Source of the DNA: a virus
IMG/VR virus record: IMGVR_UViG_3300030380_000932
Location: 1-29,970 of that record
Length of the DNA: 29,970 bases
Reading direction: 5' to 3' (one strand)
The position numbers were made by a program, and so were the translations under genes. The notes beneath the pieces are model-generated. The model searched no databases. It had not been told where the DNA came from and saw nothing but the letters and a program-made list of their open reading frames with translations. The number at the start of each line of letters is the position of its first letter. The first letter of the stretch is position 1. This document shows, in pieces, positions 1 through 29,970 of this stretch.

Positions 1-155
1 AATATAATTTACCGTTTGCTCATACTCTTTAGTATTATTCTTCAAGAATGGTTTTTTACCCGATGCATGATTGCCATCATCATCTTCAGCAGGAAGTCCT
101 AATATTCCTTGAAGAATTGCCCTGCAAAAATAAGTAACGCAAGATAAGATCTTTT
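1..155. repeat. Terminal repeat, left copy
   Basis: Bases 1-155 recur at 29816-29970 with two differences, at 73 (g here, a there) and 136 (a here, g there). The overlap closes one reading frame across the ends, so the contig is a circle or a terminally redundant genome with a unit of about 29,815 bases. Both differences fall at third codon positions and are silent (Gly and Val). This fits population variants in the assembled sample better than random errors. A true short direct terminal repeat cannot be excluded. Confidence 0.93.
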
Positions 156-414
156 GAGGATCTGTTAATGGAGGCAAATTTATGCTTGATTTTAATTCTT
201 TTCCACTATCAAGACAAATTATCCAAGTCTCCAATTTATCCCCCTGCGGAGGTTGTATTAAAAGCAGATTATGCTTCTCAAAATAAGGTCTTATCTGGAA
301 AATAAATGAATCCTTTGTGACATAAGTATTTCCATAATGAGGATTTACTCCATCTTTTGTCAATGATCCAATTTCCTTCTGAATCAAAGCAATCTTTCTA
401 TAAAGTTCTATCAT
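1..414 (-). CDS. erf: ERF-family single-strand annealing protein (N-terminal part, crosses the contig join)
   Basis: Reading from the ATG at 414, this frame runs off the left edge and continues at 29815 down to the stop at 29711, giving 172 residues. The segment around residues 88-118 (TDPQKILSCVTYFCRAILQ, then GILGLPAEDDDGN) matches the ERF signature, in which a PQK...(S/T)YxxR stretch is followed by LGLPxEDDDGN. ERF proteins coat single-stranded DNA and anneal complementary strands in phage recombination. The next gene downstream is an SSB-like protein, the usual partner. A Bacteroidota-type promoter lies 24 bases upstream of the ATG and a terminator lies beyond it, so this gene probably opens the early transcript. 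The family call is firm; in vivo activity is inferred. Confidence 0.88.
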   Translation of the reverse strand, partial: MIELYRKIALIQKEIGSLTKDGVNPHYGNTYVTKDSFIFQIRPYFEKHNLLLIQPPQGDKLETWIICLDSGKELKSSINLPPLTDPQKILSCVTYFCRAILQGILGLPAEDDDGNHASGKKPFLKNNTKEYEQTVNYI

Positions 415-437
415 TAATTGTGTGTTTTGATGAGATA

Positions 438-468
438 CAAATATAGACTATTTAGTTGACAATTAAAA
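438..468 (-). promoter_or_regulatory. Promoter of Bacteroidota type before the ERF gene
   Basis: On the minus strand TATATTTG (445 to 438) matches the -7 consensus TAnnTTTG. Exactly 19 bases upstream sits TTTT, which matches three of four bases of the -33 element TTTG. The predicted start of transcription near 431 leaves a leader of under 20 bases to the ATG at 414. It lies between the NinG terminator and the first early gene, where a promoter is expected. Confidence 0.6.
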
Positions 469-478
469 ATGACTATAT

Positions 479-520
479 AAAAAAAAGCCAAATTCAGCTA
501 GAGAGCGATAATGGCTTTTT
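479..520 (-). terminator. Intrinsic terminator after the NinG-like gene
   Basis: A 7-base-pair stem (484-490 with 512-518, AAAGCCA/TGGCTTT) encloses a loop with its own short GCT/AGC pairing. On the minus strand it is followed by a run of eight T. The plus strand also has a T run after the stem, so it may work both ways. It separates the end of the lysis/NinG transcript from the early promoter. Confidence 0.75.
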
Positions 521-566
521 CATTTGACAAACAGATACTGTCTGTAAAACACACGTGCAAAGATAA

Positions 567-959
567 TCAAAAAATCTTAGATTGATAGTATTCTAGCTTT
601 TCTTTTAGTTCGCTCATGGTATATTTTGAAAGCATTTGTGATTTCATATACAATTCATTTGCAGTACCTTCTCCATATTTCTGATCTAATTTCATTCCGA
701 ATACATATTGTTCACCTTGCTTAAACATATTACACCCTACGCATTGCACTTGGCAGTTTAATTCATTCCATCTCGTTGAATAATGAGTGCGGCTTCTGAA
801 ATGACCGCATTGCATTTTCTTCCAACTATCTTTTTTACCACAAGTAAAGCATTCTACAATATCATCTTGACAATCCCTTTGCCTAATGAATTTACTAAAA
901 ACTGAGTCTAGTTTTGAAACAAGTTTACCTCTAGTTATTGTTTTCTTTTTTTTAGTCAT
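567..959 (-). CDS. ninG: NinG-like (lambda Rap) recombination protein
   Basis: The 130-residue product from the ATG at 959 begins MTKKKKTITRGKLVSKLD and carries the NinG layout. There is a CFTCGKK cysteine pair, then MQCGHFRSR, then NCQVQCVGCN, then a helical tail. Together these make an HNH-like zinc-bound fold. Lambda NinG/Rap is a structure-specific endonuclease acting on recombination intermediates. The frame stays open for 54 more codons upstream, but that part overlaps a hairpin-rich stretch and does not look like protein, so I start at 959. The gene lies after the lysis genes and before a terminator, away from the other recombination genes, although on the circle it directly precedes the ERF gene. 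Confidence 0.82.
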   Translation of the reverse strand: MTKKKKTITRGKLVSKLDSVFSKFIRQRDCQDDIVECFTCGKKDSWKKMQCGHFRSRTHYSTRWNELNCQVQCVGCNMFKQGEQYVFGMKLDQKYGEGTANELYMKSQMLSKYTMSELKEKLEYYQSKIF

Positions 960-1014
960 TCCACTAATATATAGTAATATACTCATATGTGGTGCAGTTA
1001 GTTTTATTATTGCC

Positions 1015-1260
1015 TGAGAGGCTATGAGAGGCTTTTGTAAGACGCACTTATCCCTAGTAGAATAAGTGCTTTCTTGCCTTCGAGTAATCGAGTTTCCGCA
1101 AGACATCCTAGTTACCAACAAATAACATTACTAGGACTTGAGGCTATTTATGGCTCACCGCATTTGTTGCCATTCCCTGCGCGTATACCTCTTCACTACG
1201 CTTGACCCCTGCTTCATTCTTGGTCTTTAAGGTTTCTCCGAATCGTGATTTCAGACGCAT
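1015..1260 (-). ncRNA. Candidate structured RNA of unknown class
   Basis: No convincing protein is encoded here, but the stretch is packed with hairpins. Perfect or near-perfect stems are 1044-1051 with 1062-1069 (8 bp), 1106-1112 with 1130-1136 (7 bp, extended by CAAG/CTTG across a 3-base bulge), 1150-1154 with 1169-1173, 1181-1185 with 1197-1201, and 1204-1207 with 1222-1225. The segment 1098-1102 (GCAAG) could instead pair with 1073-1077, so alternative folds exist. A terminator lies just upstream and the NinG gene just downstream. I see no match to tRNA, tmRNA, RNase P or a group I core. It could also be a long structured 5' leader of the NinG mRNA. Strand is inferred from the neighbours. 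Confidence 0.45.
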
Positions 1261-1297
1261 AAAAAAAACCCGTAGCTTGGTAGACCTATCGGGTTTT
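1261..1297 (-). terminator. Terminator after the lysis genes, with possible antiterminator pairing
   Basis: On the minus strand AAAACCCG, a 10-base loop flanked by TAG/CTA, and CGGGTTTT form a stem with a one-base bulge, followed by eight T. The loop contains CTACCAAG (complement of 1276-1283). Its exact partner CTTGGTAG lies about 50 bases upstream (complement of 1331-1338). That 8-base pairing would compete with or knot into the terminator, so readthrough into the hairpin-rich region and NinG may be controlled. The terminator itself is well supported; the control is inference. Confidence 0.75.
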
Positions 1298-1364
1298 CAA
1301 TCTTTCACAAAAAAGAAAAGTTCCTTATACCTACCAAGTAAGTCGCTAATATAATAATTTTTTT

Positions 1365-1805
1365 TCATTTCTTAGCACTCGTTCCGTAATAATATGCAAA
1401 AATATTACTAATTACAACTCCTTCAACCATTCCCATTAAGTGAACAAAGAGATCATTATCAGTTACAGAGGGAACATATACCACCGCATAGATTATAAAT
1501 GCGAAGGACATTAGTCCTACGACTCCAGTAAGCGTCATCATATAGTCTTGCCTATTAGTTTTAGCAATTTCTACCTCTCTTTTTCTTGCCGAATCTCTAT
1601 CCTCAACCTCTAACTTATAAAGTTCTTTTTGATGACTCTGCAACATCTTCTTATCCTCTGGTGATATATCAGGATCATCATCAATCATTTTACTCACCAC
1701 GCCTAAAACTCCTGCATCGGGTAACAATTCTCCTGCAACCTTTAAAATTTTAGGTGATATCTTGACAAGGAGTTTTCCGAGTTTTGTTTCTTTTAATTTT
1801 TTCAT
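1365..1805 (-). CDS. Putative holin, 3TM (GTA-type) family
   Basis: The product has 146 residues. An amphipathic N-terminal part (about 1-75) is followed by DRDSARKREVEIAKT, close to the DRxSARxRE signature of the three-TM holin family (PF11351). Two hydrophobic segments come next, at about 90-112 and 120-138, and the protein ends in a short basic tail. Such proteins form or control membrane lesions that let the endolysin reach the cell wall. It lies just downstream of an M15 peptidase gene and overlaps the preceding gene by four bases, in line with a lysis cassette. The family assignment is good, the lytic role inferred. Confidence 0.75.
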   Translation of the reverse strand: MKKLKETKLGKLLVKISPKILKVAGELLPDAGVLGVVSKMIDDDPDISPEDKKMLQSHQKELYKLEVEDRDSARKREVEIAKTNRQDYMMTLTGVVGLMSFAFIIYAVVYVPSVTDNDLFVHLMGMVEGVVISNIFAYYYGTSAKK

Positions 1806-2077
1806 TTTTTGTAAACCCTTTTTTCTAGGTCTTTAATTCGATCTTCATTTTTCTCCATTTCTCTGATCAAATACTCTAGCTTTTGATTAACTACTCTTGT
1901 ATCATCTTGCTGAACAATAGGCTTTGGGAGCGTTTTAGCAATCTCAATTTCACCTTGCAACATAAAATAAGAGGATGCAATAGAAAATATCATGCCTCCA
2001 ACCAATATTAACGTTTTAAAATCTAGATGAAAATCAGGTTTTTTATCTCCATCGATATCTATTCCTACATTACTCAT
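1802..2077 (-). CDS. Single-span membrane protein with coiled coil, lysis cassette
   Basis: The product has 91 residues. It starts with an acidic DIDGDKKPDFHLDF stretch, has one membrane segment at about residues 22-42 (ILVGGMIFSIASSYFML), and ends in a charged helix predicted to be a coiled coil (EYLIREMEKNEDRIKDLEKR). The stop overlaps the holin start (ATGA). It could be a spanin-like or holin-associated protein, but no lipobox partner is visible nearby, so the function is left open. Confidence 0.65.
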   Translation of the reverse strand: MSNVGIDIDGDKKPDFHLDFKTLILVGGMIFSIASSYFMLQGEIEIAKTLPKPIVQQDDTRVVNQKLEYLIREMEKNEDRIKDLEKRVYKK

Positions 2078-2208
2078 TTCTTCTCCTTATAACTTTTATA
2101 ACATATGGCAATTGCCTGATCTTTCTTATATTCCTTCATCATTTGAGGAACACATCTGATCATAAAATCTTTTTGTTTCTCGTTTTGTTTTGGTTTTGGT
2201 ATAGGCAT
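2074..2208 (-). CDS. Small conserved-type phage protein, 44 residues
   Basis: The ATG at 2208 opens MPIPKPKQNEKQKDFMIRC and the protein ends KKDQAIAICYKSYKEKK. This matches the pattern of a short phage protein (MPIPKPK..., xxFIxRC, DQxxAxCY) that I know from many phage genomes, where it often stands alone or at the start of a larger protein. Its stop overlaps the next start by four bases (ATGA), which supports real translation. The function is not known to me. The 71 bases upstream hold a short AGGCT/AGCCT hairpin without a T run. Confidence 0.7.
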   Translation of the reverse strand: MPIPKPKQNEKQKDFMIRCVPQMMKEYKKDQAIAICYKSYKEKK

Positions 2209-2279
2209 ATTCTATAAATCAATTCTAAGGCTATTTTAAGCCTCTCTAAGCGATTATCTTTTTATTATGGTGTTACCAC

Positions 2280-2780
2280 CTATCCGCAAGTTTCGCATCC
2301 GTCAAACTCCCAATATGAGATCCGACTTCCTTTGCGTTTCATTTTGAGAACTTGCTTTCTGTTTTTGCGTTTTTCCGTATAAGAAACATGAACCCACTCA
2401 GGCTCTTTATTATTTCCGCCTTCCCATATAAGCTGATCAAATTCAAGCTGATCTTTTATGATCATAAACATTTCAGCGTTTGATCTACCGCTTAAAGCAT
2501 CTAAATCCATTGCCTCTCCTTGCATATGTTGAGATCTTCTTGCTCCACCTTTTAATAATTTATTTAAAGCTTCAGATCTGTAAAAGGAATTTATCCGTAT
2601 AGGCGCACCAACATACTCTCGTAACGGCTCAAATAATTTCTCAGCCGTTACTTTCATAGTTTCTAGATGTTCCTCAGTAGGTTTATTATCAACGCCGTTT
2701 CTTTTTGCCGTATCTGAATGAGTTGCCTCATGATAAGAGCAATGCTTACTTATATTTTCAGCTTGTTTTTTCTTTGCCAT
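2280..2780 (-). CDS. Peptidase M15 family endolysin
   Basis: The 166-residue protein has the M15A (PF08291) pattern. It shows INSFYRSEALNKLLKGG, then SQHMQGEAMDLDA carrying the HxxGxAxD zinc motif, then EWVHVSY carrying the last zinc histidine. This family cuts peptide cross-links of the cell wall and serves as endolysin in many phages of Gram-negative hosts. No signal peptide is seen, so it would need a holin; one is encoded at 1365-1805. I prefer the ATG at 2780 (MAKKKQAEN) over the frame's start at 2813, because it shortens the overlap with the previous gene to 23 bases. Confidence 0.85.
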   Translation of the reverse strand: MAKKKQAENISKHCSYHEATHSDTAKRNGVDNKPTEEHLETMKVTAEKLFEPLREYVGAPIRINSFYRSEALNKLLKGGARRSQHMQGEAMDLDALSGRSNAEMFMIIKDQLEFDQLIWEGGNNKEPEWVHVSYTEKRKNRKQVLKMKRKGSRISYWEFDGCETCG

Positions 2781-3009
2781 CTTTTTTCTTTTCAGTAATC
2801 TTACCAGTTGCAAGATCTACCTCTATTGATCCATATTTTTTATTAAGTTCATCTTTAAAGACATTAAATTCCTTTAAAGCCTCTCCATGCAATCCAAGCA
2901 CTTCGCTTTTTTGAACTTCTAGAATACCAATATCATGCCTACACGCACCGATTTTGTTATTTAATTCTTGCAACTTTTTTAATTCTTGATCTTCTAATTT
3001 ATCAGACAT
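2758..3009 (-). CDS. Small coiled-coil protein between tail fibre and endolysin
   Basis: From the ATG at 3009 the 83 residues begin MSDKLEDQELKKLQELNNK. They form almost one long charged helix with heptad-like leucines and isoleucines, then KYGSIEVDLATGKIT. The shape resembles the prefoldin-like small proteins often found beside tail-fibre genes in flavobacterial phages. The frame extends upstream to a TTG at 3036 with a basic sequence, which I do not take as the start. Its role is unknown; a fibre or tail assembly helper is possible. Confidence 0.65.
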   Translation of the reverse strand: MSDKLEDQELKKLQELNNKIGACRHDIGILEVQKSEVLGLHGEALKEFNVFKDELNKKYGSIEVDLATGKITEKKKDGKEKTS

Positions 3010-3038
3010 TTTAATTTTAAGTTTAGTACGTCTCAAAT

Positions 3039-6000
3039 TTAGACTTTTTTCTCTAAAGCGTCAAGTCTAGCAGTTAAGGTATCAATAATAGCTTGTTGTT
3101 CTTGTATTGCTTTAACTAAATAAGGTATTAAAAAATCTGTTTTTAATCCCAAAATAGTTTCTTTTTCGTCTACATATCTAACGGCTTGCGGAATAATTTC
3201 TTGAACATCTTGAGCAATAAATCCAAGATTATTTTTTGTACCATTAATATAATCAAAGTGCTTTGGCTTCATTTTAGAAACCATATCAATTCCGTTTTCT
3301 ACATTTGATATATTTTCTTTTAATTTTATATCTGACCCATACGTCCAAGCACTAGCCTTTAAAAATCCATTACCATTATTTTGTACGTTAAAAGTACCAC
3401 TACCATTACTATCATCTGATAAAATTGCATAAGTTGTACTTGTATCATAACCGTGAACAAAAAGTTGAATATTGCTTTGTGGTGTTTGGTTTATTGAAAT
3501 ATTACCCCCCTCACTTATTTCAAGGGTACTGTGTTTTGCAGTAAAATTGTCATTTAGTGCATTTAAACTAAATACACCACTCTCAGATTTTACTCTCCAA
3601 AGCCTAGAATTTGCACTTGCATTTCTATGATTTAGGAATAAAGCGCCTGCTGTTGCTCCATTTGCGATTATAAATGCGTCATTATTATTTTCATAAACTT
3701 GAAAGTTTGTATGAGCACTTAAACTATTCCCATTTACATCATTAGGATCAGTTGTATTTATGCCCACATCACCTCCACTAGTAATTCTCATTCGCTCCAC
3801 TTCTCCTGCAGAACTGTGAACCTTAAATGACATATAACCATTTGAATCATTATATGTACTATTTTCTTTTGCTCCTCTTATGACTGCATAATTAACAGTA
3901 CCGACTCCATAACTTCCACCTAATCCAATAGTACCTCCTACGTCAGCACCTTGAGAATCTGTACTTGTTATAGTAACCATTGAATTATTTGCAGTAACAT
4001 TTGGACTATTAAAAGTTGCAACACCCCCAGATGAGATGGTGAGCCTTCTATTTCCAGCATTCGTGCAAAAAGCCATATCTGCTTCTGAGCGAAGAACTAA
4101 TTGTGTTGTTGAATTGGGGGCATTGGCTAAAGAAGAATCATTACCTAAAAATCCAATAGTAGTACCTTGATTTTTTAATTGAAAATACAATGATGAATCA
4201 GAACTTGAATTTTGAGATAAAAAACCCGATGAACCGATGATAAATTTTTCAACTCCTCCACTTGTTCTAAATTCATGTGTATCACTATCTACATATAAAA
4301 TTTGCCCTGATGTATTTATTATTCTAGCAAAACTTGATTGCCCAAATAATAAAGCACTTGTTGTTCCATTTCCATTTAATGTTACATCACCCCCAGATCC
4401 GATGGTTGCTCTAGTAGATCCATTTACATTAAATTCCATTGCAGATGTGCCACGATTTATTTGTATAAAATGTGTGCCTGAAACATCAGCACCTGCAAAT
4501 GTTAATCTTGGGTTACTAGCAGCGGCTACAGTCATCGTTAGTAAACCAGAAGATGAGATACGTAGTCTTTCATCTATGCTTTGCCCATTTTCTCTAGTAG
4601 AAAAAGTTAAAGCACTTGCGTAATTGCTACTTGAAGAATTTTCTTTTAACCCTCTAATTTCACCAAATATAGTAGGAGTAGTTCCTGTAAAATTACCACC
4701 TAATCCAATCCCACCACCTACATTTTGTGCTGCTGACGTAGTATCAAAAACTTGCATTACTTCATATCCACCACTTCCATTTGATGGATTATTTACAGCA
4801 GTACCAGATACGTGAAATGGCACAATAGGTGAAGTAACTCCAATACCCACATTACCATCAGACAAAATATTTAAAGCAAGTAGATCATCAGTTTGATTAT
4901 ATATATTAAAAACGCCTCTTGCAGAAAGTGATGTTCCTACTCTCCATATTTTAGCACTAGCGTTTGTATCACTAAATCTAACGTATGAATTGCCACCTGA
5001 AGGAGCGCTGATATCTAATTTTCTATCTACAATGCTTATATCAGTACTGGATTCAGTAATAACACTATCTTCTAGACTTTCACCCCCACTTGCCCACTTT
5101 GGAATAGTTCCTGCCGTACCTGATCCAGTATTAGCGTCAACATAAGCCTTAATACTTTCAGATGTTGCAACGGTTTTATTTGTCGCAGTTGCAAAAGTAT
5201 CATCATCTAATACTGCTGATCCGTCAATTTCTCCATCAATTATTAAAGTATCTTCTAAACTATCCCAATTAAGTTTCTTTCCTGACGTAACTCCGTAAGC
5301 AACAAAGTCAAATCCATTACCATTTGATCCAACTTGGCTAATACCATTAACTGTTTGACTTCCAGTAATTGTAATTAAACTTCCTGATTCAGAAATAATT
5401 GAATCCGCTATTGTAGATCCAGTTGCCCATTTAGTTATATTACCAGTTGTTCCAGTTCCTTGTACTCCAGTCTGATCTAATCGTTGCCAAACTCCAGTAG
5501 TTGAAAATATTGCCCAGTCTCCAACCTCCCAATCTGTAATTCCATCAAGATTAGTTGACCCTGCAACCCCTACAATATAGTAATGTCCTTGCGTTCCAGT
5601 ACTACTTGTTAAAGTAGGCGTATTTGTGGAGGCATTCCATGAACCTTGAAACTGTAATCCTTCAGCAATTCCGTTTATTTGACTTTGTAATTTACCAAAT
5701 GCTTCAAGCATTGTATCAGTAGATAAAATACTCGATCCTGCAGGACTTTGTAGTCCAGTTAGTACTTTACCTATCACAGATGAATTGGTGAGCGTCACGG
5801 CTGCCGATACGTTAGCAGTACCATTTAATGATGATGATGTTCCAGTAGCTTCTCCAGTAAGAGATATTGTGCGACCAGTTGCCCATGCGGTTGCAGTATC
5901 AGCGTTTCCAGTCAAATCGCCAGTAACATTGCCAGTAACATCACCAGTAAGGTTTCCAGTAACATTTCCAGTTACGTTTCCAGTCACATTGCCAGTATGT

Positions 6001-6911
6001 AATCCAGTTGTATCACCAGTTAAGTCTCCAGTTACGTTACCAGTTACGTTACCAGTTACTGACCCAGTCAGATCACCAGTAACATTACCGACTACGTTTC
6101 CAGTATGGACTCCGTTTGTGTTTCCAGTTACATTTCCAGTTACATTACCGACTAAATCAGTAGTAATTGAACTAGGTAAACCAACTGTTAAGGTCTGTCC
6201 ACTTGCAACCGTTGTAATTTCATTAGTTGTTCCTTGAATTGTAAAGGTTTGAGAGTCTAAATCGACAGATCCACTTCCACTTGTTCCTGCAAAATCTAAA
6301 TCTTCAGCAGTTACGGCATTATCAACATAAGCCGTTGTAGCTACTTTTGTAGAATTATCCTTTGCTGACTGCGTTGTGGCAGTTGTAGCCGTATTAATAG
6401 TCCCATTTAAATCTCCTGAGAAAGTTGCTGCCGTTAATGTTCCGCTAATTGTAACGCTATTAGGCAGTCCTATTGTTAATGTTTGACCTGATGCGCTTGT
6501 AGTAATCTCATTTGACGTTCCTATTATATTGAAAGTCTGAGAATCAAGATCAACTGAGCCGCTTGTACCTCCATCTCCAGTAAAATCTAGATCTTCAAGA
6601 GTTATCTGAGTAGCTACATAATCAATAATTGCCGCACTTGTTGGGATTGTGGTATCATTATCGTTATTAATTAAGCCATCAACCGCATCAACAAACTTTG
6701 TAATAGTGATATTTTCCCCAATATCTTTAAGAGATCCAAAAGAAACGATTCCAGTAGCCTCTAGATCTCCGCCAGTATTTAAAAATACTCCACTTCCGTT
6801 TCCTGATCCATCACTAATTTGAGTTAATGATGCACCTAAAATTCCGTTGTCAATAGTTTTAAGCAGTCCTTGATAGGTATCTGCTATTCTAGTGTTAAAT
6901 AGAGTTGCCAT
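3039..6911 (-). CDS. Tail fibre / receptor-binding protein with C-terminal S74 chaperone domain
   Basis: This is the largest gene, 1290 residues. The N-terminal part contains two related blocks (about 103-151 and 201-248, each with LDF...SVDLDSQTF, NEITT, SGQTLT and GLP). A run of four-residue VTGN/LTGD repeats follows at about 250-335, and then many GxVGIG/RLTIxSGG-type repeats typical of fibre shafts. The C-terminal 100 residues hold an S74 peptidase/chaperone domain: YGSDIKLKENI with the Ser-Asp and a Lys five residues after the Ser (the known auto-cleavage dyad), GFIAQDVQEIIP, and a final coiled coil. That domain trimerises the fibre and is then cut off. The gene closes the structural operon, just before the lysis genes. 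Confidence 0.85.
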   Translation of the reverse strand: MATLFNTRIADTYQGLLKTIDNGILGASLTQISDGSGNGSGVFLNTGGDLEATGIVSFGSLKDIGENITITKFVDAVDGLINNDNDTTIPTSAAIIDYVATQITLEDLDFTGDGGTSGSVDLDSQTFNIIGTSNEITTSASGQTLTIGLPNSVTISGTLTAATFSGDLNGTINTATTATTQSAKDNSTKVATTAYVDNAVTAEDLDFAGTSGSGSVDLDSQTFTIQGTTNEITTVASGQTLTVGLPSSITTDLVGNVTGNVTGNTNGVHTGNVVGNVTGDLTGSVTGNVTGNVTGDLTGDTTGLHTGNVTGNVTGNVTGNLTGDVTGNVTGDLTGNADTATAWATGRTISLTGEATGTSSSLNGTANVSAAVTLTNSSVIGKVLTGLQSPAGSSILSTDTMLEAFGKLQSQINGIAEGLQFQGSWNASTNTPTLTSSTGTQGHYYIVGVAGSTNLDGITDWEVGDWAIFSTTGVWQRLDQTGVQGTGTTGNITKWATGSTIADSIISESGSLITITGSQTVNGISQVGSNGNGFDFVAYGVTSGKKLNWDSLEDTLIIDGEIDGSAVLDDDTFATATNKTVATSESIKAYVDANTGSGTAGTIPKWASGGESLEDSVITESSTDISIVDRKLDISAPSGGNSYVRFSDTNASAKIWRVGTSLSARGVFNIYNQTDDLLALNILSDGNVGIGVTSPIVPFHVSGTAVNNPSNGSGGYEVMQVFDTTSAAQNVGGGIGLGGNFTGTTPTIFGEIRGLKENSSSSNYASALTFSTRENGQSIDERLRISSSGLLTMTVAAASNPRLTFAGADVSGTHFIQINRGTSAMEFNVNGSTRATIGSGGDVTLNGNGTTSALLFGQSSFARIINTSGQILYVDSDTHEFRTSGGVEKFIIGSSGFLSQNSSSDSSLYFQLKNQGTTIGFLGNDSSLANAPNSTTQLVLRSEADMAFCTNAGNRRLTISSGGVATFNSPNVTANNSMVTITSTDSQGADVGGTIGLGGSYGVGTVNYAVIRGAKENSTYNDSNGYMSFKVHSSAGEVERMRITSGGDVGINTTDPNDVNGNSLSAHTNFQVYENNNDAFIIANGATAGALFLNHRNASANSRLWRVKSESGVFSLNALNDNFTAKHSTLEISEGGNISINQTPQSNIQLFVHGYDTSTTYAILSDDSNGSGTFNVQNNGNGFLKASAWTYGSDIKLKENISNVENGIDMVSKMKPKHFDYINGTKNNLGFIAQDVQEIIPQAVRYVDEKETILGLKTDFLIPYLVKAIQEQQAIIDTLTARLDALEKKV
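5905..6165 (-). repeat. Degenerate 12-base repeats coding VTGN tetrapeptides
   Basis: About twenty units of a 12-base pattern (GTNACNGGNAAY on the minus strand) code for (V/L)TG(N/D) in the tail-fibre gene. Units are diverged at third positions, so the array is old or selected rather than a fresh expansion. Four-residue periodicity with alternating hydrophobic and Thr/Asn residues suits a beta-structured or triple-stranded shaft. Unit number could vary between relatives. Confidence 0.85.
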
Positions 6912-6996
6912 TTTTTTCTTTTTTTATCTCTTCAATTTTCTGTAAAAAAATTCTCAGCTTTTCAGCATTCTTATCTTTTAATTTTACCTTCTTCAT
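6895..6996 (-). CDS. Tiny basic helical protein, 33 residues
   Basis: The ATG at 6996 overlaps the stop of the connector gene (ATGA), and the frame ends at 6895, 17 bases inside the tail-fibre gene. The product begins MKKVKLKDKNAEKLRIFLQ and is a charged helix throughout. Translational coupling at both ends suggests it is expressed. It may serve mainly to carry ribosomes to the fibre start. I recognise no family. Confidence 0.4.
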   Translation of the reverse strand: MKKVKLKDKNAEKLRIFLQKIEEIKKEKNGNSI

Positions 6997-7505
6997 ATAT
7001 TCCAACCGTTAAAAACTGCGTCTTGACTAGGGTATAAATCATCATTTATATTACTTGTATACTCAGGATATGTCTGCTGATTAAAAGCCATGAAATCAAT
7101 AAACCTTCTGGAATACCAATCTGCCTGAGTTCGACATTTTTCCACTAAGAAATCAACCTCATCTTTAGTTACTGTTTCTGAGTTCTCAGATGAATGCTTA
7201 TAAATCCCTCCGTTGCGTATTTGATAAGCCGCAAACGGAACGTAATCCACTTGAGAATACCATATAAGCATAGGTTGAATATACTCGTTTAAAAGCGTTT
7301 TATATGCGGCGTTTGCAGGAAGATCAATTTCATCAGTTGAAATTAATGTCCCCATCTTATCATAGAGTTTAGTACCCATGTATTGTTGAATGGTGACCAC
7401 TTGCGCAGTCTTGATAAATTGCACAAATTTGTCAGTATCAACATTTCCGTCAAGAATACTATTTCTTACGAGATCTGTTCTATTTATAAATAATACCGTT
7501 GCCAT
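6993..7505 (-). CDS. Head-tail connector-like protein (DUF6712 type)
   Basis: The 170-residue protein is largely helical (LVRNSILDGNVDTDKFVQ; AYKTLLNEYIQPMLIWYSQ), with a tryptophan/tyrosine-rich C-terminal region ending FNGWNI. The layout fits the helical adaptor proteins that follow portal genes in Bacteroidota phages, which I associate with DUF6712. In such phages it would sit under the portal ring as the first connector. It starts five bases after the portal gene ends. The family is assigned from pattern and position. Confidence 0.6.
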   Translation of the reverse strand: MATVLFINRTDLVRNSILDGNVDTDKFVQFIKTAQVVTIQQYMGTKLYDKMGTLISTDEIDLPANAAYKTLLNEYIQPMLIWYSQVDYVPFAAYQIRNGGIYKHSSENSETVTKDEVDFLVEKCRTQADWYSRRFIDFMAFNQQTYPEYTSNINDDLYPSQDAVFNGWNI

Positions 7506-7510
7506 AATCT

Positions 7511-9820
7511 TTATTTTGCCGTATTTTTAAATCCCATTTTGTCCCAATATGCTTTGGTATACCCTTCAAATGGCATATCTCTTGGAGCGACTGGAACTAA
7601 TTTATCATTAATAGGTGCTCTAAAACCCATTGATTTTGCTTTTGTTGAGGTTATCTCATCTCTTTTTGTGATACCTTTCCTATTAATGTTTCTGTCCTCC
7701 TTTATAACGTAGGTTTTTCTGAACCATTTATGGAAACATCTAGCACCTCCCTTATATAGCCAAATAGAATAAGTATTAGATCCACCCTTACCGAAACCTT
7801 TATTAACTGGCTTATCTGTTAAGGCAATAATATCTTCTTTACGGTAGATTTTTTTAGCGTTAACCATCGCATTACAGAAATCTCTAGTATCTTTTTGCTT
7901 TTTTAAAGGAGCATATTGATATCTAACTAGAAATCTTAATGAAGGATCTTGCTTAGATGTACCATCTTGATCTGATTTTCTGTTTTTATAAGCATCTCCA
8001 GTCCTTACTAGGTTAACAACTTTCTGCAAAGCTGATACTTTAGGCTTATTTAATTCAGTTATTTTAAGATCCAACTCATCATCTGTTTCATAGTCTACTT
8101 CTGAGACATCTATTAAATCATAATTATCCAATAATTCCTCTTCATCCTCTCCTAATTCTATGAATTTTTCCAGATCATTTTCACTTAATTCTTGTTTGCT
8201 ATTCTTAATAGGAACGCAGTTAGGAACTTTCTTACCATTCTTGGTTTTCATTCCTATCATTTCATATCCTGCCTCACAAGGTTTTTTAAGGTTTATTACC
8301 GTATTATGATCTTTGCATGGCATATGCCAAATCTTCCCATCTTCTTCATGTTCGTGCGAACCCTTGCATCCTAATACTTCAGCTACTTCTTCAGCTTCTT
8401 CTTTAGTTTCATAAGCAATTTGACCATCTATTTTTTTAAAATTTTCAATATAAGAATATCTATCAACACCCCTTATTAAATCTTCGTGCGACTCACAAGG
8501 CATATAATACTCTTTGCCATCTTCTTCATGAATATGTGACCCTTTGCATCCAATTTTTTTGGCTATCTCTTCAGCTTCTTCTTTAGTTTCATATACGGTT
8601 TGACCATCTATTTGTCTTGCCATCTTTACCCCAGTCTCCTCCTCAATTTCCTCATCATCTTGGAGCGTTGGATCTACCTCTGTAAACTCTAAAGGTTGCA
8701 ACGTAATGAAATATAAGTTTAATGATATGTCATTATATGATAATAGAGTATCAAAGCAATCAATTAACAACTCTTGAAAAGGTCGGATAACAGTATTATC
8801 CATTAATAAACTTGCAGTCTTTATCTCATCTGCATTATTACCTAGTCCGCTATTGTCTTTGATTCCTAATAACATGGGTGATACTACCCGATGCGCCACC
8901 ATTATCTTCTTTGCGCTTTCATCTGAAAGAAATTGATACTGGTTATGCGCATCTGATAATTGAACTGGCGTTATCTCAGCTTGTGCATCTTTATTGTCAT
9001 TGAATGCAAGTATAAATTTCCCTGCGTTTGATGTCCCTGAGAATTTAGAGGCAATTCTTTGCTCTATTAATTCCCTTTCTTGCTGATTTGGAGTTCCATT
9101 ATTAAAATTTATAAGCATTGACGGACTTAATCCGTTCATAATATTATTTAAATGATAGTTGCTTATCTCTTCTTCTAGTTCTGCGTACTGTAATCCACCC
9201 TGATAATCTACTGGAGAGTAGTAATAAAACCCTGCTCTATAAGGTTTGATATAATATATCTCAATAGCCTCCTTTGACATCCCATAAGCAGGGATTCTCA
9301 ATGGCTTATCGCTTGGCTTTATCTTTGCCCAATCCTTAAAATAGTAATATGCAGGGATCTCTCCTTCTTCATTTGCTTTTTCTGCTCTTAAAGTCTCAAT
9401 TGGAAAATGCTCAATCTTAGCAATTGTATTTCTATCCTTAGAGTATACCACTTGCAACGCCGCTTGACCCATTAATTTTAAGTCATAGCATACTTTACGC
9501 ACACAATCCTTGTGAAATAAAGAAATCATTTGCGCATATTGATCAGGCTTCTTGTCTGCATCAGTAGCATTTAATCCTTTACCGTAAATCGCTTGACTTA
9601 TTCCATTGATAGCCGCATTATTAGTCGGACTTCCGTTATATCGATCTATTAAAAATTGAAAATAGTCATTATCCTCTCCATAAGCGACCCAATCTTTATT
9701 GGCAACCTCTTTTACCTCTGGACTTGTATAAGTACTTAGGTTGATAACGCCTACATCAGTATTGTTTTTAACTTGTTTTACTGTTGGATTTGTTAGTGTT
9801 TTTTTCTTGTTCCTTTTCAT
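7511..9820 (-). CDS. Portal protein with duplicated His/Cys motif and C-terminal extra domain
   Basis: The product has 769 residues. The N-terminal half (about 1-390) reads as a portal: WVAYGEDNDYFQFLIDRY, NGISQAIYGKGL, and the SDESAKKIMVAHRVVSPMLL region. Two copies of an approximately 45-residue unit follow (about 400-435 and 460-500: YETKEEAEE, GCKGSH.HEEDGK, MPC..H), then a GYEMIGMKTKNGKKVPNC segment. After that comes a domain of about 170 residues (FLVRYQYAPLKK, RDFCNAMVNAKKIYRKEDI, TYSIWLYKGGARCFHKWFR) that I know as a frequent C-terminal addition in Bacteroidota phage structural proteins. Portals form the DNA gate of the capsid; the extensions probably face the capsid interior. The gene overlaps the 142-residue gene by four bases. 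Unusually, it comes after the capsid gene. Confidence 0.75.
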   Translation of the reverse strand: MKRNKKKTLTNPTVKQVKNNTDVGVINLSTYTSPEVKEVANKDWVAYGEDNDYFQFLIDRYNGSPTNNAAINGISQAIYGKGLNATDADKKPDQYAQMISLFHKDCVRKVCYDLKLMGQAALQVVYSKDRNTIAKIEHFPIETLRAEKANEEGEIPAYYYFKDWAKIKPSDKPLRIPAYGMSKEAIEIYYIKPYRAGFYYYSPVDYQGGLQYAELEEEISNYHLNNIMNGLSPSMLINFNNGTPNQQERELIEQRIASKFSGTSNAGKFILAFNDNKDAQAEITPVQLSDAHNQYQFLSDESAKKIMVAHRVVSPMLLGIKDNSGLGNNADEIKTASLLMDNTVIRPFQELLIDCFDTLLSYNDISLNLYFITLQPLEFTEVDPTLQDDEEIEEETGVKMARQIDGQTVYETKEEAEEIAKKIGCKGSHIHEEDGKEYYMPCESHEDLIRGVDRYSYIENFKKIDGQIAYETKEEAEEVAEVLGCKGSHEHEEDGKIWHMPCKDHNTVINLKKPCEAGYEMIGMKTKNGKKVPNCVPIKNSKQELSENDLEKFIELGEDEEELLDNYDLIDVSEVDYETDDELDLKITELNKPKVSALQKVVNLVRTGDAYKNRKSDQDGTSKQDPSLRFLVRYQYAPLKKQKDTRDFCNAMVNAKKIYRKEDIIALTDKPVNKGFGKGGSNTYSIWLYKGGARCFHKWFRKTYVIKEDRNINRKGITKRDEITSTKAKSMGFRAPINDKLVPVAPRDMPFEGYTKAYWDKMGFKNTAK
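8322..8618 (-). repeat. Internal duplication in the portal gene
   Basis: Bases about 8322-8438 and 8502-8618 are diverged copies of one unit; for example, TCAGCTTCTTCTTTAGTTTC and GACCATCTATTT occur in both at the same spacing. The coded unit contains GCKGSHxHEEDGK and MPCxxH, a cysteine/histidine pattern that could bind a metal. Confidence 0.8.
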
Positions 9821-10245
9821 ATTACAATATAGTCATTGTCATAGGAATTATTATAGACGTATTGACCTTGATTAAGTTCATAATACTCGTTTTTCGTTTG
9901 ATCAACGGTTTGATCTGTGCAGAAAATACGATCTGAGAATATCTCCGATACAAATGTATTGGTTTCATTCCATTTCGTTGTCTCTGCTTCCCATAGATTA
10001 AAGTTTGTATTCCAAATATTAAAATCAATGTATAATCTAAGATCATAAAAATGACCCTCAACTAAAACTGGATTAAAAGTATTGTTAAATACTAGATAAT
10101 TTCCTGATGTTGTTGCAGTTGTTACTTCATAAACAGTAGTGACATTTGTACTATCATCACGAATGTCCATGCTAAAAGTGCTAACGTATTCTCTAGGAAT
10201 TACAGAGAGCGTTTGAGCAGTTGAGGAGGTTTTTAAAATTATCAT
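9817..10245 (-). CDS. Structural protein, 142 residues
   Basis: The product is rich in beta-forming residues, Tyr and Asn. The N-terminal half (VSTFSMDIRDDSTN, YEVTTATTSGNYLVFNN) looks like a small beta-sandwich, and the end reads NQGQYVYNNSYDNDYIVI. Proteins of this pattern lie next to tube or portal genes in Bacteroidota phages, but I know of no proven role. It is the first gene after a terminator and carries a TACGTTATACTATT element two bases further from its ATG than the other three copies. It overlaps the portal gene by four bases (ATGA), so it probably leads the portal-connector-fibre transcript. Confidence 0.6.
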   Translation of the reverse strand: MIILKTSSTAQTLSVIPREYVSTFSMDIRDDSTNVTTVYEVTTATTSGNYLVFNNTFNPVLVEGHFYDLRLYIDFNIWNTNFNLWEAETTKWNETNTFVSEIFSDRIFCTDQTVDQTKNEYYELNQGQYVYNNSYDNDYIVI

Positions 10246-10262
10246 CTAATAGTATAACGTAA
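10246..10262 (-). promoter_or_regulatory. Late-type element TACGTTATACTATT, copy 1
   Basis: The 14-base motif (complement of 10248-10261) stands before the ATG at 10245 with two extra bases (AG) between them. A strong terminator ends about 30 bases upstream, so transcription must restart here if this gene is to be well expressed. The contained TATACT resembles a -10 element; there is no TTTG/TAnnTTTG pattern. Confidence 0.65.
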
Positions 10263-10291
10263 AATTGGATTTATTTTTGAAAAGTTAAATC

Positions 10292-10316
10292 AAAAAAAAA
10301 GCAGTCCGAAGACTGC
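10292..10316 (-). terminator. Intrinsic terminator after the tail tube gene
   Basis: On the minus strand GCAGTC-TTCG-GACTGC forms a 6-base-pair stem closed by a very stable UUCG tetraloop, followed by nine T. It lies 23 bases after the stop of the tail tube gene. Confidence 0.92.
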
Positions 10317-10338
10317 CTCTTAACTAACCAAACTAAAA

Positions 10339-10866
10339 TCAACCCGTTGGGGCAATCTGAGTTCCTTGAGTAGCCGTTGTAATCAGGCTTGATGTAATAA
10401 ATGGAGCGGCAGTTTCTTCCATTGCCTCCATTGTTAAAGTAAAGCCTGAGAGGTCGCCTGCGGCTGTGCCAGTCACGATTGATCCTCCAGTGCACTCAGC
10501 ACCGTTCTCAAGACCCACTAGGAACATATTCCCATAGTAGTCCTCCACCGCGATTTGTGGTCTTGCCGCCGCAATCAATTGAATTTCTTGTTGCGTTGCA
10601 TTGTCCAAAAATGTTAAAGTTAAGTTTAATGTCTGAGTATAAAAGGTAGTACCAGTATCCCTAGAACTTGTAATTGTTGTCTCTAGTGATGATGCACCTT
10701 TTACATCAAATTTATAAACCGTAGGCGTTCCTGATATAGCCGTAATTTCTCCGTCTGTATAAGTGGGATCGCCTAAGTCTCCATAATCCATAAAGTAGGC
10801 GGCTTTAATTCCGCCAAAAGCTGATTTACAAGGTAGCTTTCGTCCTTTCGTTAATAAACACGCCAT
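10339..10866 (-). CDS. Major tail tube-like protein
   Basis: The 175-residue protein starts MACLLTKGRKLPCKSAFGG and contains FYTQTLNLTLTFLDN, QEIQLIAAARPQIAVED, and LSGFTLTMEAMEETAAPF. This pattern is common in a tube-like family that follows the capsid gene in Bacteroidota phages. Size, beta-rich composition and high predicted output (terminators on both sides) fit a tail tube subunit. The identification is by pattern and position, not by a catalytic motif. It lies downstream of the capsid gene's terminator with no promoter I can see in between, so it probably depends on readthrough. Confidence 0.62.
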   Translation of the reverse strand: MACLLTKGRKLPCKSAFGGIKAAYFMDYGDLGDPTYTDGEITAISGTPTVYKFDVKGASSLETTITSSRDTGTTFYTQTLNLTLTFLDNATQQEIQLIAAARPQIAVEDYYGNMFLVGLENGAECTGGSIVTGTAAGDLSGFTLTMEAMEETAAPFITSSLITTATQGTQIAPTG

Positions 10867-10880
10867 AATATTTTTTGTTT

Positions 10881-10920
10881 AAAAAAAAAGGCATAAAGGG
10901 ACTACACCCCATATGCCCTT
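10881..10920 (-). terminator. Intrinsic terminator after the major capsid gene
   Basis: GGCATA (complement of 10912-10917) pairs with TATGCC (complement of 10890-10895). Inner GGGG/GTCCC pairing narrows the loop, and nine T follow on the minus strand. It begins just after the capsid stop and ends about 15 bases before the tail tube ATG. It probably caps most capsid transcripts while some read on into the tube gene. Confidence 0.85.
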
Positions 10921-10933
10921 TTTTAGTTATAAT

Positions 10934-11866
10934 TTAAGAATATAAAACTATGTCAGAGCCTATACCGTACTGCACTCCTGCAGTAAATCTCATTATTACT
11001 CTAACATTTTGAGATCCATCTAGGTCACCCATATCTAAAACCTTAACTTCATTCATATCGTTAAGTAAACCAGTTCCGAAATATAGGTTAGACTTCTGAG
11101 CCGCTACCGCATAATTATCAGGCAATCCTTGACCGACAAAGATCTTAACTCCGTCAAAACTTAGATCACCATTATTCCACCATTGAGTACCTTGATTATT
11201 TACACCATTTGCACCCAAGCCAGACGCACCAAATCCACCTAATGAGCGAACGTATGCCCTTGCAATATTCTGAGAGATATACAAAAACATATCATCTTTA
11301 GAATAAAGAGCGGAGGGGATTGCATCAACGATCTTACCGAGTTCAGTAATTACATTAGCTGAATCAACTCCACCACCTACTGCCGCAACATCAATCACAT
11401 CAGCGTCAGCAGTCATAAGAGTTGTCAATCCGTCAAACTCTCCTGCTTGTGCGCCTCCTAAATTTCCTTGCCAAATATTGTTCTCAGTTGCCGCCGCTAC
11501 TTCTTTAGCAACATGAGCAATCAAGAATTCAGCGAAGGTCGGGGGCAATTGATCGAAAGCAGAGTATCCCATGCTTTGAGCGCCCCAATTTGCCACAAAC
11601 GGAGTCTTACACAATTCGACATTTACCTGAAATTCTTCAGGCTGAATAATTCTTTCAGTTAAAGTAACATTTCCTGCATTTGTAAAATCACAAGTTGAGT
11701 CTGCGATAATTCCGCTAGTTGCTACTTTCTGGACAACTTCTTTATATTTTATATTCGGCATAATTTCAATTCCTCCGTTGTCAAGAGTTGAGCCGCTTGT
11801 AAGTGCCGCCGCAATATATTTCCCTGCGAATTCACCTGCATATGTACTTGTTATAGTTAAAGCCAT
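10934..11866 (-). CDS. Major capsid protein, HK97-like fold expected
   Basis: The product has 310 residues. It contains ATSGIIADSTCDFTNAG, LTERIIQPEEFQVNVELCK, FLIAHVAKEVAAATENNIWQG and the late VRVIMRFTAGVQYGIGSD, a pattern I know from major capsid proteins of Bacteroidota phages. It directly follows the protease and scaffold-like genes and ends in a strong terminator, as expected for the most abundant virion protein. Its sequence has no long delta-domain; the gene upstream may supply the scaffold instead. The start at 11866 has an A-rich leader (CTAAAAAA), typical of this genome in place of a Shine-Dalgarno sequence. Confidence 0.8.
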   Translation of the reverse strand: MALTITSTYAGEFAGKYIAAALTSGSTLDNGGIEIMPNIKYKEVVQKVATSGIIADSTCDFTNAGNVTLTERIIQPEEFQVNVELCKTPFVANWGAQSMGYSAFDQLPPTFAEFLIAHVAKEVAAATENNIWQGNLGGAQAGEFDGLTTLMTADADVIDVAAVGGGVDSANVITELGKIVDAIPSALYSKDDMFLYISQNIARAYVRSLGGFGASGLGANGVNNQGTQWWNNGDLSFDGVKIFVGQGLPDNYAVAAQKSNLYFGTGLLNDMNEVKVLDMGDLDGSQNVRVIMRFTAGVQYGIGSDIVLYS

Positions 11867-11870
11867 TTTT

Positions 11871-12560
11871 TTAGTTATTTACAATTTTTGATAATACAGA
11901 ATCCATTATGGATTTTTGTCTTTGTTTTTGAAAAGTTACTTTTTCATTTTTATTTATTACTGATTCGGGACTGTGCTTTATAGCTTGAGCCGCAGGTTTT
12001 GAAAGTTCTTCCTTGAGATCTTCATTCATTTCCTCTTTTTTCTTTCCGTAACCCATTTCTTCAACCTCTTCAGCAGAGACTTTATCACGCTTTAGGTCTG
12101 CAATTGCCGCTTCTAGATTTGCTATTCGCTCCTCCATAGCTTTCCAATCATCTACCTTAATGATCATATTCCCTTCTTTATCTTCTTTGATCTCATCAGC
12201 CTCAACCTTTTCATCTTCCTTGTCTTTCATATCTTTCAAGTTTTCAGTAGGTTTTTCCTCAGTAGGTTTTTCCTCAGATAGATCAGAAGTGATTTCTTCC
12301 TTTGCAGGGACTCCATCACTAACATCTCTAACATCAGCAATAATACCCTCCTCTTCAACGACTAAAAGTCTTGAATCAGCAAGTATATATTCGCCGACTG
12401 GCATAGCTACTTTTTCATCATCAGTCAGGATAAATACTTCTTTCCCTTTTTCAAATGCTTCCGCCTCTATGTCAGTTCCGTTTTCTAGCTTCATCGTTTC
12501 CAATTTTACTTGAATATCTAGAAGTGTTCTTATTTGATTTAACATATCATTTGCTTTCAT
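11871..12560 (-). CDS. Scaffold-like capsid assembly protein
   Basis: From the ATG at 12560 the product is 229 residues. The N-terminal 100 residues look folded (MLNQIRTLLDIQVKLETMK; VAMPVGEYILADSRLLVVEE). Then comes a very charged, repetitive Glu/Lys middle (EEKPTEEKPTE) and a coiled-coil region (WKAMEERIANLEAAIADLKRD), with a basic end (FQKQRQKSIMDSVLSKIVNN). The position directly before the capsid gene and the composition suit a scaffold. The frame is open 31 codons further upstream, but the TACGTTATACTATT element ends exactly at 12560, which fixes the start. Confidence 0.65.
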   Translation of the reverse strand: MKANDMLNQIRTLLDIQVKLETMKLENGTDIEAEAFEKGKEVFILTDDEKVAMPVGEYILADSRLLVVEEEGIIADVRDVSDGVPAKEEITSDLSEEKPTEEKPTENLKDMKDKEDEKVEADEIKEDKEGNMIIKVDDWKAMEERIANLEAAIADLKRDKVSAEEVEEMGYGKKKEEMNEDLKEELSKPAAQAIKHSPESVINKNEKVTFQKQRQKSIMDSVLSKIVNN

Positions 12561-12574
12561 AATAGTATAACGTA
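12561..12574 (-). promoter_or_regulatory. Late-type element TACGTTATACTATT, copy 2
   Basis: The motif abuts the ATG at 12560 of the scaffold-like gene and would drive scaffold and capsid. The sequence just upstream is AT-rich (CTTTTAAATTTT). Confidence 0.7.
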
Positions 12575-12595
12575 AAAATTTAAAAGTTTTGTCTT

Positions 12596-12751
12596 TTAAC
12601 TCTGTCTGTAGATGTTCCCAATGCCTTGATTCATCGTTCCACCCTTGCAACATTTTCTTGAATAAGTATTCTTATCCCTACATAGACACGCTCTTTGACT
12701 GCCCTTTGGACTTGTTCTACTAGGAATAAAGATTTTATTTTTATCTGTCAT
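12596..12751 (-). CDS. Small Cys-rich protein (CLCRDK...YSRKCCKGG type), 51 residues
   Basis: The ATG at 12751 shares a base with the protease stop (TAATG). The product contains RACLCRDKNTYSRKCCKGG and MNQGIGNIYRQS. I know this pattern from flavobacterial phages, always as a tiny protein; its four cysteines (CxC...CC) could bind zinc or an iron-sulphur cluster. It lies between protease and scaffold genes. No function is known to me. Confidence 0.7.
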   Translation of the reverse strand: MTDKNKIFIPSRTSPKGSQRACLCRDKNTYSRKCCKGGTMNQGIGNIYRQS

Positions 12752-13686
12752 TATTTTTTCTCTTTTTCAGCTTGATCCATTTTCTTTTTTGCCCAACCTA
12801 AAGCAGATTTTCCACCCCAAAGCAAGTAAGATATAGTCCCACAAGCCTTTGTATCTGATGGATCATAAAACTCCTCTGCTCGGCTTAAATAAGAGTACAT
12901 CCTTTTAATTGTGTTCATTGAAATAGGTTTACCTTGCGCTAATTGTTGCGCTCTAATCTTACCCACTTCAGTTGCACATTTATTGTTAATTTTTTTATTT
13001 AACTCAATGCCTCTTTTTGCGTTGTTACGGACAGACTTAGGGTAATCTCTAAAAGACTCCATTTCAATTTCTTGAGTTTCTCTGTTTATTATCCCTTTGA
13101 TCATTGACAACATCTCTTTTGCCTCTTCATTCTCTATATCTTCAAGAGATATTTTAGGCTTTTGAATTGTCATATTTACTTTATCTGCAAAATATCCTTC
13201 TATTGAAAAGCCTTTGACTTTACCTTTCTTCACATATTCTTGCCATACTTGCTCATTGTTGACTTTCATCGTTCCCATCCATGTCCCGACTGGAACATTC
13301 ATTCCATACTTTCGGCTTTTGTCATGAATATCATCTTCAACTAACCAAGATTCAACAAGAGTCAAACCGTTTAATTGATGTTGATGCTCTAATGTGGAAT
13401 TATTCTGATTGCCATTTCGCAAATACATTTGACTTGCTTTTTCAATGGTATTCTTTGAAAAATAAATGTAGTATTCACCCTCATCAGACATTCGATAAAT
13501 AGGCTTATTTGGGATCAGCAATGCACCCATCAATATCCGCTTGTCTTTGGATACCTCTGCAAGTTTTATCTCTTCCTCTTTTAATGCTACAAAGTCACTT
13601 TCGATTGCAGGACTTTCTACGATGCTGATTGCTTCTATTCCAGAAAATTCTTGATTTTCATCTAGTACTAATTCTACTATCTTCAT
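12751..13686 (-). CDS. XkdF-like prohead protease with C-terminal extra domain
   Basis: The product has 311 residues. The N-terminal part carries the XkdF/S78_2 (PF14550) pattern: IESPAIESDFVAL, ILMGALLIPNKPIYR, STLEHQHQLNGLTLVES, then GTWMGTMKVNNEQVWQ and VKGFSIEGYF. The His and Ser in the EHQHQ and GFSIEG segments are candidate catalytic residues. After residue about 220 comes a second domain (YPKSVRNNAKRGIELN, CATEVGKIRAQQLAQGKPIS, RMYSYLSRAEEFY, CGTISYLLWGGKSALGWA) found fused to various phage head proteins. The protease would trim scaffold and capsid during head maturation. The element TACGTTATACTATT abuts its ATG. Confidence 0.78.
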   Translation of the reverse strand: MKIVELVLDENQEFSGIEAISIVESPAIESDFVALKEEEIKLAEVSKDKRILMGALLIPNKPIYRMSDEGEYYIYFSKNTIEKASQMYLRNGNQNNSTLEHQHQLNGLTLVESWLVEDDIHDKSRKYGMNVPVGTWMGTMKVNNEQVWQEYVKKGKVKGFSIEGYFADKVNMTIQKPKISLEDIENEEAKEMLSMIKGIINRETQEIEMESFRDYPKSVRNNAKRGIELNKKINNKCATEVGKIRAQQLAQGKPISMNTIKRMYSYLSRAEEFYDPSDTKACGTISYLLWGGKSALGWAKKKMDQAEKEKK

Positions 13687-13700
13687 AATAGTATAACGTA
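13687..13700 (-). promoter_or_regulatory. Late-type element TACGTTATACTATT, copy 3
   Basis: The motif abuts the ATG at 13686 of the protease gene, in the 41-base gap after the tape measure stop. No terminator hairpin is seen in that gap. Confidence 0.7.
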
Positions 13701-13727
13701 CGAATTGATGAATTTTGTTTTTTTAAA

Positions 13728-15527
13728 TTACAATGTAGCTGATTCGACTATATTTCTGTCAAGACTTTGAGCCGTAGTAACATCATCGGAGACAACAAAT
13801 GCTCTAACTGGTTGACCATTTTGACTTCCAATAGCATCTGCTAATTGATTCGTTCCAGTAGTTCCTACCACATTAAAACTAGGCGGCAATGATGGAACTG
13901 CAGGAGTTGAATACGATGCTCCAGATCCACCTCTTCCACTTCCTCCTCCTTCACCTCCTCCAATACCGTTAACAGTCGGTAGTTTTGTCCCTCTGATTTC
14001 TTGTACTGTTCTAAATCCAGTTGCTAAAGCAGATGCCGCCGCCGCCGCCCCTAAAACTGGCCCGACGAAAGGAATCCCTGCTAATGAATTAAATGCGGCT
14101 ATAGAGGATTGCAAGGTTGTAATGGTTGTGGATGCTATTGCCGCCGCTTTTCCTGCTTTAGATTCCTTGCCTAAAACATTTGCTAAGTTATTTAATGTCC
14201 CTACGGCAATATTTACTTTCTCCTGAGATGCCATTTTGTCTAATTCAACTAATTTTCTACTGGCTTCTGCTTGGAAATCTAATAACTCCTCATTTGCGTC
14301 AATATATGCTTGAGTCCCTTCAGTATATAGATTCCTTTTTTTTGTTAATCTTTCAGTTTCTTCTTTAATTTCTGCTTTTGTGGCTTCTTGTAATGCAGTA
14401 ATTCTAGACAGTTCTCCCCTTTCTTGTTCTGCCATAAAATTTCTTTGCTCTTGCCGTCTTAAAGTTTTGCCATCTTCTATGCTTTGCTCTAGTTCTTCCT
14501 GCTCTTTTTGTAGACCCATCTCATTAATCAACTGCTCAGACATAAATCCTGCAATCGTTGCCTCAACGGCATCAACCTCATTCTTTGCAGTCTGCAAACG
14601 AATAGCATTTTCTTGACTACCATTTAAATCAAATGCCGCTTGTGCTTGTCTTTCTACTAATTTAGCATTCTCAAGCATTGCATCTTTTTGGAGTAGTAAT
14701 ATTGTTCTTAGTTTTTCGTTTGCTTCAGTTCTTTCGGCAATAGTTAATCTTTCATCATCTCGGATCTGACGTTGTTGCTCTGCTTGACGGTCATACTGCT
14801 CTAGTAATCCCACATTTTTAACCTCCGCAAGTTCTGCTTCCTTTGCTAGTTGAACACTTGCATCAGCCGCTTTCAAAGTGTTCTCAGCGTAACTCTTCGC
14901 CGCAGTCGCAGTCTTTTCTACCAACTCAACAGTCTTATCAAATGAATCATCAACGCCAGTCAGAACGTCTGTAAATTCCTTTCCTGCGTTACTTGCCGCT
15001 TCTATTGCTCCGTCAAAATCCCCTGCAAATACTTTTTTGATTGCTTCTCCTAAAAATCCAATAACTTCTAGAGCAGAATTAAAACGCTCAATCATATTAT
15101 TTTTGATTGCCTTTCCTAAATCTGCAACGGCTTTTTGTGGATCGTTAAATATCTTTTTAAAAGACTCTGTAATTGGCTCAATATTATTTTTAACTAGATT
15201 AAACAAATCATTAAAAACAATCTCTAAAGACTTAAATGCCGTAGCACTAGCATCAACAACGACTTGATTAGTCATAAATAGTTCTTGCATACCTTGAAGA
15301 ACCTTTAAGAATAGTCCAATTCCTGCCGCTTTAATAGCCAGACCCATCCCCTTAATACCTTTTGCAGATTGCTCACTTGTTTTTGATAGTGCATCAATAG
15401 CCTTTTTAGTATCTTTATTACTATCAACAACTTCCTTGCTTAGATTCTCAACTTGTTTTTTGAGGTCAGCAATCTCTTTACTGGCTTTTGTGGTGTTCGC
15501 TACTATGTCAATTTCTGCAACTTCCAT
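13728..15527 (-). CDS. Tail tape measure protein
   Basis: The product has 599 residues. It begins with an N-terminal coiled coil (KEIADLKKQVENLSKEVVD) and a hydrophobic segment near 65-80, followed by long helical coiled coils through about 450. Next comes an Ala/Gly-rich hydrophobic stretch (about 459-505, including LAGIPFVGPVLGAAAAASAL) and a Gly-rich linker. The C-terminal segment ends VRAFVVSDDVTTAQSLDRNI, which I know from tape measures of Bacteroidota phages. At about 1.5 angstrom per residue the length predicts a tail near 90 nm. It lies downstream of the tail-tip genes rather than just after the chaperone, which is unusual. Confidence 0.85.
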   Translation of the reverse strand: MEVAEIDIVANTTKASKEIADLKKQVENLSKEVVDSNKDTKKAIDALSKTSEQSAKGIKGMGLAIKAAGIGLFLKVLQGMQELFMTNQVVVDASATAFKSLEIVFNDLFNLVKNNIEPITESFKKIFNDPQKAVADLGKAIKNNMIERFNSALEVIGFLGEAIKKVFAGDFDGAIEAASNAGKEFTDVLTGVDDSFDKTVELVEKTATAAKSYAENTLKAADASVQLAKEAELAEVKNVGLLEQYDRQAEQQRQIRDDERLTIAERTEANEKLRTILLLQKDAMLENAKLVERQAQAAFDLNGSQENAIRLQTAKNEVDAVEATIAGFMSEQLINEMGLQKEQEELEQSIEDGKTLRRQEQRNFMAEQERGELSRITALQEATKAEIKEETERLTKKRNLYTEGTQAYIDANEELLDFQAEASRKLVELDKMASQEKVNIAVGTLNNLANVLGKESKAGKAAAIASTTITTLQSSIAAFNSLAGIPFVGPVLGAAAAASALATGFRTVQEIRGTKLPTVNGIGGGEGGGSGRGGSGASYSTPAVPSLPPSFNVVGTTGTNQLADAIGSQNGQPVRAFVVSDDVTTAQSLDRNIVESATL

Positions 15528-15655
15528 TTTGTTTCTCTTTTAATTTGTCGAAATGTATCTCTAAAACTTTTAGGAAACTTGTATTTCCCTTGTGCGATCC
15601 TGATATTTTCAGTCTCTCCGTCTGCTAGTTTTAATAATTCTATTATTTCCTTCAT
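15503..15655 (-). CDS. Small basic protein before the tape measure, 50 residues
   Basis: The ATG at 15655 overlaps the preceding stop (ATGA), and the frame ends 25 bases inside the tape measure gene. The product begins MKEIIELLKLADGETENIR and continues AQGKYKFPKSFRDTFRQI with a basic tail. Tight coupling on both sides argues that it is translated. No family is recognised. Confidence 0.5.
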   Translation of the reverse strand: MKEIIELLKLADGETENIRIAQGKYKFPKSFRDTFRQIKRETKWKLQKLT

Positions 15656-17706
15656 ACCACATTCAATAATTCTAAATCTGATTCTCCAGTTTGGAGGTTT
15701 GTAGTGATTGAGTTGATGATATAAGTCTCATCTCGCATGATTATCTTATCATTTAATTCTAAAGCAATCACAATCCTTAATGGTAAAAATGCTTTAACCT
15801 TTGTGAGCCTTCTTTGAGCGTTAAATACCTTTGAAACGTAGTCTGTATATTCCTTATTAAATAAAGATCCATCTGCAAACCCTGCTGATGTTAATGCATA
15901 CTCATTTATCTCTGCTCCGAAATTTAAATTATCAGCGTTTGTGGATGCATTTAAGGCAACGCTATTGCTAGGAATGTTATAAGTATCTACCTCAACATGA
16001 CTTGATGATGATTTTAAAAATGATATTGAATCAATTCCTGCTCCTGACTGAGTAATAGGGTAAAATAATAACGGTTTACCAAAATAAGACTGCTGATTTT
16101 CATTAACAAAAAATCCATATTGTATTGTAGTCGTTCCTCCGACAGATTGATCATATAATCTTTCAAATTGTGCGTGTTCAAAAGGAGGCTTAACTGTATA
16201 TATTTCATTTGGAGCATCATATTTTTCATCATCTAAAGTGAATTTTAGGCTTCCCCAACCTACGTTATTTAGTTGTTCATATTGTTTTGCGAGAAATGTC
16301 CCTAATCCTTCGTATTCAAAATTCACTTGTTTGTAAGGTAATGCTACATTAACTCTGCTATTTGTTACCTCTAAATAGTTCGTAATATCATAAGTAGTTC
16401 CTGCGGCATAAAAATCATCTATTGTCTGAACTTGTATATTTCCATTTGGTAATTCAAAAACAGTTAAATTAAAAAGATTAAAAAGTCCATTTAAAAAATC
16501 CATCACCTTTATCTCAGGGATCTGTTGCGTAATAATAAACTCAATAGCCGTACTTGTATTGAAATCCGTATCAGTAGTAAACGCATCTGTCCATGATGCA
16601 CCAACAAATCCCTCTAGATCCCAGTCAATATTTCCTACCGTAAAGGTTATTTGAGTTGTTACGTTTTGAACTATGGTTACAGTATAAGATCCTGATGCAA
16701 AAATTTGTCCATAATCAGAAAGACCAAATGTTCTTGTCCCACTAGCAAATGATGACTCAAAAAAAGACTGTCCATTTCTGTAAATAATAACCTGATAAGC
16801 CACCGCACTTGATGAAGGAGTAAGAGTTAAATCTGCTTTTACAGTTGCAGGAGCGTAAAGTCTGAGCGTTGTTTCAGATTCTTGTTTTGCATACAATCCG
16901 CTTGTATCAACTTGAAAAGTATTTACCTCTGAAAAGTATTGATCTATTTGAGTTGCAGGTTGAACGCTTCCGCTTTTACGATGCAGCCACATATGTAAAT
17001 GGAAATACCTATCATTAGACGTATTAAAAAAAGAACTACTATCAAATGTTATTCCGTATTTTGTTTCTATTGCACTAATAATGGTTGAGATCCTGATTGC
17101 ATATTTTAAATCATTCCACGCAACGCCATGTAAATTTGCACCTCCTCCAGTATGATAATATAAGTTCCCTGACCCTGCAACTGCCGTACTGCTATTATAA
17201 GATAATTGTTTTGTGTGGGTAATTAAAGGGCATAGAATAGCCGCCCCATTTGCTTCGGGTAATTTTAATCTTGTTTCTACTTCATCAGGACTATATTCTA
17301 AATTATGAGTTGACAAACTACTTAATCCTGAGAGCAAATCTTCACCTATTAAATCTTTTAAATTAACAGTATCTCCGAAAAATGTAATGCGGTAAGCATA
17401 GGCTTTTTCTTTTCGCATATCAACTCCCTCAAGTCTAATAAATCCAGTCTTAAAAGGAATGCTATTTAATTCTATACTTCCTGATACTTTGTTTAAAGCA
17501 TCAAATCCATCTACAATATCAAAGTTGTAATAATGCTTAAAAAGCAAATTATTCTTTTTACTGGCAGGAACGGTAAATGTCTTGCTGAAATTTGTAAATA
17601 CTTTAGCAAGATCTTTTACGTTTTGAATTGTCTGAGTTACCGATACGGTCTCATCCCCAAATAGATCAATACGATCTGACCCTAAATATAATTGCAGTTT
17701 TTGCAT
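15652..17706 (-). CDS. Tail-tip / baseplate structural protein, 684 residues
   Basis: The N-terminal 100 residues (MQKLQLYLGSDRIDLF, FTNFSKTFTVPASKKNN, FKHYYNFDI) match a large tail protein I know from Bacteroidota phages and prophages. The rest is beta-rich with a carbohydrate-binding-like middle and ends KIIMRDETYIINSITTNLQ, GESDLELLNV. Size and place between the 331-residue protein and the tape measure suggest a tail hub or adhesin carrier, in the role of Tal/Dit proteins elsewhere. No catalytic motif is visible. It begins one base into the previous stop. Confidence 0.6.
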   Translation of the reverse strand: MQKLQLYLGSDRIDLFGDETVSVTQTIQNVKDLAKVFTNFSKTFTVPASKKNNLLFKHYYNFDIVDGFDALNKVSGSIELNSIPFKTGFIRLEGVDMRKEKAYAYRITFFGDTVNLKDLIGEDLLSGLSSLSTHNLEYSPDEVETRLKLPEANGAAILCPLITHTKQLSYNSSTAVAGSGNLYYHTGGGANLHGVAWNDLKYAIRISTIISAIETKYGITFDSSSFFNTSNDRYFHLHMWLHRKSGSVQPATQIDQYFSEVNTFQVDTSGLYAKQESETTLRLYAPATVKADLTLTPSSSAVAYQVIIYRNGQSFFESSFASGTRTFGLSDYGQIFASGSYTVTIVQNVTTQITFTVGNIDWDLEGFVGASWTDAFTTDTDFNTSTAIEFIITQQIPEIKVMDFLNGLFNLFNLTVFELPNGNIQVQTIDDFYAAGTTYDITNYLEVTNSRVNVALPYKQVNFEYEGLGTFLAKQYEQLNNVGWGSLKFTLDDEKYDAPNEIYTVKPPFEHAQFERLYDQSVGGTTTIQYGFFVNENQQSYFGKPLLFYPITQSGAGIDSISFLKSSSSHVEVDTYNIPSNSVALNASTNADNLNFGAEINEYALTSAGFADGSLFNKEYTDYVSKVFNAQRRLTKVKAFLPLRIVIALELNDKIIMRDETYIINSITTNLQTGESDLELLNVV

Positions 17707-18701
17707 TATCTGACATTATTTATTTTATCATAAGCCTCCTCAAATTCAATTGTGTAATCAATCAGCCTATCATTTAATTTAGTCTTTTTCTGGAAGTTAC
17801 TCGTAATAACATTTAAAGGTAAATACTGAGTTGTCCCTACCGCATTAAGACTTTGAATCCATATCTGCTCACTTTCTAATAATTGCTCAAATACTGCATT
17901 GTATCCTTCGGGATAATAACCTGAGTTTAATGTCATCCTCTCTCTTGCTTCTTTATTATATACAACTTTAGAAGGCTTAGTTGTATCGTATGTTGTACTA
18001 GATCCGCTTGATGTTAAATTAACTCCTTGATAAGTTTCTTTTGTTGTATCTGTTGTCAATGTCTTTTTAAGAAGAAACCAAAGATCTTGAAATTGTCCGT
18101 ATTTATTTATAAAGGTTATCCTTTGAGGATCATATTTTGAGCAAGGCGTTCTATTAATTGTGCAAGTGACTCCGACTCCAATAGTGACAGAGGTATCTGT
18201 ACCGCTATAAGATTGATAAGCAACTGTACCGCTTAAAATATATGGCAAAAAACCGCTTTTATTCTCAGGCACAAATATCTCCCAATCATTGTTGACTCCT
18301 AATTTTGGAGCGATCAACCATGATGCGGATGAACTTAACGAGAAAGGGACAGAAGGATTTGCTCCCTCACTAAAATATCCATAGGCATCAAAGCCAGTAT
18401 TATTATTATCAGTTATTGTTTGCAGTACAGATCCACTTGCATTTGCCGCATCATAGAATTTCATTGTTAAATCTATATCTATTTCTGTATCTCCTCCAGT
18501 TGGCGTTCCATCATAATCTATTGTAAGGTAATCCCTACATAATTCTGATATTTCAAATACACTTGCCGATCCTGCCGTTGCTGATTTTACAAGAGTATAC
18601 CTCAATACATTTTCAACCGATATCTCTAACTGTACTGATACTGAACTTGCAGGAGCAGTTCTAGTAAAAAAATAAGGTGATCTTAATGCTATCCTTGCCA
18701 T
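17706..18701 (-). CDS. Tail structural protein, 331 residues
   Basis: This is a beta-rich protein starting MARIALRSPYFFTRTAPASS, with VFEISELCRDYLTIDYDG early, CSKYDPQRITFINKYGQFQD in the middle, and RLIDYTIEFEEAYDKINNVR at the end. The same pattern occurs next to the 684-residue type in flavobacterial phages, so the two probably form one tail-tip complex. It shares a base with the following gene. The function is inferred only from context. Confidence 0.55.
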   Translation of the reverse strand: MARIALRSPYFFTRTAPASSVSVQLEISVENVLRYTLVKSATAGSASVFEISELCRDYLTIDYDGTPTGGDTEIDIDLTMKFYDAANASGSVLQTITDNNNTGFDAYGYFSEGANPSVPFSLSSSASWLIAPKLGVNNDWEIFVPENKSGFLPYILSGTVAYQSYSGTDTSVTIGVGVTCTINRTPCSKYDPQRITFINKYGQFQDLWFLLKKTLTTDTTKETYQGVNLTSSGSSTTYDTTKPSKVVYNKEARERMTLNSGYYPEGYNAVFEQLLESEQIWIQSLNAVGTTQYLPLNVITSNFQKKTKLNDRLIDYTIEFEEAYDKINNVR

Positions 18702-18702
18702 A

Positions 18703-19266
18703 TTATCTCTTTTTTAAAAAATTTAGTACATCTTCAGAAAACCCAATTGCTAATTCTTCGGGTAGCCTTTTAAATGCGGCTCTGAATGGTCTAGTAAACC
18801 AAAGACTCGGAGTAATACCTTGAGCAAATATTCTCTTTTGCAACATAAATCCGATTGCCTTATAATTTCCTTTTTTAAATTGACCAGTTTTTTTATCTCT
18901 GAATCTAATTTTATTAAATTTTGCCCAATTCATTATAGGTTTTAAAGGAGGCATTTTAGATTTATAGGAATATCTTCCAAATATTGTGTTGGTAGCCTTG
19001 CCTTTTTGCTTTCCTTTTTTAACTAAACTAGGATTTGATCCATATACTCCTGCATCTTGAAACATTCCATAAACATCCATAAAGAAACTTAGGGTGATTT
19101 TCCCATTTGATTCTTTTGGAGAAGCATATTTCAAAGAATTATAAAGAGACTTAGTATAATTGTTAGGCTTCTTTGTCTTTTTAGTAAGATTCGTTCTGCC
19201 TTGCTGAACCACATATTTGCCAAATGCGGAGTAGGCTTGTATAGTTTCCTCGTATCTCATTAGCAA
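18703..19266 (-). CDS. Neck/tail connector-like protein (HK97 gp10 type)
   Basis: The 187-residue basic protein starts with a helical part (YEETIQAYSAFGKYVVQQG), has KTKKPNNYTKSLYNSLKY and a MFQDAGVYGSNPS segment, and ends PSLWFTRPFRAAFKRLPEEL, then a helix. This order (helix, basic tail-like stretch, FxRPA-like helix) is that of HK97 gp10-like tail-component proteins, which join head and tail. It overlaps the gene before it by seven bases. The assignment is by pattern and context. Confidence 0.55.
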   Translation of the reverse strand: MLMRYEETIQAYSAFGKYVVQQGRTNLTKKTKKPNNYTKSLYNSLKYASPKESNGKITLSFFMDVYGMFQDAGVYGSNPSLVKKGKQKGKATNTIFGRYSYKSKMPPLKPIMNWAKFNKIRFRDKKTGQFKKGNYKAIGFMLQKRIFAQGITPSLWFTRPFRAAFKRLPEELAIGFSEDVLNFLKKR

Positions 19267-19730
19267 ATATTTATATCATTATAGATTTCTACGTTTAAAA
19301 GAGATTCCCATCCTGCTAACTCGTTTTCAAACCTATCATAAAATGGCTCTATCGAAACGCTACCTTGTAGCTGATATCCGTTCTGATGTAAATCACCACC
19401 TCTTAAAACTTGTACTAATTTATTTATGACAGATAGCTGAGTGTTCAAAATGTCTTGCTCATTATTATTGCCTATAAAAATATCTGTGGTTTCAGATTTG
19501 GATCTGTCAACAATATCCATATTTAGTATGCTTATACTAAAAATTAGTACGCCATCTTCTTGAGATACATTATTGACTATCATATGAGCCAATGGAAAAA
19601 TGTCTTGTTTTTGTAGGTTAACATCTGTCAAATTACCGATAGTAACAGTCTTGCAATTTATATCCGAAAGCAATTGAGTTTTAATTGTTTCCGTTAACTG
19701 GTAAAAGCCTCTGATTCCTTGATTGCTCAT
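19260..19730 (-). CDS. Tail terminator/completion-like protein
   Basis: The 156-residue protein starts with a helix (FYQLTETIKTQLLSD), has beta strands around FPLAHMIVNNVSQEDGVL and ISILNMDIVDRSKS, then a long helix (QLSVINKLVQVLRGG), then strands including VSIEPFYDRFENELAGWE. This alpha-beta pattern, and the placing next to a gp10-like gene, matches tail terminator proteins of siphoviruses. Its ATG overlaps the stop of the frameshift extension (ATGA). Moderate certainty. Confidence 0.55.
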   Translation of the reverse strand: MSNQGIRGFYQLTETIKTQLLSDINCKTVTIGNLTDVNLQKQDIFPLAHMIVNNVSQEDGVLIFSISILNMDIVDRSKSETTDIFIGNNNEQDILNTQLSVINKLVQVLRGGDLHQNGYQLQGSVSIEPFYDRFENELAGWESLLNVEIYNDINIC

Positions 19731-19972
19731 TTAATTTTTTGTTTCATTAATTTCGATTCTAACTCATTTTTTTCTTTTGTAAAGGCTAACATCATTAGAC
19801 ATTCATGCATCTTCATCTTAGTGATATGGTTAATTCGTTCAATGTTTCCTTGAGCGAGTCCATAGAGCGAATTGTACCACCCCCATTTCTGTCCAAATGC
19901 GGAAGTCGCACTTGTTGTATCCCTATCTCCTCCGCTAAAGAGTTCAGAGTAGCTTTCAGTAAGTCCTTTTTT
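19727..19972 (-). CDS. -1 frame extension of the tail assembly chaperone (GT-like, KWGWY domain)
   Basis: In the -1 frame relative to the 216-residue protein, an open stretch runs from the slippery site to a TGA at 19727-19729. It encodes about 79 residues without its own start near the beginning, including FGQKWGWYNSLYGLAQGNIE, INHITKMKMHECLMML and a Glu/Lys-rich helix. The KWGWY...LYxLAxGD(N)I...IT...HxCLxxLxF pattern is one I associate with frameshifted tail chaperone extensions. A slip at A AAA AAG (19972 to 19966) would give a 245-residue fusion (166 + 79). An internal ATG at 19823 could alternatively give a 29-residue peptide, but that would lose the conserved part. The stop overlaps the tail terminator ATG. 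Confidence 0.78.
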   Translation of the reverse strand, partial: KKGLTESYSELFSGGDRDTTSATSAFGQKWGWYNSLYGLAQGNIERINHITKMKMHECLMMLAFTKEKNELESKLMKQKIK

Positions 19973-20463
19973 AAATTGAATAAAAAAAAAATTGACCCTA
20001 ATACGGCATCCATTGGCATCTGTAAGGCACGATCTCTTTGATCCATGTCATATTCTACTAGATCATATCTTCCTGCCTTCTTATGCGATATAGGACGGTA
20101 CAACACATTCATAGCATAATGTATGTTTGTCCAATCAGATAAGTAAGTATCCACATCTATGTATTCACCAAAAGTCATTTCATCAAGATCAGGAATAAAT
20201 CCAAATTGTTGTCCATTTAATTTAAAAAATCTTACAAGTTTTGTTTCATTTACAAATAAACTACTAATCTTTTTTGCTATTTCAGTAACAGAATGAGCCG
20301 CAATACTCTTTATTTTCTCCTCTGGTACATGGCAAAAAATCTCTATTGCCTTATGTTCTAAAAAATGCTCATTATCATTTAATTCTTGAGCCTTTAAAAA
20401 ACTCTGATATTGCTCCAACTTGATTTCTGACAGATCTGTTGGGACGTTTAGTTTAGCTTTCAT
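19813..20463 (-). CDS. Tail assembly chaperone, G-like (zero-frame product)
   Basis: The 216-residue product starts MKAKLNVPTDLSEIKLEQYQ, has a helical body (HFLEHKAIEIFCHVPEEKI, FFKLNGQQFGFIPDLDEMT, FGEYIDVDTYLSDW), and a region before residue 166 with two slippery runs. Such proteins bind the tape measure during tail assembly, and a longer -1 product binds tube subunits. The start at 20463 is fixed by the TACGTTATACTATT element directly in front; the frame extends 24 codons further, but that would begin inside a terminator. It is the first gene of the structural region. About 50 zero-frame codons after the slip site overlap the extension. Confidence 0.7.
   Translation of the reverse strand: MKAKLNVPTDLSEIKLEQYQSFLKAQELNDNEHFLEHKAIEIFCHVPEEKIKSIAAHSVTEIAKKISSLFVNETKLVRFFKLNGQQFGFIPDLDEMTFGEYIDVDTYLSDWTNIHYAMNVLYRPISHKKAGRYDLVEYDMDQRDRALQMPMDAVLGSIFFLFNLKKDLLKATLNSLAEEIGIQQVRLPHLDRNGGGTIRSMDSLKETLNELTISLR
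19966..19987 (-). promoter_or_regulatory. Programmed -1 frameshift site (A AAA AAG; second candidate T TTT TTA)
   Basis: Read in the zero frame, TTA AAA AAG at 19974-19966 contains the heptamer A AAA AAG, the same as in E. coli dnaX. Nine bases upstream, TTT TTT TTA contains T TTT TTA (19987-19981), also a classical slippery heptamer and also in the right register. The -1 frame is open from both. No strong downstream hairpin is obvious by eye. Confidence 0.75.
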
Positions 20464-20477
20464 AATAGTATAACGTA
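20464..20477 (-). promoter_or_regulatory. Late-type element TACGTTATACTATT, copy 4
   Basis: The motif abuts the ATG at 20463 of the tail chaperone gene. Only 34 bases separate this ATG from the end of a strong terminator, so a promoter for the whole structural region must lie here. This is the best evidence that the element marks transcription starts. Confidence 0.75.
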
Positions 20478-20497
20478 ATTTTAGGATAATTTTAAAT

Positions 20498-20524
20498 AAA
20501 AAAAGACGGTCATTTCTGACCGCC
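20498..20524 (-). terminator. Intrinsic terminator between early and structural regions
   Basis: On the minus strand GGCGGTCA-GAAA-TGACCGTC forms an 8-base-pair stem (one G-T pair) with a GAAA tetraloop, followed by seven T. It lies about 20 bases after the stop at 20547 and closes the early transcript. Confidence 0.92.
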
Positions 20525-20546
20525 TCTATAATCAACTACAAAAAAA

Positions 20547-20870
20547 TCATTTTAATTGTAAAATTTCAATATCTTTAAAAATATTATTGAATTTTAAAAG
20601 TAACTGATTGAACTCATATTTTGCATCTGATAACTTTTTTTTAAGTTCTTTATTTTCTTGATTTAAATCGTGAAATAAAAAAAATAATTCTTTATGAGAA
20701 TCAACAATTGCGAATTTCTCATCTTTTGTAATTGTTTCTCCTGCTTTTATTTTTGATATAATTTTTAAGGATACGTCACAAATAGCTGAGACTTTTAAAA
20801 TTCTCATCTCATCTATCTCATAGACCTTTTTCATGACTTTATCTAAGGTCGTTTCCTTTATGTGTGCCAT
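20547..20870 (-). CDS. Possible helix-turn-helix protein with coiled coil, 107 residues
   Basis: Residues about 20-55 (MRILKVSAICDVSLKIISKI, then KAGETITKDEKFAIVDS) have the spacing of a Cro/cI-type helix-turn-helix followed by the SxE-like helix. The C-terminal half (NQENKELKKKLSDAKYEF) is a coiled coil, as in a dimeric DNA-binding protein. It is the last gene before the terminator that precedes the structural region, so a role in the early-late switch is conceivable. The helix-turn-helix call is by eye and weak. Confidence 0.5.
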   Translation of the reverse strand: MAHIKETTLDKVMKKVYEIDEMRILKVSAICDVSLKIISKIKAGETITKDEKFAIVDSHKELFFLFHDLNQENKELKKKLSDAKYEFNQLLLKFNNIFKDIEILQLK

Positions 20871-21253
20871 ACATCAACCTTTCCTTTTAATTGTGGTCTC
20901 ACAATATTCTCAATTTGCTCCTCATTTCCTATTGGCATATCATCAAAATACATATGTACATCTCCAATCTCCGTAGTCAAATTGTATTGTCCGCACTCTG
21001 GTCTCATGCGTCCTTCATCCTCTATAAACCCTGCCTTAACAATAGTCTCACATTTTATTGTAACTTCTGCCATTACCTCAAAAAAGACTCCTTTCATTAC
21101 CTCCTTTTTCCAGTCAACTTCAAAACTCTGCTCTTCAAAACTCTTCTCTTCATCATCAATTGTGAAATCAACTCTTTTGAGTTCTAACCCCATCAACGCT
21201 AGTAATAACGCTGACTCGGTTATGTGTTGGGTATTGTAATCCGTATTCTTCAT
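20858..21253 (-). CDS. Unknown protein, 131 residues
   Basis: It starts MKNTDYNTQHITESALLLAL and is acidic, with strands around FEVDWKKEVMKGVFFEVM and TIKCETIVKAGFIEDEGRM. The end reads VRPQLKGKVDVWHT. No membrane segment or catalytic motif is seen. It overlaps the next gene by 13 bases and has a possible promoter about 35 bases upstream. I do not recognise the family. Confidence 0.55.
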   Translation of the reverse strand: MKNTDYNTQHITESALLLALMGLELKRVDFTIDDEEKSFEEQSFEVDWKKEVMKGVFFEVMAEVTIKCETIVKAGFIEDEGRMRPECGQYNLTTEIGDVHMYFDDMPIGNEEQIENIVRPQLKGKVDVWHT

Positions 21254-21285
21254 TCTCGTGTGTTTTAGTGAATTTTAAATTTAAT

Positions 21286-21314
21286 CAAAAATAGTTATTT
21301 ATCAAAAAGTCCAA
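21286..21314 (-). promoter_or_regulatory. Possible Bacteroidota-type promoter
   Basis: TATTTTTG (21293 to 21286) fits TAnnTTTG. TTG lies 18 bases upstream, one less than the ideal spacing. It overlaps the end of the gene at 21295-21654 and would serve the 131- and 107-residue genes with a leader of about 25 bases. Confidence 0.45.
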
Positions 21315-21654
21315 GAGTCATCTGTTCAAAAGCCTTATAAGTTCCAATCATTTGTGGTATTTCCTTAATCTCTTCCTTTACTATCTCAGTAGCTGAATGA
21401 CGCTTGTGATATTTCTCCCCTCTTAATGTAGGGATCTCCTCTTGGATCTTGCGTCTTGCCCTTGTGATAGTATCAGGTAAACTTATCAATCCACTTTTTA
21501 CAAGATGACAAAAAGCCTTGATCTGATCATCACTTATATCGCTTTCTCTCATTTCAAGATACCAATACCTTGCAATAAGGTCTAGATCATTATCTCGTGA
21601 TTGGGGATATTTTCTGAGAATATCCTCAACATTTTGTGCTTTATCTTTTATCAT
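21295..21654 (-). CDS. Unknown phage protein, 119 residues
   Basis: The helical product has YPQSRDNDLDLIARYWYLEM at the N-terminus and RARRKIQEEIPTLRGEKYHKR in the middle. The combination (P-x-SRDND start, a central helix ending G-L-I-x-x-P-D-T-I-x-RARRKxQE, then LRG) recalls a small protein found near replication genes in several unrelated phages. I do not know its role. It overlaps its upstream neighbour by four bases. Confidence 0.6.
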   Translation of the reverse strand: MIKDKAQNVEDILRKYPQSRDNDLDLIARYWYLEMRESDISDDQIKAFCHLVKSGLISLPDTITRARRKIQEEIPTLRGEKYHKRHSATEIVKEEIKEIPQMIGTYKAFEQMTLGLFDK

Positions 21655-21845
21655 TCTTCTAGTAGTTTAAAATAATCCCACTTTGAGGTCTTAATTGATT
21701 TTTCTACTGTACGATCAAGAATATCATCAGTTATCTCTTCACCATATCTTTCATCCATTCTCCCATACCTCACACCCATCTCAACCATATTTTTAAGAGT
21801 ATGTCCTGAGATTATATATTTGGATCTTGATTTTACTTTTTTCAT
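21651..21845 (-). CDS. Unknown small protein, 64 residues
   Basis: It begins with a basic start (MKKVKSRSKYIISGHTLKNM) and continues with an acidic helical part (ERYGEEITDDILDRTVEKS). Start and stop overlap both neighbours by four bases, which supports translation. No family is recognised. Confidence 0.6.
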   Translation of the reverse strand: MKKVKSRSKYIISGHTLKNMVEMGVRYGRMDERYGEEITDDILDRTVEKSIKTSKWDYFKLLEE

Positions 21846-22201
21846 ATTTCTTCTTTAATTTCCGTTACCTTATAAATTTTAGCTGATTTTTTTGATATAT
21901 CATAATGAGTTTCCCAATGTTCACAACTTCGTATCCAAGGGTTACTATCAATCCCAATATGTTCTTTATAATCTTCTGCTTCTTCTAAGGTATCGAAATT
22001 TTTGGAAGTTAAGGCTATCTTGTCACATTCTAACCCAACTAAGTGTTCATGAGTAATTCTGTAAAACACTTTTTTTGTTTGCTCCATTTCTATTTGTTTT
22101 TTATATACTTTCTCCTTCTGTTTTGAAATAAATTTGTCTGCTTCTTCGGTGAAATCCTCGAGATCACTATGCATTGTTTTAAATAATTGATCTAAACTCA
22201 T
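21842..22201 (-). CDS. Unknown protein, 119 residues
   Basis: The first 45 residues form a charged helix (LEDFTEEADKFISKQKEKVY). The rest looks like a small alpha-beta domain (VFYRITHEHLVGLECDKIA, FDTLEEAEDYKEHIG, SCEHWETHYDISKK). No known motif is visible. It follows a GC-rich hairpin at 22219-22244. Confidence 0.55.
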   Translation of the reverse strand: MSLDQLFKTMHSDLEDFTEEADKFISKQKEKVYKKQIEMEQTKKVFYRITHEHLVGLECDKIALTSKNFDTLEEAEDYKEHIGIDSNPWIRSCEHWETHYDISKKSAKIYKVTEIKEEI

Positions 22202-22218
22202 TTTCTTTTTTGTTTAAG

Positions 22219-22244
22219 TTAAGGGGGTGATTAACCCCCATTAA
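22219..22244 (-). other. GC-rich hairpin between two early genes
   Basis: GGGGG (22223-22227) pairs with CCCCC (22235-22239), flanked by TTAA on both sides, in an otherwise AT-rich gap. No T run follows on the minus strand, so it is a poor terminator. An mRNA end-protecting or pausing hairpin is possible. Confidence 0.6.
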
Positions 22245-22250
22245 ATTTAT

Positions 22251-22448
22251 TTAAATAAATATTAATGTCTCACGGAATCTATCTGCGCAAGATGGATATT
22301 TAAATTTTTTACCTATGTATTTTTCCTCTTTATTGTCATAAACTTGGAAATAATCTCCGTTAACATAAGTATCATATCTATCACACCTTTCACAATGTGC
22401 TTCCCATCTATCCCAATTTATTTTTGATTTATTTTCTATTGTATTCAT
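22251..22448 (-). CDS. Unknown small protein with cysteine pair, 65 residues
   Basis: The product has WEAHCERCDRYDTYVNGDYF near the middle and YPSCADRFRETLIFI at the end. The CxxC plus a later Cys could bind a metal, though a fourth ligand is not clear. It is the first gene after a near-perfect Bacteroidota promoter, with a leader of about 16 bases. Being first on a strong early transcript suggests a host-directed role, but this is inference. Confidence 0.55.
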   Translation of the reverse strand: MNTIENKSKINWDRWEAHCERCDRYDTYVNGDYFQVYDNKEEKYIGKKFKYPSCADRFRETLIFI

Positions 22449-22470
22449 TTTTTGTTTGTTTGATTATACT

Positions 22471-22501
22471 CAAAGATAAACAATAAAAGTTATAAACCAA
22501 A
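22471..22501 (-). promoter_or_regulatory. Strong Bacteroidota-type promoter
   Basis: On the minus strand TTTG (22501 to 22498), exactly 19 bases, then TATCTTTG (22478 to 22471) gives a full match to the -33/-7 consensus of the Bacteroidota main sigma factor. The predicted start is near 22464, about 16 bases before the ATG at 22448. Confidence 0.82.
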
Positions 22502-22511
22502 AAGTATATAA

Positions 22512-22676
22512 CTATTTTTTATTTTTTTTTGATTTCTCATCATAGATCCTTCGCTTTGATACAATCCAGTCATTTATATCGGTAGAAAAAACAAAGGCAT
22601 ATTTACACCGCTCAGTTTGACTTGGAGTCTCATCTATTATATCCAATTGCTTTGGTATTTTTTTATTGTCTTTCAC
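22512..22676 (-). CDS. Unknown small protein with GTG start, 54 residues
   Basis: The GTG at 22676 follows the terminase stop with no gap (TAAGTG). The product (MKDNKKIPKQLDIIDETPSQ, then CKYAFVFSTDINDWIVSKRR, then a basic tail) looks protein-like, with a folded middle. There is no ATG in the frame near the start. It fills the stretch between terminase and the strong promoter. No family is recognised. Confidence 0.55.
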   Translation of the reverse strand: MKDNKKIPKQLDIIDETPSQTERCKYAFVFSTDINDWIVSKRRIYDEKSKKNKK

Positions 22677-23840
22677 TTACCTAATATTGTATTTGCCAAA
22701 ATTAGCACCCCTTCCCAGACTTTCCATTTCATGATATCTAACTGCATCAATCGCATGATCTAAAAATGGGACTGGTTTACCTATTTGCGCCCCCGTCTTG
22801 CGATCTTTATCCCAACAATATGATCTAAGTTCTTTAATTAAATTCGCGCTCTTAGAGGTCACTAAATAGCTTTGTGACTGCATGATCTGAATGCCGAAAT
22901 TTATAGAGTCTGATCCTTTTGCAACGCCTTTAATTCTCTGACCAGTTCTTCGGATCTCTTCAATGCTTTTTGGCTCGGATGAGTCAGCGTATGCAATGAC
23001 CTCATTCTTCATTCTTTTGGCAATCTCTGTATTAACAAGTCCAGTTTCATAGCAGATTTCATTCAAGATCCTTTGACCGTCAAGATTATACACCTCAATA
23101 ATAGAGTTAGGATCTACGGAGTACCCAAAATCAACTCCATATCCGAGTAGTTTTGCCTCATCAGGTATTTTATCAATAACTTTCCAATTAGTAAATACAA
23201 CCCCCTCAAGCATTCCTACCAATCCCTCACCGTATACTCTCCACCAGTTCTCCCAATATGCGCTAGTCTTTGATTTGGCTTTGTTCTTTTCAATCTCCCT
23301 TACAATGCGAGGATCTAAAGCCTCGTTATCTCGATATGTGAGAATCAAAAAGTCACTATCCACCTCATCTTTTAGTTCAGTATGTACCCAAAATTCATTC
23401 GCAGGATTAAAATCTAGATAAATATCTGACTTTGTACGAATAGATAATTCATTGTAGGAATTAAACGCCACATTATTGCATTCGTTGATATAGAGTACAT
23501 CACGCCTTGCACCTCTCAGCTTGGATGAATCATCTGCGCTAAAAAATTCGATATAGCTACCGTTCGCAAATTCGTATCTGAGGAGAGATTTATTGTATCT
23601 ACTATCAAAAAAACGGTTAGTCCATTTCATGATATTAAGAAAGTCCTTCAATGCTCCACGCCTCAAGTGAGGAATAGACTCAGCAACAATTGAGATCTCA
23701 AGTCTCGGAGTCTTGGTGGCTTTATCTATTAATATCGGGAGAATCCCAAAGGTCTTTCCTGCTGATGTACCGCCTTGAATTATTTTGACTCTTTTCTTTA
23801 ACTTTAGAATCTTATTTATTGCCGTTGTCCTCTTCAGCAT
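22677..23840 (-). CDS. terL: Terminase large subunit
   Basis: The product has 387 residues. The ATPase part has Walker A IIQGGTSAGKTFG (about residue 22) and a Walker B-like VLYINECNN (about 115). The nuclease part has GYGVDFGYSVDPNS (about 220), IAYADSSEP and FLDHAIDAVRYHEM, which carry the three acidic positions of the RNase H-like fold. It packages DNA into the prohead and cuts it. It overlaps the small subunit gene by 29 bases. It lies in the early-type region, not next to the portal, which is about 13 kb away. Confidence 0.93.
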   Translation of the reverse strand: MLKRTTAINKILKLKKRVKIIQGGTSAGKTFGILPILIDKATKTPRLEISIVAESIPHLRRGALKDFLNIMKWTNRFFDSRYNKSLLRYEFANGSYIEFFSADDSSKLRGARRDVLYINECNNVAFNSYNELSIRTKSDIYLDFNPANEFWVHTELKDEVDSDFLILTYRDNEALDPRIVREIEKNKAKSKTSAYWENWWRVYGEGLVGMLEGVVFTNWKVIDKIPDEAKLLGYGVDFGYSVDPNSIIEVYNLDGQRILNEICYETGLVNTEIAKRMKNEVIAYADSSEPKSIEEIRRTGQRIKGVAKGSDSINFGIQIMQSQSYLVTSKSANLIKELRSYCWDKDRKTGAQIGKPVPFLDHAIDAVRYHEMESLGRGANFGKYNIR

Positions 23841-24153
23841 CTGAATCAGTATCTGGGAATAAAGGTTGCTCTATGTTAGTAGATTCGATCTGTTGCAAAG
23901 GAGATCCATAGCCTGAGTCCATGAGAGCCTTGTAAGCATTCACATCCCCCTCCCTAGCCTTTTTAATCAACGCTAGAGTCATTAAATCTTCTTGACTCAT
24001 CCTTTCTACCTCTGAGGTCAAAGGATTCTTTAAATCTTGATTTACCTCAAGCCATTGCCTTGCAATTGTACTCCTATTTTTACTGCCCTTTGGTCTGCCG
24101 TTAGGGTTTCCGCTTTGTCCTTTTTTAAAAGGGATTAAATCTTCCTTACTCAT
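23812..24153 (-). CDS. terS: Terminase small subunit-like protein (DUF5681 start)
   Basis: The 113-residue protein begins with FKKGQSGNPNGRPKGSKN, the DUF5681 motif often found in phage small terminase subunits. A helical part follows (DLMTLALIKKAREGDVNAYK), and the tail is acidic. Position just before the large subunit supports packaging-site recognition. It is short for a small terminase but within range. Confidence 0.75.
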   Translation of the reverse strand: MSKEDLIPFKKGQSGNPNGRPKGSKNRSTIARQWLEVNQDLKNPLTSEVERMSQEDLMTLALIKKAREGDVNAYKALMDSGYGSPLQQIESTNIEQPLFPDTDSDAEEDNGNK

Positions 24154-24172
24154 TCTGTTTTTGTTCTGTATT

Positions 24173-25342
24173 TTATGAATATTTTTTACCGTTTATTTTA
24201 ACCGTCAAGGTATCATCTAGCTTTCTCATTCGATCTATTATCACTTGACAATACTTTGGGTCTAATTCTATTCCGTAGCATTTACGATTAAGTTGATGTG
24301 ATGCTACCATTGTAGAACCAGAGCCAAGAAATAAATCTATCAATAAGTTTGGTTTATGGTTTTTAATAGCAGTCTCGCATAAGAATAAAGGTTTTTGTGT
24401 GGGATGAACATAATTTTGGTCTCGCCCTCCTTCCCATAAAGTTGTTTGTGTTCTATCTTTTAATCTTTCTTTTTTAACTCCTTTCCATCCGTATAAACAA
24501 GGCTCGTGTTGACTCCTATAATCTGCATAACCCATTGAAGCTTGTTTTTTTGACCAAATTATTGTAGCCCTTAACCCCCAGCCACTTTCAATAAATGCTT
24601 TCTCAAACAACGGTCTTAAACCAACTTTGCTATCAGCGTGCCACACAAAAATAGTTGCACCTTCTTTTGAATTTATATACGCACAAGATAATGCACCAAA
24701 AACTAACTTTTCAGTATCTTGCAATGATAAATTGTCATTTTTTATAGTGTTGGAAGTGTTTTCACCTCTGCCCGAATAATTTACTCCATAAGGCGGATCA
24801 GTAAACACCATGTCAGCCTTCTCTCCATTCATTAACTTAGCCACTTGATCTGAATCCGTTGAATCTCCACATAACAAACGATGATCACCGATCTCAATTA
24901 AATCACCAAACACAACATCAACCTTTAAGTCATCGGGTTCTTCATAGTCATCCTCTTCTGCCTCTAATTCATTGATATTAAAATCAGGGATCTCTAACCC
25001 CCAATCCTCTAATTTCTCCGCATCCCATTCATTTGCCAACGCATTCCAGTCCCACTCTCCAAAGCCTACATTGTCTTTAATGGTAAACTCTTTTTTTTTA
25101 TCTTCTGACCATCCCTCCACGACATGAATCCATATCTTCTTAATTCCTGCATCCTTACAAGCCTTCAGTCTCATGTTACCTCCTAAAACCATCATAGATT
25201 CATCAACTACTATTGGTCTTATTTTTAACATCTCAGGGAAAGTCTTAACGCTTTCCACAAGCCTTTTAAACTTATCATCCTTTATTATTCTAGGATTGTC
25301 AGGATTACTTCTAACTAGGTTTATATTAACTTCTTTTGTCAT
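24173..25342 (-). CDS. ParB-like domain fused to DNA methyltransferase (beta class)
   Basis: The product has 389 residues. Residues 1-110 resemble the ParB/sulfiredoxin fold (NPRIIKDDKFKRLVESVK; PIVVDESMMVLGGNMRLKA). Residues about 150-385 form a methyltransferase with DPPYGVNYSGRG (motif IV, about 181) before LIDLFLGSGSTMVA (motif I, about 337); this order defines the beta class, which methylates adenine N6 or cytosine N4. No restriction partner is next to it, so protection of phage DNA or regulation is likelier than a restriction system. It overlaps the preceding gene by four bases. Confidence 0.88.
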   Translation of the reverse strand: MTKEVNINLVRSNPDNPRIIKDDKFKRLVESVKTFPEMLKIRPIVVDESMMVLGGNMRLKACKDAGIKKIWIHVVEGWSEDKKKEFTIKDNVGFGEWDWNALANEWDAEKLEDWGLEIPDFNINELEAEEDDYEEPDDLKVDVVFGDLIEIGDHRLLCGDSTDSDQVAKLMNGEKADMVFTDPPYGVNYSGRGENTSNTIKNDNLSLQDTEKLVFGALSCAYINSKEGATIFVWHADSKVGLRPLFEKAFIESGWGLRATIIWSKKQASMGYADYRSQHEPCLYGWKGVKKERLKDRTQTTLWEGGRDQNYVHPTQKPLFLCETAIKNHKPNLLIDLFLGSGSTMVASHQLNRKCYGIELDPKYCQVIIDRMRKLDDTLTVKINGKKYS

Positions 25343-25488
25343 GCGTAACTGGTTTCTCTTTTAATTTTAGTTTTTCTATGTACAAAATTAATAGTCCTTT
25401 GAATAAATCTATGCCTCTCCTCATCACTTTGAAAGTATTCGGGTATACTTATCCAAAATGTTTTCGGTTTTTCAGTTTCTGAGAACAT
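25339..25488 (-). CDS. Unknown small protein, 49 residues
   Basis: From the ATG at 25488 the product reads MFSETEKPKTFWISIPEYFQ, then a basic helix (HRFIQRTINFVHRKTKI). The frame extends to a GTG at 25521, adding 11 residues and a longer overlap with the preceding gene. The ATG is preferred. Its stop overlaps the methyltransferase start. No family is recognised. Confidence 0.5.
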   Translation of the reverse strand: MFSETEKPKTFWISIPEYFQSDEERHRFIQRTINFVHRKTKIKRETSYA

Positions 25489-25876
25489 GATTTCTAATAT
25501 TTTCTCTATTTTCTTTTTCACAATTTCTAAGTTTTTTTTCTAAAATCCTCAGTCTATTTTCTAAGATCTGAGTTCTACTAACTTGATCAATTGGAGCATA
25601 TTTAAAGTTAAATTTCTTTGCTAACTTTTCTAGTTTTTTATTTTTAGAGGCATATATCTTGTAATTTTCAACTGCATGAATTAGCGTTGAATTATTAGTG
25701 CTTCTTCCATTCTTGAGAAAGATTGCTTTTATTGCAATCCATCTCATTTTCATTTTTTCTCTCAAGACATAGCAAAGTAATGCTCTAATCTCAACAACTT
25801 CTTTTTTTCTTGAGTCAACAAAGGGATTAATCTTTGTGATCTCTTTTATTTTATCAACTACTTTTGAAGGGGTCAT
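25472..25876 (-). CDS. DnaA domain IV-like DNA-binding protein
   Basis: The product has 134 residues. Residues about 24-75 (KKEVVEIRALLCYVLREKMK, FLKNGRSTNNSTLIHAVENY) match the pattern of the DnaA C-terminal helix-turn-helix: an R..A..Y..RE helix, then F.....STxxHA. The C-terminal third is a coiled coil. There is no ATPase domain. In DnaA this part binds DnaA boxes; here it may recruit replication to the phage origin or mimic host DnaA. The similarity is by eye but covers the signature positions. Confidence 0.65.
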   Translation of the reverse strand: MTPSKVVDKIKEITKINPFVDSRKKEVVEIRALLCYVLREKMKMRWIAIKAIFLKNGRSTNNSTLIHAVENYKIYASKNKKLEKLAKKFNFKYAPIDQVSRTQILENRLRILEKKLRNCEKENRENIRNHVLRN

Positions 25877-25979
25877 TTTGTTTTGGTTTATGTAACGGAA
25901 TAAAATTACCTATGATCATCAGTAAAATACTGCAACTGCAAAGAATTATCAGCTTGACTAGTAGTTTAAGTCTTTTCAT
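25854..25979 (-). CDS. Small membrane or secreted protein, 41 residues
   Basis: The ATG at 25979 lies in the end of the preceding gene, and the frame stops 23 bases inside the next. The product has a basic start, then a hydrophobic run (LIILCSCSILLMIIGNFIPL), then a polar tail. It could be a membrane anchor or, with the cysteines, a lipoprotein-like signal. It fills an otherwise empty gap of about 90 bases. Confidence 0.45.
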   Translation of the reverse strand: MKRLKLLVKLIILCSCSILLMIIGNFIPLHKPKQNDPFKSS

Positions 25980-26175
25980 CTCCAATTTTTTTATCTAGTT
26001 CTTTAATTTTTAACTTAAACACTCTCACGCCTTGCAATAATTTCTTCATCTCACCATGACTCATTCCAGAGGGGTTGCTAAGTTCAGCATTTATTTTATT
26101 TAAATTATCTTGCTTCAATGCTAAAAGTTTTTCTCGTTCTTTTTTAAAGTCTATTTTAGTTTTCTTTTTTTTCAT
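25966..26175 (-). CDS. Small lysine-rich coiled-coil protein, 69 residues
   Basis: The product is almost wholly helical and basic (MKKKKTKIDFKKEREKLLAL, then NPSGMSHGEMKKLLQGVRVF, then KELDKKIGDEKT). It overlaps its upstream neighbour by four bases. Nucleic acid binding is possible, given the charge. No family is recognised. Confidence 0.5.
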   Translation of the reverse strand: MKKKKTKIDFKKEREKLLALKQDNLNKINAELSNPSGMSHGEMKKLLQGVRVFKLKIKELDKKIGDEKT

Positions 26176-26660
26176 TTTTTTAATTTTTCTGGTTTAATCT
26201 GAAAAGCATTTGTATAATTCTTGAACTTACATTCCCATCCACTCACCTCATCATAGTCAACAAAGTAAAAATCAGCGTTTTCTTCATCAAGCATATAGAC
26301 AATCCAGTACATCTCAATCCTTCCTAGTCCTTTTTGATGTGCTTCCTCATTGATTAAAATATTCGCACCATGAAAATGATAGGTTGACTTCACATCAATA
26401 TTTTTACCCTTGACAATAAAGTCAGAATTTTTAGATGGGTATAAATCTAAAAGGTTTGCCATTGTAAAATCAATTTTTTTTCTAGTTAAGTAATCCGCGA
26501 CTATCAATTCTCCTGCTATTCCAACCCTACCAACATGATCATTTTTTATTCCCCTATCAAATCTAGGATTGTTTTTCAATATGCTTTTGTTTATTACACT
26601 TCTAGCATGACTAATTTGATCGGCAATAATCCAAAAAGATTTAGGATATGTGTATCTCAT
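26172..26660 (-). CDS. PD-(D/E)XK-type nuclease, putative
   Basis: The product has 162 residues. GIAGELIVADYLTRKKIDF supplies the first acidic residue, SDFIVKGKNIDVKST gives the D...DxK core, and an aromatic strand follows (IEMYWIVYMLDEENADFYFV). This is the layout of restriction-endonuclease-like folds such as phage resolvases or repair nucleases. Neighbours are a FEN-type exonuclease and other replication genes, which suggests recombination or DNA processing. The substrate is unknown. Confidence 0.65.
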   Translation of the reverse strand: MRYTYPKSFWIIADQISHARSVINKSILKNNPRFDRGIKNDHVGRVGIAGELIVADYLTRKKIDFTMANLLDLYPSKNSDFIVKGKNIDVKSTYHFHGANILINEEAHQKGLGRIEMYWIVYMLDEENADFYFVDYDEVSGWECKFKNYTNAFQIKPEKLKK

Positions 26661-26758
26661 AGCTTTTTGAGTTCATCTTTAATGCTCCAAACCGTTGCTA
26701 ATAGAAATAAGGTCAATACTAAGTCTATTAATTCAATCAATAATATTTCTCTCTCCAT
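26657..26758 (-). CDS. Tiny membrane protein, 33 residues
   Basis: The ATG at 26758 lies one base after the exonuclease stop, and its stop overlaps the nuclease start (ATGA). The product is a single hydrophobic helix (EILLIELIDLVLTLFLLATV) with a short charged tail. Coupling on both sides supports expression. The function is unknown. Confidence 0.5.
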   Translation of the reverse strand: MEREILLIELIDLVLTLFLLATVWSIKDELKKL

Positions 26759-26759
26759 G

Positions 26760-27437
26760 TCAGTAGGTTTTAAGCCTCAATAAATTATAGCATTCAAGAT
26801 ATTTCTCTCTCGCTTTGCCCTTATAACGATCCTTAAACAACTGAAATGTCTTTCTTCTGTACTGGTAATCACTCTCACCCTTGACAAAATACTTTTTACA
26901 GAACGCTTTCCCCTTTCCATGCAGGTAATTGACCCCATCTGATGGATCTCCGCAGACCATTTGCTCATAAAAATTGTGCCTAGCATCATCAACAGTAATA
27001 TCTAATAGATTTTTATGATAATAATTGTAAAGTAAACAAGGCAATTGCTTATAGTCTTTGTCTATTGATACTATCATAACCTCATTTCTGCCGCAATCTT
27101 TAGATATGTTAGTCCAATATCTAGCAATGATGTCATCAGTCTCAACGCCAAATCCTGATATTGATTCATAATACTCAGAAACGTAGTCATGTAAATCAGA
27201 CAAGAAAGGAGGCTTTTCATTTATTCTATTTGACTTATAGTCTCCTTTGCCTATGTATCTCCTAAAATTTCCTATGCTACCGTTGAATATCATGAAAGTC
27301 TCTATGAAAGCAAAATCCTCAATCTCTAATTTTAGATCATGAAGGCTAACTTGCAATTTAGTAATAGAATAATCAAAGTCTTTAGTATTGCAACAACACG
27401 CATAAATCATTGAGTCGGCATCAAATAGCACTATCAT
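26760..27437 (-). CDS. FEN/PIN-type 5'-3' exonuclease (T7 gp6-like), putative
   Basis: The product has 225 residues. MIVLFDADSMIYACC gives the N-terminal acidic residue. FGVETDDIIARY, VMIVSIDKDYKQLPC and CGDPSDGVNYLHGKGKAFCK reproduce the later acidic motifs and the GDxSD helix-hairpin-like region of FEN-family nucleases. Such enzymes remove RNA primers and resect ends; with ERF and the SSB-like protein they would form a recombination set. It overlaps the small Cys protein by four bases. Confidence 0.75.
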   Translation of the reverse strand: MIVLFDADSMIYACCCNTKDFDYSITKLQVSLHDLKLEIEDFAFIETFMIFNGSIGNFRRYIGKGDYKSNRINEKPPFLSDLHDYVSEYYESISGFGVETDDIIARYWTNISKDCGRNEVMIVSIDKDYKQLPCLLYNYYHKNLLDITVDDARHNFYEQMVCGDPSDGVNYLHGKGKAFCKKYFVKGESDYQYRRKTFQLFKDRYKGKAREKYLECYNLLRLKTY

Positions 27438-27550
27438 TCCTCTGGAATTACTTTACAATTCTCCTGACAAGCCTCGCATCTCTCAGAATGTTCAATCACT
27501 CTTGCTCCGCAACAATTGCTCACTCCCTCCTCGTAATATATCTCTATCAT
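27434..27550 (-). CDS. Tiny zinc-ribbon-like protein, 38 residues
   Basis: The ATG at 27550 opens MIEIYYEEGVSNCCGARVIE, followed by CEACQENC. The CCG...CxxC(xxxC) pattern matches a tiny zinc-ribbon protein I know from many flavobacterial phages. The stop overlaps the exonuclease start (ATGA). It may be a nucleic acid- or protein-binding accessory factor. Confidence 0.7.
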   Translation of the reverse strand: MIEIYYEEGVSNCCGARVIEHSERCEACQENCKVIPEE

Positions 27551-27665
27551 TTCGTGTGTTTTTAAATCGTAGAAAATCCATCCAATAACCTAGCCATTTT
27601 GGGTCATCTTTTCTAACTCTCAAATGTCGGGTTTCAATATTTGGATGTAAGAACTCATATTCCAT
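27492..27665 (-). CDS. Possible small protein overlapping the zinc-ribbon gene, 57 residues
   Basis: The ATG at 27665 opens MEYEFLHPNIETRHLRVRKD, then PKWLGYWMDFLRFKNTRN. The first 38 codons lie in an otherwise empty gap and look protein-like; the last 20 overlap the zinc-ribbon gene in another frame. A TATATTTG (-7-like) box stands only four bases before the ATG, without a -33 partner. It may be real with an overlapping end, or chance. Confidence 0.35.
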   Translation of the reverse strand: MEYEFLHPNIETRHLRVRKDDPKWLGYWMDFLRFKNTRNDRDILRGGSEQLLRSKSD

Positions 27666-27696
27666 GAGTCAAATATATACTAAAAAATTGATAAGT

Positions 27697-27927
27697 CTAT
27701 AATCCCTTATCGTAAATCTGATTTAATTCAGTAACGTATCTCTGAAGAGTCTTTTGACCGCAACATTTACTGGGTCTATATAACTTATGATCGTAATAAT
27801 TTGCATGAAGAGCGCATAAGTACTCATACTCATCATTGGATATCGTTGATCCCTTTATATTTCTGAATTTTTGCCAGTCCTTATAATCCTTTGAATTGAA
27901 TTTTATTTCTTTTTTTGATTTTTTCAT
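27697..27927 (-). CDS. Small protein with CCGQ motif, 76 residues
   Basis: The basic N-terminus is followed by YEYLCALHANYYDHKLYRPS, then KCCGQKTLQRYVTELNQIYD. A layout with LHAxYxxHKYYxPC and a C-terminal QxxIxxLNxIY is familiar to me from flavobacterial phages. It overlaps the upstream 48-residue gene by four bases. No function is known to me. Confidence 0.6.
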   Translation of the reverse strand: MKKSKKEIKFNSKDYKDWQKFRNIKGSTISNDEYEYLCALHANYYDHKLYRPSKCCGQKTLQRYVTELNQIYDKGL

Positions 27928-28070
27928 TTTCTAATTAGTTTGATTTTATTCCATTTTTCTCTTCTCTTATCGCACTTGCATTTTTTGCCAGTTTTTTTGT
28001 GATACAAATCAACAAGATACTTTATCCCAGTAAATCTTGTGATGTGAAATACTAAATCTCCGAGTCTCAT
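27924..28070 (-). CDS. Small CxCDKRxE protein, 48 residues
   Basis: The product starts MRLGDLVFHITRFTGIKYLV and has KKCKCDKRREKWNKIKLIRK at the end. The two-part pattern (GLGDxVxxxTxxTGIKxxV, then CxCDxRKExxN) is shared by tiny proteins I know from Bacteroidota phages. Both ends overlap neighbours by four bases (ATGA). Its place directly after the sigma-like gene may mean joint use, but that is inference. Confidence 0.7.
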   Translation of the reverse strand: MRLGDLVFHITRFTGIKYLVDLYHKKTGKKCKCDKRREKWNKIKLIRK

Positions 28071-28564
28071 AATAATCTTTTTATTTTCTTTTTTACTTTT
28101 TTAAAGGTCTTATAAAGCGAATAATAACTTATCCCAGTTTTTCTTGATAAAGTGCTTATGCTTTCTCCTTCAGTTATTATTTCAAATATTTTCCTATCAT
28201 ACCAATACATGGTTTTGAGTTCACCCTCTATTTTTAAGTAGGTCTCAGTATTTGCTTGATCACCTTCAATTTTTGACAAGTAATCTAAATCAACAATGAT
28301 CGTATTTTTTTCTTTCCTCTTCATATTGACAAAAATGCTTCTGAGGATCTTAAAAATATAGTAGTAATTTATTGAATCATCCTTATACTTAATGTTTGAC
28401 CCCTCATTTAATTTCTCAAATACTTTCAAATACATATCTTGCAAGATATCATCAACGTCTTTTGGCTCACATCCAAAATGATAAAGGATGTTAATCCATT
28501 TTTTGCGTTTATCCACAAGCATTTGCATCTCCTTTTCATGCATTATATCCTTCTTGCGTTTCAA
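28067..28564 (-). CDS. Sigma-70-like factor (ECF size), phage encoded
   Basis: The product has 165 residues. Residues about 30-60 (GCEPKDVDDILQDMYLKVFE) match sigma region 2 (DxxDxxQDxYLKxxE), followed by FKILRSIFVNMKRKEK. The last 45 residues (RKIFEIITEGESISTLSRKT, GISYYSLYKTFKKVKKKIKR) match the region 4 helix-turn-helix. It would direct host RNA polymerase to phage promoters; the repeated TACGTTATACTATT element is the obvious candidate target. It overlaps the ATPase gene by 29 bases. Confidence 0.75.
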   Translation of the reverse strand: MKRKKDIMHEKEMQMLVDKRKKWINILYHFGCEPKDVDDILQDMYLKVFEKLNEGSNIKYKDDSINYYYIFKILRSIFVNMKRKEKNTIIVDLDYLSKIEGDQANTETYLKIEGELKTMYWYDRKIFEIITEGESISTLSRKTGISYYSLYKTFKKVKKKIKRLL

Positions 28565-29375
28565 TTACCTCTGGGAATCCATAAGTATTGACCTTAAAAG
28601 TAAAGGGACTAAAAGAATAACCCCTGCTTCTTTTACAAGATACATTGATATGGGAATTATTCATCTCATTAGTTTCTAGATGGATCTCAGTTTCGGTTTT
28701 TTTCATAAGACAACTGCCTAAATGTCCAGTCGCTTTGTTAGATCCAAAGTTAGAATGAATTACCGAGATAATATGACAGTCATAATTAGCACTCCATTCC
28801 ATTAACTTTTGAACACAATCATTTGACTGCTCAATATCATTCACATCGCTTACCAAATCAGCAACTCCATCAATGACAATCAGTCCAATATCCTTATATT
28901 GTTCCCTCATACAATACTCTATGAACTCAATGCGATCTTTATATCCCATAGTTCTAAGTCCAAAAGTATGATATTTATCTGAATGTTCCACATGAGCCAT
29001 GTCATCTGCCCTTTTAAAGACCCTACGGCAATGCCATTTACCTTGCTCAGTATCTAAGTGCAAAATACTTCGATCTCCTCTGTGTCCCCTTATATCACCG
29101 CAATAATTATTCCTCCCTGCTAGGTAGGCAGAGACTAAAATAGATACAAAAAAAGTTTTCTTGGTTTTAGGAGGAGCAACTATCATTGAAAAATTACCAT
29201 AAGTCCCGATAGGGATTGGCACATGATTTATCTCGTTTCCGCTATTTAAAGTCATTGTACCTAATGATATTGCAGTAGGAGGATAATCTAACTTTTTCTG
29301 AAAATCTACCTTGCACTCAGCAAAGTATTTCTTCATTTTTTCTTTAGTGTGTGTTTTAAAAATATCTGTTTGCAT
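28536..29375 (-). CDS. RepA-like ATPase (AAA_25 / RecA fold)
   Basis: From the ATG at 29375 the product is 279 residues. FSMIVAPPKTKKTFFVSILV (about 60-80) is the Walker A region, with Lys where Gly is usual before the KT. LHLDTEQGKWHCRRV follows, then IGLIVIDGVADLVSD (Walker B, about 160), then CHIISVIHSNFGS and the final KRSRGYSFSPFTF. This is the layout of RepA/hexameric helicase-like ATPases of Bacteroidota elements, likely the replicative helicase or its loader. The frame starts at a TTG inside the preceding terminator, so ATG 29375 is used. Confidence 0.75.
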   Translation of the reverse strand: MQTDIFKTHTKEKMKKYFAECKVDFQKKLDYPPTAISLGTMTLNSGNEINHVPIPIGTYGNFSMIVAPPKTKKTFFVSILVSAYLAGRNNYCGDIRGHRGDRSILHLDTEQGKWHCRRVFKRADDMAHVEHSDKYHTFGLRTMGYKDRIEFIEYCMREQYKDIGLIVIDGVADLVSDVNDIEQSNDCVQKLMEWSANYDCHIISVIHSNFGSNKATGHLGSCLMKKTETEIHLETNEMNNSHINVSCKRSRGYSFSPFTFKVNTYGFPEVIETQEGYNA

Positions 29376-29397
29376 AAAAAAAAGGGGCAATGCCCCC
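29376..29397 (-). terminator. Hairpin with T run directly before the ATPase start
   Basis: GGGGC-ATT-GCCCC followed by eight T, then ATG at 29375. It follows the SSB-like stop by a few bases. It looks like an intrinsic terminator, but the downstream gene has no room for its own promoter, so it probably acts as a partial terminator that lowers expression of the genes behind it. Confidence 0.7.
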
Positions 29398-29400
29398 TAA

Positions 29401-29709
29401 TTAAAATGGTAATTTATCATCATCCTTTTTGTTGATGTCCTCAATCTTCCATGCTTGAAGAGTATTAAAATACTTATCAACACCATTTGGATCTGTCCAT
29501 TTACGTCCCCTCAACTCAAATTCAACCATTATCTTATCATTCAGATTAAACTGATCAAGCATTGAACAACTATCTTGAACTAATTGAAAATTAATACATT
29601 GAGGATATTTAGGATTGTCAGTCATTTCAATGACAAACTCCCTCTTTTTAAATTTCTCGGTAATTTGAACCGTTTCATTTATTACTTTTATAACGCCTAT
29701 TGCCTCCAT
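29401..29709 (-). CDS. DUF3127 SSB-like protein
   Basis: The product has 102 residues. VTEKFxKREFVIE-type start (QITEKFKKREFVIEMTDNPK), YPQCINFQLVQD, then FELRGRKWTDPNG, KYFNTLQAWKIEDI and an acidic tail DDDKLPF. The body fits DUF3127, an OB-fold-like family common in Bacteroidota. The tail mimics the SSB C-terminal peptide (DDxxPF) that binds partner proteins. It follows ERF by one base, so the pair likely acts together on single-stranded DNA. Confidence 0.82.
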   Translation of the reverse strand: MEAIGVIKVINETVQITEKFKKREFVIEMTDNPKYPQCINFQLVQDSCSMLDQFNLNDKIMVEFELRGRKWTDPNGVDKYFNTLQAWKIEDINKKDDDKLPF

Positions 29710-29710
29710 T

Positions 29711-29970
29711 TTACTTTTTGTTTATGTTGATTAATTTGATTAATTGAGCCTCCATCTCTTTAGTCATTGCAAATCTCATCTTTAATTTAGCAAGACTAGG
29801 CTTTGGATCGGTTGTAATATAATTTACCGTTTGCTCATACTCTTTAGTATTATTCTTCAAGAATGGTTTTTTACCCGATGCATGATTACCATCATCATCT
29901 TCAGCAGGAAGTCCTAATATTCCTTGAAGAATTGCCCTGCAAAAATAAGTGACGCAAGATAAGATCTTTT
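29711..29970 (-). CDS. erf: ERF-family annealing protein (C-terminal part, crosses the contig join)
   Basis: This is the continuation of the gene at 1-414. Bases 29816-29970 repeat the start of the contig; the unique 29711-29815 codes the last 34 residues (after VNYI: TTDPKPSLAKLKMRFAMTKE, then MEAQLIKLININKK) and the stop. The stop is one base before the SSB-like ATG. Confidence 0.85.
   Translation of the reverse strand, partial: KILSCVTYFCRAILQGILGLPAEDDDGNHASGKKPFLKNNTKEYEQTVNYITTDPKPSLAKLKMRFAMTKEMEAQLIKLININKK
29816..29970. repeat. Terminal repeat, right copy
   Basis: This copies bases 1-155 with differences at 29888 (a for g) and 29951 (g for a). It closes the genome into a circle. 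Confidence 0.93.

Follow-up and report, generated by a model that had tools for sequence, protein, structure and literature searches.

The window analyzed here, i.e., the whole 29,970-nucleotide stretch of viral DNA, carries four exact copies of the 14-base element TACGTTATACTATT, all of them on the minus strand (both strands of the window were scanned), which we regard as the candidate -10 regions of late promoters. The first copy (P1; 20464..20477) directly adjoins the ATG at 20463 of the first gene of its unit (19813..20463), with tail genes next; its -35-like box, TAAA, is located at 20491..20494, 15 nt before CGTT, and an intrinsic-terminator-like hairpin (20502..20527) lies directly upstream. 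The second and third copies (P2, 13687..13700; P3, 12561..12574) are likewise followed without a gap by the ATGs at 13686 and 12560, which start the gene of a head maturation protease (12751..13686) and that of a scaffold-like protein (11871..12560), the latter followed by a head protein gene (10934-11866); their -35-like boxes, both CAAA, are found at 13714..13717 and 12588..12591. At P4 (10248..10261), the bases AG separate the element from the ATG at 10245 of a gene for a small protein (9817..10245) ahead of the portal gene (7511-9820), the CAAA box (10276..10279) lies 16 nt before CGTT, and a second terminator-like hairpin (10296..10321) is located directly upstream. All of these features are on the minus strand, and the four boxes were recognized from the sequence and the family alignment. 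The recount bore out the positions of the copies given in the original prediction, their distances to the ATG (0, 0, 0, and 2 bases from P1 to P4), and the proximity of two of them to terminators (hairpin-like ends at 20527-20502 and 10321-10296). The gene labels fared less uniformly: the protease is backed by a family match (Peptidase_S78_2) and the scaffold only by a short stretch matching a protease family's scaffold-like tail, whereas the label "chaperone" for the first gene after P1 was not sustained, the protein belonging to phrog_32199. Family searches gave no known function for this protein or for the product of 9817-10245.

The chance expectation for exact copies of TACGTTATACTATT is ~9e-5 per strand, and in a simulation of 60 windows no 14-mer had more than two occurrences, simple repeats aside, compared with four in the real window. 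The claim that no other full copy exists also held, since the exact and near-match count revealed no sequence with one or two mismatches on either strand of the window, and the two matches with three mismatches correspond to the chance level. Bases 1-155 of the window match bases 29816-29970 with two differences; the window is probably a complete, circularly assembled genome of ~29.8 kb, though the record is classed as linear. Given these matching ends, the absence of further copies holds for essentially the whole genome.

From relatives of this marine flavobacterial phage, ~190 stretches were retrieved, the queries being the protease, the portal protein, and the sigma factor described below; all counts of loci refer to overlapping and related loci and not to independent events. 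The original prediction had named relatives lacking the motif before the same genes as the observation that would speak against it, but the motif is kept there, and in the nearest relatives the element stays before the same genes while the flanks diverge. Among all 7-mers, CGTTATA is the one most enriched in the 10 nt ahead of ORF ATGs; of its 506 occurrences, 255 lie there (base rate, 2.9%; ~20 of the 255 represent coding overlap), and five gene families account for 224 of 254 ATG-near sites. Among homologues whose start is in view, the element precedes 84/86 of the 9817-10245 family (P4), 36/40 of the "chaperone" family (P1), 56/73 of the scaffold family (P3), 51/67 of the protease family (P2), and 14/25 of a ParB-methyltransferase family, compared with none of the major head protein (0/84), portal (0/90), tape measure (0/25), and 10339-10866 (0/93) homologues. 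The element is accordingly almost confined to the first genes of units in this family comparison. It counts against a late-promoter reading that some relatives (groups L013-L024) have no element before the protease gene, the scaffold gene, or both, that five sigma gene starts also bear CGTTA, and that in the window the terminase genes remain uncovered. In the window, a protein with ParB-like and DNA methylase parts is encoded upstream of the terminase (24173-25342) and has no late promoter, unlike 14 of its 25 relatives. The gene at 10339-10866, present in 93 loci without a CGTTA element, is located directly behind a terminator-like run. A second group of matches, CGTTATAGAGATG before MKFRNKYY-like ORFs, was rejected as coding overlap without a fixed box.

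The proposed reader of P1 to P4 is the product of the minus-strand gene at 28067..28543, an ECF-type sigma factor with regions 2 and 4; the listed ORF reaches further, to a TTG at 28564. With 158 amino acids, the protein fits the ECF pattern of regions 2 and 4 only and a length of ~160-190 amino acids. By sequence, its match to sigma families is weak (phrog_1740; NCBIfam ECF models below the cut-off, e.g., TIGR02937 on residues 18-157 with 21.6 bits versus a cut-off of 42.9), searches of PDB sequences gave no real sigma match, and Sigma70_r2 exceeded its cut-off only in the protein of the isolate P12024S (gp33). An AlphaFold model of the protein has two domains (pLDDT, 84; pTM, 0.47), and ECF sigma factors lead the Foldseek results obtained with it (sigH, sigE, AlgU, and sigL); the pTM and the scores below cut-off count against the proposal. 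Sigma homologues are present in P12024S (gp33) and in every near-complete relative checked that bears the element; in Galbibacter, Flagellimonas, and Psychroflexus, homologues lie on contigs that also carry related proviruses, and a 28-kb relative (G010) has neither the element nor the sigma gene at the thresholds used. Among phage records, only P12024S/L contain a relative of the portal gene; a megablast of the region and a tblastn of the window sigma factor against these records found nothing. Related proviruses occur in the named strains of Galbibacter pacificus (L232) and Flagellimonas onchidii (L234), where the sigma homologue is located 13-15 kb from the portal gene.

The -10 regions differ between lineages but are alike within a genome, e.g., TTTATTGTAATA in L023, ACGTTTATATA in G003, which has a divergent sigma factor, CGTTAATA in P12024S, and TCTATTATATA in L235. 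The likeness within genomes amounts to 9.78, a value reached in 0/2000 shuffles of genes among 13 lineages (shuffled, 8.60; SD, 0.18). A divergent sigma factor is accompanied by a divergent motif, ACGTTTATA, and in P12024S, which also encodes the Sigma70_r2 protein, sites resembling AAAACAAA-N14-CGTTAATA precede six genes. Such likeness is consistent with a trans-acting reader that each phage brings along, without proving which protein this is. The contig L235 is labelled as a Pseudooceanicola MAG but has the appearance of a flavophage that was binned wrongly; its variant is found upstream of three homologous genes. In the G. pacificus provirus, CGGTTAATT is located at positions 164 and 9649, 15-22 nt before the ATGs of two homologous late genes, and a third copy is coding; as a lead only, this may represent control of the same type in which the leader is longer.

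These variants bear on the question of whether the sites are late promoters read by the host, either as variant sigmaA promoters or by a host ECF sigma factor, with the phage sigma factor serving another purpose. Several ECF-like sigma factors are present in flavobacterial host genomes, and TACGTTAT fits the TAnnTT of the host -7 box TAnnTTTG, but it lacks TTTG, as the original prediction had noticed, and does not comply with the -7 box of Bacteroidetes sigmaA. Moreover, the TA before CG is kept in only ~60-67% of the family, whose defining core is CGTTATA, while the co-occurrence of motif and phage sigma factor and the lineage-specific variants suit a phage-borne reader, and we consider reading by the host improbable. 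TAnnTTTG itself shows no overall coding-strand enrichment in the window (21 on the minus strand and 22 on the plus strand). A host-type TATATTTG at 27677-27670 precedes the start codon of 27492-27665 (ATG) by 4 bases and may mark a leaderless early gene with a host promoter.

Since the counts of loci partly mirror the relatedness of the genes, sites were thinned for the analyses of promoter anatomy. Of the 75 sites, 21 have no CAAA in range, and in 38 of the remaining 54 the box is located 15 bases upstream of CGTT, a spacing that is unchanged where the ATG sits 8-9 nt from the core. The information of the box amounts to 5.55 bits in an alignment on CGTT versus 3.78 bits in an alignment on the ATG; in the window, the TAAA at P1 and the spacing of 16 at P4 deviate and count against the promoter reading. 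The 14-mer of the original prediction is real, but the functional unit suggested by the relatives is the core CGTTATA with a -35-like CAAA ~15 bases upstream rather than the 14-mer alone. The distance from CGTTATA to the ATG is 5 in 48/75 sites, nearly always 6-9 otherwise, and almost never below 5. That the box keeps its distance to CGTT when the ATG moves favors a -35/-10 promoter over a translation-start signal, i.e., bases preceding the AUG that are selected to initiate translation in a phylum lacking Shine-Dalgarno sequences. The latter alternative, which the original prediction had left standing, would agree with the direct contact of element and ATG, with the enrichment of other A-rich 7-mers adjacent to ATGs, and with A at -3 and -6 of the window copies, which may suit flavobacterial start contexts. 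Such a signal should, however, keep a constant distance to the AUG and should also mark internal genes with strong translation, and neither is observed: the ATG distance varies from 5 to 9, and the head protein and portal families have no copy at all. Further points against it are the CG within the element and the restriction of exact repeats to unit starts (two behind terminators); we regard it as even less probable than reading by the host.

A start position can be predicted from sigmaL, whose promoters have C-14 and G-13 immediately preceding the -10 element, a hexamer, with 6-nt spacing to duplex DNA and +1 two bases before the duplex (PMC6372665); by our count, the spacing of optimal activity leaves 4 nt before +1 (PMC6372665). 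With this geometry, transcription would start on base 12 after the C, corresponding to the A of AUG at P1 to P3 and to a position 2 nt upstream at P4. Of 30 sites that remained after thinning and whose ATG is displaced, 27 have a purine 12 bases after the C and 25 a pyrimidine immediately preceding it; spacing and purine initiator together predict transcript starts 0-4 bases before the AUG. TATACT, pointed out within the element by the original prediction and first taken by us as the -10 box, was dropped in favor of CG plus TTATAC as the likely -10, because +1 would fall beyond the A of the ATG.

Single-element promoters of the T4 late type, served by a gp55-like factor and sliding-clamp activation, are highly improbable. 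In their favor, ATACTATT resembles T4 late promoters in their downstream portion, and the TATA-like core sits roughly one turn of the helix ahead of the start; against them stand the conserved -35-like CAAA box and the region-4-like domain of the sigma factor.

Overall, the relatives, the coupled upstream box, and the phage sigma gene strongly support the original idea of late promoters with near-leaderless mRNA, and P1 to P4 are likely to be late promoters of the phage-encoded ECF-type sigma factor acting on host RNA polymerase, with messages that are leaderless or nearly so. Host polymerase carrying the product of 28067-28543 would read the four sites, with region 4 binding the CAAA box and region 2 binding CGTTATAC/T, and would initiate ~12 bases downstream of the C in CGTT. 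As the sigma gene sits in the replication/early block, its product would activate the units for head and tail late, each of them restarted at its own promoter, in two cases directly behind a terminator. The mRNAs of Flavobacterium johnsoniae have a mean leader of 33 nt, and 87% of the leaders exceed 10 nt (PMC6847099); the probable leaderless or near-leaderless late mRNA would therefore be unusual for such hosts. The more far-reaching idea that one phage sigma factor runs the whole late regulon, leaderless or near-leaderless as a rule, that the late switch alters the mode of translation along with the promoter, and that the placement of the -10 region at the start codon is selected and no by-product of compact genomes is put forward tentatively and appears rather doubtful.

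A sigma-promoter pair covarying across lineages would permit late-gene prediction in uncultured phages, supply orthogonal promoters for Bacteroidetes, and probe the translation of leaderless mRNA in a phylum without Shine-Dalgarno sequences. The cultured relative P12024S and the flavobacterial strains with related proviruses make the system testable. In the open-licence literature, we found no description of this consensus and its placement or of late promoters for phages of abundant marine flavobacteria.

Among known systems, the Deinococcus-Thermus -10 motif shares the adjacency to ORFs (6-7 bp) that results in leaderless mRNA, but it reads TANNNT, serves about a third of the D. radiodurans genes, and is no phage late regulon (PMC12340547). 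The T4 late promoters (gp55) are also phage specified and TATA-like, but they lack a -35 element and are clamp activated (PMC2988020). The middle and late promoters of phiEco32 (gp36) share a phage sigma-like protein and a conserved motif before non-early genes; they differ in the single element tAATGTAtA and a sigma factor without region 4 (PMC8948821). The closest described arrangement is that of Salmonella phage 7-11, whose sigma factor SaPh711_gp47 has a region 4 and whose late promoters are bipartite (GTAAtg-16-aCTA); common to both phages are such a sigma factor, a bipartite consensus repeated before late genes, and host core RNA polymerase, whereas consensus and host phylum differ and the passages considered describe no start-codon placement (PMC8948821). 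Bipartite late promoters of phage sigma factors are hence already known, and it is the consensus and the start-codon placement for which no description was found. As in 7-11 and phiEco32, a sigma-family protein is encoded here and the motif lies upstream of late units only, and the family alignment shows the fixed spacing of the 7-11 type; further sigma-promoter pairs of such kind were predicted by the authors of the 7-11 study (PMC8948821).
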